DNA of 64,000 nt from the NCBI RefSeq assembly GCF_031583025.1, contig NZ_CP134062.1, forward strand, positions 3,224,001 through 3,288,000. Direction: 5' to 3'. The position numbers and the translations under genes were made by a program. This document shows positions 1 to 64,000 of this stretch, piece by piece. Within the stretch, counting starts at the first letter, position 1; each line of letters starts with the position of its first letter. The DNA comes from Mycobacterium sp. Z3061 (lineage in GTDB: Bacteria > Actinomycetota > Actinomycetes > Mycobacteriales > Mycobacteriaceae). The notes below the pieces were generated by a model, which saw nothing but the letters and a program-made list of their open reading frames with translations, did not search any database and had not been told where the DNA came from.

Positions 1-72
1 CAGCGCCCCGGTTCGGTGCGGGCGTTGCGGCATGACGAGATCGGGCAACTGTACAAGGCGGTTGGGTTGTGA
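1..72 (+). CDS. rluB: C-terminal end of RluB/RsuA-type pseudouridine synthase (partial)
   Basis: Only the last 23 residues are in the window. They end in the LYKAVGL-type tail common to RluB/RsuA pseudouridine synthases, which isomerise uridines in rRNA. The TGA overlaps the GTG of the next gene (cmk) by 4 nt, so the two are translationally coupled. The order synthase-cmk-der is the conserved actinobacterial arrangement (Rv1711-Rv1713 in M. tuberculosis). The assignment rests on this context plus the short tail. Confidence 0.6.
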
Positions 73-809
73 GCGGAACGAGCGGAGCGAGCGCAGCGAG
101 TGACGGGAGTGCAGCGAGTCATTGGGCACCGAGTGTGGTTGTGGCGATCGACGGTCCGGCGGGCACTGGAAAGTCCTCGGTGTCAAGGGGATTGGCGCGC
201 GGCCTGGGGGCACGGTTCCTCGACACCGGAGCGATGTACCGGATGGTGACGCTGGCGGTGCTGCGCGCAGGCGTCGATCCCGGCGATGCCGGGGCCGTCA
301 GCGAGATCGCGTCAGGCGCCCGGCTATCGGTCGGTTACGACCCGGACGCAAACAGCTTCGCCCTTGCTGGAGAGGACGTTTCGGCGGAAATCCGGGGTGA
401 CGACGTCACCAGGGCCGTGTCCGCGGTATCGGCCGTGCCGTCCGTGCGTACCCGACTGGTCGATATTCAGCGCCAGATGGCCGACGGCCCGGGCACGATC
501 GTCGTCGAGGGACGCGACATCGGGACCGTGGTCTTCCCTGATGCGCCGGTCAAGATCTTCCTCACCGCCTCTGCCGAGACGCGCGCACAGCGCCGCAACG
601 CCCAGAACATCCGGGCCGGGTTGGCCGATGACTACGAGGCCGTCCTGGCCGATGTGCGGCGCCGTGACCACCTTGACTCCACCCGTGCGGTCTCGCCGCT
701 GAGGGCTGCGCCGGACGCGATCGTCGTAGACACCAGCGACATGACCGAGGCCGAGGTGATCGCCCACCTGCAAGAGTTGGTAACCCAGCGAAGTGGGGCA
801 GTGCGATGA
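69..809 (+). CDS. cmk: Cytidylate kinase
   Basis: Phosphorylates CMP/dCMP with ATP in pyrimidine nucleotide metabolism. A P-loop (GPAGTGKS, about residues 29-36) is followed by [21 protein letters not shown] and RRRDHLDS, all typical of bacterial Cmk; 246 aa is slightly long for the family. The GTG start overlaps the preceding stop. The first ~20 residues are encoded by a GAGCG/AGCGAG-rich repetitive stretch (about 70-122) and look like an extension, so internal GTG codons at 135 or 141 cannot be excluded as the true start. The stop overlaps the ATG of der by 4 nt, indicating an operon. Confidence 0.95.
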
Positions 810-2206
810 CCGAGGACGGTACCTGGTCTGACGAAAGTGATTGGGAGCTCACTGATTTTGAATCAGATGAGCTGAATGAGGCCGGTCCGGCGCCCGTCGT
901 GGCGATCGTCGGGCGGCCCAATGTCGGAAAATCGACACTGGTCAACCGGATCATCGGCCGGCGCGAGGCGGTGGTGCAGGACGTCCCGGGAGTGACCCGG
1001 GACCGGGTGTCCTACGACGCCCTGTGGACCGGGCGTCGATTCGTCGTGCAGGACACCGGCGGATGGGAACCCGACGCCAAGGGCCTGCAGCAGCTGGTGG
1101 CCGAGCAGGCCTCGGTGGCCATGCGCACCGCCGACGCGGTGATCCTGGTGGTGGACGCCACGGTGGGCGCGACCGCGGCCGACGAGGCCGCCGCCCGCAT
1201 TCTGCTGCGGTCGGGCAAGCCGATATTCCTGGCCGCCAACAAGGTTGACAGTGAGCGCGCCGAATCCGACGCCGCCGAGCTGTGGTCGTTGGGCCTGGGC
1301 GAACCCTATGCGATCAGCGCCATGCACGGCCGCGGCGTGGGTGAGCTGCTCGACGCGGTGCTGGCCGCGGTGCCCGAGGTCTCCGAAGTGGCCTCGACCG
1401 GAGGTGGTCCGCGCCGGGTCGCCCTGGTCGGCAAACCAAACGTGGGCAAGAGCTCGCTGCTGAACAAGCTGGCCGGTGATCAGCGCTCGGTGGTTCACGA
1501 CGTCGCGGGAACGACGGTCGACCCGGTCGACTCGCTGATCGAACTGGGCGGCAAGGTGTGGCGGTTCGTCGACACCGCCGGCCTGCGCCGCAAGGTCGGG
1601 CAGGCCAGTGGTCACGAGTTCTACGCCTCGGTGCGAACGCGCGGCGCCATCGACGCCGCGGAGGTGGTGATCATCCTGATCGACGCCTCCCAGCCGCTCA
1701 CCGAACAGGACCTGCGGGTGCTGTCGATGGTGATCGAGGCCGGGCGCGCGCTGGTGATCGCGTACAACAAGTGGGACCTCGTCGACGAGGATCGGCGCGA
1801 CCTGCTGGACCGCGAGATCGACCGCGAGTTGGTGCAGGTGCGCTGGGCGCAGCGGGTCAACATCTCCGCGAAAACCGGCCGGGCGGTGCAGAAGTTGGTG
1901 CCGGCGATGGAGACCGCGCTGGCGTCCTGGGACGCCCGGATCCCCACCGGCCCGCTGAACAGCTGGATCAAAGAGGTGGTGGCCGCTACACCGCCGCCGG
2001 TGCGTGGTGGCAAGCAACCGCGCATTCTGTTCGCGACGCAGGCCGCGTCCCGGCCCCCCACGTTCGTGTTGTTCACCACCGGGTTCCTGGAAGCCGGCTA
2101 CCGACGGTTCCTGGAGCGGCGACTGCGCGAGACGTTCGGGTTCGAGGGCAGTCCGATCCGGATCAACGTGCGAATGCGCGAAAAGCGCGGTGCCCAGCGG
2201 CGCTGA
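806..2206 (+). CDS. der: Ribosome-associated GTPase Der (EngA)
   Basis: Essential double GTPase for 50S subunit assembly. The 466 aa protein has two tandem G domains, with P-loops GRPNVGKS (about 36-43) and GKPNVGKS (about 211-218), DTGG/DTAG switch II motifs, NKVD and NKWD specificity motifs, and a C-terminal KH-like domain ending in basic residues. Its ATG overlaps the cmk stop. An acidic N-terminal extension of about 28 residues precedes the first G domain, as in other mycobacteria. Confidence 0.96.
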
Positions 2207-2238
2207 CGCTGCCGCCTCTGCCTGCCCGCAGACAAACT

Positions 2239-2251
2239 CCCGCAATGCGGG
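2239..2251 (+). terminator. Short GC hairpin after der
   Basis: CCCGC-AAT-GCGGG lies 33 bp after the der stop and before the next promoter. There is no clear U-tract; short hairpins of this kind can act as mycobacterial terminators, but this is a weak call. Confidence 0.3.
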
Positions 2252-2281
2252 CATAGAAAGCTACATCACAAGAATGTGTCG

Positions 2282-2311
2282 TTGACATGCGTCGATAGCG
2301 CTTCTTACTAT
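2282..2311 (+). promoter_or_regulatory. SigA-type promoter of the Rv1714-like catabolic operon
   Basis: TTGACA at 2282-2287 and TACTAT at 2306-2311 are separated by 18 bp, close to the housekeeping consensus. The stretch just downstream (2322-2339) has a small inverted repeat, GCGG...CCGC, around an AT-rich centre. This is a plausible operator for the IclR regulator encoded at 6075-6854. The start codon follows at 2366. Confidence 0.55.
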
Positions 2312-2365
2312 TTCTCGTATAGCGGATATTAATAACCGCATCGTGGGATTAGTGAGGAACACGGA

Positions 2366-3166
2366 ATGACGACGCAAGAGGCGCTCAGCAGCATTCAGAC
2401 GCGATTCAGCGTTCGCGACAAGTCGATATTGATCACCGGTGCCACCGGTTCGCTGGGCCGAGTCGCGGCGCGGGCCCTCGCCGACGCGGGAGCGCGGTTG
2501 ACCCTGGCCGGCGGCAACTCGGCCGGATTGGACCAACTCGTGGACGACGCCGGCATCGACGGTGCCGTCCTGATGCCGCGCCGTCCGGAAACTCCCGCCG
2601 ACGCGCAGGCTATGGTCGAGGCGGCCGTCGCACACCACGGCCGGTTGGACGGAGTGCTGGTCGCCTCCGGCATGAACCACGTCGCGCCCATCACCGAGAT
2701 GGCCGTGGACGACTTCGACAACGTCATGCACGCCAACGTGCGGGGGGCCTGGCTGACTTGTCAGGCGGCCGGACGGGTCATGCTCGAGCAGGGCCTCGGC
2801 GGCAGTATCGTCCTGGTGTCCTCCGTGCGGGGCGCGCTCGGCCACCCCGCGGGATACAGCGCCTACTGTCCGTCCAAGGCGGGTACCGACCTGCTCGCCA
2901 AGTCGCTGGCTGCCGAGTGGGGCGCTGATCGTATTCGGGTGAACGCCCTGGCCCCCACGGTGTTCCGGTCTGAGCTGACCGAGTGGATGTATGCCGACGA
3001 CGAAAAGGGCCGCACGACACGCGAAGCCATGTTCGCCCGAATTCCGTTGGGCCGCTTCGCCGAACCCGAGGACTTCGTCGGCGCCCTGATCTACCTGCTC
3101 AGCGACGCCTCCAGCTTCTACACCGGCCAGGTGATGTATCTGGACGGGGGATACACCGCATGCTGA
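2366..3166 (+). CDS. Short-chain dehydrogenase/reductase (Rv1714-like)
   Basis: NAD(P)-dependent oxidoreductase of classical SDR type, 266 aa. TGATGSLG (residues 24-31) is the cofactor-binding loop, and the catalytic Ser-Tyr-Lys set appears as VSSV followed by YCPSK. It is the first gene of the operon and overlaps the next start codon by 7 nt. With the 3-hydroxyacyl-CoA dehydrogenase-like gene next to it, it probably oxidises a hydroxy intermediate to a keto acid that feeds the BKACE enzyme encoded at 5248. Substrate unknown. Confidence 0.85.
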   Translation: MTTQEALSSIQTRFSVRDKSILITGATGSLGRVAARALADAGARLTLAGGNSAGLDQLVDDAGIDGAVLMPRRPETPADAQAMVEAAVAHHGRLDGVLVASGMNHVAPITEMAVDDFDNVMHANVRGAWLTCQAAGRVMLEQGLGGSIVLVSSVRGALGHPAGYSAYCPSKAGTDLLAKSLAAEWGADRIRVNALAPTVFRSELTEWMYADDEKGRTTREAMFARIPLGRFAEPEDFVGALIYLLSDASSFYTGQVMYLDGGYTAC

Positions 3167-4065
3167 GATCGCACGGCTTCGCCCGGGCGACCGTCGTCGG
3201 TGCCGGTTTGATGGGCCGTCGCATCGCGGGTGTGCTGGCATCGGCGGGACTTGATGTCGTCATCACCGACACAAATGACGAAATCCTCGAAGTCGCAGCA
3301 GCAGAGGCGCGCGAAGTCTCCGGGGCGGGACGCGGTTCGGTGTCTGCCGTCGGCGATCTGGCCGCGGCGGCGCGGGATGCCGATCTGGTGGTCGAGGCCA
3401 TCGTGGAAAACCTTGCGGTCAAACAGGAACTCTTCGCACGCCTGGCCGGCCTTGCGCCCAATGCCGTTCTGGCGACCAACACTTCGGTGCTGCCGATCGG
3501 CGCCGTCACCGAGCGGGTCGAAGACGGTAGCCGCGTGATCGGTACCCACTTCTGGAATCCGCCCGACCTCATCCCGGTGGTCGAGGTGATCCCCAGTGAG
3601 CGGACCAGCTCCGACACGGTTGAGCGGGTCATCGGTCTGCTGACCGAGGCCGGCAAGATGCCGGTGCGGGTCGGCCGCGACGTTGCGGGGTTCATCGGCA
3701 ACCGGTTGCAGCACGCGCTGTGGCGCGAAGCGATGGCCCTTGTCGCCGAAGGCGTTTGCGATGCCGAGACGGTGGATCTGGTGGTGCGCAACACGATCGG
3801 GCTGCGGCTGGCCGCCCTCGGTCCGCTGGAGAACGCCGACTACATCGGCCTGGACCTGACGCTGGCCATCCATGACGCGGTGATCCCGAACATCAACAGC
3901 GACCCGCATCCCAGCCCGCTGCTTCGCGAGCTCGTCGAGGCGGGCCAACTCGGAGCCCGCACCCGCCGGGGGTTCCTGGACTGGCCCGAGGGGGCGCGAG
4001 AAGAGACGGCCGCCCGGTTGGCCGGGCACATCAGTCGGCAACTCAAAACAGAAAGGACGTTGTAG
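3160..4065 (+). CDS. fadB3: 3-hydroxyacyl-CoA dehydrogenase family protein (FadB3-like)
   Basis: 301 aa with an N-terminal Rossmann fold (VGAGLMG near residues 11-17), the family NTSVLPI segment, GTHFWNPP and a C-terminal helical domain, as in 3-hydroxybutyryl-CoA dehydrogenases and L-carnitine dehydrogenases. The ATG at 3160 overlaps the SDR stop; the reading frame is open further upstream but that part is antisense-like and unsupported. Matches Rv1715 by context. Because a BKACE gene lies in the same operon, a beta-hydroxy acid (possibly not a CoA ester) is a reasonable substrate; this is inference. Confidence 0.85.
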   Translation: MLRSHGFARATVVGAGLMGRRIAGVLASAGLDVVITDTNDEILEVAAAEAREVSGAGRGSVSAVGDLAAAARDADLVVEAIVENLAVKQELFARLAGLAPNAVLATNTSVLPIGAVTERVEDGSRVIGTHFWNPPDLIPVVEVIPSERTSSDTVERVIGLLTEAGKMPVRVGRDVAGFIGNRLQHALWREAMALVAEGVCDAETVDLVVRNTIGLRLAALGPLENADYIGLDLTLAIHDAVIPNINSDPHPSPLLRELVEAGQLGARTRRGFLDWPEGAREETAARLAGHISRQLKTERTL

Positions 4066-4067
4066 TC

Positions 4068-4898
4068 ATGGAATTCACCTGGCCCCTCGGTAAAGCCGAG
4101 TCAGCCCTGGAGTTCTACGACCTGTCGCACCCGTGGGGGCACGGAGTGCCCGCGTGGCCGTACTTCGAGGACGTCAAGATCGAACGGCTGCACGGTATGG
4201 CGAAAAGCCGGGTGCTGACCCAGAAGATCACCACCGTCATGCATTCCGGTACGCACATCGACGCGCCCGCGCACGTGGTCGAGGGAACCCCCTTCCTCGA
4301 AGAGATCCCGCTCAGCGCGTTCTTCGGCACCGGGGTCGTCGTCTCGATTCCCAAGGGCAAGTGGGGCGTCGTGACCGCCGACGACTTGGAGAAGGTCACA
4401 CCGGAGATCCGTCCCGGTGACATCGTCATCGTCAACACCGGCTGGCACCACAAGTACGCCGACAGCGCCGAGTACTACGCGTACTCGCCGGGTTTCTACA
4501 AGGAGGCCGGCGAATGGTTCGCGGCCAAAGGCGTCAAGGCGGTCGGCACCGACACCCAGGCGCTGGACCATCCGCTGGCAACCGCGATCGCCCCGCACGG
4601 CCCGGCGGAGGCACAGGGCGGTCTATTGCCATGGGCCGTCAAGGAATACGAAGAGCAGACCGGCCGCAAGGTGCTCGACGACTTCCCCGAATGGGAGCCC
4701 TGCCACCGAGCCATTCTGTCCAAGGGCATCTACGGCTTCGAGAATGTCGGCGGGGACCTGGACAAGGTCACCGGCAAGCGGGTCACCTTCGCTGCCTTCC
4801 CGTGGCGCTGGGTAGGTGGCGACGGCTGCATCGTGCGGCTGGTCGCGATCGTCGACCCGACCGGGGGTTACCGCATCGAGACGGGTGAGGCGGCCTGA
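4068..4898 (+). CDS. Cyclase family / kynurenine formamidase-like metal hydrolase
   Basis: 276 aa with the family signature HSGTHIDAPAH (residues 59-69), which binds the metal in kynurenine formamidase-type hydrolases. It starts 2 nt after fadB3, so it is co-transcribed. It is the Rv1716 equivalent by position. Probably hydrolyses an amide, ester or lactone intermediate of the pathway; the substrate cannot be read from the sequence. Confidence 0.85.
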   Translation: MEFTWPLGKAESALEFYDLSHPWGHGVPAWPYFEDVKIERLHGMAKSRVLTQKITTVMHSGTHIDAPAHVVEGTPFLEEIPLSAFFGTGVVVSIPKGKWGVVTADDLEKVTPEIRPGDIVIVNTGWHHKYADSAEYYAYSPGFYKEAGEWFAAKGVKAVGTDTQALDHPLATAIAPHGPAEAQGGLLPWAVKEYEEQTGRKVLDDFPEWEPCHRAILSKGIYGFENVGGDLDKVTGKRVTFAAFPWRWVGGDGCIVRLVAIVDPTGGYRIETGEAA

Positions 4899-4900
4899 GC

Positions 4901-5251
4901 ATGAACGTAACTCGTGTGTGCGACGCTCCGACATATGTGGCACCCGCGCACCACCACGTGTGCACCTCGCGGTTGCAAGGTCTGGAAGCCGGTCCCAGCG
5001 AACGATTCTGGGTCGGGGTGTCGCTGTATCACCCCGGCGGCATGGCCGAAAAGGCTGCTGCCCCAGCGGAAACCGTCTACGTCGTACTCGATGGCGAGTT
5101 GGTGATTCACACCGAAGAGGGTGAGACGGTGTTGGGCCGGCTCGACAGCATGCACCTGGCCAGGGGCGAGACGAGGTCAATTCTCAATCGTTCCGACCAC
5201 GAAGCACTGCTGCTGGTTACCATGGCCCACCTGGACGGGGAGGACTCGTGA
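4901..5251 (+). CDS. Cupin-domain protein
   Basis: 116 aa single beta-barrel protein with the cupin-like segments YHPGGMAEKA...VLDGELVIHTEEGE and a second half ending ALLLVTMAH. Follows the cyclase gene with 2 nt spacing and overlaps the BKACE start by 4 nt. Corresponds to Rv1717 by context. It could be a small isomerase/dioxygenase-like enzyme or a ligand-binding accessory of the pathway. Confidence 0.8.
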   Translation: MNVTRVCDAPTYVAPAHHHVCTSRLQGLEAGPSERFWVGVSLYHPGGMAEKAAAPAETVYVVLDGELVIHTEEGETVLGRLDSMHLARGETRSILNRSDHEALLLVTMAHLDGEDS

Positions 5252-6078
5252 GCGTCCTGTTGACGGTTGCGCCGACCGGGCCCATCGCGACCAAGGCCGA
5301 CAACCCGGCCCTGCCCACCACTCCGGAGGAGATCGCGACCGCCGTCGAGCAGGCCTACCACGCCGGCGCGTCGGTCGCCCACATCCACCTGCGCGACGAA
5401 TACGAAAGGCCCACAGCCGATCTGGATATCGCGCGGCGCACGATGGATCTGATCGCCGATCGTTGTCCGATCCTGATCCAGATGTCGACCGGAGTCGGCC
5501 TCAGCGTGCCGTTCGAAGAACGCGAGAAGCTGGTGGAGCTGCGGCCGCGGATGGCCACGCTCAACCCGTGCTCAATGAGTTTCGGCCGCGGGGAATTTCG
5601 CAACCCGCCGGATGCGGTGCGCCGGCTGGCCGGTCGCATGGCCGAGCTGGACATCAAGCCGGAGCTGGAGATCTACGACACCGGCCATCTGGAGGCCTGC
5701 CTGCGGCTGTGGGCCGAGGGACTGCTAGCCGAGCCGCTGCAGTTCAGCATCGTGCTCGGGGTGCAGGGTGGGATGGCTGCCACCGCCGATAACCTGCTCA
5801 CCATGGTGCGCCGGCTACCCCCGAGGGCGATCTGGCAGGTCATCGCGATCGGTCGGGCCAACCTGGAACTCACCGCGATGGGTTTGGCGCTCGGCGGCAA
5901 CGCCCGGGTGGGGCTCGAAGACACGTTATATCTGCGGAAGGGTGAGCTGGCGCCGAGCAATCTGGCGCTGGTATCCCGCACTGTGCGGCTCGCCCATGCC
6001 CTGGACCTGCCGCTGGCCTCTGTGGAAGAAGCCGAGGCTGTGCTGCAACTGCCGGCCGGGAGAGGAGTGCGGGCATGA
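5248..6078 (+). CDS. Beta-keto-acid cleavage enzyme (BKACE, DUF849)
   Basis: 276 aa; family known to condense a beta-keto acid with acetyl-CoA, giving acetoacetate and a shortened CoA ester. The zinc-binding HxH appears as AHIHLRD (His45, His47), and the conserved later part has GLEDTLYLRKGELA. GTG start in a GTGA overlap with the cupin stop. Rv1718 equivalent. Its presence makes the operon a likely catabolic route: dehydrogenase makes the beta-keto acid, BKACE cleaves it. Confidence 0.88.
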   Translation: MSVLLTVAPTGPIATKADNPALPTTPEEIATAVEQAYHAGASVAHIHLRDEYERPTADLDIARRTMDLIADRCPILIQMSTGVGLSVPFEEREKLVELRPRMATLNPCSMSFGRGEFRNPPDAVRRLAGRMAELDIKPELEIYDTGHLEACLRLWAEGLLAEPLQFSIVLGVQGGMAATADNLLTMVRRLPPRAIWQVIAIGRANLELTAMGLALGGNARVGLEDTLYLRKGELAPSNLALVSRTVRLAHALDLPLASVEEAEAVLQLPAGRGVRA

Positions 6079-6854
6079 CAGTCGCGCCGGAGACTGCGGA
6101 AGTCCGCAGCGGTGGCATTCAGGTCATTGCCCGGGCCGCCGAGATACTGCGGCTGCTGCAGTCGCACCCGGGTGGCTTGAATCAGGCCGAGATCTGCGAG
6201 CGGGTCGGGATGGCGCGGTCGACAGTGAGCCGGATATTGAACGCACTGGAAGACGAAGGGCTGGTCGCGTCGCGCCGGGGTGCCCGGGGGCCCTACCGGT
6301 TGGGCCCCGAGATCGCGCGGATGGCCAACACGGTGCGCCTCGGGGTGGTCACCGACATGCACCCGTTCCTGACCGACCTGTCGCGCAGCCTCAATGAGAC
6401 GGTGGACCTGTCGATTCTGGACGGCGACCGCGCCGACTTCATCGACCAGGTGGTCGCGCCGCACCGCCTGCAGGCGGTGAGCGCGGTGGGGGAGACGTTC
6501 CCGCTGTACTGCAGCGCCAACGGCAAGGCGCTGTTGGCGGCGCTGCCCGCCGACCAGCTTGCTCAGGCCATGCCCAAGCGGCTGGTGCAGCTCACCCCGA
6601 ACACCATCACCGATCAGGCCGCTTTGCGTGACGAGCTGGATCGGGTCCGGACCGAAGGCGTCGCCTATGACCGCGAAGAGCAGACCGAAGGCATCTGCGC
6701 GGTGGGGGCGGTGCTGCACGGTGTGAGTGATGTGCTGGTGGCCGTCAGCGTGCCGGTGCCGGCACAACGCTTCTACGGCCGCGAGGCCGAACTCGCCCAG
6801 GTGTTGCGGGCGTGGGTCGCAAAGGTCGACACCCGGTCCCGCGTAAGGTATTGA
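6075..6854 (+). CDS. IclR-family transcriptional regulator
   Basis: 259 aa with an N-terminal winged helix (about 18-75; LNQAEICERVGMARSTVSRI is the recognition part) and a C-terminal effector domain with YCSANGKALLAALP, as in IclR proteins. Overlaps the BKACE stop by 4 nt, so the regulator is translated with the operon and probably controls it in response to a pathway acid; the inverted repeat at 2322-2339 is a candidate site. Equivalent of Rv1719. Confidence 0.92.
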   Translation: MTVAPETAEVRSGGIQVIARAAEILRLLQSHPGGLNQAEICERVGMARSTVSRILNALEDEGLVASRRGARGPYRLGPEIARMANTVRLGVVTDMHPFLTDLSRSLNETVDLSILDGDRADFIDQVVAPHRLQAVSAVGETFPLYCSANGKALLAALPADQLAQAMPKRLVQLTPNTITDQAALRDELDRVRTEGVAYDREEQTEGICAVGAVLHGVSDVLVAVSVPVPAQRFYGREAELAQVLRAWVAKVDTRSRVRY

Positions 6855-6864
6855 GGAGATTTAG

Positions 6865-7332
6865 GTGTCAAAATCATTGCGCGACAATCTTGTTGGAGCC
6901 TGGAGGCTCGTTTCCTACGTGGAGCGGGACAGTCCCGACGGGCCGGCCAGGTACCCGCACGGAGAGGATGCCCAGGGCTTGATCATGTACACCCCGGACG
7001 GGTACATGTCGGCGCAGATCCAGTCCTCGGGGCGGCCGGACTACGACCGCCCGGTGGCCAGTGGCGGCACCCCGGAGCAGGCGGCCGCCGCAGCGCTGGG
7101 ATACCTGGCCTACAGCGGGCGGTACTTCGTCGATGAACAGACCGGTGACATCCGGCATCAGGCGACGCTGTCGTTGGTGCCGAATTATCTGGGCCAGTTC
7201 CATCTGCGGCACAGCGACCTCGCCGGCGACCGGCTGACCCTGTCGTCGGAGTTGGCCCTGCCCGACGGGCGGACGGTGTACTCCTCGCTGCTGTGGGAGC
7301 GGGCTTCGGCTTCCGACGCGCAGGTGGCCTAG
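6865..7332 (+). CDS. Lipocalin-like domain protein
   Basis: 155 aa protein with the start NLVGAWRLVSY and GLIMYTPDGYMSAQ typical of lipocalin-like (lipocalin_5) proteins, a small beta-barrel fold often found in catabolic operons. GTG start with GAGGAG 7 bp upstream and 10 bp after the regulator, so last gene of the operon. No signal peptide. May bind or isomerise a pathway intermediate; function not established. Confidence 0.75.
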   Translation: MSKSLRDNLVGAWRLVSYVERDSPDGPARYPHGEDAQGLIMYTPDGYMSAQIQSSGRPDYDRPVASGGTPEQAAAAALGYLAYSGRYFVDEQTGDIRHQATLSLVPNYLGQFHLRHSDLAGDRLTLSSELALPDGRTVYSSLLWERASASDAQVA

Positions 7333-7407
7333 GTCTGGCCTTTCGGGTGGCTGCGGTAGGCTGTCGACCTGCTGTTGGTTCACGGATCTTTCAAAGGCCG
7401 GCAGCAC

Positions 7408-7481
7408 CGGGCTGTGGCGCAGTTTGGTAGCGCACTTGACTGGGGGTCAAGTGGTCGCAGGTTCAAATCCTGTCAGCCCGA
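7408..7481 (+). tRNA. tRNA-Pro (anticodon GGG)
   Basis: The acceptor stem CGGGCTG/CAGCCCG with discriminator A, the D-arm, a 5-bp anticodon stem CTTGA/TCAAG around loop CTGGGGG, and the T-loop GGTTCAAATCC are all present. CCA is not encoded. A tyrosine integrase remnant lies directly downstream, consistent with this gene having served as an attachment site. Confidence 0.95.
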
Positions 7482-7498
7482 CGCGAAGTAGCAGCTCA

Positions 7499-7530
7499 GA
7501 GGCGGTTTCGGAGAGATCTGGGACCGCCTC
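7499..7530 (+). terminator. Hairpin terminator after tRNA-Pro
   Basis: GAGGCGGT (7499-7506) pairs with ACCGCCTC (7523-7530), an 8-bp perfect stem 18 bp after the tRNA. No long U-tract follows, as is common in mycobacteria. Confidence 0.6.
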
Positions 7531-7721
7531 GGTTGCGTTAAAACCGCTTGGCTAGCAACGCTTTCAGATGTGGAGTGTGCGGTTCCGGTTCATGCTTGAC
7601 GTTTGAGATCCGGTTGCTGCTTTACGGTTCCAGGACGCGGTTCGGGTAGGTCCGCGGCAACAGTTCCGGTAGGTGCTTTACACCCGTTGATGGGTGTGGG
7701 CTTTTTCGTAGTCGTTGGTGG

Positions 7722-8061
7722 CGATCGGTCGGTCTTGGGCTCAGTAGTGGCCAGCTGGCCGCCGACGCGCCCGAGGGTGCCGCGCACGGCCAGGAATCGA
7801 GCCTCAAGGTCAACATTAAGCCAGTGCAATGCCAGGGCTTCCCGCGACGCATACCGGTACCGGCGACCAGGATCAGGCGCGAAGAGCCGCCAGCTTCGAG
7901 CGGTGTCCTGCCACCGTCGACCGTTTGAGTGAGTGCTTGGAGGCCAATCAGTCCTCGCAGGCCTGATCGACAGTCATTTTGCAGGCAGCGACGTAGGTCC
8001 CGCTGGCCACACCACCGAGGCCAGTTCGGTTCGTGCCTTGGCCAGGTCGCCAGCCCCGGAT
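7722..8061 (-). pseudogene. Shattered tyrosine integrase (site-specific recombinase) remnant
   Basis: Reading the minus strand across three frames gives recognisable actinophage/ICE integrase pieces in the correct order. There is an arm/SAM-like N-terminal piece ([10 protein letters not shown], then [18 protein letters not shown], a TGA stop near 7950, LASKHSLKRSTVAGHRSKL). It is followed, after loss of the middle, by the catalytic-Arg segment VAGTGMRRG (about 7841-7867) and, shifted again, ALHWLNVDLEARFLAVRGTL and TTEPKTDRS. The His-x-x-Arg and Tyr boxes are missing. Dead gene. It lies next to tRNA-Pro, the expected position for an integrated element's int. Confidence 0.7.
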
Positions 8062-8254
8062 CGGTTCGCTGACAACCCCAGCGGCAGCGCGGCAGGCTCA
8101 GACTCCGCCGTCGGTTCAACATGCCGACTCCAGATCGCCGTCACGCCCCGGGAACCCTGTTTTGCCGGGATCATCTCGAAACCCCAAGATTTGCAACAGA
8201 GTTGGGATAAGTTCAAATACTTCGCGTCCAGCAGACGCTGTAATGGAGGCTTCC

Positions 8255-10387
8255 ATGTCACTTGTCATCGCAGCAACAGACACATTGGCGATGGCCGCAG
8301 CGAGTCTTGAGGACATCAGTTCATCGCTGACTGCGGCAACTAGTACGGCCGCCGGTCCGACCACCGGGCTGTTGGCCGCCGCCGGTGATGAGGTGTCGGC
8401 AGCCATCGCGTCGCTATTTTCTGGCCACGGTCAACAGTTCCAGCAGCTCAGCGCACGAGCGACGACACTCCACTCCCAGTTTGTACAAACCTTGAACAGC
8501 GCGGGGGGTGCGTATGCGGCCGCCGAGGCGGCCAATACTGAGCTGTTGTCCGTTCTGGAGCGCGACCTGCATAGTCTGGCGGCCTTTGACCCCGTGAAGG
8601 TGTTGACGGGGCGCCCGCTGATCGGTGACGGCGCCAACGGCGCGAACAGCACGACCCCCGGCGTGGCTGGCGGCGCGGGTGGGAAGGGCGGGTGGATTTT
8701 CGGCAGCGGTGGCAATGGTGGGTTCGGTGGGGCCGGCGCGGCCGGTGGGGCTGGCGGCTCGGCTGGGCTGTGGGGCCACGGCGGTAACGGAGGAGCGGGC
8801 GGCAACGCCATGGCCGCCGGCGGGAATGGCGGTAACGGCGGGACCGGTGGGGCCAATGGGCTGATCGGAGGGGGTAATGGCGGGATAGGTGGGTCCGGTG
8901 GGCTCGGTGGGGCTGGGGTGCCCGGTGTGACCGGTGGCAGCAATGGTGCAGGCGGTGCGGGCGGCCTTGGCGGTAACGGCGGCAATGGTGGGTCGAATAG
9001 GCAACTGTTCTCGCTGAACGGCAGCAGTGGTGCTGGCGGCCAGGGCGGCCTCGGTGGGGCAGGTGGGGCCGGCGCGGCGGGTGCGGGCGGCGTGCTTGGC
9101 GTGTCCGGAGTCGACGGTGGCCTCGGCGGCATCGGCGATGAGGGCGGTAACGGCGGAGCGGGCGGTAGCGGCGGGGCCGGCGGCTCCGCTGGCACCAACT
9201 ACTCGTTTATCGGCGGGCACCTGGGCGCAAACGGTACCAACGGCGACGGCGGCCACGGCGGCAGCGGCGGGCATGGCGGCACCGGCGGCAACGGCGCTGA
9301 CGCCACGACCGCGGGCAATGCCGGCGGCCAGGGCGGCGTCGGTGGCAACGGCGGTACCGCGGGTGCTGGCGGTCACGCCGGCAACGGCGCCGGGACCGCG
9401 GGCACCGCGGGCAACGCCGGCACCGGCGGGCTGGGCGGTACCGGCGGCGATGGCGGTAAGGGCTTCGACGGTGTGGCCGGCACGGGCACGAACGGGACCG
9501 ACGGCGGCGCGGGTGGCGCGGGCGGTAATGGCGGCAGTGCGGGCGTCGGGGGCACCAACGGCACCGGCGGCGTCGGCGGCGGAGGCGGCGGAGGCGGCAC
9601 CGGCGGCAGCATTACCGGGGGCGTCGCCGGGAAAGGCGGCGCCGGTGGCGACGGCGGCGCCGGCGGCGACGGTGGCCAAGGGGTCGCCGTGGCCGGTGGC
9701 GACGGTGGCCAGGGCGGTGCCGCTGGCGGGGGCGGCGGAGGCGGCACCGGCACGCGCGGCTCCTCTGGCGATGCCTTCGGGGGAGGCGGAGGTGGCGGAG
9801 GCGCCGGGGGCGCCGGTGGCAACGCGGGCACCGTCGGTGGCACAGGCGGGGCCAGCGGCACAGGCGGTAGCGGCGGCACCGGCGGGACCGCAACGGGCAA
9901 TTTCACCAACGGTGGCGGAGGCACCGGCGGCGGAGGCGGCGAAGGCGCCACCGCCAACAGCGCGGCGCCACCGGCGGAGGCGGCGGAGGCGGCGGCGGAG
10001 GCGGATGGGCTAGCTCCAACATTGTTAGCTCCGGCGGGGGCGGCGGAGGCGGCGGTGCGGCCGGCGCCGCGGGCGGTGCCGTCGGCGCTGGCGGCACTGG
10101 CGGCACCGCTACCGCCGGACGCCCTGGCGGTACCGGCGTCGGAGGCGGCGGAGCCCTTAGCGGTCCCGGCAACTCCGGCGGCGGCGGCGGTGGCGGCGGA
10201 AGCGCCGCCGGACCCTCAACCGGCCGCTCCGGCGACCCCGCCGCCGGGAGCGCCGGCGGCAGCGGTAACGGAGGCGGCGACGGCGGCAACGGCGCCGTCA
10301 CCCCCGGCGGAGGCGGGCAGGGCGGCGAAGGCGGCGAGTTCGTCGGCAGTGCCGGTGGTCACGGCCGGTCAGGCTAACACCGGCTAA
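8255..10387 (+). CDS. PE_PGRS family protein (frame change near the 3' end)
   Basis: Starts at ATG 8255 with TGGAGG upstream and gives a PE domain (residues 1-~95; ends [11 protein letters not shown], containing the YxxxE export motif), the linker [13 protein letters not shown] and a long Gly-Ala/Gly-Asn PGRS region. PE proteins are exported by ESX systems, usually ESX-5. After about 9958 the open frame turns into Ala/Pro-rich sequence, while the +1 frame carries on as Gly-rich PGRS ([11 protein letters not shown]...) to a TAA at 10375-10377. A single-base loss near 9958-9968, real or from assembly, is likely. Different from the two later PE_PGRS genes because no enzymatic domain follows. Confidence 0.85.
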
Positions 10388-10768
10388 CAAGACGCCTAAC
10401 TAAAAATCGAAGCCTGCCGAAGGTTCGCTCAATCGCCTGCTAAGCACACGGAAGAACAGGCGCAGCAGGGCGTTGCAATGTCCCTCGTAGTCCTCACTGG
10501 CGCGATATGGCCGAGGTCGAGGCTTCATTGGGGTGGTGGACTGCCGGTCCAGCTATCCGGTTTCTCGCAGAATTTGAGCTCTCATCGGTTCCCACGCTTC
10601 TGCTGCACGAACGGGTGGCAGTTTCGTTGCGCGGCCTCGTGGTCAGGAGTCGCGCTGCACCCGCGTTCACCGGGTGTGAGCAAACTCGCTCTGTAGCTCG
10701 CCGAAATAGCCGTCGTAGGCGACGACGACGCCGTCGAGGTCGAGTTGTTCGGGTAATTCATCGGGACG
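10388..10768 (+). other. Intergenic, no supported gene on the plus strand
   Basis: No convincing plus-strand coding unit. On the minus strand, 10673-10768 is an open continuation of the frame of the small gene at 10769-10957 beyond its TAA, encoding a plausible protein-like tail (DELPEQLDLDGVVVAYDGYF). Confidence 0.4.
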
Positions 10769-10957
10769 TTAGCGCACGATCAGATAGCCCACCGTTGTGG
10801 CGACGACGCGTGCTTCGTCCGCATCGGGTCCAGCCACACGGACCACGACCTCCGTGTTGGCCCGCATCTGGATGGTGACGAGGTCGTCGTCCTGGGCGGC
10901 ACGGATGAGGTGTTCGTGATCGCTGAGAGCTTCGACGCCCGCGTGGTTGACGTTCAT
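10769..10957 (-). CDS. Small hypothetical protein (62 aa), possibly truncated by a stop
   Basis: ATG at 10957 is preceded by a strong AAAGGAG ribosome binding site 7 nt away. The protein starts MNVNHAGVEALSDHEHLIRAA and ends VGYLIVR, soluble and mildly acidic, of no family I recognise. Immediately after the TAA the same frame stays open for 31 more codons with protein-like sequence, so the gene may once have been about 94 aa, or the codon could be read through. Sits among mobile-element debris. Confidence 0.5.
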   Translation of the reverse strand: MNVNHAGVEALSDHEHLIRAAQDDDLVTIQMRANTEVVVRVAGPDADEARVVATTVGYLIVR

Positions 10958-10978
10958 GTCCGCATCTCCTTTCGTGAG

Positions 10979-11195
10979 TCGTCGCTTGCTGATCGACTCT
11001 TACAGGCGAGCCCGGCGCTGCTGCGTGGTCTGCCGTCAGCGTTCATCCACGCTCTGATGGGCGTGGAAGCCGACGCCATCTGTGGCGCGGGCTACCGCCA
11101 GCGCAGCACGAGCGATTAACAGCCGCAACGGCTCCCGGTCTTGCGATTTCGACACGCGTGCGGGCCCTGTCGAGGTAGGGAGGTTCGGCATCCGA
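10979..11195 (+). pseudogene. IS256-family transposase fragment (N-terminal part, frameshifted)
   Basis: 10979-11119 encodes SLADRLLQASPALLRGLPSA, FIHALMGVEADAICGAGY, the conserved N-terminal segment of IS256/IS1081-type mutator transposases. After a one-base shift the frame from 11115 gives INSRNGSRSCDFDTRAGPVEV, matching the family VNSRNGYR.RDFDTRAGTVEV block, and then stops at 11196. The DDE catalytic region is absent. A decayed insertion sequence remnant. Confidence 0.7.
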
Positions 11196-11399
11196 TGACA
11201 ATGTCAGTCCTGCAAACCGCTGCCAGTTGAAGCCCGGCATAAGTTTGTAGCGCGCAGAAATCGAACGTGCTTCCCTCTGTGTTCCGCCAGCGCAAGGTGA
11301 GGGCCGAGATTTCCGCTGCCGCCGCCGCCCCCACCGCCGCCGCCGTTCGGGTTCTGGGGGGCGTTGACGAAACCGCTGGACGACTCCCGTGCCGATGTC

Positions 11400-12043
11400 G
11401 TGCGGCCTGCATCATGGCTGAATCCTTGACTCCGCCGAAGCCGAGGTCGTCCAGCGCGCGGATCACTTCGCTCGACGGGATACCGCGATAGAACGGTGCC
11501 GTTCCCGGTCCCGCATCGTTCGACGTCGACTCTGCGCTGTCCTCGACCACGAGGCCGATCACGCGACCGTCCTGCGCAACGATCGGCCCGCCGCTGTTGC
11601 CCGACCGCGCGATGGCCGAGTATAGGAAGATCTTCTGTCGTGCCTTCAAGATATTTCGCGAGCTTTTGGTCATGTGTTGAGAACGACCAAATCCAAATCC
11701 GTTGGTCGTAGCTCGACGTCAGAGTTGCGCACCATGATTTTTGAGGCCGACTTGTTTTTACGGCTCAGCTCACCGCATTGCCGGTGATGTGCGTTATCGC
11801 ACCTACGTCGGTACCCGATATCGCAATAGTTACTCAGTCCCCGAGGCGTTGGTAAGTGGTCGTTGTACCGGTCTGTCCATCGCACTCGGTACCGCCCGTT
11901 GCAGTGTCCCAGCCGCGACCCGTAATTAAGGCAATGGGATTTTGTGGCGGGTCGGGAAGGGGAAATTCCGCCGACGAGCCGATGCCGGCCAGAGTCGTGG
12001 CTGTCGCCGACATCGCCTCCGGCGCCGCGAGAAGAAATGACAT
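11400..12043 (-). pseudogene. Broken PE-family gene with trypsin-like serine protease remains
   Basis: On the minus strand, ATG 12043 (GGAGG upstream) starts a PE N-terminus, MSFLLAAPEAMSATATTLAG, which diverges after about 24 residues and stops at 11834. Further along, in other frames, come RPTDLDLVVLNT (like the beta strand after the catalytic Asp of HtrA/trypsin folds) and, from 11673, a segment with SAIARSGNSGGPIVAQDGRV, the GNSGGP serine motif, then GIPSSEVIRALDDLGFGG. No catalytic His is recognisable. Best read as a decayed PE-serine protease fusion, or a PE stub abutting a protease fragment. Confidence 0.55.
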
Positions 12044-12366
12044 TTCCGCCGTCCTCCACTGATCAGAGCGAATCGACTCGCACCCGACCACGGGGCGAAC
12101 CAAGCCAACCCGATATTTCATTTCGCCAGCGGCCGCGGTCGAGGGGGATTTCTACCCATTCCGACGGGCGAGCACGGGGGTGCGCCCAGTCCCGGTCGAG
12201 CCTTCTCATGACACTCCCGTGACCAATCCGTGATGGTTCCGTGACCATACTGAAAAGTATGTTACGGTGCCTGGGCGGCAGCCGTTGTGGCCGGGATCAC
12301 AGAGTCGTGAGGACGGCCGGCAGCCTGCGGTATCGGTGATCGGTCGTGCGATCAGGGAGTTATCTG
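12044..12366 (+). promoter_or_regulatory. Intergenic upstream of PE_PGRS-GH64, with phased CCGTGA repeats
   Basis: No gene. Three copies of CCGTGA start at 12217, 12228 and 12239, exactly 11 bp apart, and are followed by the inverted repeat CATACT-GAAA-AGTATG (12246-12261). This looks like an activator or repressor binding array for the downstream glucanase genes; no known mycobacterial regulator motif was recognised in it. Confidence 0.4.
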
Positions 12367-14340
12367 ATGGCGTTTGTACACGTGGGACCGCAGCGGGTGG
12401 GGGTTGCGGCAGCGGATTTGGTCAGGTTGGAGACGGTGATCAGCGCGGCCAATGCGACGGCGCGGGCGTCGACGACGCAGCTGCTGGCGGCAGCCGAGGA
12501 CGAGGTATCGGCGGCGGTCGCGTCGTTGTGGGGCGCGCATGGGCAGGCCTATCAGGCAATCAGCGCCCAGGCCGCGAAGTTCCACCAACAGTTTGTTCAG
12601 GCAATAAACGCGGGGGCTGGCGCTTACGCAGCCGCGGAGGCGACGAACGCCTCCCTAGTGCAAACCGCGTTGGACGTGATCAACGCACCCACGAACGCGT
12701 TGTTGGGCCGGCCGTTGATCGGTGACGGCGCCAACGGGGCAGCTGGGACCGGCCAGGACGGCGGGCCGGGCGGCCTGCTGTGGGGTAACGGCGGTGCCGG
12801 CGGATCCGGTGCGCCCGGAAAAACCGGTGGCGCCGGTGGGCCGGCGGGATTGTTCGGTAACGGTGGAACTGGCGGTGCCGGCGGCGTTGGCGTGACCGGC
12901 CTGACCGGGGCCGCGGGGGAGCGCGGCGCTATCGGCGGCACCGGCGGGGCGGGCGGGGTCGGCGGTCATGGCGGGCTGTTGTGGGGCAACGGGGGCGCCG
13001 GCGGGCTCGGCGGGGTCGGGGGCACGGGTGGATCGGGGGGTCCGGCCAATGGCGCGGGTGTCGTCGGTGGCGGTGGTCCCGGCGGCGCCGGTGGCCTCGG
13101 GGGCGCGGGTGGAGCGCCCGGACTGCTCGGCACTGCAGGTCCCGCCGGCCTCGACGGCAACCTCGGCGCCACCGGCGCGACCGGCACCGGCGGAGGCGGT
13201 GGCGGCGGAGGCATCGTCGTGCCCGGAGGTTTCGCCGAATACTTCGTCAACAACACCGGTTTGAGCGCCGACCAGATCTACGTGACCGAGATCGGCCAGA
13301 CGACACCCGGCCACTGGTCGTGGATCGACCAGAACGGCGTCGCGCACGCGATCGATCACAACGCCGCCAATGCTCCCGGTCACCTCACGAAGAACGGCGT
13401 GAATTACGCCAATATGTCATTCACGCTCGCGCAGGCGAACAACCTCGCCTCAATGCCGTCGGAGTTTCAGGGTGGCCGCATATTTCTGTCGATGAAGCAG
13501 CCGCTCTATATCGGCATCAGCTCCGACAATTCGGGCTGGGCGGGCCCCAACCCGACGAATCCTGCCGATCCCAACTACTCCACGGTTTACGACTGGTACG
13601 AGATGACTTTCAAGAACGGAGCAGTTCCGTTCGGCGGCAACACAACTCAGGTAGACCAGTTCGGATTCCCGTTCTCCTTCAACGTGACCCAGAACTCCAC
13701 CGGTTTTTCGGCCACCGCCGGCATGACTCTGTCGCGGGATCAGGTCTTCCAACAATTCGCGACCTCGGTCCCAGCCGAATTCCAGGGATTGGTTCTGCAC
13801 GATGCCACCGGCAATCCGCTGCGCATCGTCGCCCCGCGGACCATCCAGCCCGGAGCGCTGTCCACCTGGCTTGATCCATCGATCAACGACTTCTGGACGA
13901 CCTACCAGACCAACCAATTCAACTACCAGGGCGCCGGTTACACGGTGCATGGCAGCGTCGATGCCAGCAATCATTTCGTATATAGCGTGACCACCAGTGC
14001 GGGCAACACCACGACGTACTCGATGACGAAGCCCACAACGGCGCAAACCTTCGCCGCCAATGGCCCATTCGTCGGCAGTGGTCAACAGGGGGCTTTCCTG
14101 GCCGAACTCGACGCGGCGTTCAACCGCGGTGTGGCGACCTCGCCAAGCCAATGGGCCAACGTTGCCGCCTATTACCCGACGGGTGGGCGGTGGAACAACT
14201 TCGCACAGTTCTTCCACGCCAACAGCATCAACCACCTCGCCTACGGCTTTCCCTACGACGACGTGAACAGCCAGAGTTCGGTAGTCATCCTCGGCAACTC
14301 ACAGCCACCGACTCAATTGTCGTTCGACCTCCGAAATTGA
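12367..14340 (+). CDS. PE_PGRS protein with C-terminal GH64 beta-1,3-glucanase domain
   Basis: 657 aa. PE domain 1-~95 with an unusual start ([20 protein letters not shown]) and the export motif YAAAE at 87-91; linker ending [13 protein letters not shown] (112-124); short PGRS 125-~282 closed by a run of Gly; then ~285-657 a thaumatin-like GH64 fold: [46 protein letters not shown] and [14 protein letters not shown]. Glu412 (DWYEMTF) and Asp430 (TQVDQFG) fit the family acid/base pair. GH64 enzymes release laminari-oligosaccharides from beta-1,3-glucan. ESX-mediated export to the surface is predicted from the PE domain. Its N-terminal third is nearly the same as that of the next gene. Confidence 0.88.
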
Positions 14341-14382
14341 CGCGTTCCGAAACCCGTAGAACACGAATAAGGGAGCTGTCTG

Positions 14383-16035
14383 ATGGCACATGTAGTGGTG
14401 GGACCGCAGCGGGTGGGGATAGCGGCAGGGGATCTGGTGAGGTTGGGGTCGGTGATCGGCGCGGCCAACGCGACGGCCCGGGCGTCGACAACGCAGTTGC
14501 TCGCGGCAGCCGAGGATGAAGTGTCGGCGGCGGTTGCGGCGTTGTTCGGCGAGCATGGGCAGGCCTACCAGGCGATCAGTACGCAGGCTGCGCGGTTCCA
14601 CCAGCAGTTTGTGCAATCGATTAGCGCGGGGTCGGGCGCATATGCGGCCGCGGAAGCAACGAACGCCTCGCTGGTGCAAACCGCTTTGGACGTGATCAAT
14701 GCCCCCAGCAACGCGTTGCTGGGTCGTCCGCTGATCGGCAACGGCACCAACGGCACCGCGGGGACCGGCGAAGCCGGCGGGCCGGGCGGGCTGTTGTGGG
14801 GTAACGGCGGTGACGGCGGATCAGGGGCGCCCGGGCAGACGGGCGGCGCCGGCGGGGCGGCCGGTTTATTCGGTAACGGTGGAGCCGGGGGCGCCGGGGG
14901 AGGCGGGGTAACCGGCAAGACCGGGATCCCGGGTCAGATCGGCGGCGTCGGCGGCGGGGGTGGCGCTGGCGGGGCGGGCGGCCACGGCGGGCTGTTGTGG
15001 GGCAATGGGGGCGCCGGAGGTGTCGGCGGTGCCGGGGGCACCGGTGGAACCGGCGGCCCGACGAATCCCGCCGGCGTCGTGGGTGCAGGCGGGCCCGGCG
15101 GCGCGGGTGGCCTCGGCGGCGCGGGCGGGCCGGCCGGATTGTTCGGCACTGCCGGTCAGACGGGCGCCACCGGCGCTACCGGCGCGACCGGAAGCGGAGG
15201 CGGTGGAGGAGGTGGCGGCGGCGGCTTCACCACCATTTGGCGTGACGACTTCACCGGCGCCGCAGGCTCCCCGGTGAACGGCGCGAACTGGCTCTACGAC
15301 CTGGGCCACGGCTATCCCGGTGGCGCCAACAACTGGGGCACCGGCGAAATCGAGTCGATGACCAACAGCACCAACAACGTCTACCTCGACGGCAACGGCC
15401 ACCTGGCCATCAAGCCGATCCGAGACGCCGCCGGGAACTGGACCTCGGGCCGGATCGAGACGCAGCGCACCGACTTCGCGGCGCCGACCGGCGGCGTGCT
15501 GCGCATCGAGGCGTCGATTCAGCAGCCCAACGTCGACACCACCAACGGCAAGGGCTACTGGCCGGCCTTCTGGGCGCTCGGTGACGCTGCGCGGCCAGTC
15601 GGCGCCAGCAACTGGCCGAGCATCGGCGAGCTGGACATCATGGAGAGCATCAACGGCCGCAGTTCGGTGTTCGGCACCGTACATGGCGGCACCGCTCCCG
15701 GCGGGCCGTTCAACGAGTTCAACGGAATCGGTTCCGGCGAACGCCCGGTGACGGGCGCGCAAACCAGCTTCCACACCTACGCCATCGAACTGGACCGCAG
15801 CACCAGCGTCGAACAGTTGCGCTGGTACCTGGACGGCAACAACTATTTCTCCGTCAACGCCAACCAGGTCCCCGCGGCGGACTGGAACAACGCCACCCAT
15901 CACGGGTTCTTCGTCATCTTGAACGTGGCCATGGGCGGTGGCTTCCCGGCGGCATTCGGCGGCGGCCCAACCGCCGCAACGCTTTCCGGGCAACCGATGC
16001 TCGTCGACTACGTCTCGGTGTCCACCAAGGGCTGA
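14383..16035 (+). CDS. PE_PGRS protein with C-terminal GH16 beta-1,3-glucanase (laminarinase-like) domain
   Basis: 550 aa, 42 bp after the GH64 gene and paralogous to it in the PE part ([25 protein letters not shown] at 87-91; [13 protein letters not shown]) and short PGRS (125-~281). Residues ~283-550 form a GH16 beta-jelly roll: WRDDFTG start, [24 protein letters not shown] and the catalytic GELDIMES with Glu416 (nucleophile), Asp418 and Glu421 (acid/base). Endo-beta-1,3-glucanase activity is the best guess. With GH64 this makes a complementary pair for degrading beta-1,3-glucan of fungi, algae or plants. Confidence 0.9.
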
Positions 16036-16090
16036 TCCATCCCCAAGTACGCCGCAGACACGGTCAGCTTGATAGGGCAGCATTGGTTCG

Positions 16091-17161
16091 GTGACAACTC
16101 CGCAAGGGCCGTCCCGCGGGAACCCGCCGGAATGGAATCGGCCCACCGAGCCCGGCCCCGGCCGGAGGCCGGCACCCCCGCCACCCCCGCCGCCTCCGTC
16201 GGGATCACCGACCCAACGGATCCCGCACGGAGGACGGCCCAATCCGCCGCCACCTCCGCCGAACCGGCCGCAACCGCCGGGCCGCCAGCAGCCGCCGGCC
16301 GCCCGCCCCTATGCGCCGGCAAACCCGCCCGCCCCGGCGCCGGATCAGCCCGTTTGGGGAGATCAGGCCACGACTCGGCTGCCCACTCCGCCGCCACCGC
16401 CGCCCGAGGACGCGCCGGCCGCAAAAACCCGCCGTCGGCGGCCGAAGGCCCTGGTGCTGGGCATCGTGCTGGCGGTCGTGGTGGCACTCGTGATCGGTGC
16501 GGAGTTGCTGATCCGTCACCTGGCGGGGAACAAGGTGGCGAGCGCTGTCGCGTGCGAGGTGGAGGACAGCGCCACCGTCTCCTTTGCCGCCATGCCTCCG
16601 ATGCTGTGGCAGTACCTCAGCGACTCCTACCCGAGCATCTCGGTGCGGACGGCCGGCAATCAAGTGCGCAGCGCCAAGGGTATGAAGGTCAGCATCGACA
16701 TCAAGGACCTCCGACTGAGCGACTCCGGCAACTCCAAGGGCACCATCGGCTCGCTGAACGGCACCATCACGTGGTCCTCCGACGGCATCAAGCAATCGGT
16801 CCAGGACGCCATTCCGGTCCTGGGCAGCTTTGTGACCAGCAAGGTCACCACCAATCCCGGCGACGGAACCATCGAATTGAAGGGGATGCTCGACAGCGTC
16901 ACCGTCAAGCCCCATATCGTCAACAACGGGCTGTCGTTGCAGGTGGTCAACCTGACTGCGCTGGGCTCGAAGATGTCGACGGACACGGTGCAGAGCAACC
17001 TGGACAGCCTCACGTCCAAGGCGACGCAGAATTATCCGGTGGGCATCCACGCCGACACCGTCAAGGTCACCGACAGCGGCCTGGAAGCCACGTTCTCGAC
17101 CACTAACGCGAGCATCCCAGCATCGTCATCGAACGGTCAGGACTGCTTCAGCGGGTTGTGA
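16091..17161 (+). CDS. Proline-rich DUF2993 (LmeA-like) membrane protein
   Basis: 356 aa with a cytosolic Pro-rich N-terminus (~1-110), basic KTRRRRPK, one transmembrane helix (~120-142) and a C-terminal DUF2993 domain outside, with KGMKVSIDIKDLRLS and GDGTIELKGML repeats typical of the family. LmeA-type proteins work in the envelope in lipoglycan/lipid processing. GTG start 55 bp after the GH16 gene; whether it is in that operon is unclear. Confidence 0.8.
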   Translation: MTTPQGPSRGNPPEWNRPTEPGPGRRPAPPPPPPPPSGSPTQRIPHGGRPNPPPPPPNRPQPPGRQQPPAARPYAPANPPAPAPDQPVWGDQATTRLPTPPPPPPEDAPAAKTRRRRPKALVLGIVLAVVVALVIGAELLIRHLAGNKVASAVACEVEDSATVSFAAMPPMLWQYLSDSYPSISVRTAGNQVRSAKGMKVSIDIKDLRLSDSGNSKGTIGSLNGTITWSSDGIKQSVQDAIPVLGSFVTSKVTTNPGDGTIELKGMLDSVTVKPHIVNNGLSLQVVNLTALGSKMSTDTVQSNLDSLTSKATQNYPVGIHADTVKVTDSGLEATFSTTNASIPASSSNGQDCFSGL

Positions 17162-17198
17162 TCCGCCTGCCACCAATCGATGCGGTAGACATGGGCCC

Positions 17199-17990
17199 GT
17201 GAAGATCGATGGATCGGTGGCAGTGGTCACCGGAGCGGGCTCGGGCATCGGCCGGGCCATTGCGGCGGAGCTGGCCTCGGCCGGTGCCTCGGTAGTGGCC
17301 GGCGACATCGACGCGGATTCGGCCGCCGAGACCGCCGCGATGATCGGTGGCGTCGCGTCGGCGGCAGACGCTGCGAGCACGGACGGAATCGCAACGCTGC
17401 TCGACATCGCCCGCCGAACCTACGGTCCGGTGGACATCTACGTCGCCAACGCCGGTATCAGCGGCCAACTCGGCCTCGGCGACGACGAAGCAGCCTGGGA
17501 CCGGATCATCGACATCAACCTGCGTGCTCACATCCGCGCCGCCAAAGCCGTTGTGCCGCAATGGCTTGAGCGTGGCAGCGGACATTTTGTCGCCGTCGCG
17601 TCGGCAGCCGGGCTCTTGACCCAACTGGGCGCCGCCCCCTACAGCGTGACCAAGCACGCCGCCGTCGGGTTCGCCGAGTGGCTGGCCATCAGATACGGCG
17701 ACCAGGGAATCGGGGTGAGCTGCGTGTGCCCGATGGGTGTGGACACTCCAATGCTGCGCGGCATGTCGGAATCCCCGGACGCGGAGATGCGGATGGCCGG
17801 CGCCGCCGTCACCAGTGCCGGTGCGGTGGCTGCCCCGCAGGCCGTTGCGGCTCTCGTGGTCCAGGCGATCGTCGAGCAGAAGTTCCTGGTGCTTCCGCAC
17901 CCCGAGGTGCTGACCATGTATCGGCAGAAGGGCGCCGACTACGAGCGCTGGATCGCCGGCATGCGCCGCTATCAGCGCACCCTCGAGTAA
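17199..17990 (+). CDS. SDR family oxidoreductase
   Basis: 263 aa classical SDR: TGAGSGIG near residues 11-18, NAGISG, catalytic Ser in VASAAG and YSVTKHA (Tyr-x-x-x-Lys). GTG start at 17199, close after the DUF2993 gene. NAD(H)/NADP(H)-dependent oxidoreductase of unknown substrate. Confidence 0.85.
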   Translation: MKIDGSVAVVTGAGSGIGRAIAAELASAGASVVAGDIDADSAAETAAMIGGVASAADAASTDGIATLLDIARRTYGPVDIYVANAGISGQLGLGDDEAAWDRIIDINLRAHIRAAKAVVPQWLERGSGHFVAVASAAGLLTQLGAAPYSVTKHAAVGFAEWLAIRYGDQGIGVSCVCPMGVDTPMLRGMSESPDAEMRMAGAAVTSAGAVAAPQAVAALVVQAIVEQKFLVLPHPEVLTMYRQKGADYERWIAGMRRYQRTLE

Positions 17991-18035
17991 TGCCTGCCAC
18001 CTGGCGAAAGTCATGCACCCTGGTGCGAAGAACCG

Positions 18036-18194
18036 CTAGCGGTGATGGGGCGGCTGTTCGTCGCGGAGCCGACTCTCGTCCCACGCCGCCCGCACCTGCT
18101 CCTCGTCACCGAATCTCTCCAAATCCTCCGGAGTGACGTGTACGCGCGGCCGTTTGGGTGCCGCGGCTGGTGGCTGCGATGGTTCGGCGGGCAT
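18036..18194 (-). CDS. Small conserved-looking hypothetical protein (52 aa)
   Basis: ATG 18194, TAG at 18036-18038. Pro/Ala-rich start (MPAEPSQPPAAAPKRPR), then VHVTPEDLERFGDEEQVRAAW and a charged end. The amphipathic acidic helix and codon pattern look like a real protein rather than a shadow; the upstream purine-rich AGAAAG is only a weak ribosome binding site. No domain recognised. Confidence 0.5.
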   Translation of the reverse strand: MPAEPSQPPAAAPKRPRVHVTPEDLERFGDEEQVRAAWDESRLRDEQPPHHR

Positions 18195-18491
18195 GGAGAT
18201 TCTTTCTGTCCGTAACGGGAGCTACCCGTACATCGTCGCAGGTTCGCGGCGACAGCGGCCACTCACTTGACGATCTCGCTAGCGGCCCGGCGCGATGGCG
18301 CTGTGGCGCAATCAGTTTGGCCAATATCGCGGGCGGGCCCAACGACTTGATCAGGGATTATTCCCCGTAATGGCAACGTGATGAGTTTCCAGGCGAGACA
18401 CTGGGGGCGCATGACTAAGGGCGTCATGGTCAATTGGCTCGAAAACGCAGTTGCCCATCACGCGGCGGTTCTCGTTTGAAGAGGTGGATGA

Positions 18492-18998
18492 GTGAAGAAA
18501 TTCGCCATTTTCGGCATTGCGGCAACTGCGTGGCTATGTATGAGTGTCCCTGTGGCACAGGCGGATATCGGTGGAAACGTACCCGGGCCCGGTTTGTGCG
18601 ACTATCCGGGGGTCGGCGGGTCCGGCATGGAGATGGGCGCCTATCACTACTGGTGTGACTTCCCGACCGAGGAAAACGGCAGTCGCTGGCACTGCGAGTA
18701 CGGCGGCGGCGCTGTGCAGGGCGTGGGTGGCGTCAATATCTTCTTCCTCACCGCTCAAGTCATCACACCGCTGGGTGCGCTCGAGGGCTCATGCTCATTC
18801 CGCTGCCCGGACGGTTCGCTGTCCGCCGCGCCGAATCCGCCCGGTGCGTGGAAAAACGGGCTCACCCCGAAAAAGTGCGTTCCGCTGGAGGTATCGCCGA
18901 TTTCGGAACCGAATACGGAGCTGCCGGGCTGGCCCGGGCATCTTCCCGCGGTGACAAATCCGGTGACCCCCAACCCCGTGACAACCGAGAACCCCTGA
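18492..18998 (+). CDS. Secreted cysteine-rich hypothetical protein
   Basis: 168 aa with a clear Sec signal peptide (MKKFAIFGIAATAWLCMSV...AQA) and a mature part with Cys residues in CDYPGVGGSG, YWCDFP, WHCEYGG, GSCSFRC and KKCVPL, likely forming disulfides, then a Pro/Thr-rich tail. This small exported mycobacterial type has no established function. GTG start with GTGGATGA just upstream. Confidence 0.7.
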   Translation: MKKFAIFGIAATAWLCMSVPVAQADIGGNVPGPGLCDYPGVGGSGMEMGAYHYWCDFPTEENGSRWHCEYGGGAVQGVGGVNIFFLTAQVITPLGALEGSCSFRCPDGSLSAAPNPPGAWKNGLTPKKCVPLEVSPISEPNTELPGWPGHLPAVTNPVTPNPVTTENP

Positions 18999-19060
18999 AA
19001 CCATTCGTCTAGTCAGCGTCTGACGCGGAGCGTTCACAGCGGGTTCTCAGCGACGCGTTC

Positions 19061-19357
19061 CTACTGTGGGCCCTCGACGATGCGCGGCAGCAGCATGCCT
19101 GCGTGCGAATGTCCTACCAGCACAACATGTTCCATTCCAGCGGCAACGATCTCCCGGACGAGTTCATCAGCGATGTCGTCGACGTCGAGGCTGGAAGTAT
19201 CGCGACCTCGCTTGGTTCCGCAACCGGCTACATCGACTGCGAAGCAGCGAACCCGGCCGGTTCGGGTGGCCAGAACCAAGTTGCTGATCACATCCCCTTC
19301 AGCCCTCCCGATTTGCGCCGCGCAATCGAGCGGCGGGCCAAACGGCACCGTCGTCAA
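19061..19357 (-). pseudogene. Alpha/beta-hydrolase N-terminal fragment
   Basis: 98 codons ending soon after a nucleophile elbow, VVLVGHSHAGM. The preceding DVAGCGTKRGRD...VDDIADELVREI matches the usual lead-in of esterase/haloperoxidase-type hydrolases. The His/Asp catalytic residues and the N-terminal HGxx strand are missing, so this is most likely a truncated gene. No other half was found nearby. Confidence 0.5.
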
Positions 19358-19429
19358 AGCGATGAAATCATTGCGGGCGGCAATTGCGGTAGTCCCCTGG
19401 AATAGCGCACATACCGCTGATATCTAGTC

Positions 19430-19478
19430 ATAAAGAAAATACCTCCCTGAGCCACGAGGCGGCGTGACTCAGGGAGGT
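19430..19478 (-). terminator. Rho-independent terminator of the MPT63-like gene
   Basis: Eleven-bp perfect stem CTCAGGGAGGT (19468-19478) / ACCTCCCTGAG (19441-19451), followed on the minus strand by ATTTTCTTTA. It begins 12 bp after the stop of the 19491-20042 gene. The best-formed terminator of the window. Confidence 0.85.
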
Positions 19479-19490
19479 GTGCGTGGTTGT

Positions 19491-20042
19491 TCAGGTCGCC
19501 GGGGCGGGTGGTGCACCTGGCGCCGGACTCGAATTCGGCATGTCGCCGGGTGCGGAAGTGCCAGGAACGTTCGAGGTCCAAATCAGAATGTCCTGCAATC
19601 CGTCGTTGTAGACCACACCGTTCGGAGCCGCTCCGGTCACATCGAAGTAGAGCGTGCCCGTCGATTCGCTGCCTTGCGGAATTGGCGCCGGGTTCAACCC
19701 GTTGGGAACCTGCGCCTTGTCGATCAGCTTGTATGTCTGTCCGTTCGGCCCACGGGCACTGAAGTCTTTCACTATCGGGGTGACGGTGCCGCCGTCCGAC
19801 CTGGCGGTGACATTTGCCTGGTAGATCGTTCCCTTAGGCGTGTAGCCGGGAATGGCGATGGTGCTCTGTTGCAGGTTGCTGACCGTATAGGTGGTGATCA
19901 TCGGCCCGTCGATCAGCTGCTGGCTCGTTCCGAATCCTTCGATGCTCGGCGGCGCCGCATTAGCAATTCCGGCGCCGAAGACGCTCCCGGCAATTGCGGC
20001 GGCTCCGATCGCTGTCTTCAGAGTTGTCTTTGTGAACCTCAC
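19491..20042 (-). CDS. Secreted MPT63-like protein (DUF1942)
   Basis: GTG start at 20042 chosen because GAAGGAG lies 7 nt upstream and it puts a Sec signal peptide at the very N-terminus (MRFTKTTLKTAIG...GIANA); the frame is open further upstream. The mature part matches the MPT63/MPB63 immunoglobulin-like beta-sandwich: YTVSNLQQSTIAIPGYTPKG, SVTP-like GGTVTPIVKDFSAR, IPQGSESTGTLYFDVTG and GLQDILIW. Ends in a Pro/Ala-rich tail. Major secreted antigen family of unknown function. Confidence 0.88.
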   Translation of the reverse strand: MRFTKTTLKTAIGAAAIAGSVFGAGIANAAPPSIEGFGTSQQLIDGPMITTYTVSNLQQSTIAIPGYTPKGTIYQANVTARSDGGTVTPIVKDFSARGPNGQTYKLIDKAQVPNGLNPAPIPQGSESTGTLYFDVTGAAPNGVVYNDGLQDILIWTSNVPGTSAPGDMPNSSPAPGAPPAPAT

Positions 20043-20441
20043 GATGGGCTCCTTCGTTCGAACAATTTTCGTCATGGCGCGCCCGACCCCATAAGAACAC
20101 CGCACTTAATCGCCGTACCCCTCGACCGGTTGGTCAAAACGCATCCCGATTGGCCCGACGGAATCGGCACGTCTCATATGTCTTCAGTTCGTGTTAACGC
20201 TTCGCGCGCCGATCGCGATAGATCAGAACGTGATCGAGAGGCGGGCGGTCGGAGGTTGCGGCACCGTTTGTGGCGTCCGCACAACGCGGCTTCGCATCAT
20301 TGGCAGCCGGTCACGATGCGCCCGCCGCCAGTCGGCCGTAGTTTGCTGTCAACGCATCCGGCAGTCCCGGAAATACTGGGAAATCAAGACGATTCATCGA
20401 GGCCAGGTTGGCCACATTGCGGCGAGTAGGAAGGGAACAAA
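20043..20441 (+). other. Intergenic between divergent MPT63-like and whiB4 genes
   Basis: About 400 bp with no supported reading frame. It must hold both divergent promoters; AGGAAGGG at about 20430 is the whiB4 ribosome binding site. No clear operator seen. Confidence 0.5.
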
Positions 20442-20792
20442 TTGTTGTCAGAAACGCGATCGACCCCGCGGCAGTTAGGTTTGGCGGCTGTCGACACCAA
20501 TCCGCGCGCAGTGAACCCCGAGGATCGCACGTGGGTCACGGACGCGCTGTGCCGCAACACAGATCCCGACGACCTCTTCGTGCGTGGGGCGGCCCAACGC
20601 AAGGCTGCGACTATCTGCCGGAACTGCCCGGTGAAGCGGGAATGCGGCGCCGACGCACTCGACAACAAGGTGGAATACGGCGTCTGGGGAGGTCTGACCG
20701 AGCGCCGGCGCAGGGCACTGCTCAAGCAGCACCCCGAGGTCATGTCGTGGGCGGACTTTTTCAATAAAAAGAACGCACGCTTCGCGGGTTAG
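20442..20792 (+). CDS. whiB4: WhiB4, [4Fe-4S] redox-sensing regulator
   Basis: 116 aa with four Cys ligands (ALCRNTDPDD, CRNCPVKREC), the WhiB4-specific RGAAQRKAA...CRNCP block and the G[VIW]WGG turn (YGVWGGLTERRRRALLKQHPEV). WhiB4 binds an oxygen-sensitive Fe-S cluster and represses antioxidant genes in M. tuberculosis. The likely start is TTG (20442, or 20445) behind AGGAAGGG. The gene neighbours differ from those of M. tuberculosis whiB4. Confidence 0.9.
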   Translation: MLSETRSTPRQLGLAAVDTNPRAVNPEDRTWVTDALCRNTDPDDLFVRGAAQRKAATICRNCPVKRECGADALDNKVEYGVWGGLTERRRRALLKQHPEVMSWADFFNKKNARFAG

Positions 20793-20796
20793 CTGC

Positions 20797-21600
20797 TCAG
20801 GGCCGGTCTTCCCGACGGCGGGCGGCGAACGCGCGCAGGGCTTGTCGGTGGTCTTCGGTCGCCAGCCCGATCACCTGCGACCGCATCTCCAACTCGAGAT
20901 GTTCGCGCAAACCGCCGGCACCGATGCTCGCGTTCAGCAGTTCCTTCGACATCTGAACCGCCAGTCGGGGGCGGGCGGCGATGGTCGCAGCGAGCTCGAT
21001 CGCGTCTTGCAGCGGGTCCTCCACGATTCGCTGGACGAGCCCGAGCCGTAGACCCTCTGCCGCTCCCAGCGGCGATCCGCTGTAGAACACCTCGGCCGCC
21101 GCCCCGGCTCCGATCAGTCGCGGCAGCATCCACGACAGTCCCATGTCACCGATCGACACTCCGAGTTTGAGAAACGGCGCGATGAAAACCGCATCCGGAG
21201 AACAGAATCGGACGTCGGCAGCGGTCGCGATGGCGAACCCGCCTCCGACGGCGGGTCCACGTACGGCGGCGATCACCGGTTGGCCGATCTCGCGCATGGT
21301 CAGAACCGATGTGACCGCACGCCGCATCACCGCATAGACCTGCTCGATCGATTCGCCGCCGGTGCTGTTCGGCGCCGACGCCTTGAGATCCATCCCGGTG
21401 CAGAAGGCTCGGTCACTGCCCGTGATCACCACCGCGCCACAGCCGGCGTCCTCGCCCAGTTGCCGCAGAACACGTTCCAGGTCGCACAGCGTCTGCATGG
21501 TGAGCGGGTTCAGGCGCTCCGGACGATCGAAAGCGACCACGCCGACTCCGTCGGATCGCAGCTCGGCACGCAAACCGTCAAAATCCTGGTACTCGACCAA
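20797..21600 (-). CDS. Enoyl-CoA hydratase/isomerase family protein
   Basis: 267 aa crotonase-fold protein: GSDRAFCTGMDLKAS and the oxyanion-hole AAVRGPAVGGGFAIATAADVR, plus a later GAAEGLRLGLVQRIV. Acts on acyl-CoA thioesters in fatty acid or amino acid breakdown. Convergent with whiB4, stops 4 bp apart. Which Echs paralogue it equals cannot be told. Confidence 0.88.
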   Translation of the reverse strand: MVEYQDFDGLRAELRSDGVGVVAFDRPERLNPLTMQTLCDLERVLRQLGEDAGCGAVVITGSDRAFCTGMDLKASAPNSTGGESIEQVYAVMRRAVTSVLTMREIGQPVIAAVRGPAVGGGFAIATAADVRFCSPDAVFIAPFLKLGVSIGDMGLSWMLPRLIGAGAAAEVFYSGSPLGAAEGLRLGLVQRIVEDPLQDAIELAATIAARPRLAVQMSKELLNASIGAGGLREHLELEMRSQVIGLATEDHRQALRAFAARRREDRP

Positions 21601-21652
21601 CCCGCTCAGCTCCGGGCTCGTCCGTTACCGCGCGCCGTGCTTGCGGCGCCGG

Positions 21653-21904
21653 CTAGCAGGGGTCGCCGTTGGGCGTGTAGTAGGGCACACCCTCGGCGGT
21701 GTAGCACGGAGGCTGGCCGTTGGCGGCCTGGCTGGCGGCCTCGACGTCGCTGGCCGTCGCCACCCTCGCCGCCGGGTCGGTGCAGCCACCGACTGAAACG
21801 TGTCGGCCCCCGACATCACCGCACACGTCAGCGTGCGCGGCCGGCGCGGGTGCGAGGGCAAAAGAACCGACCGCTACCAGCGCCGCGAACAACATTTTCA
21901 CCAT
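21653..21904 (-). CDS. Small secreted hypothetical protein
   Basis: 83 aa from ATG 21904: signal peptide MVKMLFAALVAVGSFALA...AHA, then a short mature part with four Cys (DVCGDVGG, GGCTD, PPCYT, GDPC) and PYYTPNGDP. Small exported mycobacterial protein of unknown role; probably disulfide-bonded. Confidence 0.65.
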   Translation of the reverse strand: MVKMLFAALVAVGSFALAPAPAAHADVCGDVGGRHVSVGGCTDPAARVATASDVEAASQAANGQPPCYTAEGVPYYTPNGDPC

Positions 21905-21969
21905 CGAATGATCGTACTGACGATCGCAACCGGGCAAACGCAATTACGCGCTTTCGGCCCGGCGCCTGG

Positions 21970-23121
21970 TCACCAATTCCCTCTGGTCAACTCCGGCAGC
22001 AAGGCAGATGTGGCATCGGGTCCGATCATCCCCATCACGCGCGCGTTGATGCCGGCCTTCTTTTCGGCGTACATCAATTCGTCAGCGCGGGCCAGTAGTT
22101 CGTCGACGGAGGCGGTGTCAGCGGCCGGCGCCTGCACCAGGCCGATGCTGGCCGAGAGTTGGTAGGGTCTGTCCCCGGTCTGGTTGAAATCGCGAAACGC
22201 CTCGACCAGCCGTTGTTTCAGCCGGCCCGGGTCTCCCTCCTTTTCGGTGGTCAAGACCAGGAATTCGTCGCCACCGATGCGCGCGATGATGTCCGACTCG
22301 CGCAGCGTGGCGCGCAACACCTGCGCCACATCGCAGATCAGCATGTCGCCGACGTCGTGACCCTGCTCGTCGTTGACGCGCTTGAGGCCGTCCAGGTCGA
22401 GAAAGGCAAGCACGCAATTGCGGCGGTGACGGCGTGCCGCACGCACCGCTTGCTCGGCAAGCAGGTAGAAACCGCGTCGGTTGTTCAGTCCGGTGAGCTC
22501 ATCGGTGACCGAGAGCCGGCGGATCTCCTCGTTCGCCTTTTCCAGTTCGGCGGTTCGGTCGCGTACGCGTTGCTCCAATTCGGCCGAGACCTGAACGTTC
22601 TCCATCGCGATCGAGGTCGAGTCGGCGAGTGCCTGCAGCAGGCGCACTTCCTGGTCGGAGGGGTGGTGCTGTTGGGCCCAGTAATTGCCGATGGCACCGA
22701 TCGGGTCCAGCCGGCGGATGGGAACCATGACCAGGCTCTTGACGAAGGTCGGCCGGTAGATGCCCTGCGGAATACGCGGATCGACGTAGATATCGGGAAT
22801 CACCGCGGCTTTTCGGTTGAGCATGGCCCAGCCGCTGATGCAGGCCTCGATGGGGAACCGGTTGCCCTTCCACAGCGGGGCGATGGCCTCTTCGTCGGCG
22901 TAATAACACTTGTCTTGATCGCGCAGAACAAAGGTGGCGCCGTCACATCCGGTGAGCTCCCTGGCTGAAGTGCGGACGATTCGCTGAATATCGGCCAGGC
23001 TACGGGCCAACGACAGTTCCTGAACCGCCCTCAGCAGACGCTCCATCCCGTTGATGTGATCCGACGCCGCGGGGTGGACAGACGTGTGGGAGGGCGCCGG
23101 GTCAGACAACTCGGCGTACAT
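21970..23121 (-). CDS. GAF-GGDEF diguanylate cyclase
   Basis: 383 aa from ATG 23121 (GGAGG 6 nt upstream; a GTG 6 nt earlier overlaps the SD). GAF domain ~30-190, coiled-coil linker (ERVRDRTAELEKANEEIRRL type) and a GGDEF domain with intact RIGGDEF catalytic loop and DELTGLNNRRGF start. Should make c-di-GMP from GTP under control of a small-molecule or redox signal in the GAF domain. No EAL domain. Stands alone. Confidence 0.88.
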   Translation of the reverse strand: MYAELSDPAPSHTSVHPAASDHINGMERLLRAVQELSLARSLADIQRIVRTSARELTGCDGATFVLRDQDKCYYADEEAIAPLWKGNRFPIEACISGWAMLNRKAAVIPDIYVDPRIPQGIYRPTFVKSLVMVPIRRLDPIGAIGNYWAQQHHPSDQEVRLLQALADSTSIAMENVQVSAELEQRVRDRTAELEKANEEIRRLSVTDELTGLNNRRGFYLLAEQAVRAARRHRRNCVLAFLDLDGLKRVNDEQGHDVGDMLICDVAQVLRATLRESDIIARIGGDEFLVLTTEKEGDPGRLKQRLVEAFRDFNQTGDRPYQLSASIGLVQAPAADTASVDELLARADELMYAEKKAGINARVMGMIGPDATSALLPELTRGNW

Positions 23122-23232
23122 ACGCACCTCCGTACGAGCCCGGCCGCTGTCAAAACCCGGCCGCCAAGTCAGGGCAGACGTTACACCGCTCGGTCGGATT
23201 GTGGCTCCTGATTTCGCCGACAGCCGAGTCGA

Positions 23233-24015
23233 TCAGCTGACCGCCTGCGCGCCGTAGACGGCGGCAGTGGTGACCGCCAGCAGCCCCAAAGTCACCCGCA
23301 GCGCGCGTTCGGGTACGCGGGGTGCGATAGCGGCGCCCAGGTAGCCGCCGACGAGCCCGCCGACACCGGCGACGATCCCGACCAGCCAGTCGGGTGCGAT
23401 GTCGAAGCCCAGATGAGCAGTGGCCAGAACGGTATAGGTGGCCGCGCCGGCGGCGGAGGTGACCAATGTCGATGCCAGCGCGGCGGGCGCGACCGTGGCA
23501 ACGGGCAGGCCGCGGCCGATAAGAATCGGGCTGAGCAGCGACCCGCCGCCGATGCCATAAATACCGCCGATCACCCCAACACTGAGAGCCAGCAGGCTGA
23601 TCGACCGGGATGACGGATGCCGGGCCACTGGCCGTGCGGGTGCCCGTTCGCGCGCGATCAGCCAAATACCAAGGGGCAGTAGAACTCCCGCAGCCACGAT
23701 GCGAAACATACGTGGTCCTGGAATCAGGAGGACGCGCACAATGGCGCCGATGACCACGCCCGGCACCGTGCCGGCGATCAGCCGGACAGTCAACGGGCTG
23801 TGCCACGGCACGCGGTAGCGGACCAACGCGCCGGGGATGGACACGATGTTGAACAGCAGGTTGGTGGGAGTGACCGCAGGACTCGGAATGTGAAGCACAC
23901 TGAACTGGATTGGGAGCAGAAACACCGCCCCGGACACGCCTACCGGAGCGGTGACCGTCGCGACGGCAAGGCCGGCGGCAAAGCTGAGCACTACGGTCTC
24001 GAGTGTGGTCACCAA
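23233..24015 (-). CDS. TSUP family (TauE/SafE) membrane transporter
   Basis: 260 aa, about eight hydrophobic helices in two similar halves, each starting with the family pattern: GVSGAVFLLPIQF...TPTNLLFN and GIYGIGGGSLLSPIL...STLVTSAAGA. Family members export sulfite, sulfonates or related anions. Divergent from the antiporter gene at 24136, 120 bp between starts. Confidence 0.85.
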   Translation of the reverse strand: MVTTLETVVLSFAAGLAVATVTAPVGVSGAVFLLPIQFSVLHIPSPAVTPTNLLFNIVSIPGALVRYRVPWHSPLTVRLIAGTVPGVVIGAIVRVLLIPGPRMFRIVAAGVLLPLGIWLIARERAPARPVARHPSSRSISLLALSVGVIGGIYGIGGGSLLSPILIGRGLPVATVAPAALASTLVTSAAGAATYTVLATAHLGFDIAPDWLVGIVAGVGGLVGGYLGAAIAPRVPERALRVTLGLLAVTTAAVYGAQAVS

Positions 24016-24135
24016 CGCACTATCGGCCAGTTCCCCTCATCTGACCACCGTTTGACTCACCCGACAGCCAACGCCGCGCCGGTCGCAGATCAGTGCAGAA
24101 TAACCTCGTGCCGCGGGTCCTGAAGGTCGGATGAC

Positions 24136-25281
24136 ATGCATGGTTTCGGCTTTGCCACGTTGGCGTTGGTCACTGCCATCGGTTTCGCCGGTCCCTTGCT
24201 GGCTGTCGTTCCCCGGCTGCGAATTCCGGTGGTCATCGGTGAGTTGCTCGCCGGGCTCCTCGTCGGCAACTCGGGTTTCGGGATCATCGATGTCGGCGAC
24301 CCTACGCTGCAATTCCTGGCGAACATCGGCTTCGCGCTGGTGATGTTCGTCGTCGGTACCCAGATTCCGGGTCGTGGCCTGCAGATGCGCTCCGCGCTGC
24401 CATTGGCCGGCGCGCGCGCCGGATGGGTGGGCGCCGTCGCGGCGGCTCTCGGATTGTTGCTCGCCTTCGAGTTCCACAACGGCCATGCGGCGCTCTATGC
24501 GGTACTGATGGCCTCGTCCTCAGCGGCCCTGGCATTGCCGATAATCCAGTCTCTGCAGTCACGGGCGTCTGCGGTTCTCCTGGTCTCCGCGCAGATCGCG
24601 GTGGCAGACTGTGCGTGCATTCTGCTGCTGCCGTTGGCGATTGAGCCGGATCGGGCGCTGGTAGCGGCGCTCAGCGGACTCTCGATCGCCGGCTGCGCGG
24701 TGGCCATCTTCGTAGTACTACGGGAATTCGATCGCCGCGGGCTGCTACGACGACTGCACGCCCATTCCAAAAAGGACCGGCTGGCCTTGGAATTGCGGAC
24801 CAGTCTCCTGTTGCTCTTCGCGCTGGCGGCAGTCGCCGTCACCACCCGCGTGTCGATCATGTTGTCCGGCTTCGCCTTAGGACTGGCAGTCGCGGCCGTC
24901 GGTGAGCCGCGGCGGTTGGCCAGACAACTTTTCGGCATCACCGAGGGGTTCTTCAGCCCGCTGTTCTTCGTATGGCTGGGTGCCACACTGCAGGTCCGCG
25001 AGCTCGTCGCGCACCCGAAGTTCGTTCTGCTGGGGATCGGCCTCGGAGTGGGAGCGTTGTCAGCCCATTGCGCGGCAAGGGTCTTGGGCCAGCCGTTGAC
25101 GCTTGCGGTGATCTCAGCGGCCCAACTCGGCGTACCGGTGGCGGCGGCGACGATCGGCACCGAGCGCCACCTGTTCGCGGCGGGTGAGGCGGCGGCGTTG
25201 ATTCTCGGCGCCCTGATCACGATCGGCGGCACATCGATCGCGGGCAGGTTGGCGGCGCGCAGGCGCGCAGTGCCGGGCTAG
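24136..25281 (+). CDS. CPA2-type cation/proton antiporter (Na+/H+ or K+/H+ exchanger)
   Basis: 381 aa, about 12 hydrophobic segments. Typical features are PVVIGELLAGLLVGNSGFG in the first helices, the middle MASSSAALALPII region and FFSPLFFVWLGATLQV near the end. No C-terminal TrkA-N domain, so the short form. Probable role in pH or cation homeostasis. Confidence 0.85.
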   Translation: MHGFGFATLALVTAIGFAGPLLAVVPRLRIPVVIGELLAGLLVGNSGFGIIDVGDPTLQFLANIGFALVMFVVGTQIPGRGLQMRSALPLAGARAGWVGAVAAALGLLLAFEFHNGHAALYAVLMASSSAALALPIIQSLQSRASAVLLVSAQIAVADCACILLLPLAIEPDRALVAALSGLSIAGCAVAIFVVLREFDRRGLLRRLHAHSKKDRLALELRTSLLLLFALAAVAVTTRVSIMLSGFALGLAVAAVGEPRRLARQLFGITEGFFSPLFFVWLGATLQVRELVAHPKFVLLGIGLGVGALSAHCAARVLGQPLTLAVISAAQLGVPVAAATIGTERHLFAAGEAAALILGALITIGGTSIAGRLAARRRAVPG

Positions 25282-25326
25282 GGACGTTTGACCCACGCGG
25301 GCCCATGACGAAGGGCCTTCCCGCCT

Positions 25327-25342
25327 GGGACTTCGGCACGCC
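25327..25342 (+). promoter_or_regulatory. Possible DosR box upstream of the 25442 gene
   Basis: GGGACTTCGGCACGCC matches the left half and centre of the DosR box (GGGACTTnnGnCCC type). About 100 bp before the start of the next gene. Confidence 0.4.
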
Positions 25343-25441
25343 CAGCCGACGACCGAAGCACTGCGGGACGATTTCGTTGGGCCCTATTGGCTGTGCAGCG
25401 CTCCTGGTCAGATTGACCCAAGGCTGATCGAGGAGGCCACA

Positions 25442-25759
25442 ATGTCGAACTTTCGGACCAAGTCGAACTTCCGGACGAACTTCTGGTTACTGGCTACCGA
25501 CCACTTCACGTTGGGCTGGCTGAATCGGCCGGCCGTTGTGACCCTGAACATCTACCACGTCACCGACCGGCTGCACGACGGCCGCGCGGTCGACGTGCCG
25601 GGTCACCAGATCGCACCGACGGTCTCGGCGTGGCTGGCCGAACTGGGCGTCGAAAGCCCGCTGGTCGATGACCTGGCGCGGGCTGTGCAGGCGGGCGACT
25701 GGCCGGCGGTCTACGCGGTCGGCGAGCACCTGTCGGTCGACGTCACGCTTGCGGCGTGA
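25442..25759 (+). CDS. Hypothetical protein, first gene of the dormancy island
   Basis: 105 aa soluble protein starting MSNFRTKSNFRTNFWLLATDH, with GWLNRPAVVTLNIYHVTDRLH and a C-terminal helical part. The N-terminus contains a small duplication (NFRTKSNFRTN). No family recognised. Upstream AGGAGGCCACA is a good ribosome binding site, and the setting (DosR-like boxes on both sides) suggests hypoxic induction. Confidence 0.65.
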   Translation: MSNFRTKSNFRTNFWLLATDHFTLGWLNRPAVVTLNIYHVTDRLHDGRAVDVPGHQIAPTVSAWLAELGVESPLVDDLARAVQAGDWPAVYAVGEHLSVDVTLAA

Positions 25760-25814
25760 GCGCCTCTATGGCATCCGGCGTGAGCGCCGCAAAGGTATAA
25801 AGTCCCGCCGACTT

Positions 25815-25829
25815 GGGACGGCATGCCCT
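25815..25829 (+). promoter_or_regulatory. DosR box upstream of nitroreductase/hydrogenase genes
   Basis: GGGACGGCATGCCCT is a near-palindromic DosR-type site about 78 bp before the nitroreductase ATG; a further half site AAGTCCC lies at about 25800-25806. Confidence 0.55.
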
Positions 25830-25906
25830 CGTATCGGCGGCTGGATCACGCTTTGGTTGAACCAAGACCTACGTGGACAAGACCTAGGTGGAAAGGAACG
25901 CAAAGG

Positions 25907-26899
25907 ATGAGCGCACACTCCCCGGACGAAGGCACCATCCGGACAGTCCTCACGCTGGCGTCTCGGGCGCCGTCGGTGCACAACACCCAACCCTGGCGGT
26001 GGCGGGTGGACATGTCCAGCCTTCACCTCTACTCCGACACGAGCCGGCAGCTGCCTCATACGGATCCAGATGGTCGTGACCTGATGCTCAGTTGCGGTGC
26101 CGCGCTGAATCATTGCGTCGTCGCCCTGGCGGCCGTGGGGTGGCAGGCCAAGGTGTCCCGGCTTCCCAACCCGGCCGAGCCCGATCACCTTGCCGCCATA
26201 GAGTTCATTCCGCAGGCACCCGATCAGCTGGACATCATGTTGGCTGCGGCGATGCCCCGGCGGCGGACAGACCGGCGCCACTACAGCTTCTGGCCGGTGC
26301 CGGTCGGTGATGTCGCGCTGATGTCCGCCCGTGCCGCTCGCATGGGGGTGGCGCTGCATCGGGTGGAATCGATGGGCATGCTGAGCGCCGTTGTCCACCA
26401 ATCGGTGTCAGCGCACGCGGCGGATCCTGACTACCTGGCCGAACTCACCGCCTGGAGCGGCCGGCACGCGTCGTCCGCGGGTGTTCCGGCGCGCAACGCG
26501 CCGACACCGGACCCGGCCGCGGCAATACCCAGCCGCCAGTTCGCCAGTGCCGCCCTGGCCATGACTCCCGATGTCTGTGCGGAGGACGACAACGGCGTGG
26601 TCCTCGCGCTCGGCACCCGTAGTGACGACCGCCTGGCGCAGTTGCGCGCCGGTGAGGCCACCAGCGTGGTGCTGCTGACCGCGACGGCGATGGGGTTGGC
26701 GAGTTGCCCGGTCACCGAACCGCTGGAGATCGAGGAGACCAGGGCCGCCGTCCGCGCGGATGTGTTCGGCAACAGAAGTTATCCCCAGATGCTGTTCCGC
26801 GTGGGCTGGGCCCCCATCAACGCGGACCCGCTGCCGGCGACGCCGCGCCGGGCGCTGTCGGACACGGTGGAGTGGTTGGCCGATTCGGAAGCCCGGTAA
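25907..26899 (+). CDS. Acg/Rv3131-type FMN nitroreductase family protein
   Basis: 330 aa from ATG 25907 (AAAGG directly upstream). Begins with the Acg-family TIRTVLTLASRAPSVHNTQPWRW and has the RRRTDRRHYSFWPV block and the late FRVGWAP. Members in M. tuberculosis (Acg, Rv3127, Rv3131) belong to the DosR regulon and keep an occluded flavin site, so catalytic reduction is uncertain; FMN storage or sequestration has been proposed. Sits directly before the hydrogenase operon. Confidence 0.88.
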   Translation: MSAHSPDEGTIRTVLTLASRAPSVHNTQPWRWRVDMSSLHLYSDTSRQLPHTDPDGRDLMLSCGAALNHCVVALAAVGWQAKVSRLPNPAEPDHLAAIEFIPQAPDQLDIMLAAAMPRRRTDRRHYSFWPVPVGDVALMSARAARMGVALHRVESMGMLSAVVHQSVSAHAADPDYLAELTAWSGRHASSAGVPARNAPTPDPAAAIPSRQFASAALAMTPDVCAEDDNGVVLALGTRSDDRLAQLRAGEATSVVLLTATAMGLASCPVTEPLEIEETRAAVRADVFGNRSYPQMLFRVGWAPINADPLPATPRRALSDTVEWLADSEAR

Positions 26900-26963
26900 G
26901 TGGCGGCGAATTGCGGCTGCCAGTGGTTGACAGCCCCCGCCGACATGGACGGATGATTGGTTG

Positions 26964-28088
26964 ATGACCGGAGACGGGGGAGACGTCGGCGCTGGACTCC
27001 TGGATACCGCTGGATTGCACCGGCTTGTCGAAGTGCTGATCGAACGCGGCTACCGTGTCATCGGTCCGACGCTGCGGGACAACGCAATTGTGCTCGCGGA
27101 ATTGCAGTCGGCGAGTGAGCTGCCCCGTGGCTGGGGTGTTGAGGTGAGTCCGGGACACTACAGCCTGCGGCGGCGCGACGACGACGCGGCGTTCGGGCAT
27201 TCGGCCGGGCCGCAATCCTGGAAACAGTTCCTGCACCCACCGCGCCAGCGGATATGGGCGGGCGCCCGTGACGGTAGCGCAGTCGAGGAGCCCGAGGAGG
27301 CACCGCGTTACGCGTTCCTGGGAGTTCGCGGCTGTGACCTCGCCGCCATCGCCACCCTCGGCCGGGTGCTGGGCGGTGGAGCATATCCCGACACCTCGTT
27401 CGTCAGTCGCCGACAACGGATCTTCGTGGTTGCAGTGAACTGCACCGAACCCGGTGGGTTGTGTTTCTGCGCGTCGATGGGCACCGGACCGGCGGTGGGA
27501 CCGGGATACGACCTGGCGCTCACCGAGCGTGCCGACGTTGGGAGCGCGGCGCGCTATGTCGTCGAGGTGGGCACTCCGGAAGGTGCAGAGGTATTGGCGG
27601 AGGTGCCGCGGCGCGCGGCAACGGACGACGAAACCTCAGGTGCCCGTGCGGATGTCGCGAACGCCGCCCAGCGGATGGGCCGGCGGATGCCGGAGGGCGA
27701 TCTGCGTAATCTGCTGCTCGACTCGCGGGAATCGCCGCAGTGGGATGAGGTCGCCAGCCGCTGCCTGACCTGCGGCAACTGCACGATGGTGTGCCCCACC
27801 TGCTTCTGTACTAGCACTGAAGACGTCACGGACCTGACCGGTGACCACGCCGAACGGTGGCGGGAATGGGCCTCCTGCTTCGAGTTCGATTTCACCTTCA
27901 TTCACGGCGGTGGCAGCGTCCGTCAGTCGGGCGCGTCGCGCTACCGGCACTGGCTTACGCACAAGTTGGGCACCTGGCACGATCAGTTCGGTATGTCCGG
28001 GTGCGTCGGCTGCGGTCGGTGCATCGCCTGGTGCCCCACCGGAATCGACATCACGGCCGAGATGAACAAGATGGCCGGCGATGAGTGA
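26964..28088 (+). CDS. hyhB: Group 3b [NiFe] hydrogenase beta subunit (two 4Fe-4S clusters)
   Basis: 374 aa. C-terminal third carries two ferredoxin-type motifs, [14 protein letters not shown] and [12 protein letters not shown], plus upstream Cys pairs (RGCDL; GGLCFC). Electron-transfer subunit between the flavin subunit and the hydrogenase dimer. The ATG at 26964 lies right after a TTG; no strong SD. Overlaps the gamma-subunit start by 8 nt. Matches the Hyd3-type operon of M. smegmatis, which is induced by hypoxia under DosR. Confidence 0.9.
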
Positions 28089-28932
28089 CTGGACAACGAC
28101 ACCGCCCATCTCAGCGATGGACCCGTTGCCGTACCGGGTCCGCAGTCGCGTTGTGGAGAGCCCGGATTCGGCCACCCTGTGCCTGGAACCCGTCGGCTCG
28201 GCGGTGCGGTCGCCGGAGCCCGGAGAATTCATGATGCTGTACGCATTCGGCGTCGGCGAGGCGGCGATCTCGATCAGTGGCGACCCGACCGTCAAGGACG
28301 GGTCCATTACGCACACGGTGCGCGCCGTCGGTGCGGTCAGCCGCGCTCTGCACGATGCCCAGCCGGGAACCATTGTCGGAGTACGGGGTCCGTTCGGCAC
28401 CAGCTGGGGACTGGCCGAGGCCTTAGGCCGTGATCTGGTCATGGTCGCCGGCGGGGTGGGCCTGTGCCCGCTGCGACCGGCGATCCTGGGCGCGTTGGCC
28501 CATCGCGAGCGTTACGGCAAGCTGATGTTGATCGTCGGGGCCCGTTCACGGGCCGACTTCGTGTTCGTCGAACAGTTGAAGACGTGGGCGGATGACCCAC
28601 GGATCGAGTTGCACCTGATCGTCGACGCAGCGACCCAGGGTTGGGAAGGGGAAGTCGGCCTGGTGACCGAACCCCTGCGTCGGCTGACCCTGGATGCCGG
28701 TCGCACCAGCGCCTTCCTCTGCGGGCCGGAGCCGATGATGCGTTTCGGCGCGGCGGAGCTGATCGCCAAAGGCATGTCCCCGCAAGATATCCGGGTCTCA
28801 CTGGAGCGAAATATGCAATGCGGGATCGGCTGGTGCGGGCACTGCCAGCTCGGTCCACTGCTGCTGTGCCGCGACGGGCCCGTCGTGGGCTACGACGTGG
28901 CGGGGCCGCTGATGCAGGTGAAGGAGCTGTAG
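28081..28932 (+). CDS. hyhG: Group 3b hydrogenase gamma subunit (FAD/NAD(P)-binding, 2Fe-2S)
   Basis: 283 aa flavodoxin-reductase fold: FAD part ([20 protein letters not shown]), NAD(P) part ([14 protein letters not shown] and [11 protein letters not shown]) and a C-terminal 2Fe-2S Cys cluster ([14 protein letters not shown]...LLCRDGP). Couples H2 metabolism to NAD(P)H. Ends exactly where the small-subunit ATG begins. Confidence 0.92.
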
Positions 28933-29691
28933 ATGAGCCCGGTCAAATTGGCGGTGTGGAAGTTCGCGTCCTGTGACGGCTGCCAGCTGACTCTGCTGGA
29001 CTGCGAGGACGAGTTGCTGACCCTTGCCGATCATGTGGAGATCGCCAACTTCGCAGAGGCCTCCAGCGCGACAACTGCGGGGCCGTACGATGTCTCGCTG
29101 GTCGAGGGCTCGGTCACGACACCGCATGACGAAGTTCGGATACGTGAGATCCGGGAACAGTCGAAGATACTGGTCACCATCGGTGCGTGCGCAACTTCGG
29201 GGGGAGTGCAGGCCCTGCGCAACTTCGCCGACGTGGCTGAGTTCGCGTCGGTCGTCTACGCCAAGCCGGAATACATTGACACGCTGGCGACTTCCACACC
29301 TGCCTCCGCCCACGTCAAGGTCGACTATCAGCTGCAGGGCTGCCCGATCGACCGCGGCCAGCTGCTCGACACCCTGGCGGCCCTGCTGATCGGACGCAAG
29401 CCGCGGTTGCCGGCGAAGACGGTGTGCACCGAGTGCAAGCTGCGGGGCGTCACCTGCGTCATGGTCGCCGACGGCATACCCTGCCTGGGTCCGGTCACGC
29501 ACGCCGGCTGCGGGGCGCTGTGTCCCCGGCACCACCGCGGGTGTTTCGGCTGCTTCGGTCCTTCTGCCGCACCGAGAACCGCGACGCTGATTCCGTTGCT
29601 GCGTCGCGACGGACTGTCGGATGCCGACGTGGACCGGGTGTTCTCGACATTCAACGTGGCACGATTCGCCGCGGAACGGAGCGAGCAGTGA
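28933..29691 (+). CDS. hyhS: Group 3b [NiFe] hydrogenase small subunit
   Basis: 252 aa, no Tat signal, so cytosolic. Proximal-cluster Cys in [15 protein letters not shown], then [10 protein letters not shown] and [12 protein letters not shown], with further Cys in [13 protein letters not shown] and [12 protein letters not shown]. Transfers electrons from the NiFe site to HyhB/HyhG. Overlaps the large subunit by 4 nt. Confidence 0.93.
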
Positions 29692-30980
29692 CTTCAGCGG
29701 ACCGCACGCTGCGGGTTGCAACGCTGACTCGCGTGGAAGGTGAAGGGGCGCTTAATGTCACGCTCAAAAACGGCGCGCTGGAATCCGTGGAACTCAATAT
29801 CTACGAGCCGCCGAGGTTTTTCGAAGCGTTCCTGCGGGGGCGAGCACATACCGAACCGCCGGACCTGACCGCGCGGATCTGCGGCATCTGCCCGGTGGCC
29901 TATCAGCTCAGCGCCTGCAATGCGATTGAAGACGCCTGCGGCGCCGAGATCGACGACGAGATCGTGGCATTGCGGCGGTTGCTGTACTGCGGCGAGTGGA
30001 TCCACAGCCACGTTCTGCACATCTACCTTTTGCACGCCCCGGACTTCCTCGGCTATCCCGACATCGTCAGCATGGCCCGTGACCACCGCGAGGTGGTCGA
30101 ACGCGGGCTGGCGCTGAAAAAGGCGGGTAATCGCCTCATGGAGTTCGTCGGCGGCAGAGCGATCCACCCGATCAACCTGCGCCTCGGTGGGTTCTATTCG
30201 GTGCCGACCCGGTTGGATCTCGAACCCATCGCACGGGAACTCCGCACGGCGCTCGATCACGCGTTGGCCACCGTCGAATGGGTAGCCGGTTTCGAGTTCC
30301 CTGACCTCGAACTGGACCATGAGATGTTGGCGCTCAGCGCATCCGGTCAATACGCGATCGAGAACGGCGTCATTGCGCGCAGCCCCGGCCCGCCCTTTCC
30401 GGTGGCCGACTTCATGGCGCACGTCGTCGAGTCGCAAGTGCCGCATTCCACTGCGCTGCACGCGACCTTGGATGGGGGTCGCTATCTGACCGGACCGCTG
30501 GCACGGTACTCACTGAACTCATCGGCGTTATCGCCGCTCGCCGCCGAGGCAGCCCGACGCGCCGGGCTGTCAGCGCAGTGCCGAAACCCCTTCCGCAGCA
30601 TCATTGTCCGGGCCGTGGAGGTGGTTTACGCGATCGACGAGGCGCTGCGGCTCATCGGCGAGTATCAGCGGCCGTCCCGCCCGTTCGTCGACGTTCCGGC
30701 CCGCGCCGGCGTCGGGCACGGCGTCAGCGAAGCTCCCCGTGGTCTGCTCTATCACCGGTACCACATCAGTGCGGACGGGCAGGTTTCCGCGGCGAGGATC
30801 ATTCCACCCACTTCGCAGAACCAGGCGGCTATCGAAGCGGATCTCAGCCGGGTGATCTCCGACAACCTGGACCTCGAGGACGCCGCACTCACCACGTTGT
30901 GCGAGAGGGTGATTCGCAACTACGACCCCTGCATCTCGTGCTCGACCCACTTCCTGACGTTGACGGTCCACCGCACGTGA
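29688..30980 (+). CDS. hyhL: Group 3b [NiFe] hydrogenase large (catalytic) subunit
   Basis: 430 aa from the GTG at 29688 in a GTGA overlap. Ni-Fe ligands are the N-terminal [14 protein letters not shown] and the C-terminal [11 protein letters not shown]; the protein ends 12 residues after the last Cys ligand, the peptide usually removed during maturation. N-terminal TRVEGEGAL is the family L0-like motif. In mycobacteria this type recycles reductant as H2 under oxygen limitation. Confidence 0.94.
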
Positions 30981-31447
30981 CCGGCACCGTTGCCGTGATC
31001 GGCCTCGGCAATCGCTACCGGCGTGACGACGGGCTGGGTGTCACTGCCGCCAGGGCACTCGGCGATTTGGCGCTTCCGGGCGTTGAGGTCGTGACCGGGA
31101 TCATGGATCCTCTGTCGCTGCTTGATGTTTGGACGGGAGTGCGGTTAGCGGTCATCATCGACGCCGCGGTGACGACCGCCTCGACCGGCGGCCGTATCCG
31201 CTGCTGCAGCCTCGACGAACTGCTCAGCTCCGCGAAGTCGCTGAGCTCGCACAGTATCGACGTCGGCCGCACCTATGCGCTCGGCCAAGCACTCGGACGA
31301 GTGCCCGAGGCGCTACAGATCTACGCCGTCGACGTCGCCGACACCGGACATGGCGTCGGTTTCACCGCGCAGGTCGAGCAGGCCGTGCCGCATGTGGTCG
31401 CGTTGGCCGCAGCCGAAATCATGCGCGTGACAGGTGTTTCGGGTTAG
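30977..31447 (+). CDS. Hydrogenase maturation protease
   Basis: 156 aa from GTG 30977 overlapping the hyhL stop. AVIGLGNRYRRDDGLG and a mid-protein Asp in VVIIDA-type AVIIDAAVT match the HyaD/HycI/HoxW endopeptidases, which cut the C-terminal tail of the large subunit after nickel insertion. The operon therefore brings its own protease; HypA-F are not in the window. A partner-specific match to HyhL is inferred from position. Confidence 0.88.
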   Translation: MTGTVAVIGLGNRYRRDDGLGVTAARALGDLALPGVEVVTGIMDPLSLLDVWTGVRLAVIIDAAVTTASTGGRIRCCSLDELLSSAKSLSSHSIDVGRTYALGQALGRVPEALQIYAVDVADTGHGVGFTAQVEQAVPHVVALAAAEIMRVTGVSG

Positions 31448-32112
31448 TCCTGAGACGTAGTGAGGTGACTGGTGAACCAGCCGCGCGCCAACATCGCCAC
31501 CTGTTCGAGGGTGCCGGGCTCCTCGAACAGGTGCGTTGCGCCGGGCACTATGGCGATCTTGCACTCGGCGGGGATCGCCGCGCGGGCCCGGCGGTTGAGA
31601 TCCAGAACCATCTCATCGCGTCCGCCGACGATCAACAGAGTGGGCGACTGCACGTGGCGTAACGCCGGACCCGCGAGATCGGGCCGGCCGCCCCGGGACA
31701 CGACGGCTGCCACCTTGACACCTGGATGGGCGGCGGCGGCCAACGCAGCCCCGGCTCCGGTACTGGCGCCGAAGTAGCCGATGGCCAGCGCCGCGGTATC
31801 GGGCTGGCCGGCGAGCCATCCGGTGATGTCCACCAGCCGGGACGCCAGCAGTGGAATGTCGAAGACGTTGGCGCGGTCACGTTCCTCGTCCGGTGTCAGC
31901 AGGTCGAAAAGCACTGTCGCGAAACCTGCCTCGTTGAGCACTCGGGCAACATACTGGTTGCGCGGGCTGTGCCTGCTGCTTCCACTGCCGTGTGCGAACA
32001 CCACGACACCCTTCGGGTGCTGAGGGATCGTCAGGTGACCTGCTATCGATACCAGCCCGGCCGGTACCACTATTTCTTCGTCACGCAGCGGTGATTCGTT
32101 GTGCTGCTTCAT
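31444..32112 (-). CDS. Alpha/beta hydrolase, dienelactone hydrolase-like
   Basis: 222 aa from ATG 32112 (GAGGGGAAC upstream). PKGVVVFAHGSGSSRHSPRN, nucleophile elbow GYFGASTGAG, an Asp in VGGRDEMV and a His in PGATHLFEEPG give a complete triad. Ends 4 nt into the hydrogenase protease gene on the other strand. It is the second gene after the Rv2629-like gene, so probably co-transcribed under the DosR box at 33429. Confidence 0.85.
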   Translation of the reverse strand: MKQHNESPLRDEEIVVPAGLVSIAGHLTIPQHPKGVVVFAHGSGSSRHSPRNQYVARVLNEAGFATVLFDLLTPDEERDRANVFDIPLLASRLVDITGWLAGQPDTAALAIGYFGASTGAGAALAAAAHPGVKVAAVVSRGGRPDLAGPALRHVQSPTLLIVGGRDEMVLDLNRRARAAIPAECKIAIVPGATHLFEEPGTLEQVAMLARGWFTSHLTTSQD

Positions 32113-32185
32113 AAGTCGTTCCCCTCTTGAGCACCCGCCGAGCGTGAATCGCACGACGCGACACGCCGCCGCGGCGGCGTGTAGG

Positions 32186-33319
32186 TCACTGTCGCGAATC
32201 GGACGTGCTGGCCAGCCGTTCGGTGGCGACGTAACGCAGCAGGGCGGCGACACCGTCGGTGGGTGTGAGGCGGTCGTCCGCCTGAACCAGCCTGGCGCCC
32301 ACGGCGAGAGCGCTGAAGGGCAGCGCCTCGTCGGCCCTGGCGACCCGCGCCACCGGTTCACCGAAATCGGAGAGCGCGTCGGCGTCCGGTGCCACCGCGG
32401 TCAGCGCCGCCCCGGTGACTACCGTCGCATCGCGCAGGTCGCCGACGATCAACGTCTCGACGTCGCCTTCGCGCAGCGCCGCGCAGACCGCGACGAGACC
32501 GTCGGCCGCCAACCCGGAGCCACGGCCGATCTCGGCGTCGAGCCGCTCGGCGATCTCGGCCATCTCCAAGTCGTGACGTCGAGCGAACTCGGGAGCGGTC
32601 AGCCGGAAGATCTCCGCGTAATTGACATCACCGCGGTGCCCTTCGGCGTGTAGTTGCGACACCCGCTCCGCCACCCGTTTCGGTAGTTCGGCCAGCACGT
32701 CGGCGCGGGAACGAACCTCGCCACTGAGGAACACCACCTCCGGGTCCGCCTCGTCGACCAGATGAGTCAGGTGGTCGGCGATCGCGCGGCAGTTCATCCG
32801 GATGGCTTCCTCGGTGGTGTGCTGCTTGTCGCCGTAGCCGTTCCACCCGGCGGTTGCGGGTTTGTGCACCGGGTAGCCGGAACCCTCGACGATCGTCGAA
32901 CTCGTCGTGCGGCCCTTGTACAGGGTCACATCGGCGCCGGTGTGGTCAACCGCGGCGAATACGTACGTCGGTCGCCGCATTTCGTGTTCGATCAACGGCA
33001 GCACGTACGGGTAGTCCGAGAGGCGGATTATCGGGGCCGGGGGAGGACTGATCAGTTGCTCGTTGACGAGCACCTGAGCCCGCGTGACGATGACCGCCCG
33101 GCCGCGTCGTCCCACGGCCGGCTGATGGTGCAGAATCGCTTCCTCCAGCCGCTCCAGGATGCCCGCGGCGGCTCCCAGATTCTCCAGGTGCGCGCGGATA
33201 TCGCGCCATTTGGCGTCCAGTTGTCCGGCCGCGTCGGCGGCGTCGTGGGAGTCGTCGAAATACACCGAGGCAAACGGGCCTGCTGCTTTCGTGAGCCACC
33301 TGAGGTGTTCTGAGAGCAT
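32186..33319 (-). CDS. Rv2629-like protein (bacterial eRF1/Vms1-related fold)
   Basis: 377 aa, strongly like Rv2629 of the M. tuberculosis dormancy regulon: start LRWLTKAAGPFASVYFDDSH, RPTYVFAAVDHTGADV, the block GYPVHKPATAGWNGYGD and EEAIRMNCRAIADHL. The fold belongs to the release factor 1-like family; a role on stalled ribosomes is only a hypothesis. Preceded by a DosR box 110 bp upstream. Confidence 0.88.
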   Translation of the reverse strand: MLSEHLRWLTKAAGPFASVYFDDSHDAADAAGQLDAKWRDIRAHLENLGAAAGILERLEEAILHHQPAVGRRGRAVIVTRAQVLVNEQLISPPPAPIIRLSDYPYVLPLIEHEMRRPTYVFAAVDHTGADVTLYKGRTTSSTIVEGSGYPVHKPATAGWNGYGDKQHTTEEAIRMNCRAIADHLTHLVDEADPEVVFLSGEVRSRADVLAELPKRVAERVSQLHAEGHRGDVNYAEIFRLTAPEFARRHDLEMAEIAERLDAEIGRGSGLAADGLVAVCAALREGDVETLIVGDLRDATVVTGAALTAVAPDADALSDFGEPVARVARADEALPFSALAVGARLVQADDRLTPTDGVAALLRYVATERLASTSDSRQ

Positions 33320-33428
33320 GAGATCCCCTTCTATTAGCTACTGGTGCGGCTGAGGCGGTTTCACCCGCCGACGCTATGAACGGTATGAAAGGCGAACCGG
33401 TCGGGGCAGAGTCGTAAGCCCTCCGATC

Positions 33429-33444
33429 GGGGTCTTAAGTCCCT
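33429..33444 (-). promoter_or_regulatory. DosR box in the 3' end of the acyl-CoA ligase gene
   Basis: GGGGTCTTAAGTCCCT is one mismatch from the palindrome GGGACTTAAGTCCC. It overlaps the stop codon of the upstream gene (33435) and lies about 110 bp before the start of the Rv2629-like gene it probably controls. Confidence 0.7.
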
Positions 33445-35300
33445 GCCGTGACCGGCTCGTAGAGTTCCGCGAGGCGTTCGGCGAACTTGTCGACGACCAC
33501 CTTGCGACGCAGCTTCATGCTCGGTGTGAGATCGCCGGCTTCAATCGACAGTTCGCGGTCGAGGATGGCGAACTTCTTGATCTGTTCCCACCGATTGAGC
33601 TCCGAGTTCAGTTCGTCGATATAGCCCGCGATCAGGTCGCGCGTCTTCTCGTCGCGCGCGATCTCCGCGAAGGACATGCCGGACAGGCCCTGCTTCGCGG
33701 CCCAGTCGGTGATCGCTTCACCGTCCAGCGTCACCAGTGCCACGCAGTACGGCTTGGCCTCTCCGATGACGATGAGTTCACCCGCGTACGGGCAGAGGCC
33801 CTTGAACCGAACTTCGATCGCTGAGGGCGCCACATACTTGCCCTGCGAGGTTTTGAACATGTCCTTCTTGCGGTCCGTGATGCGCAGGAATCCGTCGGGG
33901 TCGATCTCACCGATGTCACCGGTGCGGAACCAGCCCTCATCGTCGAGTGCCTCGGCGGTCGCGTCCGGCAGATCGTGGTATGACGTCATCACTCCCGGTC
34001 CACGGAGCAGGATCTCGCCGTCGTCGGCGATCTTCACCTCGGTGGCCGGGAAGGGCCAGCCGACCGTGCCGAACCGGTAAGCGTTGGGCCGGTTGATGAA
34101 TGAGGCCGCCGCCGTCTCGGTCAGGCCGTAGCCCTCGAGAACCACGATGCCGACCGCGTCGAACCACTGGGCGACGTTGCGATCCAGTTTTGCGGCGGCG
34201 GAGACGAAGAACCGCACCCGGCCGCCGAACCGCTCCCGAATCGTGGAGAACACCAGGCGATCCGCCAGTCGGTACGCCAGTGAGGATGCCCAGGAGGGTT
34301 TTTCGCCCGCTTGCCTGGTTTCGGACACCTTCAGCCCGACCGCGATGGCCCAGTCGAAGATCTTCTTCTTCAAGCCGCCCTGCTCGCCGACCATACTGAC
34401 GATGCGGGCATGCGCCTTCTCGAAGATGCGGGGCGCCGCACCCATCACGGTGGGGCGCACAGCGGCGAGGTTGTCCACGATCCGCTCGACTCTGCCGTCG
34501 ATGGCGGTCGGGAAGCCGATCTGTAGCGGCAGTGCCAGCATCACCTTGCCGAACGAGTGCGCCAACGGCAACCACAGGAAGTTGAGATCCTCTGGCCCAA
34601 GCACATTCAACGCGTCGATGGCCGCGGCGGTGTAGGTCCAGGCCTCGTGCGTCAGCCGCACACCCTTGGGCCGTCCGGTGGTTCCCGAGGTGTAGATCAG
34701 GCTGGCGAGCCGGTTGGGGCCCACGTCCGCGATCCTGGCGTCGACGGCGTCGGGGGAGTCGGCCAGTAATTGGCTGCCCCGCCGCTCCAGTTCGTCGAGG
34801 GTCAGGACCCAGTCGCCGTCGCCGTCGCCGTCGATGATCACGACGTTGCTCACGGCCGGCAGCTCATTGCGATGTTCGAGCAGTTTGTCGACCTGCCCCT
34901 GGTTTTCGGCGACCACGACGCGGCTGCCCGAGTTGGCAACGATGTATGCCACATCGGTGGCGTTCGTCGTCGGATACACGGTGGTGGTGGCCGCACCCGC
35001 ACACATCACCGCGAAATCGACGAGCACCCACTCGTAGCGTGTCGAGGAGGCGAGCGCGACGCGATCTTCCGGGGCGATGCCCAGCGCGATCAGCCCTGCG
35101 GCGATGTTCTTTACCCGGTCGCCGACCTGCTGCCACGTCACGCTCTCCCACCCGTGGTCGCGTGGGTAGCGAAAGGCTTCGGCGTGCGGGGTGGCGGCGA
35201 CGCGGTTGCGGAACAAATGTGCGACCGACGGGGCGCGCCGCTCGATCTTGCTGAGGTCCGGCCTCTCCAGTGAGGCTAGCGGTGTGTTCATGGCGCTCAT
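33435..35300 (-). CDS. Long-chain fatty acyl-CoA ligase (FadD type)
   Basis: 621 aa from ATG 35300 (GGAAAG upstream); a second ATG is at 35291. AMP-binding enzyme with ASLIYTSGTTGRPKGV, a YGLTE(T) motif (VLEGYGLTETAA) and a GWFRTGDIGE hinge, ending in a Lys-rich region. Activates fatty acids with ATP and CoA; FadD15-like architecture. DosR boxes in its promoter and neighbouring WS/DGAT genes suggest it supplies acyl-CoA for storage lipid. Confidence 0.88.
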   Translation of the reverse strand: MSAMNTPLASLERPDLSKIERRAPSVAHLFRNRVAATPHAEAFRYPRDHGWESVTWQQVGDRVKNIAAGLIALGIAPEDRVALASSTRYEWVLVDFAVMCAGAATTTVYPTTNATDVAYIVANSGSRVVVAENQGQVDKLLEHRNELPAVSNVVIIDGDGDGDWVLTLDELERRGSQLLADSPDAVDARIADVGPNRLASLIYTSGTTGRPKGVRLTHEAWTYTAAAIDALNVLGPEDLNFLWLPLAHSFGKVMLALPLQIGFPTAIDGRVERIVDNLAAVRPTVMGAAPRIFEKAHARIVSMVGEQGGLKKKIFDWAIAVGLKVSETRQAGEKPSWASSLAYRLADRLVFSTIRERFGGRVRFFVSAAAKLDRNVAQWFDAVGIVVLEGYGLTETAAASFINRPNAYRFGTVGWPFPATEVKIADDGEILLRGPGVMTSYHDLPDATAEALDDEGWFRTGDIGEIDPDGFLRITDRKKDMFKTSQGKYVAPSAIEVRFKGLCPYAGELIVIGEAKPYCVALVTLDGEAITDWAAKQGLSGMSFAEIARDEKTRDLIAGYIDELNSELNRWEQIKKFAILDRELSIEAGDLTPSMKLRRKVVVDKFAERLAELYEPVTAGT

Positions 35301-35360
35301 CCGTGCTTTCCGAGCCGAATACCGTCTTTCGACGCTACGACGCCGGCACCGGTGGCGCGA

Positions 35361-35376
35361 GTGACTTAAGTCCTTT
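35361..35376 (-). promoter_or_regulatory. DosR box, fadD-proximal
   Basis: GTGACTTAAGTCCTTT, near-palindromic, about 60 bp upstream of the fadD start at 35300, in the divergent promoter region. Confidence 0.65.
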
Positions 35377-35428
35377 CCGGCCTGGTCATCCGTCCTCACT
35401 CGGGCGCCGGACATGTGCTATGCAGGTC

Positions 35429-35466
35429 AAGGACTTTCGCTCGCCGGGGCGGGGTCCTAGGTCCCT
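35429..35466 (+). promoter_or_regulatory. Paired DosR boxes, hydrolase-proximal
   Basis: Two sites: AAGGACTTTCGCTCGCC (35429-35445, weaker) and GGGGTCCTAGGTCCCT (35451-35466, strong palindrome), 35-70 bp before the start at 35501. With the 35361 box the 200-bp divergent region has three sites, which allows cooperative binding in both directions. Confidence 0.7.
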
Positions 35467-35500
35467 ACGCCGCGTCCCGGCGCGGTGTTAGCGTGCCGCC

Positions 35501-36751
35501 ATGACGATGCCCACCAGTAGCGACCAGAAGCATCCGGAGCCCTCCGGCTGGGGCGTGCCGGCCGTCGGCGGTCTGGTCGGCGCCGCGACGCCGTTCATGC
35601 ACACCGGGCAGTACCTCGCCCAATCATGGCGGGACTATCTGGGTCAGACTCCCGACGAGCTCCCCATCGCCCGGCCGACCGTGGCGCTGGCGGCGCAGGC
35701 CTTTCGCGACGAGGTCGTCCTGATGGGCCTGAAGGCCCGTCGCCCGGTCAGTCGGCCTGAAGTGTTCGACCGCATCACCCGCGAGGTGCTGGCCGGTCTC
35801 GAGTTCTACGGCGACAAGGGGTGGTTGGACCAGCCCGAAGGCTTCTTCGCCAAGCCGCCGGCGCCCTCGGACGTCACCGTGCGAAAGGTGAAGGGGCGCA
35901 GGCGTTCGTTCTACCGCATGTTCTTCACCAGCGGCTACACGCCGCACCCGGGGGAACCTGGTGTGCAGCGATGGCAGAGCTACACGGCAAACGACCGTGA
36001 ATACGCGCTGCTGCTTCGGCACGCGCAACCACGACCCTGGCTGGTGTGTGTGCACGGGACCGAGATGGGCCGGGCCGCATTGGATCTGGCCCTGTTCCGG
36101 GCCTGGAAGTTACACGACGAGCTTGGCCTCAACGTCGTGATGCCCGTCCTGCCCATGCACGGGCCCCGGGCGCGGGGCCTGCCGAAGGGCGCGGTGTTTC
36201 CGGGCGAGGACGTGCTCGACGATGTGCACGCGACGGCCCAGGCCGTCTGGGACATCCGCCGGCTGCTGTCGTGGATCCGGTTGCAGGAGCCCGATTCCCG
36301 CATCGGCCTGAACAGCCTGTCGCTCGGCGGTTACATCGCATCGCTGGTCGCCAGCCTGGAGGACGGCCTCACGTGCGCGATCCTCGGTGTCCCGGTGGCC
36401 GACCTGGTCGACGTGCTGGGCCGGCATTCGGGTCTCAGCGATGATGACCCACGCCGCCGGACGATGCGGTTGGCCGAACCCATCGGACGGATGGTGTCGC
36501 CGTTGTCCCTGACCCCGCGCGTGCCGATGCAGGGTCGCTTCATCTATGCCGGTGTCGCCGATCGCCTCGTGCATCCGCGCGAGCAGGTCAATCGCCTGTG
36601 GAAGCACTGGGGTAAACCCGAAATCGTCTGGTACCCGGGCGGTCACACCGGATTCTTCCGCTCCCAACCGGTGCAGCGGTTCGTGTGGGAGGCGCTGCAA
36701 CAGTCGGGTCTGCTGGAGGCGCCTGCGAAGCTGCGTGCCCGACCTGCCTAG
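35501..36751 (+). CDS. Alpha/beta hydrolase family protein linked to WS/DGAT
   Basis: 416 aa; long N-terminal part (~1-170) followed by a hydrolase core: RPWLVCVHGTEMGRA, PVLPMHGPRARG, elbow-like NSLSLGGYIASLVAS and PGGHTGFF with the late His. No signal peptide. Stop is 15 bp before the WS/DGAT start, so an operon. A lipase/esterase or acyltransferase accessory for storage lipid would fit; substrate unknown. Confidence 0.75.
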   Translation: MTMPTSSDQKHPEPSGWGVPAVGGLVGAATPFMHTGQYLAQSWRDYLGQTPDELPIARPTVALAAQAFRDEVVLMGLKARRPVSRPEVFDRITREVLAGLEFYGDKGWLDQPEGFFAKPPAPSDVTVRKVKGRRRSFYRMFFTSGYTPHPGEPGVQRWQSYTANDREYALLLRHAQPRPWLVCVHGTEMGRAALDLALFRAWKLHDELGLNVVMPVLPMHGPRARGLPKGAVFPGEDVLDDVHATAQAVWDIRRLLSWIRLQEPDSRIGLNSLSLGGYIASLVASLEDGLTCAILGVPVADLVDVLGRHSGLSDDDPRRRTMRLAEPIGRMVSPLSLTPRVPMQGRFIYAGVADRLVHPREQVNRLWKHWGKPEIVWYPGGHTGFFRSQPVQRFVWEALQQSGLLEAPAKLRARPA

Positions 36752-36765
36752 TCGTTCGAGTCGAG

Positions 36766-38172
36766 ATGGACCTGCTCAGCCCGCTGGACACCGCGATGAT
36801 GGCCGCGGAACTGCTGGCCAGCCCGATGCACGTCGGTGTGGTGCTGATCCTGTCGCCTCCGCCGGACGCCGGTCCCGGCTACGTCGACGACGTGTATGCG
36901 TCGGCGCTCGTGGGGGTCCAGCCGATCGACCGGCGGCTGCGCCGGTATCCGCACCGTGGTGTGGATACCGGGGGCATGTGGGTCTGGCGTGAGTTGGAAT
37001 CCGTTGACCTGGAACACCATTGCCAGCGCCGGACATTATCCGTCGACGCCGGGGGCTTGTGGGAGTTGATCGGCGAATTGGACGCGGAGCGGCTCGACCG
37101 GTCGCGTCCGATGTGGATGTCGTATCTCATCGACGGCCTGGAAGACGGTCGCTTCGCGTTCTATGTCAAGGTGCACCACACCGTCATCGACGGCGTCGCG
37201 GGCCTGCGGATGATCACCGATGCGCTCAGTGCCGACCCGGCGGAACACGCGATGCCACCGTTCTACGCCGACCGCTGGACGGGACCGCCGCCGGACACAT
37301 CGAGCGGGCTGGTGTCGCGGCTCACGGCGCCGCTGCGGTGGGTAGGCGGCACGGTCGGGTCCGGTGTGGGGTTGGTTGAGGCCGTGGTTACCGGAATGCT
37401 GGCGACCGTCGTCGACAGTCTGGTCGCACACGTGACGAAACTGCCGTTCGATGCTCCCTATACCCGCTTCAACGGTCGTTTGGGAGCCGGGCGCGCGGTC
37501 TGCGCGGGCAGCTGGCCGCGCCATCGTATTCAGGCCATCCAGCAATTGGCGGGAGTCAGCGCCAACGATGTGATCACGGCGATGCTGGCGGGCGTGGTGC
37601 GGCAATGGTTGCGCGAGCACGAGGAACTGCCCGACCGGTCCCTGGTCGCGGTGTGTCCCATCACCGTACGGAGCCATGCCGGGCGCTCTTCGAAGCAGTC
37701 TTCCGGCAACATGTTCGGCCTGTGGCTGTGCCCGCTGGGCACCGATCTGGATGATCCGGGCGCCCGCCTGGGGCTGATTCACCGCTCCATGGCGGCAGGA
37801 AAACGCTGGGTGGCCAAGCGCGGATCGGCTGCGTCGTTACTGACGAATGCGGGAAGTGTTGCCGCGACGGTGATTCCGCCGCTGCTGCCGGTGACGTGGC
37901 AGGGCCGGACCGGATACAACCTGCCGATCTCGCACGTACCCGGGCCACGCACCGAGATGTACTTCAATGGCGCTCACGTCGAGGAGATCTACCCGGTCTC
38001 GACTGTCTATGACGGCCAGGGACTCAACGTGACCACGTGCTCGTATGCCGACCGGGTGGGATTCGGCTTCGTCGCGGGAGCTGACGTGGTGCCCGATATC
38101 GAGAGATTCATCCCGCTGACCGAGGCTTGTCTGGCAGAACTCGAAGTGGCCGTGGGTGCCTGCCCCGGCTGA
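36766..38172 (+). CDS. Wax ester synthase/diacylglycerol acyltransferase (WS/DGAT, Tgs family)
   Basis: 468 aa from ATG 36766. N-terminal LSPLDTAMMAAELLASPMHV, the catalytic HHTVIDG (137-143) and the late PGP (SHVPGPRTEMYF) are all present, so it should be active. Makes triacylglycerol or wax ester from acyl-CoA. Controlled by the DosR boxes at 35429-35466 via the hydrolase gene. Parallels tgs1 in the M. tuberculosis dormancy regulon; the precise tgs paralogue is not assigned. Confidence 0.9.
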   Translation: MDLLSPLDTAMMAAELLASPMHVGVVLILSPPPDAGPGYVDDVYASALVGVQPIDRRLRRYPHRGVDTGGMWVWRELESVDLEHHCQRRTLSVDAGGLWELIGELDAERLDRSRPMWMSYLIDGLEDGRFAFYVKVHHTVIDGVAGLRMITDALSADPAEHAMPPFYADRWTGPPPDTSSGLVSRLTAPLRWVGGTVGSGVGLVEAVVTGMLATVVDSLVAHVTKLPFDAPYTRFNGRLGAGRAVCAGSWPRHRIQAIQQLAGVSANDVITAMLAGVVRQWLREHEELPDRSLVAVCPITVRSHAGRSSKQSSGNMFGLWLCPLGTDLDDPGARLGLIHRSMAAGKRWVAKRGSAASLLTNAGSVAATVIPPLLPVTWQGRTGYNLPISHVPGPRTEMYFNGAHVEEIYPVSTVYDGQGLNVTTCSYADRVGFGFVAGADVVPDIERFIPLTEACLAELEVAVGACPG

Positions 38173-38178
38173 GTCCTC

Positions 38179-38652
38179 TCAGGCGGCGCGGCGTACCTGC
38201 GGAGTCTGGCCTGCGGGCTGGGGCGCCGGCTTGGCTGCAGGCATCCATCCGACGAAAGTCAGGTACAGCCCGAGCAGTGCCATGGCAACGAAACCCACAC
38301 GCCACCATGCGGTTGCGTCGACCGCGGAGTAGGCAAACGACAGGTAGCTCTGCGGCAAGGCCATCAGCAGAAACCCTTTCAGCGCCGTCAACCAAGCGAG
38401 GGCCGACACGATGATCGCCGGCGCGCCCCGCCAATGCTGATGCAGGGCCACCACGACCAAGCCGAGTAGCAGGACGAATACGCCGCTGACCCACGGCCAT
38501 ACCGCGCTTGCGCGAAACTCCGCCAGCAGCGTACGCAGGGAGTCGGCTCGCGCGATCGCCGTAGCGGTGACGATGACGACGAAGGGCCCGATGACGCGGG
38601 CACATGCGCGCGTTCCAGATGTGACTTGTCGTGGAGCGTTAGATCCCACCAT
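38179..38652 (-). CDS. Small four-helix membrane protein
   Basis: 157 aa from ATG 38652 (a GTG at 38673 would add 7 residues but starts only 10 bp from the DosR box). Four hydrophobic segments: IGPFVVIVTATAIA, WPWVSGVFVLLLGLVVVAL, APAIIVSALAWLTALKGFLLM and WWRVGFVAMALLGLYLTFVGW, then a Pro-rich tail. Unrecognised family. The DosR box at 38684 points at this gene. Confidence 0.65.
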   Translation of the reverse strand: MVGSNAPRQVTSGTRACARVIGPFVVIVTATAIARADSLRTLLAEFRASAVWPWVSGVFVLLLGLVVVALHQHWRGAPAIIVSALAWLTALKGFLLMALPQSYLSFAYSAVDATAWWRVGFVAMALLGLYLTFVGWMPAAKPAPQPAGQTPQVRRAA

Positions 38653-38683
38653 CACAATCTGCTCGCAAGACACGGTGTCCGGC

Positions 38684-38699
38684 TAGGGCCGGAAGTCCT
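38684..38699 (-). promoter_or_regulatory. DosR box upstream of the small membrane protein gene
   Basis: TAGGGCCGGAAGTCCT reads AGGACTTCCGGCCCTA on the minus strand, close to consensus. It overlaps by one base the stop codon of the preceding gene and is about 32-47 bp before the ATG. Confidence 0.7.
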
Positions 38700-40357
38700 C
38701 AGCGCAGTTCTGCAGCCGGCAGATAACGCTCCTCGACCGCCCGGACCAGCTTGTGCCTGATTCGTTCCAGGTCGGCGGCGCGGTGTGCCTCCAACTCGTC
38801 TTCCCAGGCAGCCACTCTCGCAGCCAGGTCCCTATCGGTGATCGTCCCCTCCAGCCAGCGCGAGAAGTCGCCCCGCGCCAGATGGTACTCGAGCGCTCGT
38901 TGGTCGAGATGCGCTATCGCAGTGCAGAAATCGTGCAGCGTCGCGGCCGGGGCGACCGGAATCCCGGCAGCGCTGTGGAAGTAGAACTGCCGCTCCTGGG
39001 GCAGGCGAACATCGGCGTACTTGTGGCCGTGCCGGACGTGCGTCGTCAACCGGTCGGCGATGGTGAAAAGGCGCGCCGGTCCGGAGCCGAATTGGACGGT
39101 CGCCCGCCGCCCCGCATCGATGTCTGCCGGAGTGGCCGGCGGCATCAGGGTCAGCAAGACATCGCTGTTGTCGAATTCCCTGGCGGGCAGAGCAGCCGGG
39201 GCAAACGATGAAAGCACGTAGCCGCCCCGCCGGGTCCAATGCGCGTGTTCCTCCGCGCCGAGCAGATGAGCCTCGTCGTAGATCACCCAGTGCGGAAATC
39301 CGTGCTCCTCGCGATACGCCTCAGCCGTCAGCCGCAACCGGTGCATGTAATCGCTCTTACTCGTCTCGGCAAGCCCGGACATGTCAACCACGACGCTGGT
39401 CTGCGGTCGTAGGGCGTTCACTAGGTCAGCTGGCTCGGGCAGGTGCTGACCGGCATCGACCACATGGACCTGACTGAGCTGTTGCAGATGTATGTGGTCT
39501 CCCTCGGGGTCGAGCAGCAGCACAGAGTAATTGGCGAGGATCCACCGCTCCGCCAGCAGTCCGACCAGGTGGCTTTTGCCGGAGGCGGCGGGCCCGGTGA
39601 TCACCACCCGGCCCTGGCTTCCCGGAACCCGGACCGGTGTCAGGTCGTCGAAGGTGCCGATCGCGACCCAGCGCCGGGGTGGGCACCAGCGTTGTGCCCC
39701 AGTGAGATAGGAGCCCGCCAGCAGTTCGGCCACCCCGGTCCCGTTCGGTTTGTCCAGTGTGAGGTCGGCGCACCGCCGCACCGAGGACACAGCGTTGCTG
39801 ACGGCTACGCCGATCTCGGCGACGCCGAAGAGCGCCAAGTCGTTTTCGGCGTCTCCGACAGCTACAGCGTTGTGCGGCGACAGGTTCATCGCCGCCAGCA
39901 TGGCGGCCACCCCGGTGCCTTTGGTGATTCCGGCCGGCAGCACCATGAGTGCGGACCGGTTGCGGATGATCTGGTAATCCAGTCCCAACTCACCGATCAG
40001 GTCGACGACAGCGGGCGTCTGCTCACCGTCGATCGCGAGGATCACCTCGCCGTGGCGGTGGGGAATGCCCCGATCGCTCAGAGCCTGCACAAGGCCACCG
40101 TCCACCGGCGGGGCCAATGGGTGGCTCAGTCCGTCGACGACTGTGACCGCACCGTTTTCCAGCACCATCGCATCCACATAATCGGCTATCTCTGGGAACT
40201 CGGCTCGCAACTCGGCGAAGATGCGACCCGAGACGAGCACGATCACCAGTCCGTTGCGTCGCGCCTCTTCGATCGCCGTCATCGCTTCCGGTGCCAGGTG
40301 GCCTGCCGTGGTCAGGGTCCCATCCAGATCCAGCGCGACCACCTTGAAGAACGTCAC
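38699..40357 (-). CDS. HAD phosphatase-HerA-like ATPase fusion
   Basis: 552 aa from GTG 40357. Residues 1-~225 are a Cof-type HAD phosphatase: VALDLDGTLT (Asp10, Asp12), VLVSGR, Lys146 in GITKGTG and VGDAENDLALF (168-178). Residues ~230-500 are a HerA/FtsK-like P-loop ATPase: Walker A GPAASGKS (255-262), VLLLDPEGDH (Walker B-like, ~279-288) and IYDEAHLLGAEEH. Ends in a coiled-coil-like charged segment. Starts 13 bp after the WS/DGAT gene, hence same operon. The joint function is unknown. Confidence 0.82.
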   Translation of the reverse strand: MTFFKVVALDLDGTLTTAGHLAPEAMTAIEEARRNGLVIVLVSGRIFAELRAEFPEIADYVDAMVLENGAVTVVDGLSHPLAPPVDGGLVQALSDRGIPHRHGEVILAIDGEQTPAVVDLIGELGLDYQIIRNRSALMVLPAGITKGTGVAAMLAAMNLSPHNAVAVGDAENDLALFGVAEIGVAVSNAVSSVRRCADLTLDKPNGTGVAELLAGSYLTGAQRWCPPRRWVAIGTFDDLTPVRVPGSQGRVVITGPAASGKSHLVGLLAERWILANYSVLLLDPEGDHIHLQQLSQVHVVDAGQHLPEPADLVNALRPQTSVVVDMSGLAETSKSDYMHRLRLTAEAYREEHGFPHWVIYDEAHLLGAEEHAHWTRRGGYVLSSFAPAALPAREFDNSDVLLTLMPPATPADIDAGRRATVQFGSGPARLFTIADRLTTHVRHGHKYADVRLPQERQFYFHSAAGIPVAPAATLHDFCTAIAHLDQRALEYHLARGDFSRWLEGTITDRDLAARVAAWEDELEAHRAADLERIRHKLVRAVEERYLPAAELR

Positions 40358-40370
40358 GTCCGTAGCCCCG

Positions 40371-41768
40371 CTACCGGGAACCCGGCCGGGCCGGCCGCCG
40401 AACACGTCTGGTCCCCGACCGCCGCCGGGCCAGGGCGCGGGCGAGCAGGCGTGCGACCCCGAGCTCGATCCCCCCTGCAATCTCGTCGGCATCCGGGGTC
40501 GCGTCGGTGTCGGCGGTGATGCCCAGCACCAGTTCGTCGACATAGCTCAGGGTGCTGACGACGGTGCTCAGGGGCGCCGCGGTGGGTGGTATCGGCAAGA
40601 GCATCTCGACGGGCCGCCCCAGCACCTGCAGGCGCTGACGGGGGCCTGGCACGTACGCGGCGAGTGTGACGATGCTCCGCTGGGGTAGCCGCATGAGCAG
40701 CCGAATGCTCCACGCGCTCAACATGAACGGCAGGCGGTCGGCCAGGTTGTCCGCGGTATGCGAGCCTCCGTCTCCCTCGGGCCGACTCTGCCTGGCGTGG
40801 ATGAGGCGCAGGCGTTTCACCGGATCTTTCTGCTCGATCGGCAGGAAGGGGAGCATCGCCGAGGCCCGAATGTCAATGCGGTCCATGGGTTCCGGTGAAC
40901 CCAGCGACACCGGGATCAGCGTGCGCAGCGAGTTGCGCCGTGGCTGCTGACCGTGGCGCAGCAGCACAGCGCGAAAGCTGTCGGTGATCGCGGCAAGGGT
41001 GACGTCGTTGCGCGTGACGCCGAACACCTCGCACACCGTGTCGACGTCTTTGAGGGGGACGCGGACCGCGCTGTAACCCCGTGCGCCGGCCACATGTCCC
41101 GGCCGCTGCGAGCCACCGGTCGAGCCGAGCAGCCGGGCAGCGAACTCGGTTACCTGCCTTGCCGTTTGACCGGCGATCTCGGTCCCGACCATAGACGCCC
41201 GCCAGATCCCTCTGGCCCACGTCACCGGGTTGGTCCGCAATCCTGCGCCCTTGAACGGCGACGCCGGCTCGCCGGCAAGGGTCTCGCACAGTGCACCAGA
41301 GCCCGAGTCGGAGATGCTCGTCAATACCCTCAGGGCGGTGACTTCGTCGGCCAGACAATGATGAATCTTCAGCAGCACGACCCATCGACGCTCGGGCAGG
41401 CCGTCGATGACCCAGCATTCCCACAGCGGATGGTCGCGATCAAGGCGGCGCTCCATCAGATCGGTCACCGTTCGGAACAACGCGGACTCGTCCGCGGGCT
41501 GCGGCACAACCGCCCAGCGCACGTGGTGGGTGATGTCGAAGTTGTTGTCGACCACCAATTCCGGTGCGGCAACCTGCAAGGGGCGCTGGTGCACCACCTG
41601 CCGGAGCCGGGGCACGCTGCCCAGACGGTCGGACAGCGCGGCGATGAGTTCGTCGCGGCCCGGGCCGGGTCCGTCGATCACGGCCAGCGCCCCGATCGCC
41701 ATACTCAGGTGCCGGTCGGCATCCTCTGCCTCGAGAAAACTCGCTTCCACCGTTGACAGGCGATCCAT
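40371..41768 (-). CDS. WS/DGAT family acyltransferase with variant HHxxxDE motif
   Basis: 465 aa from ATG 41768. Has the family start RLSTVEASFLEAED and the late PGPRQRLQ. The active-site motif reads HHCLADE (136-142) instead of HHxxxDG; both His and the Asp are kept, the Gly is not. Probably active in TAG/wax ester synthesis, though the Gly change might affect it. DosR box (41831) in front; upstream of the HAD-HerA gene in one operon. Confidence 0.85.
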   Translation of the reverse strand: MDRLSTVEASFLEAEDADRHLSMAIGALAVIDGPGPGRDELIAALSDRLGSVPRLRQVVHQRPLQVAAPELVVDNNFDITHHVRWAVVPQPADESALFRTVTDLMERRLDRDHPLWECWVIDGLPERRWVVLLKIHHCLADEVTALRVLTSISDSGSGALCETLAGEPASPFKGAGLRTNPVTWARGIWRASMVGTEIAGQTARQVTEFAARLLGSTGGSQRPGHVAGARGYSAVRVPLKDVDTVCEVFGVTRNDVTLAAITDSFRAVLLRHGQQPRRNSLRTLIPVSLGSPEPMDRIDIRASAMLPFLPIEQKDPVKRLRLIHARQSRPEGDGGSHTADNLADRLPFMLSAWSIRLLMRLPQRSIVTLAAYVPGPRQRLQVLGRPVEMLLPIPPTAAPLSTVVSTLSYVDELVLGITADTDATPDADEIAGGIELGVARLLARALARRRSGTRRVRRPARPGSR

Positions 41769-41830
41769 ATTGCGCGCACCTCCGCATCCCCTTACCGGCA
41801 CCACTATCCGTGCCGTAAGTCGCCCTCGGT

Positions 41831-41846
41831 AGTGCCGTTGGTCCCC
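41831..41846 (-). promoter_or_regulatory. DosR box of the WS/DGAT-HAD operon
   Basis: Reads GGGGACCAACGGCACT on the minus strand, fitting GGGACnnnnGnCCT. About 63-78 bp before the start at 41768. Confidence 0.55.
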
Positions 41847-41888
41847 AACGGCGCCGGAGGAACCCGGAGCATTTTGGCGGCTTCGACG

Positions 41889-41903
41889 AGGACCAATGAC
41901 CCT
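41889..41903 (+). promoter_or_regulatory. DosR box of the SRPBCC-rip3-usp operon
   Basis: AGGACCAATGACCCT, 36 bp before the ATG at 41939. Together with the 41831 box it gives a divergent pair of sites. Confidence 0.6.
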
Positions 41904-41938
41904 CGCCGAGCACCTGCCACCCGGCGCAAACTGACACC

Positions 41939-42568
41939 ATGACCACGATCAGGCGCCTTGCGGAGGCGACCGCGTTGCTGGGCGCGCTCTACTGTGCGCG
42001 CCGTTATTACCGCAACTGGGGCACCACCAAAGCGGAAACCCAGATGCGGTTACCGGGCGACGCCCTGGTCGGGGATCCGGCCATCCAGGTCACCGAGGCG
42101 GTTTACATCGACGCACCGGCGTCCGCGGTCTGGCCGCAACTGCAGAAGAATCCGTTTGATTCCTCTGCTGATGACGCCGACCGGCCGCAGCCGGCCGGGC
42201 GCCCACTCGCGGTGGGCGACCGGCTCCGCCTGGCGCCGGCGGGTTGGCTCGGCCTACCGGACGGCGTGACCCTGACGGTTGAAGAAGTCGTGCCCGAGCA
42301 ATACGTGGTGTTCCGGACCGAACAATCCCGCCCGAGCTGGAGTGCGGTCCTGTCGTTTCACGTGCAGCCGCACTGGGAGGACCGGGTGCGGCTGCTCGCC
42401 CGGGCCAGGATCGCATTACGTCATCCCGGAGAGGTCTTCGCGATGGAACTCGCCAGACCGGTGATCGCAATGGGCACCAGGGGATGGCTGCTCGGCACCA
42501 AGCACCGCGCGGAACGCGCAGACTCCACCCCCGTCAGTGCGGCGGGCCCGGCCTCTGAAAAGTCTTGA
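41939..42568 (+). CDS. SRPBCC-fold (START-like) protein
   Basis: 209 aa. VTEAVYIDAPASAVWPQLQ is the characteristic first strand/helix of polyketide cyclase/START-like ligand-binding proteins, followed by VGDRLRLAP, VVPEQYVVFRTEQ and a WSAVLSFHVQP strand. The N-terminal ~20 residues are moderately hydrophobic. Binds or modifies a hydrophobic ligand; substrate unknown. First gene after the DosR box; 30 bp to rip3. Confidence 0.75.
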   Translation: MTTIRRLAEATALLGALYCARRYYRNWGTTKAETQMRLPGDALVGDPAIQVTEAVYIDAPASAVWPQLQKNPFDSSADDADRPQPAGRPLAVGDRLRLAPAGWLGLPDGVTLTVEEVVPEQYVVFRTEQSRPSWSAVLSFHVQPHWEDRVRLLARARIALRHPGEVFAMELARPVIAMGTRGWLLGTKHRAERADSTPVSAAGPASEKS

Positions 42569-42598
42569 GGCTCAACGTAGATCCTGGGAGGTTCCACC

Positions 42599-43762
42599 GT
42601 GCGCGACACCATTCCGCTCGGACGGATTGCAGGGTTGCGGGTGAACGCCCATTGGAGCGTCATCGTGATCCTGTGGTTGTTCACCTGGAGCCTGGCAACC
42701 ACCTTGCCCCACGATGTGGCGGGTTATCCGCGTGGGGCGTATTGGGCCGCCGGCGCGTGCGGAGCGCTGGTGCTGTTGAGTTCCCTGCTCGCGCACGAAC
42801 TCGCACACGCGTTGGTCGCTCGCCGGGTGGGCGTGACGACGGACAGCGTCACGCTGTGGCTGTTCGGCGGTGTGACGACATTGCAGGGCGAAGCGCCGAC
42901 CCCCAAGGCTGCTTTCCGGATCGCGGTCGCCGGGCCCGCCACCAGTCTGGCGTTGTCAGTGGCTTTCGCGGGACTGGCAATCGCGTTGGAATCAGCCCAC
43001 ATCGCAGTGATCGTGGTGAGCGTCGCGTGGTGGCTGTCTGCGGTCAACCTGCTACTGGGCCTGTTCAACCTGCTGCCGGGGGCTCCGCTGGACGGTGGAC
43101 GGGTCGTGCGTGCCCTCCTCTGGCAGCGCCACGGTGACAGAGTGCGCGCCGCTGTCGGGGCGGCGCGTGCTGGGCGGGTCGTGGCCATCGTGCTGATCAC
43201 CCTGGGCCTGGCCGAATTTGTGGTGGGCGGTCTGATCAGTGGCGTCTGGCTGGCGTTCATCGGCTGGTTCATTCTCGCGGCCGCACGCGAGGAGGAAGTG
43301 CAGGCGACGAACCAACAGATGTTCGGCGGAATGTGCGTGGCTGATGCGATGACACCGAGACCGCACACCGCGCCCGATTGGATCTCCGTTGAGGACTTCA
43401 TTGAGTGTTACGTGCTCGGAGATCGTCACTCCGCGTACCCGATCACCGATCGAAACGGATCGACCGTCGGCCTGGTCACCCTGCGACAGCTGCGCGATGT
43501 CGCGCCCGGTCTGCGTGCGACGACGAGGGTGCGCGACGTTGCCGTGCCGCTGCAGAACGTTCCGGTCGCAGCGCCGGGCGAGCCACTGAATGCGTTGCTG
43601 CAGAAGATGACACCGGTCGGTCCACGCAGCCGTGCCCTCGTGATGGAGGGGGGCAAAGTGGTCGGCATCGTCACATCGGGGGACGTCGCCCGGTTGATCG
43701 ATGTGTACCGCATCGCCAGTCCTCAAGCTGTTCCAACACCGGTCGAGTCCAGGGAGATGTGA
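42599..43762 (+). CDS. rip3: Site-2 intramembrane metalloprotease with CBS domains (Rip3-like)
   Basis: 387 aa from GTG 42599 (GGGAGG upstream). Zinc motif HELAH (66-70), second motif [12 protein letters not shown] (about 157-168), about six transmembrane helices, then two CBS domains (~235-370) that usually sense adenine nucleotides. Corresponds to Rv2625c of the M. tuberculosis dormancy regulon. The substrate (probably an anti-sigma factor or other membrane protein) is not known. Followed by a usp gene with TG overlap spacing of 1 nt, as in Rv2625c-Rv2624c. Confidence 0.92.
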
Positions 43763-43763
43763 G

Positions 43764-44546
43764 ATGAAGCCGATCATCGTCGGAATCGACGGATCCGAGG
43801 CAGCCGTTGCGGCCGCGCTGTGGGGTGTCGATGAAGCCATAGGCCGCGGCCGGCAGTTGCACCTCGTCGCCGTGATCAGCCAGACCCACTCGTCGGCGGA
43901 TGACTACGCCCGAGACCTCGGCCACGCCGAAAAGTCGCTCAAGACAGCACAATTAGCAATCGAGGCCGCGGCGAAGTCTGTCGAGGTCACGACCGACATC
44001 GAACGGGGGCCGGCGGCAACGGTTCTGATCGAGGCGTCACGCGATGCCGAGATGATCTGCGTCGGCTCGGTGGGCATCGGGCGTTACGCCCGCGCGCTGT
44101 TGGGTTCGACTGCAGCCGATCTCGCGGAAAAGGCCTACTGCCCGGTCGCAGTCCTGCGGACCGACACCGAACAGCCGCCGGTCAATTGGATCATCGTCAG
44201 AATGACCGACGACAACGACGCTGTCGTCGAATATGCGGCCTGGGAGGCGAAGCTGCGCAAGGCGCCTCTGCTCGTACTGGGCGGCCGCCCAGAGGAACTG
44301 ACCGAGCACACCGACGGAGAGTTCGAACGGCGGGTGCGGGCCTGGCAGCAGATCAATCCCGAGGTTCGTGTCTACCCCATCACAACACGGTCCGCGATCG
44401 CCAAGTTCTTGAGCGCCAACGACGAGCGAGTGCAGTTGGCGGTCATCGGCAGCGACGAAGCCGATCAGTTGGCACGCCTCGTCGGCCCCTCCGGGCATGC
44501 GCTGTTCGCACATCCCCAATGCTCGGTGCTCGTGGTCCGCGGGTAG
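43764..44546 (+). CDS. Universal stress protein (tandem Usp domains, Rv2624c-like)
   Basis: 260 aa from ATG 43764 (AGGGAG upstream). First Usp domain PIIVGIDGSEAAVAA... with an ATP-binding CVGSVGIGRYARALLGST (G-x2-G-x9-GS) and a shorter second domain ending SVLVVRG that lacks the nucleotide loop. Usp proteins bind ATP and help persistence under hypoxia. Located directly after rip3. Confidence 0.88.
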   Translation: MKPIIVGIDGSEAAVAAALWGVDEAIGRGRQLHLVAVISQTHSSADDYARDLGHAEKSLKTAQLAIEAAAKSVEVTTDIERGPAATVLIEASRDAEMICVGSVGIGRYARALLGSTAADLAEKAYCPVAVLRTDTEQPPVNWIIVRMTDDNDAVVEYAAWEAKLRKAPLLVLGGRPEELTEHTDGEFERRVRAWQQINPEVRVYPITTRSAIAKFLSANDERVQLAVIGSDEADQLARLVGPSGHALFAHPQCSVLVVRG

Positions 44547-44550
44547 CGCA

Positions 44551-45369
44551 ATGTATGTGCCGGCCGGCCACCGGTCCATCGTCGTCGGGATCGATGGCTC
44601 GCGGGCGGCCATCGACGCAGCGGTGTGGGCGGTGGATGAAGCGGTCGCGAGGGACATCCCGCTGCGGCTGCTCTACGCGATAGAACCGGACGACGTTCCG
44701 GAGATTCCGCCGGACCGGGTGGCTCGCAAACTGGCCATCGCGGAGAACGCCGTGCGCTATGCGGGCGTGACCGCCGAGGCGGCGGACAAGCCCGTCCGGA
44801 TCGAGATCGAGATCGCCCAAGAACCGCCGACCGTCGCACTGACGCGAGCATCGGCTTCGGCGGTCATGGTGTGCGTCGGGGCCGTCGGGTTGCACCACTT
44901 CCGTCCGGAACGGGCCGGCTCGACCGCGGCGACGGTGGCCCAAGCGGCACACTGCCCGGTAGCCGTTATCCGCCGTCACGGTGACCGGGCCAGACGCGAT
45001 GAGCACTGGATCGCCGTGGACTCTCATGCGGCCGCCGACTCCGATGCCGTGATGAGGACTGCCATGGAGGAAGCCCGCCTGCGCGATTTACCGCTTCGCG
45101 CAATCAGCTATGGGCAACGGGCCGGATGCGACTATCCGGACCGCCGATTGGAGCGGTGGCGACGGCACTATCCAGATGTCGACGTCCAGGCGGCGGTTTC
45201 ACGCGGGAGTTTGGTCGATTATCTGGCCGGTCAAGGCCGACACGTGCGAATGGTGGTGATCGGGCACCGCAATCAGGACGTGGTGACGCAACTGCTGGGG
45301 CCGGCCGGCAATGCGGTGCTGCACCACGCGGATTGCTCGCTGCTGATCGTCGATCGTCCGAATCTGTGA
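44551..45369 (+). CDS. Universal stress protein (tandem Usp domains)
   Basis: 272 aa from ATG 44551, 4 nt after the previous usp stop. RSIVVGIDGSRAAIDAA opens domain 1; the loop CVGAVGLHHFRPERAGST keeps G-x2-G but is less regular than in neighbours. The second domain ends SLLIVDRP. Sequence relation to the previous gene suggests tandem duplication. Confidence 0.86.
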   Translation: MYVPAGHRSIVVGIDGSRAAIDAAVWAVDEAVARDIPLRLLYAIEPDDVPEIPPDRVARKLAIAENAVRYAGVTAEAADKPVRIEIEIAQEPPTVALTRASASAVMVCVGAVGLHHFRPERAGSTAATVAQAAHCPVAVIRRHGDRARRDEHWIAVDSHAAADSDAVMRTAMEEARLRDLPLRAISYGQRAGCDYPDRRLERWRRHYPDVDVQAAVSRGSLVDYLAGQGRHVRMVVIGHRNQDVVTQLLGPAGNAVLHHADCSLLIVDRPNL

Positions 45370-45397
45370 ATCGGCGACCGCCCCTCCCAGCCGACGA

Positions 45398-45425
45398 GGG
45401 GACCAACGAGGTGACTTCGGACCCT
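45398..45425 (+). promoter_or_regulatory. Two overlapping-range DosR boxes before the 45504 gene and devR
   Basis: GGGGACCAACGAGGT (45398-45412) and AGGTGACTTCGGACCCT (45409-45425). About 80-105 bp before the ATG at 45504 and upstream of devR, consistent with positive autoregulation of the regulator. Confidence 0.6.
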
Positions 45426-45503
45426 ATCCGGGCGCCGCGATCATCGTGAGGATGGGTGTGCCGGTTGCTGTCGAGGGGTGTCGGGGCCCGCAGGGGAGTG
45501 TGA

Positions 45504-45779
45504 ATGGCTGCCAGAACTGGAGATCGGTCATTGGTGACTGCGTCCAGCGCGGATGAGCTTGCGCGCCAATTCTTGAAGTCGGCCTACGCCGACAGCGCCT
45601 ATATCGATTGGACCCTTGATCGGCGTCTGGAAGGATTCCTGCATCGTCGCGGACTGGACTGCCTGGTCGAAGACGGTGATGCCTACGACCTGGTGCTGGA
45701 GCAGGTGATGGTGCATATCGGTGATGCTGCCCGCGCCGGCACGACCAAAGCGCCGGGTCGACCAGCACCCGCGAGTTGA
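45504..45779 (+). CDS. Small hypothetical DosR-region protein
   Basis: 91 aa, helical and acidic in the middle: ADELARQFLKSAYADSAYIDW, RLEGFLHRRGLDCLVEDGDAYD. No domain recognised. In the position where M. tuberculosis devR has an upstream usp gene (Rv3134c); here it is unrelated in sequence. Likely co-induced by DosR. Confidence 0.65.
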   Translation: MAARTGDRSLVTASSADELARQFLKSAYADSAYIDWTLDRRLEGFLHRRGLDCLVEDGDAYDLVLEQVMVHIGDAARAGTTKAPGRPAPAS

Positions 45780-45784
45780 GCGGC

Positions 45785-45802
45785 GCCGGCCACGAGGCCG
45801 GC
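45785..45802 (+). terminator. Hairpin after the 45504 gene
   Basis: GCCGGCC-ACGA-GGCCGGC, 7-bp perfect stem 6 bp after the stop, no U-tract. Would partly separate this gene from devR. Confidence 0.5.
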
Positions 45803-45942
45803 CGCTGACGGGTGACCGGCGCGCCGCAAAACGTCTAGGCGGTGCCATTGGATTTAAGCTGGCGTTGCGTGAATCATGATGACAGAAGTTGACCTGCTGC
45901 TTTCAGCGTGATTCCGCACGGTCAGCCAGGGAGGAATTCGCA

Positions 45943-46605
45943 ATGGTGAAGGTTTTCTTGGTCGATGACCATGAAGTGGTTCGGCGGGGCCTGGTCGACC
46001 TTCTTGCCAGCGACCCCGAGCTCGAAGTGATCGGCGAAGCGGGGTCCGTATCCGAAGCCATGGCCAGGATTCCGGCTTTGAAGCCCGACGTTGCGGTCCT
46101 GGACGTGCGACTCCCGGATGGAAACGGCATCGAATTGTGCCGCGACCTGCTGTCCGCCGTTCCGGAGCTGCGCTGCCTGATGCTGACGTCGTTCACCTCC
46201 GATGAAGCGATGCTGGAGGCGATTCTGGCCGGTGCCAGCGGATATGTCGTGAAGGACATCAAAGGCCTGGAACTGGCGCGAGCGATCAAAGAGGTCGGAG
46301 CGGGCAAGTCCCTACTCGACAATCGGGCCGCGGCAGCCCTGATGGCGAAGCTACGCGGTGGCGGGGAGAAGAAGGATCCGCTGGCCGCGCTGACCGAACA
46401 GGAGCGGACGCTCCTGGGCCTGCTGGGCGAGGGTCTGACCAACAGGCAGATCGCGGACCGGATGTATCTCGCCGAGAAGACCGTGAAAAATTACGTGTCG
46501 CGTTTGCTGGCCAAACTGGGTATGGAACGGCGCACGCAAGCGGCGGTATTCGCGTCCCGGTTGGGCACCGAGTCCGGTTCGCGGACACCACCGCACGGCC
46601 GATAG
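45943..46605 (+). CDS. devR: Hypoxia response regulator DevR/DosR
   Basis: 220 aa from ATG 45943 with GGAGG 8 nt upstream. Nearly identical to M. tuberculosis DevR in [20 protein letters not shown], Asp54 phosphorylation site ([12 protein letters not shown]), GYVVKDIKG and the LuxR-type [23 protein letters not shown]. Binds the DosR boxes listed here and should activate the whole island. Linked kinase gene 175 bp downstream. Confidence 0.96.
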
Positions 46606-46780
46606 GAAATTTTTCGTTTTGCGACCAGTGCGTGCGTCCGGCGGACAAGCGTGACAATCGCTGTCTGACAGGCTGGCAGGGTCGGTGGCCGCCTGACGCC
46701 GATGTGATTAAGCTGTTCAGCGGCATCGGGCGTGCCGTGCACCGCCGGAAGCCAAGGATCGTCTTGGAGGTACAGCTCGG

Positions 46781-48493
46781 GTGGGCAAAGACGAGCACGG
46801 GTCAGCATTTGCTGGCCTCGGTCAGCCTGGACTTGTGACCAGGATGCACCGGCAACTCGACGAATTGATGGCGGCCCGCGACCAGATGGAACAGCTGCTC
46901 CGGGTGATCGTCGAGATCGGTTCGGACCTCGACCTCGACGCGACGTTGCTCAGAATCATTCACGCGGCCCGGGAGCTGACGTCGGCGCCATACGGCGCGC
47001 TGGCCGTCCGCGATCCTGAAGGCACTTTGCTCAGGTTCGTCCATTCGGGCATCGACGACGAGAAGGTCCATAAAATCGGCCATCTACCGGTGGGCAAGGG
47101 CGTTCTGGGCGTCTCGCTCGTCGAGACGCCCGCGCTTCGGCTGGAAGACCTGACCCGGCATCCGGCTGCGGTGGGCTTTCCCGAGCACCACCCACCGATG
47201 CGCGCATTTCTCGGCGTCCCGATCATGATCCGCGGGGTGGTGTTCGGCAGCCTCTATCTGACCCACGTCGACCCGGGCCGGGCGTTCACCGAGTCCGACG
47301 AGTTCGCGGGGCGCGCGTTGGCGTTCGCCGCGGCGGTGGCCATCGACAACGCGCAGGTCTTCGAGCGCGAGCGGACCTCCGTCAAGTGGATGGAGGCGAG
47401 TCGTGAAATCACCACCGCGCTGCTGTCCGGCGACCACGCGCACCGACGTCCCTTGCAGCTGATTGCCGAGCGCGCCCGCACCCTCACCGGATCGGAGCAG
47501 GGGATCGTCCTGGTACCCATCGACAGCGATCTGCCGTTGGACGAAGCCGACACACTGGTGGTCTCCGCGGCGGTCGGCAAGCACGCCGACGAGGTGATCG
47601 GGCAGCGGGTTCCGGTGGACGGCTCTACCAGCGGTGCCGTGTTTCGCTCGGGCAAACCGTTGATCACCGAGGCTTTGAGCTATCCGATCCAGGCTTTCAC
47701 CGACGTCGGTCAGCGCTCTGCGATCGTCATGCCGCTGCGTGCCCACGATCAGACGGCGGGGGTGCTGGCCCTTGCCCGCGACGCCTATCAGCCACCGTTC
47801 GAGGACAGCGACCTCGATCTCGTCGGCCAGTTCGCCACCCACGCCGCGATAGCGCTGATGCTGGCGTCAGGGCGGGAGAACGCGCGGCAGCTGACGATTT
47901 TGGCCGAGCGGGAGCGGATCGCCCACGACCTGCATGATCACGTCATCCAACGACTCTTCGCCGCCGGAATGGATCTGCAGGGCACCCTGGCCCGGGCCCG
48001 CTCGCCCGAAGTCGCCGACCGGCTCAACCGCACGCTCGATGACTTACAGAAGATCATCGAAGAGATTCGCACTACGATCTTCCAGCTGAAGCTGCCGGTG
48101 GGGTCCGACGGGGGCTTCCGGCACCGTCTGCAGCGGATCGTCGCGGATCTGACCGACGACCGCGACATCTACACCACCGTCCACATGGACGGCCCCATGA
48201 GCGCGGTCGACGGTGAGCTCGCCGATCACGCGGAAGCCGTTGCGACAGAGGCGATCAGCAACGTGATTCGGCATTCCGGCGCTTCGAGGCTGACCATCGA
48301 GGTCAGTGCCGCCGACATGTTCACCCTGACGATCAGCGACAACGGCCACGGCGTCCCGGCCGGCAATCGCCGGCGCAGTGGTCTGGCGAACCTGGAGCAT
48401 CGCGCTCAACAACTCGGTGGCACTTGCGACGTCACCAGTTCGGCTGCCGACGGGACCCGGGTCCATTGGACGGTGCCGCTGCCCATGGGCTGA
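46781..48493 (+). CDS. devS: DosS/DosT-type GAF-GAF heme sensor histidine kinase
   Basis: 570 aa from GTG 46781 (GGAGG 10 nt upstream). Tandem GAF domains (~50-195 and ~215-365), dimerisation/phosphoacceptor region ERERIAHDLHDHVIQRLF (His385 by alignment) and a HATPase_c domain (NVIRHSGASRLTIEV, DNGHGVP, SGLANLEHRA). Heme ligand His137 (FPEHHPPMR, aligned to DosS His149) and distal Tyr159 (FGSLYLT, DosS Tyr171) are conserved, so it should sense O2/NO/CO or redox. It is clearly diverged from both M. tuberculosis DosS and DosT. Confidence 0.9.
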   Translation: MGKDEHGSAFAGLGQPGLVTRMHRQLDELMAARDQMEQLLRVIVEIGSDLDLDATLLRIIHAARELTSAPYGALAVRDPEGTLLRFVHSGIDDEKVHKIGHLPVGKGVLGVSLVETPALRLEDLTRHPAAVGFPEHHPPMRAFLGVPIMIRGVVFGSLYLTHVDPGRAFTESDEFAGRALAFAAAVAIDNAQVFERERTSVKWMEASREITTALLSGDHAHRRPLQLIAERARTLTGSEQGIVLVPIDSDLPLDEADTLVVSAAVGKHADEVIGQRVPVDGSTSGAVFRSGKPLITEALSYPIQAFTDVGQRSAIVMPLRAHDQTAGVLALARDAYQPPFEDSDLDLVGQFATHAAIALMLASGRENARQLTILAERERIAHDLHDHVIQRLFAAGMDLQGTLARARSPEVADRLNRTLDDLQKIIEEIRTTIFQLKLPVGSDGGFRHRLQRIVADLTDDRDIYTTVHMDGPMSAVDGELADHAEAVATEAISNVIRHSGASRLTIEVSAADMFTLTISDNGHGVPAGNRRRSGLANLEHRAQQLGGTCDVTSSAADGTRVHWTVPLPMG

Positions 48494-48504
48494 TCGGTCC
48501 GCGG

Positions 48505-49317
48505 TCAGCGCACCACCAGCACCGAACGTCCCGCGTGCCCGAAATGGGGATCGAGCGGCCCCACCATTTTGGCGACCTTGCCCGCGTCGGCGGCGCCTAT
48601 CACCGCAAGGTGCACGGGTTCTTGTGTGTCGCCGAGGAATTCGGCGGCACCGTCGCGGGCGGCGGCCGGGCGGACATGCACACCGGGGTACTGGTTCACC
48701 CACCGGCCCAGCCGGTGCTCCAGCTGGGAGTAGGGGATCTCGCCAAATCCCCAGCGCCACACGCCGAGCGCCAGGATCGGTGCGGACCGCAGCCCTGCTT
48801 CCCGGAAGCCGTGCTCGAGCACCAGGTCGTTGTCCGCGGAATCGTCGACGACGACGGCGATCGAGCCGGAGGCCGGCGCTTCGGCGCCGCGACTCGTCCG
48901 GATGACGGCCGCTGGGCACAACGCGCCCCGCGCCACCTCCTCGGCGGTGGAACCCAGCACCCGCCGTGCGAAGCGTCCGATGCCCACGGAGCCAACGCAA
49001 ACCATTGCCGCACTGCGGGATTCGTCAATCAAGACCCGCCCGGGCAAGCCGGTCACCAGGTCGGTCTCGATTTTCACCGGCTGCCCGGTCGCGTGCACCG
49101 CGGCACAGGCGGCACGCAGTGCGGTCTCACCGTACTCGGTGTCGAGGTTTTCTTCTCCCGGGGGCGCGTCCGCCGGAGGTGGCGTGACGGCATAGACCAG
49201 ACGCAGTGGGATGTCGAGGGCGCCGGCCTCTGGAACGGCCCACCGGGCGGCGTTGATCGCCGCGTCCGACCCGTCGATTCCCACCACTACCGACCTCGGG
49301 GACTCTTTGTGGTCCAT
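48505..49317 (-). CDS. Universal stress protein (tandem Usp domains)
   Basis: 270 aa from ATG 49317. RSVVVGIDGSDAAINAA, ATP loop CVGSVGIGRFARRVLGST in domain 1; domain 2 ends SVLVVR without a loop. Most like the 43764 protein. Convergent with the kinase gene (11 bp between stops). Shares the 49317-49527 intergenic region, with its DosR box, with the usp gene on the other side. Confidence 0.87.
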   Translation of the reverse strand: MDHKESPRSVVVGIDGSDAAINAARWAVPEAGALDIPLRLVYAVTPPPADAPPGEENLDTEYGETALRAACAAVHATGQPVKIETDLVTGLPGRVLIDESRSAAMVCVGSVGIGRFARRVLGSTAEEVARGALCPAAVIRTSRGAEAPASGSIAVVVDDSADNDLVLEHGFREAGLRSAPILALGVWRWGFGEIPYSQLEHRLGRWVNQYPGVHVRPAAARDGAAEFLGDTQEPVHLAVIGAADAGKVAKMVGPLDPHFGHAGRSVLVVR

Positions 49318-49440
49318 AGCGCAGACGCTATCGTGCGATTTGGGCCTGCCGGCAGGGTCGTTTGGCATCTGGCGGCGCGGATTTGGTCCCGTGAGCGGGC
49401 TTGGGCCGCAACAACGAAAGGTCTCACGACTTACGCGGTC

Positions 49441-49457
49441 GAGGACTTAAGGCCCGT
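49441..49457 (+). promoter_or_regulatory. DosR box between divergent usp genes
   Basis: GAGGACTTAAGGCCCGT, about 70-86 bp before the ATG at 49527 and 124 bp from the divergent start at 49317. Good match to GGACTTnnGGCCC. Confidence 0.65.
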
Positions 49458-49526
49458 GACCAGACACCTCCGGAGCAATAGCGTCATAGTCAGGGCGTCA
49501 CAGATCAGGCGTCGAAGGAGGACACC

Positions 49527-50405
49527 ATGTCTGGCACCGTGACTCGTTATGGCGTCGTCGTCGGCGTCGACGGATCGGCCGCATCCAATGCCGCTGTCTT
49601 CTGGGCGGCCCATGAGGCGGCGATGCGACACGTCCCACTGACCCTGGTCCACATGTACAACCCGGTCGTGCCGGCGTATCCGCAGGTGCCGACGGCGGCG
49701 GGAGTCACGTTGTGGCAGAAGGACGATGGCCGCGAGCTTCTCGAGCACGCGGTCAAGATCGCCGAGGACGCCCTGTCGACGGACCGGACGATCGGCATAA
49801 CCAGCGAAGTGAAGGCGTCGGCCCCGGTACCCACGCTGATCGAGATGTCCCGGGACGCCGAGATGGTCGTGGTGGGTTCCACCGGGCGCAGCGCGGTCGA
49901 GCGCGTCCTGCTGGGGTCGGTCAGCTCGGGTGTGGCGCACAGTGCGAAGTGCCCGGTCGCCATCATCCGCGAGGAAGCCTCGTGGATGCCGCAGTCCAAG
50001 AGCGCGCCGGTAGTGGTGGGCATCGACTGCTCCCCGACTTCTGAGCACGCGCTGGCCCTCGCCCTTGATGAAGCATCACGACGCGGGGTCGAACTCACCG
50101 CTGTGCACGCCTGGAGCGACATGGCGGTTTACCAGTTGCCCTGGCTGGAATGGCGCGAGGAAGCCGAGCGCAACCTGGCCGAGTACCTGGCGGGGTGGCA
50201 GGAGCGGTATCCCGACGTCAAGGTCAACCGGGTGATCGTTCTCGACCATCCCGGTCGCGCCCTGATCGAAGAGTCCGAACGCGCGCAGCTCGTCGTCGTC
50301 GGCAGCCACGGCCGAGGCGGCCTGTCCGGCATGCTGCTGGGGTCGGTCAGTAACGGCGTGGTGCACGCGGTGCGGGCGCCGGTGATCGTGGCGCACCAGT
50401 CCTGA
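49527..50405 (+). CDS. Universal stress protein, two full Usp domains (Rv2623/TB31.7-like)
   Basis: 292 aa, AAGGAGG 8 nt upstream. Both domains have a complete nucleotide loop: [19 protein letters not shown] and [19 protein letters not shown]. This is the Rv2623-type architecture, an ATP-binding growth-regulating protein in M. tuberculosis. Under the DosR box at 49441. Confidence 0.9.
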
Positions 50406-50414
50406 CGGCCGGCC

Positions 50415-50963
50415 TCAACGCCACTTGATGCCGCAGCCGATCGACGGTCGCTGATTCGGGTCGACCGGCCGTCCGGCAAGGACCGCTTCCACCGCGCCAC
50501 GTACGTCGGCCGCCGTTACCGGCAGTTCGTTCTTGGGCCGGGAATCGTCGAGTTGACCCCGATAAACCAGGCGACGGTCAGCGTCGAACACGAATGTGTC
50601 GGGAGTGCAGGCGGCCGAGAACGCGCGTGCGACGTCCTGGCTCTCGTCGTAGAGGTACGGGAAGGTCCAGCCGTGGCGCTCGGCCTCGCCGACCATCTGA
50701 TCGGGACCGTCCTGTGGATACGCCACGACGTCGTTGCTGGAAATGGCGACCATCGGCACCCCCCGTTCGACGAGGTCGCGGCCCAGTTCGGCGAGGCCGT
50801 CGGCGACGTGCTGGACGTAGGGGCAGTGATTGCAGATGAAGGTGACGACCAGCGCCGGGCCGGTCAGGTCGTCGAGGCTCAGGGTGGCGCCGGTCGCGGG
50901 TTCGGGCAGGGCGAAGTGCGGTGCGGGAGTGCCGAGCTCGAGCATTGTCGATTCGATAGCCAT
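50415..50963 (-). CDS. Thioredoxin-fold peroxiredoxin-like protein
   Basis: 182 aa AhpC/TSA-type fold: GTPAPHFALPEPATG, VVTFICNHCPYVQHV (CxxC) and TPDTFVFDADRRLVYRGQLDD. The CNHCPY motif is typical of the thioredoxin family subgroup with a conserved Cys pair and SIGCGIKW at the end. Probably a cytosolic thiol-disulfide oxidoreductase. Follows the usp gene convergently. Confidence 0.85.
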   Translation of the reverse strand: MAIESTMLELGTPAPHFALPEPATGATLSLDDLTGPALVVTFICNHCPYVQHVADGLAELGRDLVERGVPMVAISSNDVVAYPQDGPDQMVGEAERHGWTFPYLYDESQDVARAFSAACTPDTFVFDADRRLVYRGQLDDSRPKNELPVTAADVRGAVEAVLAGRPVDPNQRPSIGCGIKWR

Positions 50964-51005
50964 TCCGCCAGCGTACGTCGGCTGCCGGCCCCGACGAGGC
51001 GAGCG

Positions 51006-51347
51006 TCAGCCCCGGACGGCGCGGATGCGGATGGGGCCACGCCACTCGGTGGCGGGATCGAGCACATTTCCGCGTTGTGTGATTTCCACGCGGCCGGATT
51101 TGGCCAGCTCCCGTGCGATGGCGCGCGCCTCGTCCATCAGCTCACGCCACTGCTCGCCACCGACGGCCCGGGCCGCATCCGACGGGCAGGTGCTGCTGTC
51201 CGGGCCACGCAGCTCTGCCAGAGCGAGGATCGCGGACTCCAGTCGTTGCCCCACCGGACCGTCACCCAGGGCGGTCTGGGCGTAAGGCGCTTCCGGTCTT
51301 GCTTCGTCTACGGCGCGGCCTAGTTCGGCGCGCATTCGGTCGACCAT
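51006..51347 (-). CDS. DUF3253 protein
   Basis: 113 aa from ATG 51347 (a TTG at 51359 is also possible). Winged-helix-like family signature: LRGPDSSTCPSDAARAVGG, WRELMDEARAIARELAKSG, VEITQRGNVLDP and GPIRIR. Function unknown; the family often neighbours stress genes. A DosR-like box lies about 62-77 bp upstream. Confidence 0.8.
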   Translation of the reverse strand: MVDRMRAELGRAVDEARPEAPYAQTALGDGPVGQRLESAILALAELRGPDSSTCPSDAARAVGGEQWRELMDEARAIARELAKSGRVEITQRGNVLDPATEWRGPIRIRAVRG

Positions 51348-51408
51348 ACTTCCATTCAAGTCCTAGCCGGACGTGCTTTCCACTGAGCGGGTCCGGTATT
51401 CCGAGCCC

Positions 51409-51424
51409 GAGGACTCATAGCCGT
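51409..51424 (-). promoter_or_regulatory. Possible DosR box upstream of the DUF3253 gene
   Basis: GAGGACTCATAGCCGT: good left half, weaker right half. It marks the end of the DosR-box-containing stretch. Confidence 0.4.
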
Positions 51425-51466
51425 AAGTCGTTGCGCTTCAACGGCTAGGCCGGTCGGTGTCGCTTC

Positions 51467-51919
51467 CTAGTCCGCGATGTGCGCCAGAAGGTCCTCGACG
51501 GTCGCCGCGTTGTTCGGCCCGGCAGCGGTCATCAAGAGTGAGTGTGCCCGGGTCGGCTCAGTTTCCGGGGAAACCACCAGTAGCACGACTTTGTTGCGAT
51601 TCAACCCAATAATCTCGACGGTGTTAGCAGGCTGGCGGCTATATCCGTCGAGTCGTACCACCCGACCGCCAGTCCTGAATTTGGCTGGGGAGCTTCGCCA
51701 TTCGCCGACGTTGTAGATCACCCGGCAAATGGGACCGAGGCGAACCGAGAGGACCGACAACAGATCGGGCAGCTCGGTTTCAAGCCTGTCGCTGCGCGGT
51801 TGCCAGGCACCATCGACATAGCCGCTCAGGGGCGCCTTGGGCTTGAGCTTCAGCCGCGGTGTGTGCTCGGGTGGGGGGTGCCGGTTGCCGGCTTCTAACT
51901 GCCCATTTCTCGGCGCCAT
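51467..51919 (-). CDS. DUF5994 family protein
   Basis: 150 aa from ATG 51919; a start further upstream is possible. Has RLKLKPKAPLSGYVDGAWQPRS, LLSVLSVRLGPICRVIYN and VVRLDGYSRQPANTVEIIGL, typical of the small actinobacterial DUF5994 family of unknown function. Confidence 0.75.
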   Translation of the reverse strand: MAPRNGQLEAGNRHPPPEHTPRLKLKPKAPLSGYVDGAWQPRSDRLETELPDLLSVLSVRLGPICRVIYNVGEWRSSPAKFRTGGRVVRLDGYSRQPANTVEIIGLNRNKVVLLVVSPETEPTRAHSLLMTAAGPNNAATVEDLLAHIAD

Positions 51920-52055
51920 GACGACGCTCCCGTCTTGACCGCGAGGCCGGCCAAATCCTTCGAATCGCCAATGACACGACCTTGACTGATCATGCACGAG
52001 TTATTGCCGATATTTTCCACTGTACGCCAGGTGTATTCGGGCCCGGTGTGCGTTC

Positions 52056-52859
52056 TCAGCGAATGGAAACCAATTGATCGATCGAGTCAGCCGGCAAGTC
52101 GCCGTCGACGACAGCAGTCACCGACAGCCGGTTCAAGGTGATGGCGCCTTTGTGGTTGTCGAGAAATGCGGTGTCTGCGGCGTCACGACCGGTGGCGATC
52201 CGCACCAATGTCTGCCGAGGCGCCAACAGCGTCGCATCGACTACGCGCCACTGCCCCTCGACGAATGCCTCGGCCACAGCGTGAAAATCCATGGGATACA
52301 AGCCTGGTGCGTACACGGAAACCAGCCGGGCCGGAACGTTCACCGCACGGAGTAGGGCCACCACCAGATGGGCAAAGTCCCTACAAACGCCCTTGCCGGC
52401 AAGCAGGGTGTCTACTGCTCCGTCGATCGGATCGCTGGACCCCGGCACATAATTCAACCGGGTGCCCACCCATGAGCTGACATTCTCCAAGAGCCTCGCC
52501 GAATCGTTGTACGAGCCGAATTCGGTTGCGGCGAAACCGTAGAACTTGTCGGCCTCGGCGTAGCGGCTGGGCCGCAGATACATCGACTGGTCGTATTCGG
52601 TGACCGGAGCCGGATCGGTCTGACCCACAATGGTCGCCGAGTACTCGACCTTCAGAGTTCCCACCGCTGCATCGAACTTGTGGATCCGGTTGCCATGGAC
52701 GCCGCTGACCTCCAACGGCTGGATGAGGTCTCCGTTGAGCAGGAAGCGCAATGACTCGAATACCTCGGTGTGCGGATGCGGTGCAACGGCGATCTGAAAT
52801 TCCAGGGTCGTAGGGGCGGTGATTTGCACTTCCATCTCGGTGCCCACTTCTCGTCTCAT
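52056..52859 (-). CDS. Transglutaminase-like cysteine protease-fold protein
   Basis: 267 aa from ATG 52859. Residues with Cys in GKGVCRDFAHL, His in PMDFHAVAEAF and Asp in WRVVDATLLAP give a complete Cys-His-Asp triad. An N-terminal beta-rich part (~1-115) precedes it, the usual bacterial transglutaminase-like arrangement. The frame is open upstream to 53093; the start here is chosen because MRREVGTEMEVQI is where homologous proteins usually begin. Peptidase or cross-linking function unknown. Confidence 0.78.
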   Translation of the reverse strand: MRREVGTEMEVQITAPTTLEFQIAVAPHPHTEVFESLRFLLNGDLIQPLEVSGVHGNRIHKFDAAVGTLKVEYSATIVGQTDPAPVTEYDQSMYLRPSRYAEADKFYGFAATEFGSYNDSARLLENVSSWVGTRLNYVPGSSDPIDGAVDTLLAGKGVCRDFAHLVVALLRAVNVPARLVSVYAPGLYPMDFHAVAEAFVEGQWRVVDATLLAPRQTLVRIATGRDAADTAFLDNHKGAITLNRLSVTAVVDGDLPADSIDQLVSIR

Positions 52860-53304
52860 GGCGCGATAATGCGCCAATCGTGAGGGATTCGCCAGGCGAG
52901 CCGCGTGCTCTGTCATCTGGCGGCGGCGGCCATGGTTCTGCGGGTGCTCGGTCGATCCCATCGCTACGAATCCGTCGTCCCGATCGATTCCCCGAAACCG
53001 GGGTAGCGTGGGGGGATCAAGGTCGTCATGAAGAGCGCGGCCGCTGTAAATCGCTTCGTCGACGATGCGGCGAGATCTGGCCATTGCGGTCAAGACGGGA
53101 GCGTCCTGATGACGCGCGAATTGTCCGACGCGGTGGCCGGATCACCGGCCGACGCTATCAGCTTGTCGCCTCATCATTCGCTGGCGGCATAGTGCGCGTC
53201 CGCAGACCGGGGACAGCGCGACGACCGCCGGAATCATCGTCTGCCGCACCCGCTGTTTCACTGTTGTCTGAAAATACTTCTGGGGTAGGCGGTTTCGCAG
53301 CAGA
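52860..53304. other. Intergenic between divergent transglutaminase and WS/DGAT-like genes
   Basis: Contains an upstream in-frame extension of the transglutaminase gene (to 53093) that may or may not be translated. Otherwise no supported gene; no DosR box seen. Confidence 0.4.
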
Positions 53305-54822
53305 ATGTGCGACACATTGGTAACGCGCCTTTCCGGGCCCGCTGCTTTGTCGCTGCAGACGGAAGGCCCGTCGACACCTGCCCACAGTGTTGCGATCATC
53401 ATCCTCGATGGCTCCGATCGGCTCAGCCACCAAAGCCTGCACCAACTGGTGGTCTCCTCGTTGCCGCGATTGGCCCGCTTCCGTAGTCGGCTAGTGACCA
53501 AGCCTCTCGGCATCGGCCACCCGGTATGGGCCGAGATCGCGGACTATGACCCGTCGGAGCACATTCACCGCGCAACGGCTCCGGCACCTGGTGGTCGTGC
53601 CGAATTGGCACGGTTGGTTGCGGAATTGTCCAGCGGTCATCGTGAATGCCGCGAACGGCTCTGGGAGGCTTGGACTGTCGACGGACTGGCGGACGGTCGG
53701 TGGGCGCTGGTGGTAAGGATGTCACCCGTCCTGAACGACAGGTTCGCAGGGTGGGCGTCGTTATGGCCCAGGCTGCTGAGTCGCGGTCCGCACCTTGGTG
53801 TGGTCGACGATCTACCGACCGAGCCGAGCCTGGGCACTGCGCCGTCCGTCGGTGAACTCGTGATCGATATGGTGACCGAGATCGTCGAGAACCAGGTCAC
53901 GGGCGCGTGGCTGATTGCAGAGACGGTATTGGGCGCCCTGCAGACAGCGCATGGCCGACTTCTCGGAGCCGATCGGCACCGGTCAGCGCCTACATCATCC
54001 CAACCGACCCGGCCGACGCCCCAGACGGCGTTCAACTCGCCGCTGACCAAACGGCGCGCGGTCGCTTTCACCACACTGTCGTTGGCCGATGTCAGGGCGG
54101 TCAGCAAGGCTTTTGGGGGTAGCGACACCAATGTGATGCTGGCTGCCTGCACCCTGTCGCTGCGGGCCTGGCTACGCCGGCAAGACCAGTTGCCCGCCGA
54201 TCCGCTGTCGATGCGGATACCATTCGAATTGCCGGCGAGCGACCCCGCGCGGGTCGGCCGGACTCTGTCGGTCGGGCGGCTTCGTCTACCGGTGCACCTG
54301 GACGACCCCGTCCAGGTTTTGGCGATCCTGCACACCGCCACCGAACGGCTCAATACTGTGCGTCGTGGCACTGACGAAAGTAGTTATTCTGCCGTCGATT
54401 TCATGGCAATCACGTCCCTGGTTCCGCCGAACATAGCTCGTGTCGCGATGCAGCTCTACACTCGCTGTGGCCTGCGGCGTCTGTTCGAGCCGACCTGTCA
54501 CGGCAGCATCAGTTATGTGGTTGTAGGACCGACTCCCGCCTACTGTGCCGGCTCGAGGGTCGCTGGCGTTCACGCCCTGTCGCCGCTGGCCGAGTCCAGT
54601 GGTCTGAACATCGCGTTCACAGCGCGCGGTGACGAGCTCGACGTGAGCGTGTATGCCTGTCCCGACAATGTGCCCGCCATCGACGACATCGCCACCGGGA
54701 TCGTCGACTCAATTAAGGTATTGCGGGCGGCGGCTCAGGACTCTCCGCGCGGTCAGGGCCGTTCTGTCGTCACCGAGATGGCGTCGCATCCGGCGAATCG
54801 ATCACGCGGCCGCATGTACTGA
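53305..54822 (+). CDS. WS/DGAT-family protein lacking the catalytic HHxxxDG
   Basis: 505 aa with the overall WS/DGAT layout: LVTRLSGPAALSLQTEG start, HIHRATAPAPG, LWEAWTVDGLADGRWALVV, later VMLAACTLSLRAWLRRQDQLP and the C-terminal NIAFTARGDELDVSVYACPD. At the catalytic position the sequence reads MSPVLND (139-145), with no His. It should not have acyltransferase activity by the usual mechanism; perhaps a regulatory or structural paralogue. Frame and coding look intact, so not a decayed gene. Confidence 0.75.
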   Translation: MCDTLVTRLSGPAALSLQTEGPSTPAHSVAIIILDGSDRLSHQSLHQLVVSSLPRLARFRSRLVTKPLGIGHPVWAEIADYDPSEHIHRATAPAPGGRAELARLVAELSSGHRECRERLWEAWTVDGLADGRWALVVRMSPVLNDRFAGWASLWPRLLSRGPHLGVVDDLPTEPSLGTAPSVGELVIDMVTEIVENQVTGAWLIAETVLGALQTAHGRLLGADRHRSAPTSSQPTRPTPQTAFNSPLTKRRAVAFTTLSLADVRAVSKAFGGSDTNVMLAACTLSLRAWLRRQDQLPADPLSMRIPFELPASDPARVGRTLSVGRLRLPVHLDDPVQVLAILHTATERLNTVRRGTDESSYSAVDFMAITSLVPPNIARVAMQLYTRCGLRRLFEPTCHGSISYVVVGPTPAYCAGSRVAGVHALSPLAESSGLNIAFTARGDELDVSVYACPDNVPAIDDIATGIVDSIKVLRAAAQDSPRGQGRSVVTEMASHPANRSRGRMY

Positions 54823-55010
54823 CCGGGGCATCGCACCGGCAACCGTCCACGCGGCCGGATTTGTGCACCTGGGTGGGCGTCCCAAAGACATCGTGGAATT
54901 GAAGGGCTTCAGGTTCAGTCATGGCTATGCTTGTGCACGCTGGGAGGCCCCACGTGTGCGCCCGGTAAGGCGATTTGCGCCCGTGCTTTCCGCTCGGTCG
55001 GTGCTGACGC

Positions 55011-55853
55011 ATGGTTGAGTATTCGTTTGCCGCAGAAGTTCCGGAAGGTGAGGCGAGACAGTTGGCAGCCGTGTCGGCCGTGGTGCTCTCGGGCAAGGGC
55101 GGAACAGCCAAGACGTTGTGGCAGATGATGCTGGCGGGGGAGGCCTCGCGGCTGGGGATCTCCACGTTGCTGGTCGACGCGGACCCGGAGCGCAACCTGT
55201 CCAACCACTTCGGGGTGTCGCAGCACTCGACCGGGCTGGGCTCGGTGCTCGAGGAGGCCGGCATCAATTTCTGGGGCGATCCCGGGACCGCGGCCAAGCG
55301 GGTCGATGAGGAGATCATCGACACCAAATGGCCGCACGTCGAACTGCTACCGGCAGGGGCGTCCTTGACCCGGGTCGCCGGGGTCGGCGTCTCGGACACC
55401 GGCCTGCTCCGCGGCATCTTCACCGCGGCCGGCGTGTTCGAGCGCTACGAACTCGTTCTGATCGACACCGGGGGCCGCACGGGCTCGCTCGAGGCGCTCG
55501 CCATGCACCTGGCCGACGTGGCTTATGCGCCGATCGCGCCTACCGGCGACGCGGTCCGCAAGGCCATCGAGGCGCGCAACAGGGTCGAGCGCATCCAGCG
55601 CATTCATCCGCTCAAGTGGTGCGGGGTCGTGCTGTCCGGCTTCGACAGCCGCAACGGCATCGAGCAGTCGATCCGCGAAACGGTGTACAAGGAGTTCGGC
55701 GACGAGGTGCGCGCCGAAGTCCCCCGGCGCGCCATCATCAACGAGGTCTTCCAATTGGGAGATCGGCTGGGCGATCGCCACGAGTGGGTCGCGCGACAGC
55801 TTGCGCCCATCTTTCGCCGATTTCTGGAGGAGGACTTGCTGGGTCGGCGATGA
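55011..55853 (+). CDS. ParA/MinD-like ATPase (orphan)
   Basis: 280 aa. Deviant Walker A GKGGTAKT (about 28-35) with the signature second Lys, LVDADPERNLS (switch I/A'), and VLIDTGGRTGSLE (Walker B-like, with the catalytic-type Asp). No ParB or parS recognised in the vicinity, so an orphan partition- or positioning-type ATPase. The Ala after the Thr of the P-loop (GTAKT instead of GVGKT) is unusual. Function unknown. Confidence 0.8.
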   Translation: MVEYSFAAEVPEGEARQLAAVSAVVLSGKGGTAKTLWQMMLAGEASRLGISTLLVDADPERNLSNHFGVSQHSTGLGSVLEEAGINFWGDPGTAAKRVDEEIIDTKWPHVELLPAGASLTRVAGVGVSDTGLLRGIFTAAGVFERYELVLIDTGGRTGSLEALAMHLADVAYAPIAPTGDAVRKAIEARNRVERIQRIHPLKWCGVVLSGFDSRNGIEQSIRETVYKEFGDEVRAEVPRRAIINEVFQLGDRLGDRHEWVARQLAPIFRRFLEEDLLGRR

Positions 55854-55883
55854 GTCTCGGGTCTTCCCACGGTCGGTAATGAC

Positions 55884-56453
55884 ATGCGCTCACTGATCAT
55901 CACGCAGAACATCACCCTGGACGGCTCGATAGAGATGCTCGGGGACTGGTTCAATCCGGAGACACACGACGATGAACTGACGGCTGAACTGCGCCGTCAG
56001 GACGAAACCGCCGACGCTCTGTTGCTGGGCCGGCAGACATTCCAGGACTTCCGCAGCTACTGGCCGCACCAGACCGACGACCCCACCGGCATCGCGGACT
56101 ACATCAACGGCGTCACCAAGTACGTGGTGTCCTCGACGATCACCGATCCGCAGTGGAGCAACTCGGTCATCGTGTCCGGCGATCCTGTGGAGCAGGTCAG
56201 GACGCTCAAGGCGGCCCCGGGTGGCGATATCGTCGCCACCGGCAGCATTACGTTGTGCCACAACCTGATTACCGCGGGTCTGGTCGATGAATATCGGCTG
56301 TTCGTCTACCCGTACGTCCAAGGCGGCGGTCGGCGGCTGTTCCCGGACGGCACCACCATTTCGGGGTTCGTCCCGGCAGCCGCACCTGTGACGTTTCCCG
56401 GCGGCGTCACGCTGGCTAGCTGGACCGCCCGGACGTCGGCGGCTCGTCGCTGA
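55884..56453 (+). CDS. Dihydrofolate reductase-like (RibD C-terminal domain) protein
   Basis: 189 aa. MRSLIITQNITLDGSIE, ADALLLGRQTFQDFRSYWP, KYVVSST, GGDIVATGSITLCHNLI and DEYRLFVYPYVQGGGRRLF are the usual blocks of the DHFR/RibD-C family (NADPH-dependent reductases). Its last 38 bp overlap the convergent SGNH gene. Substrate unknown. Confidence 0.85.
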   Translation: MRSLIITQNITLDGSIEMLGDWFNPETHDDELTAELRRQDETADALLLGRQTFQDFRSYWPHQTDDPTGIADYINGVTKYVVSSTITDPQWSNSVIVSGDPVEQVRTLKAAPGGDIVATGSITLCHNLITAGLVDEYRLFVYPYVQGGGRRLFPDGTTISGFVPAAAPVTFPGGVTLASWTARTSAARR

Positions 56454-57333
56454 GCGTCAGCTCGCCGGCGAGCGCGCTACCGACTGCTCCGGCTCCTAAT
56501 GCGTTGGGGTGCAAGGGCGCGGCAAGATGTGAGAGCTCGAATCCTTCGATGTACCTGTCGCCGGGGGCGGCGCACATGTCGTGTCCCACCGACACCGGTC
56601 GGGTATCGAAGAAGTCGACCTTCAACTTGGTGGCCAGTCTCCGCTGCTGATCGTCGATCTCGTCTACCTTGGCCTGGAAGTAGTCGGCATCTGCGGGATT
56701 GATCGGCTGCGCTGCGAAACATCCCCCGGGCCGTATGTACGTCGCATAACCGACCAGCACGACGCGGGCCCGCGGGGCTTTCGCCCGCACAGCGCCAATC
56801 ATGGCTTCCCACAACGGTATCTGGTTGCGGATAGCCGCGCTGAACCGGTCACTGCCGCCCGCGACGAAGTCGTTGAAGCAGGGCGGCTGCGTCAAGGAAC
56901 TCCGGCGACACTGAGCCGCGCTGGCGGCCAGGCCGACGTCGTTGCCGCCGATCGTGATGGTGACCAGATCGGTGTCCACAGAAACAGCGTCGATCTGCCG
57001 GGGCACCTTCCCGCCGCTGGTCGACTGTTCTCGATCAGTGATATCGGCGGCGGTGGCGCCGCTGCAACTGACGTCGACGAAGCCGGCGGCGCCGATGCGG
57101 CGGGCCAAGACCGCGGGATAGTCGTTCGTCGACTTGAAGCACCCGGGAGGGTCGGCCGCGTCGGGTACCAGCGGCGCCGCAGCCGCAGAGTCGCCGAGGG
57201 CTACGTATTTGACGCCCCGGCGAATGACTTCGGCGCCCCGCGGTGCCGCGGTTGCGCAGACCGCGGTCACCGCGACCAGCAACGCTGCGGCGTAAACCGA
57301 CGTCCTTCGACGCCATCGGGAAACTTCGGTCAT
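56416..57333 (-). CDS. Secreted SGNH/GDSL-type lipase/esterase
   Basis: 305 aa with a signal peptide or anchor (RTSVYAAALLVAVTAVCATAA). Block I YVALGDSAAAAP (Ser), block III TIGGNDVGL (Gly/Asn) and a C-terminal HPNALG (Asp/His region DLSHLAAPLHPN) give the SGNH fold. Likely an exported lipase or deacetylase. Start chosen at ATG 57333. Confidence 0.85.
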   Translation of the reverse strand: MTEVSRWRRRTSVYAAALLVAVTAVCATAAPRGAEVIRRGVKYVALGDSAAAAPLVPDAADPPGCFKSTNDYPAVLARRIGAAGFVDVSCSGATAADITDREQSTSGGKVPRQIDAVSVDTDLVTITIGGNDVGLAASAAQCRRSSLTQPPCFNDFVAGGSDRFSAAIRNQIPLWEAMIGAVRAKAPRARVVLVGYATYIRPGGCFAAQPINPADADYFQAKVDEIDDQQRRLATKLKVDFFDTRPVSVGHDMCAAPGDRYIEGFELSHLAAPLHPNALGAGAVGSALAGELTLSDEPPTSGRSS

Positions 57334-57380
57334 TTCACCGCCAGAGTAGCGAAGCGACGGCGAGCCACTGGCCGCTTGCT

Positions 57381-57815
57381 TTACGGCGCTTTACCGAGAT
57401 CGCCGAGGGAATTCCTGATCCCGCCGTCCATGTGGATCTGAACCGCTGCCACCGCGACCATCACCGCCGAGGTCACCAGATGCACCACGGCATCGGTGAT
57501 GTTGTTGGGGAAGGTGAACACGTACGCGACCTGATGCGAGAAGAATGCCCAGACACCCGGCGCCGCACCGGCGATCGCGGCAAGCACGAGGTAGAGCACG
57601 GCCCATGATTTGCGGAGTGCGAACACCAGGCCAGGACCGAAGAGGGCCAGGCCGGCGACGGCATGCCAGCCGTTGTAATCCATGCCGAGGAGTTGGACGG
57701 TCGGCGCGTGGGGCCCGGTCGCGAAACTGGGTTCCATAATGAACCCGATCACCGCCTGGATGACGTGCAGAGCGCAGATGATCAGCAGCCCGATCTGGGC
57801 GAAGCTCCACCTCAT
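57381..57815 (-). CDS. DUF4383 membrane protein
   Basis: 144 aa from ATG 57815 with GAGGAGG 7 nt upstream. Four transmembrane helices: QIGLLIICALHVIQAVIGF, WHAVAGLALFGPGLVFAL, VLYLVLAAIAGAAPGVWAFF and AVVHLVTSAVMVAVAAVQI. DUF4383 family, function unknown. Confidence 0.82.
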   Translation of the reverse strand: MRWSFAQIGLLIICALHVIQAVIGFIMEPSFATGPHAPTVQLLGMDYNGWHAVAGLALFGPGLVFALRKSWAVLYLVLAAIAGAAPGVWAFFSHQVAYVFTFPNNITDAVVHLVTSAVMVAVAAVQIHMDGGIRNSLGDLGKAP

Positions 57816-58366
57816 ACGGCACCTCCTCGTGCTGACGGGTTCCACCCAATACTACGCCTCGTAGTAGAGGTCTCTGCCGGGTCGTGGCAACATACAACCC
57901 CGGCGCCGGCACGCGGACACACCCGATCTACGCGCAATTCTCGCGGCGTCAGCTAACGCAGTAGCACCTCGCCATGCGAATGGTCTCAATCCAGAAGGCG
58001 CCGTGGAATGGGTGCGCCGATACATATTGTTGAATTTGTCCAACCAATAGTCATACGAGTGTCCCAGAAATAGCTGCACCACCTGGCAATCTCTGCCAAG
58101 AACGCCGCGGTGCCTTCCCACGCCAGCCCAAAGTCGCAGCTCAACGCAATATCTACCGGCACAGCGGGATTGCCTCCAGTCGGAGCGAGCCGGCCGGAAT
58201 AATTGTCTGGATTAGTCGGCGCGAACGGTTGAAACTGGCGTCACTCTATGGCAGCCTTCGTGTCCGTGATGCAATCGTTATAGAGATCTGAGTGCGACCC
58301 CGTCTGAGACAGATATAAGACAGTTATGTGACTGTTATAAGACCGTGATTGAGCAAAGGATTGTGC
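57816..58366 (+). promoter_or_regulatory. Intergenic region controlling PE-GH12 and DUF4383
   Basis: No gene. TACTAC-GCCTC-GTAGTA (57850-57866) is an inverted repeat near the DUF4383 promoter. Close to the PE-GH12 start are CCGTGAT at 58264-58270 and 58343-58349, two ATAAGAC copies (about 58315 and 58337) and CAGT-TATGTG-ACTG (58321-58334). The AT-rich 58300-58350 stretch should hold the promoter. CCGTGAT is the same core as the repeats before PE_PGRS-GH64. Confidence 0.4.
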
Positions 58367-60337
58367 ATGTCGTATGTGATCGCGACCCCCGAAGCGCTGG
58401 CTGCGGCGGTGACGGATATCGCCGGAATCGGATCCTCGCTCAGCGCCGCCAATGCCGCGGCAGCGGTTCCGACCACCGAGATTCTGGCCGCCGCCGCCGA
58501 TGAGATATCAACCGCCGTCGCCTCGTTGTTCGGCGCCCACGCGCTGGACTATCAGTCACTGAGCGCCCGGGTGGCGTCTTTTCAGGCCCAGTTCATGGAC
58601 TCTCTCTTCGCCGGCGCGCAACGGTATGCCGGCGCCGAGTTGCTCAACGGTTCGCTGCTGCGCGGCGTTGCGGAGCGGCTGCTGGGCGGCGGACGGCCGG
58701 GCAACGACGGTTCGAGTGCGGGATCCGCGAGCGCCGAGGCGACCGGTGCGGCGACGAGCCAGCCGACCGGCACGACGGCGAAGACAACGGCAGCCGCCGC
58801 CACCGCCACCGCGACGCCGGCGTCGGGCGGCGCGACCGGCACGGGGATAAAGGCGACATATGCCACCACATCGCAGTGGAACAGCGGATTCGTCGCCAAC
58901 TACACGATCACCAACACCGGCACAACGCCGTTGACCAACTGGCAGCTCCAATTCAGCCTGCCCACAGGCGAATCCGTGGCGAACCTGTGGAACGGACACG
59001 TCACGCAGTCCGGCACGCAGTACACGGTCACCCCGCACAGCTACAACGCCACCATCGCTCCCGGCGACTCGGTCACCGTCGGATTCCAGGGCGCTCAGTC
59101 TGGGACCTATTCACCGCCGACCAATGTGTCGATCGGCGGTCAGCCGGTCATCGGCGGTCCGACCCCGCCCGTGACGACCCCGCCGGTGACGACCCCGCCC
59201 GTCACGACGCCGCCGGTGACGACACCGCCGGTCACCACCCCACCGGTCACGACGCCGCCGGCCGGCACCGGCGGACTGACGGCCGCATATACGGCGACGT
59301 CGCAGTGGAACAGCGGATTCAACGGGAACTATGCGATCACGAATTCAGGTACCACGCCGCTGAGCAACTGGAACCTCCAATTCGACCTCCCCGCAAACGA
59401 ATCCATCACCAACCTGTGGAATGGTCAGGTCACTCACACCGGCTCGCACTACACGGTGACCCCGGCGAGCTACAACGGCACGATCGCGCCCGGCGGATCG
59501 GTCAATGTCGGTTTCCAGGCGTCGCAGACGGGTTCCTACGGCGCACCAAGCAACCTGCTGATCAACGGTCAACCGGTGACGGGCGGGTCCACCACACCGA
59601 CTCCGCCGACGACCACCCCGCCGACCACCACCCCGCCGACCACCACACCGCCGACCGGCGGCACCCTCATCTCCAACCAGTACGGGACCACCACGGTCGG
59701 CAACGCCTATGTCGTGCAGAACAACGCGTGGAACAACCCGGGCGGACAGGCGATCACCGTCAGCCAGACCGGCTTCACCATCACCACTGAAAACGGTTCT
59801 GCCCCGACCAACGGCGCCCCGCTGGGTTACCCGTCCATCTATACGGGCTGGCACTACGGCACGGGTTCACCAGGCACGATCCTGCCGATACAGCTGGGCC
59901 AGATTCAGACGGCGACCAGCAGCATCAGCTACACCTATCCAACCAGCGGGATCTACGACGCCGCCTACGACATCTGGCTGAACCCCACGCCCATCACCAC
60001 CGGCGTCAACCAGCAGGAAGTGATGATCTGGTTCAACCACACCGGCCCCATTCAGCCGGTCGGCTCGGTGGTGGGCAATGCGACCATCGACGGGCAGAAC
60101 TTCGCGGTGTGGAAGGGCAGCAACGGCCAGAACAACGTGGTGTCGTATGTGGCGAACTCGCCGATCACCACGTGGAACAGTTTCGATGTGATGGGTTTCA
60201 TCGACAACACCCAGACGTGGGAGCCGGTGACCGACTCGTGGTACCTGACCAGCATCCAGGCCGGCTTCGAGCCGTGGAGCGGCAGTGTCGGCGCGGGCGT
60301 CAACAACTTCTCCGCCAGCATCAACGGCCACAACTGA
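58367..60337 (+). CDS. PE-domain cellulase: PE-CBM2-CBM2-GH12
   Basis: 656 aa from ATG 58367 (AAAGGA upstream). PE domain 1-~98 with YAGAE (87-91); Ala/Thr linker; CBM2a cellulose-binding modules at 160-263 and 303-407, each with QWNSGF, NWxLQF and LWNG tryptophans; Pro-Thr linkers between them (repeated TPPVT at 266-298, TPPTT at 411-430); GH12 endoglucanase 433-656 with nucleophile Glu551 (NQQEVMIWF) and acid/base Glu635 (AGFEPWSG). Intact. M. tuberculosis has only a split remnant (PE10-celA2a-celA2b). Predicted ESX-exported beta-1,4-glucanase. Confidence 0.92.
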   Translation: MSYVIATPEALAAAVTDIAGIGSSLSAANAAAAVPTTEILAAAADEISTAVASLFGAHALDYQSLSARVASFQAQFMDSLFAGAQRYAGAELLNGSLLRGVAERLLGGGRPGNDGSSAGSASAEATGAATSQPTGTTAKTTAAAATATATPASGGATGTGIKATYATTSQWNSGFVANYTITNTGTTPLTNWQLQFSLPTGESVANLWNGHVTQSGTQYTVTPHSYNATIAPGDSVTVGFQGAQSGTYSPPTNVSIGGQPVIGGPTPPVTTPPVTTPPVTTPPVTTPPVTTPPVTTPPAGTGGLTAAYTATSQWNSGFNGNYAITNSGTTPLSNWNLQFDLPANESITNLWNGQVTHTGSHYTVTPASYNGTIAPGGSVNVGFQASQTGSYGAPSNLLINGQPVTGGSTTPTPPTTTPPTTTPPTTTPPTGGTLISNQYGTTTVGNAYVVQNNAWNNPGGQAITVSQTGFTITTENGSAPTNGAPLGYPSIYTGWHYGTGSPGTILPIQLGQIQTATSSISYTYPTSGIYDAAYDIWLNPTPITTGVNQQEVMIWFNHTGPIQPVGSVVGNATIDGQNFAVWKGSNGQNNVVSYVANSPITTWNSFDVMGFIDNTQTWEPVTDSWYLTSIQAGFEPWSGSVGAGVNNFSASINGHN

Positions 60338-60552
60338 GCGTCGACCGTATTCATCCGACCACCAATCTCGGCGTCGGCACGGACACCCGACTCGCGGTTC
60401 ACTCAACTTCCTGTCGGCGCCGAGGGTCTCGCACGCAGCATTCGACGTACACCGACGGCAATCTGTGAGAATCTGTCACGCGATGCTCGACAGCCTGAAC
60501 ATGACGGGTAGTCGTCAGAGCGATCGACGGCAAGCCGATCGAGGATGTTTCG

Positions 60553-63147
60553 ATGAATCGTGAGCACCTCTTACGTGCGACGGCAGACTTTCTGAGTCGT
60601 CGGCCCAATGCCAGCCAGGATGAGATTGCGGCTGCAGTGGGGGTGAGCCGGGCGACTTTGCATCGCCAGTTCGCCGGCCGCGAGGCCTTGCTGGAGGCGC
60701 TGGACGTACTGGCGATCACGACCCTGCGTGACGCCCTGCAATCCTCGCGGTGGCAGGAGGGTCCGCCGGTGGAGGGGCTGCGGCGACTGGTCGCTGCCTG
60801 CGAACCGGCGGCTGGTTACGTGGCTTTTCTCCACTCCCGAAACGAAGCTGCGGAGCGGCGGCAGTCCAGGGCGGGTTGGGATGAGATCAACGGTGAGATC
60901 GAGCGATTTTTTCTGCACGGCCAGCAAGCGGGCGCATTCCGGCCTGATGTGACCGCGGTCTGGCTTACCGAGGTCTTTTACAGCCTCGTTTCGGGGGCGA
61001 AGTGGTCGATCCAGCTCGGACGCGCTGCCAGCCGCGATTTCACCAGGATGATCACCGAGTTGATGCTGCACGGCGTACGAGCCGCGACCCGGGGCAATCT
61101 TCCCGCGCCATTGCCCGGCTTCGTCGGACGCGCCGCCGAACTCGCCGAACTGGACGACATGATCGCGGCCTCACGCCTGGTCACGCTGACTGGCATTGGC
61201 GGCATCGGCAAATCCACCCTGGCGTTGCAAGCCGCCCGTCAACGTGTTGCCGACTTCAGCGGTGGAGTGTGGTTGATCGAGCTCGGTGAGCTCAGCGACG
61301 GCGAGCCGTTGGCCGCCGTGGCCGCCGCAGCGCTGGGGGTTCGCGACTTGAGCGCCCGCCCGCTACTGGAGGTGATGGTCGAGGCGCTGGCCGACCGGGA
61401 GGCACTGCTGGTTCTCGATAACTGCGAGCTCGTTCTGGACGCGACTGTCCGGTTCGTCGAGACGCTCCTGGCAGGCTGTCCGAAGCTGCGGATTCTGGCG
61501 ACCAGCCGAGAAATTCTCGACATCGACGGGGAATCGGTGCTGCCGGTCCCGCCTCTTCCCGTTCCCGACACCGATTCGGCCAGCCGGGAGCAGTTGGCTA
61601 GCTGTGACGCCGTGGCGTTGTTTCTCAAGCATGCCCGCGCCACCCAGCGCAGTTTTTCGCTCACCGAGCGCAATGCGCCAGCGGTGGCGCGTATCTGCAA
61701 CCAGCTCGATGGACTGCCGTTGGCGATCGAACTGGCAGCCCCACTGCTGCGGACAATGTCCATCGAGCAGATCGCCGCCCGAATCTCCAGCCGATTCAAG
61801 CTGCTTTCCCACGGCAAGCGCGGGGCATCCGGCCGCCAACAGACCTTGAATTACTGCATCGCCTGGAGTTATCAGCGCTGCACCGAAGCCGAGCGGCAAC
61901 TCTGGTCGGGGTTGTCGGTGTTCGCCGGCAGCTTCGAGCCGGCGGCTGTTCAACATGTCTGCGCCCCCGACACGTCCGAGGACAAGCTGCTCGAGATGCT
62001 CTGCACCTTGGTGGACAAATCCATCCTCATCCGCACACCGGCCGATGACGCGGTGTATTTTCGCCAGCTGGCAACCCTGCGCGAATACGGCCACAATCAG
62101 CTGAGCTCGGATGAGCAAGCCGAGCTGCGTCGCCGACATCTCGACTGGTATCACCGACTGGCCGCCGAACAAGCCGGCTTTGAATGGTATGGCGAGCACC
62201 AGGTCGTCTGGCTTCAACGCCTCCGACGCGAAACGTCGAACCTCCGCGCAGCCTTGCGATTTGCGCTGGACACCGCACCGTCGGTCGCCCTGGAGATGGC
62301 CACCCACCTGCGCGGCCTCTGGACTGCGATCGGCATGATGCAACAAGGGCGCCGCTGGATTGAGCAAGCCTTGGACGTCGTCTCCGCCGAACCTTCCCTA
62401 GCGCGCCTTGCGGCGGTCATCTCGGTTGCGGAAACAGCCGTCTTGCAAGTCGATATACCCACCCTGGCCGCACGGCAGGCCGAAGCTCGTCAACTGCTCA
62501 CCAGCGTCACCGAGGAACGGGCCCTCGCTCACTTCACTGCCAACGAGGCAGCCCTCGCCCTGCTTCAGGGGCAACCACACTCGGCACAGACCCTGGCCGA
62601 ACAGTCCCTGAACGGCACCACGTATGTACCCGTGCAGATCTACGCCTTGCTATTGATGATCGGGGCGTGCGCGGCCGCCGGTGATGCGCATACAGCGATC
62701 GCGCACGCCGAGCGCGGTCTTGCGCTATCGGAAGCCCACGGCCACGACATCGTCCTACGGACCTATCTGCTGGCGGCTCTCGGGCTGAGCCGTCTGGCGC
62801 TCGGTGAACTCGACCAGGCCGAGCAATGCGTGCGTGAGGGGCTGCAATTGGCTCGGATGATCAACGACAGCGTCACCTGCGCCACCTTCCTCGAGACGGC
62901 ATCCTGGATTGCCGCGGCCAGACAGGATCCGCGGCGCGCCGCGGTGCTGATGGCCGCGGCTGCCGCCATCGGCCGCGCTGCCGGCGCTACCGGCGCCGTC
63001 TCGGCATACGTAGGGCCTTTCCATGAAGCCTGCGAACTCCAAGTGAGGGAGCAGCTCGCGCCTGCCGATTACCGGGCGGCGACCAATGAAGGCAGATTGC
63101 TGTCCCTCGACGATGCCGTCGCCATCGTCCTCGAGGAACTGGTGTAA
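60553..63147 (+). CDS. TetR-STAND-TPR regulator (large fusion protein)
   Basis: 864 aa. Residues 1-~180 form a whole TetR-type repressor: HTH 20-45 (QDEIAAAVGVSRATLHRQFAG) and a helical ligand domain. Then a STAND/NB-ARC ATPase: GFVGRAAEL, Walker A GIGGIGKST (214-222), Walker B ALLVLDN (284-290), ATSRE and GLPLAIELAA (387-396). The C-terminal half is winged-helix plus TPR-like helices (to 864). No LuxR or SARP HTH at the C-terminus. A single-component switch that could use ATP-driven oligomerisation to change DNA binding. Location just after PE-GH12 suggests it may regulate it. Confidence 0.82.
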   Translation: MNREHLLRATADFLSRRPNASQDEIAAAVGVSRATLHRQFAGREALLEALDVLAITTLRDALQSSRWQEGPPVEGLRRLVAACEPAAGYVAFLHSRNEAAERRQSRAGWDEINGEIERFFLHGQQAGAFRPDVTAVWLTEVFYSLVSGAKWSIQLGRAASRDFTRMITELMLHGVRAATRGNLPAPLPGFVGRAAELAELDDMIAASRLVTLTGIGGIGKSTLALQAARQRVADFSGGVWLIELGELSDGEPLAAVAAAALGVRDLSARPLLEVMVEALADREALLVLDNCELVLDATVRFVETLLAGCPKLRILATSREILDIDGESVLPVPPLPVPDTDSASREQLASCDAVALFLKHARATQRSFSLTERNAPAVARICNQLDGLPLAIELAAPLLRTMSIEQIAARISSRFKLLSHGKRGASGRQQTLNYCIAWSYQRCTEAERQLWSGLSVFAGSFEPAAVQHVCAPDTSEDKLLEMLCTLVDKSILIRTPADDAVYFRQLATLREYGHNQLSSDEQAELRRRHLDWYHRLAAEQAGFEWYGEHQVVWLQRLRRETSNLRAALRFALDTAPSVALEMATHLRGLWTAIGMMQQGRRWIEQALDVVSAEPSLARLAAVISVAETAVLQVDIPTLAARQAEARQLLTSVTEERALAHFTANEAALALLQGQPHSAQTLAEQSLNGTTYVPVQIYALLLMIGACAAAGDAHTAIAHAERGLALSEAHGHDIVLRTYLLAALGLSRLALGELDQAEQCVREGLQLARMINDSVTCATFLETASWIAAARQDPRRAAVLMAAAAAIGRAAGATGAVSAYVGPFHEACELQVREQLAPADYRAATNEGRLLSLDDAVAIVLEELV

Positions 63148-63204
63148 TTCAGCTGACCGCTAACCGCAGCCCAGTCGAATATTGCTGCGCAAGAACAGGT
63201 TTGA

Positions 63205-63900
63205 TCAGTTCGCCGGCGCGGGGGTCATCGATCCGATGAAGTACGTTTCGCGGCCGGTGGGATAGCCACCGCCATTGGTGGCGATATGGACGTGGTCGTA
63301 ATGGTTGGCCGTTTCGTTGCCCAGGTCGGCGGTCCAGCTTCCCGAGGCGGGGCCGAGGTAGATCTTCTGCCGCCAGATGACGTGGTCGATTCCCCAGCGT
63401 TTGGCGTTGGCCAGGGCCAGCCCCGCGATCTGATTGCCCAGCGCGATGCCTTCCGGGCTGTCATGGTTCGGGATCATCACGTCGATCGCCAGACCACTGG
63501 GGTGCCAGCGCAAGGCATCCTGCCGGAAGCCGCCGATGGTCTTGATCTCCGGGAACAGCAACTCGATGACCCGGGCCGCCCAGATGGTCTTGACCTGCAA
63601 GCCTCCCTCAGGGGCGATCCCGGCAGGTAGCGCCATCTGAAAGTCCTGGGCCGACATGGGCGCGTTGCCGGCCAACATCGCCGCCTCGGCCGCGCTCGCG
63701 GTCTGGGGGGCGGCGACCGACGGGGACGCCGTCGTGCTTGTCGCCGGCGGCGCCGCGACCAGAGGGCTGTCGGCGCAACAGGGCGTGCTCTGCTTGGTGT
63801 CCTGGGCGTAGATCATCCCGCCGGCCAGCACCAGCGAGGCCGCGATCGCCAACCAGCGGCCCCAGCCTTTCGCATCGGCGTCTTTGCCCACCTGGAGCAC
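63205..63900 (-). CDS. Membrane-anchored M15-like peptidase (ARB_07466-type C-terminal domain)
   Basis: 231 aa. Transmembrane anchor ~14-31 (LAIAASLVLAGGMIYAQ), a Ser/Ala/Thr-rich spacer, then IKTIGGFRQDALRWHPSGLAIDVMIPN with H-x6-D and a C-terminal HYDHVHIATNGGG (HxH-like), the zinc-site pattern of D-Ala-D-Ala carboxypeptidase (M15)-like domains. Likely a cell-wall-associated domain; zinc binding inferred from spacing. Confidence 0.75.
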   Translation of the reverse strand: MLQVGKDADAKGWGRWLAIAASLVLAGGMIYAQDTKQSTPCCADSPLVAAPPATSTTASPSVAAPQTASAAEAAMLAGNAPMSAQDFQMALPAGIAPEGGLQVKTIWAARVIELLFPEIKTIGGFRQDALRWHPSGLAIDVMIPNHDSPEGIALGNQIAGLALANAKRWGIDHVIWRQKIYLGPASGSWTADLGNETANHYDHVHIATNGGGYPTGRETYFIGSMTPAPAN

Positions 63901-64000
63901 TCTAGTGTCGTGTGGGGCGGATGTGGCACTCTTCGCCAGGTTGTCGGCGTTTTCTCAGCTCACTCGCAGCTCAGTTCCGCCCCGGCAGTTTCATCACGGT

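Follow-up and report, generated by a model that had tools for sequence, protein, structure and literature searches.

Two adjacent genes of Mycobacterium sp. Z3061 raise the question of why a mycobacterium should carry, one behind the other, two PE_PGRS-type proteins ending in glycoside hydrolase domains of different families. They lie in the window, by which we mean the whole stretch of 64,000 nucleotides that was analysed, and all features given below are on its + strand. Gene 1 (12367..14340, from an ATG at 12367 to a stop codon ending at 14340) encodes 657 aa, made of a PE domain, a GRPLI/Gly-rich hinge and a GH64 domain. Gene 2 (14383..16035, ATG at 14383, stop codon ending at 16035) encodes 550 aa with the same layout and a GH16 domain. 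The coordinates in the initial annotation proved exact, with both genes on one strand and 42 bases between them (14341..14382). This gap contains a ribosome-binding-like AGGGAG 5' of gene 2, and the segment of it that precedes the start of gene 2 resembles the one preceding gene 1. A promoter scan for sigma-70-like promoters, other promoter types being outside its scope, found none for the gene pair, and a terminator scan found no terminator-like site on the coding strand of the gap. Judged from sequence, we consider it probable that genes 1 and 2 make up one small operon, encoding an ESX-5-exported, surface-displayed pair of endo-beta-1,3-glucanases directed against outside polymers.

The GH64 assignment of gene 1 was borne out by HMM search. 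Residues 293-646 of protein 1, within the span used for searches (13216..14337), matched Pfam PF16483 over nearly the full model (positions 7-364 of 370) at 3.5e-66, with 224.4 bits for a cut-off of 27. The predicted structure of this domain had a pLDDT of 92.4, and a fold search gave a TM of 0.86 to 5h4e and of 0.79 to 3gd0, the LPHase of Streptomyces matensis (GH64; 3gd0/3gd9), which has the same fold and catalytic Glu/Asp and is 23% identical to gene 1 in the fold alignment. This LPHase is secreted without a PE domain. The catalytic pair proposed for gene 1, Glu412 (codon 13600..13602) and Asp430 (codon 13654..13656), carried the right numbers: both residues aligned with the 3gd0 positions inferred as LPHase Glu154 and Asp170, whose roles are given in section 14 of PMC4758615, and both were invariant in the 42 GH64 rows of the alignment. 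At the site aligned with E412, chain 5h9y has Ala and the near-identical 5h9x has Glu. It had also been suggested that the GH64 enzyme would make defined laminari-oligomers. Among the sugar-binding residues of LPHase (Thr156, Asn158, Trp163 and Thr167, according to passages of PMC4758615), Thr156 and Thr167 align with Thr in protein 1, and Asn158 and Trp163, two of the +5-subsite residues, align with Lys and Pro, all read by eye beside an alignment gap. The product length of LPHase is therefore not transferable to gene 1, and that part of the suggestion is not secured.

The GH16 domain of gene 2 (15223..16032; phmmer, alignment and model) could also be assigned as proposed, though protein 2 was not reported by the Pfam GH16 model PF00722, even at E<=1. 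That model did report the relative of protein 2 in L048, a Chloroflexota (Ktedonobacteraceae) MAG. In phmmer, the whole domain matched PDB chain 3dgt, deposited as an endo-1,3-beta-glucanase and having no PE, at 3.8e-104 and with ExDxxE kept, and 31 further distinct sequences matched it at 0.001 or better. The model of the domain consists mainly of strands (pLDDT 87.1). The ExDxxE motif reads E416-x-D418-xx-E421, all three residues being invariant in 24 GH16 rows, so that Glu416 (codon 15628..15630) and Glu421 (codon 15643..15645) had been numbered correctly; they occupy the nucleophile and acid/base positions, respectively, with the roles given for Rv0315 in passages of PMC4606783. W411, five residues ahead of the nucleophile, was invariant in the same 24 rows, and in ZgLamA Trp264 precedes Glu269 by the same spacing. 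The Rv0315-like gene of the genome, L216, has Ser at this place (counted by hand).

Conserved residues alone are no proof of activity, because Rv0315 possesses both glutamates and is inactive: passages of PMC4606783 describe this protein, which lacks the subsite Trp, as having neither detectable activity nor detectable laminarin binding. The domains of genes 1 and 2 might likewise be catalytically silent surface antigens or binders, all the while belonging to proteins of a class described, in part of PMC7550000, as surface-exposed antigens. We find this unlikely, since PE-GH16 shares GH16 and ExDxxE with Rv0315 and its orthologues but lies off their branch, keeps the Trp and is near 3dgt, and since the GH64 catalytic pair is invariant.

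Phylogenetic trees gave the two domains different histories. PE-GH64 nests inside mycobacterial GH64. PE-GH16 falls in another actinomycete GH16 clade, and was therefore probably gained by horizontal transfer. L216 is remote from it, on a long branch and with 35% identity, and a derivation of the GH16 from the mycobacterial Rv0315 line was rejected on these two grounds.

At the other end of the proteins, Pfam placed the PE domain at residues 4-94 of both (3e-28 for protein 1, 12376..12648; 4.1e-30 for protein 2, 14392..14664). Motif reading found YAAAE, which has the form of the YxxxD/E ESX-5 signal following the PE helices, in each of them, and then GRPLIG and a Gly-rich hinge (12706..13215 in gene 1, where it is PGRS-like, and 14722..15222 in gene 2). 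YxxxE and GRPLIG were kept in all 23 PE-GH64/GH16 genes examined, window pair included, and Gly made up 49-55% of the 150 residues preceding GH64 in PE-bearing relatives. The Pfam PGRS model scored the hinge of protein 1 at 19.9 bits, under its cut-off of 27, and found no match in that of protein 2. The PE part and hinge had been called nearly identical between the two genes. For the window copy this was rejected: the PE parts share 85% aa identity, and PE plus hinge 79% at the DNA level, which makes them merely similar. The hinge of gene 2 is a paralogue of the gene 1 hinge, the relationship extending roughly to the junction with the catalytic domain, and in a relative, G203, the PE_PGRS modules of the pair are identical over ~720 bases. 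Read from such alignments, PE_PGRS modules within a pair swap sequence.

Six EccB genes are present in the genome. One inspected locus has the order EccB, EccC (FtsK/SpoIIIE), PPE, PE, PPE, PPE, PE and two WXG100 genes, which we take to be that of ESX-5. Together with the YxxxE and GRPLIG signals, this ESX-5-type locus supports the proposal of PE targeting, probably through ESX-5. A PecA-type domain (PF20729) was found in 3 of 10 scanned PE frames of the genome; in M. marinum, PecA processes ESX-5-exported PE_PGRS proteins (passages of PMC6819658).

Is the pairing of the two genes meaningful? All 8 assessable GH16 genes of the close clade sit directly behind a GH64 gene, and the genome of the window has a second full GH64-GH16 pair, making two in all. 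For the catalytic domains, the dN/dS ratio stayed below 0.31 in each of 19 comparisons, and the 12 close ones among them gave 0.07-0.14. We concluded that purifying selection acts on the catalytic domain of either gene and that the GH64-GH16 pairing is more than chance; repeated co-location and selection also speak for the functional pairing of two glucanases put forward earlier, and an assembly or chance artefact was rejected on the second pair and on selection. The pair is nevertheless rare, a full-length close-clade GH16 being found in 7 of 396 sampled genomes of the genus. In the class, 3 of 73 GH64-bearing genomes had a GH16 neighbour to GH64 and 70 did not (tables read by eye, pairs <=5 kb apart on one contig, the three pairs confirmed on DNA); the largest family among these genomes is probably Streptomyces. 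Some copies are damaged or incomplete: in G105, the PE part and catalytic part are in different frames in both genes of the pair, G216 has a mere 52-residue GH16 remnant, and G237 has PE-GH64 without GH16. Such cases would suit a reading in which PE_PGRS genes simply happen to bear glucanase tails, as chance fusions or decaying leftovers. This we hold to be highly improbable in view of the low dN/dS of close comparisons, the order kept in eight of eight cases, the second full pair, and the downstream flank of the window pair, which is the same in G228, G120 and G047. Because of this conserved flank, the idea that the window pair sits on a recent genomic island was rejected as well. In G203 and G105 the match is restricted to the genes, and the flank differs from that of the window.

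The two families also meet outside PE proteins. GH16-GH64 neighbours in which no PE was seen occur in L048, in the class genomes G492, G585 and G634, and on three Streptomyces plasmids. GH16 precedes GH64 in all 7 of these non-mycobacterial pairs, the opposite of the mycobacterial order, and in 5 of them it belongs to a more distant type (35-37% identity), those of G634 (55-56%) and L048 (63%) being nearer. The MAG G347 has a GH64-GH16 fusion in one frame, again with no PE seen, and for another GH64 fusion, in L018, Pfam put no name on the GH17-like stretch. The plasmid search returned no mycobacterial GH64 among 11 records, a search from which close kin of the window genome may be excluded.

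Other PE proteins of the genome carry glycosidases as well. At least eight PE-linked glycosidases were found (three GH64, two GH16, two GH18 and one GH12), the GH64 and GH16 copies outside the window pair being known from BLAST. The GH12 protein carries a CBM2, and the two GH18 matches barely exceed the Pfam cut-off. The survey scored 150 of 233 first-look candidates and gave at least 150 PE matches, from which 88 stretches were taken, most short-frame PE genes being omitted. These stretches and the window held 139 PE frames, 61 with a non-Gly-rich tail of at least 100 aa. Many of these 61 tails are plainly Gly-rich code read out of frame. Pfam scanning covered 12 of the 139 frames (the two of the window and ten others) and one further PE frame of the window. 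Eight is thus a minimum, as the PE genes were examined in part.

Domains, residues, gene order, trees, selection and the likeness of the modules are what the analysis shows. From these we infer how the pair would be transcribed (as one unit), exported and processed, what its activity and target would be, and in which order it would have evolved. A resident mycobacterial GH64 would have swapped a non-PE, probably Sec-type, leader for PE_PGRS, and a copy of the PE_PGRS module would then have been joined to the horizontally acquired GH16. Each protein would leave by way of ESX-5, guided by its PE domain with YxxxE, and the PE part may be cut off by a PecA-like protease. The GRPLI/Gly-rich hinge would keep the enzyme anchored at the outer membrane, its catalytic domain facing outward. 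GH64 (E412, D430) would act by direct displacement and GH16 (E416 as nucleophile, E421 as acid/base) by a retaining mechanism, both on the same kind of chain. The substrate would most likely be extracellular, a beta-1,3-glucan from fungi, algae, plants or the cysts of amoebae; a glucan-like host polymer, also named in the initial annotation, was not supported as a target.

The enzymes might instead target the matrix of their own cell, a biofilm or envelope glycan, and display by PE_PGRS would put them on the surface of that cell. These species, however, are not known to make beta-1,3-glucan, and the PE-linked GH12 with CBM2 and GH18 suit foreign cellulose and chitin. ESX-5 influences capsule integrity via PPE10, but the mycobacterial capsular glucan is described as an alpha-glucan (both in passages of PMC4900558), so that the own capsule is an unlikely substrate, and we think the own-matrix explanation quite improbable as a whole. 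With outside polymers as the preferred target, it could also be that both enzymes are active and serve mainly in breaching amoebal cysts or algal and plant walls, not in attacking fungi. Acanthamoeba walls contain beta-1,3-glucan, and the presence of PE-GH12 and PE-GH18 in the genome is in line with such a role. Environmental mycobacteria reside in the amoebal exocyst, and an action on cyst walls has been proposed for cellulases of the M. tuberculosis complex (passages of PMC3108610). On the other hand, no sequence feature separates amoebal, fungal and algal beta-1,3-glucan as targets, and this narrower role seems to us somewhat doubtful.

The initial annotation knew of no established mycobacterial system of this kind, which holds in part. 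M. marinum WP_012394280.1 was predicted in 2016 to be a PE protein whose GH64 domain is like that of LPHase. It resembles gene 1 in joining PE to GH64 with the catalytic pair conserved, and chitinase, GH12 and CBD were also named in PE proteins (passages of PMC4758615). A term search of the main text of that paper for GH16 gave 0 matches, and its passages and section 14 hold no tandem, origin or selection analysis. Neither PE-GH16 nor the GH64-GH16 pair was found in searches of an open-licence library of papers. The paired arrangement is apparently new, PE-GH64 alone having already been predicted in print. LipY and PecA resemble the proteins of genes 1 and 2 in having PE, a linker and a C-terminal enzyme and in being ESX-5-exported (passages of PMC6819658). 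They differ in being a lipase and a protease: neither is a glycosidase, and they do not set two enzymes on one substrate.

We tentatively suggest a more general picture, in which PE_PGRS would be a plug-in chassis for surface display. Resident GH64, acquired GH16, PE-GH12 and PE-GH18 would be mounted on one export-and-anchor module, copies being kept alike within a pair by gene conversion, giving slow-growing environmental mycobacteria a T7SS-delivered, cell-bound array against the beta-1,3-glucan, chitin and cellulose of eukaryotic walls. The function of PE_PGRS proteins is a long-standing question, approached mostly via M. tuberculosis. The host of the present pair is a water-dwelling mycobacterium. 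The C-terminal domains of the pair can be assayed cheaply on laminarin, curdlan and yeast walls, and the export route can be tested. An aquatic ecology, with its fungi, algae and amoebae, gives such proteins a reason outside infection. If the proposal is true, ESX-5 would be a route for polysaccharide-degrading enzymes. The pair also shows PE_PGRS modules put to use again on a domain that probably came by horizontal transfer, with sequence exchange keeping the copies similar.

Both genes lie where the initial annotation had placed them, on the single 6.79 Mb contig of the Z3061 genome. The first, PE-GH64 (12367-14340, + strand), encodes a PE domain (residues 4-94) and a GRPLIG motif (residue 114), followed by a Gly-rich hinge and the GH64 domain; the second, PE-GH16 (14383-16035, + strand), has a front half of the same kind followed by a GH16 domain. 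They are separated by 42 bases, and the bases directly 5′ of their start codons are similar (GGGAGTTATCTG and GGGAGCTGTCTG, respectively). The catalytic residues had been numbered correctly from the sequence, and in alignments they are conserved without exception (42 rows for GH64, 24 for GH16). As for the family assignments proposed at that stage, GH64 was recovered by Pfam (3.5e-66), while the Pfam GH16 model reported no match in the second protein; the GH16 assignment is therefore based on a phmmer match to the endo-1,3-beta-glucanase chain 3dgt of the PDB (3.8e-104). AlphaFold2 models were obtained with a pLDDT of 92.4 for the GH64 domain and 87.1 for the GH16 domain, where two loops fall below 50. 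A structure search with the GH64 model returned six GH64 entries as top matches, and plant thaumatin-like proteins as weaker ones. Ratios of dN/dS were 0.07-0.14 in close comparisons (6 for GH64, 6 for GH16), and 0.18-0.30 in 7 more distant ones, two of which involve paralogues and two the frame-broken genes of genome G105.

Relatives of the GH64 domain were found in 31 of the 396 sampled genomes of the genus, and relatives of GH16, at all distances, in 120. Close GH16 (at least 76% identity) of full length amounted to ten genes in seven genomes, two each in G000 (Z3061 itself), G047 and G203, and one each in G006, G105, G120 and G228. In eight of these, a GH64 gene on the same strand immediately precedes the GH16 gene. 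The remaining two (G047:C28 and G006:C327) start at most 290 bases from a contig end and are not assessable for a neighbour, so that the GH64-then-GH16 order holds in 8 of 8 assessable cases; in G006, the contig with GH64 stops inside a following PE gene. The GH64-GH16 pair is thus a repeated unit. Of the 8 paired GH64 genes, 6 have a readable PE front, the exceptions being G120, whose contig starts within the gene, and G105. The same is true of 7 of the 8 paired GH16 genes, with G105 again the exception: there, the DNA of the entire pair is present (L088, G105:C1, 8476-12316), with PE and catalytic parts out of a common frame in both genes. Z3061 itself has two pairs, that of the window and G000:C1 6505282-6508072, plus a third, unpaired PE-GH64 gene at 4430645-4431757. 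A remnant was also detected in G216 (L100, G216:C431, 8546-8725), a 60-aa frame with 52 residues of the GH16 tail at 82-83% identity; no GH64 match was found in that genome. Finally, G237 has PE-GH64 without a close GH16, and carries the window's upstream flank (75-2199) some 4 kb before it, which implies either a later gain of GH16 or its loss in G237. The downstream flank of the pair is conserved in three relatives.

The two PE_PGRS modules of one pair can match each other as closely as they match the corresponding modules elsewhere, or even more closely. The two window modules share 85% of PE residues and 79% of DNA, compared to 76-79% and 80% with those of G228, and 86% and 81% with the G120 GH16 gene. 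In the G228 pair PE residues are 95% alike, and in the first G203 pair they are identical, as is the DNA over about the first 720 bases. In a second pair type (G000, G047 and G203), the two modules share 60-64% of PE residues and 70-73% of DNA; between genomes, counterpart modules are 88-89% alike in DNA. In the window, similarity between the two genes stops near the catalytic junction (13189-13215 and 15168-15225). These observations fit a copying of the PE_PGRS front half onto a new enzyme, followed in some pairs by gene conversion or repeated replacement. As only 2 of the 19 forks of the PE tree are strong, and the window pair and the first G203 pair are not united as one group in the catalytic trees, the case for exchange is based on the identities.

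The two catalytic parts appear to have different origins. In the 63-row GH64 tree, PE-type sequences, together with L039 and L013 whose front is missing or broken, form a clade of 19 rows (100/99) nested within 40 mycobacterial rows (100/99). None of the other 21 has a PE match, L024 being a weak case with 46 residues preceding the domain. PE is present at 71% GH64 identity or more, except for L010/L039 and G105, and absent at 65% or less. Among five non-PE GH64 proteins scanned with Pfam, Ig/cadherin-type repeats were above the cut-off in L018 and L045, just under it in L025, and not found in L019 and L026; several non-PE proteins have a leader-like stretch, as judged by eye. The N-terminal half of the L018 protein (1495-4110, − strand) resembles by eye a GH17-type glucanase, with no such Pfam match. 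In the GH16 tree (54 rows), the ten PE-linked rows group together (100/99) inside a clade of 27 rows (100/100) that also includes genomes of the class and L048, a Ktedonobacteraceae MAG (Chloroflexota). They stand apart from other mycobacterial GH16 (at most 44% identity among the matches listed), and a GH16 at 62.6% is found on a plasmid of Streptomyces fungicidicus. Long branches were flagged in both trees; for GH64 the flagged join sets nine class rows against 44 rows including the mycobacteria, and the clades further in, on which we rely, are independent of it.

Outside PE proteins, GH16-GH64 pairing is rare but recurrent, as it was met in L048 (GH16 at 63% identity adjoining GH64 at 44%), in 3 of 73 GH64-bearing non-mycobacterial genomes of the class sample (G492, G585 and G634, within 5 kb), and on three Streptomyces plasmids (NBC_01276, S. 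lavendulae and S. yangpuensis). GH16 precedes GH64 in all seven cases and is of a distant type (35-37%) in five of them, which speaks against a common origin. Separately, a mycobacterial MAG (G347, 780 contigs, 6% contamination) has GH64 and a different GH16 within one 608-aa frame (L060/L099, G347:C243, 3-1826).

At least eight PE-linked glycosidases are encoded by Z3061: three GH64, two GH16, two GH18 and one GH12. The last, of cellulase type with two CBM2 domains, is in the window (58349-60334, + strand; PF01670, 2.1e-43). The chitinase-like GH18 proteins, PE-GH18 (L167:5198-6862, + strand) and PE-2xCBM2-GH18 (L203:317-2872, − strand), score 31.5 and 29.7 bits against a Pfam cut-off of 29.6. 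Parts of PMC4758615 name PE proteins with chitinase, GH12, CBD and GH64 domains, with M. gordonae among the chitinase species; PE-GH64 is thus already known, as a prediction. In the open-licence literature searched, we found no PE-GH16, tandem, foreign GH16 origin or module exchange. Near the pair are a PE_PGRS gene (7997-10384, + strand; PE and PGRS matches), probably frameshifted, as its frame exits Gly-rich code near residue 664, a trypsin-like fragment below the Pfam cut-off (11116-11670, − strand; Trypsin_2, 5.9e-5), which may represent a disrupted serine protease gene, and, immediately 3′, an LmeA-like protein whose front half is Pro-rich (16091-17161, + strand; PF11209, 2.1e-19).

Both window proteins have YxxxE and GRPLIG. 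Six EccB genes were counted in the genome, and one of their loci was inspected and shows what we take to be the ESX-5 gene order; a PecA-type domain was found in 3 of 10 PE frames scanned. Parts of PMC6819658 describe export of PE_PGRS proteins by ESX-5 in M. marinum, with processing by PecA at the surface, and a passage of PMC7550000 describes the PE/GRPLI part as sufficient to bring a protein to the surface. No mutual help between GH64 and GH16 was found in the available part of PMC8254974, and we therefore put forward their complementarity as a hypothesis. The same part reports that Quantazyme (GH64) and PfLam16A (GH16) each degrade fission-yeast wall glucan, and the pair would for that reason suit fungal walls. 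Both enzymes would be displayed at the cell surface and hydrolyse beta-1,3-glucan outside the cell, and the products of two GH3 genes could, as candidates, process the oligomers further.
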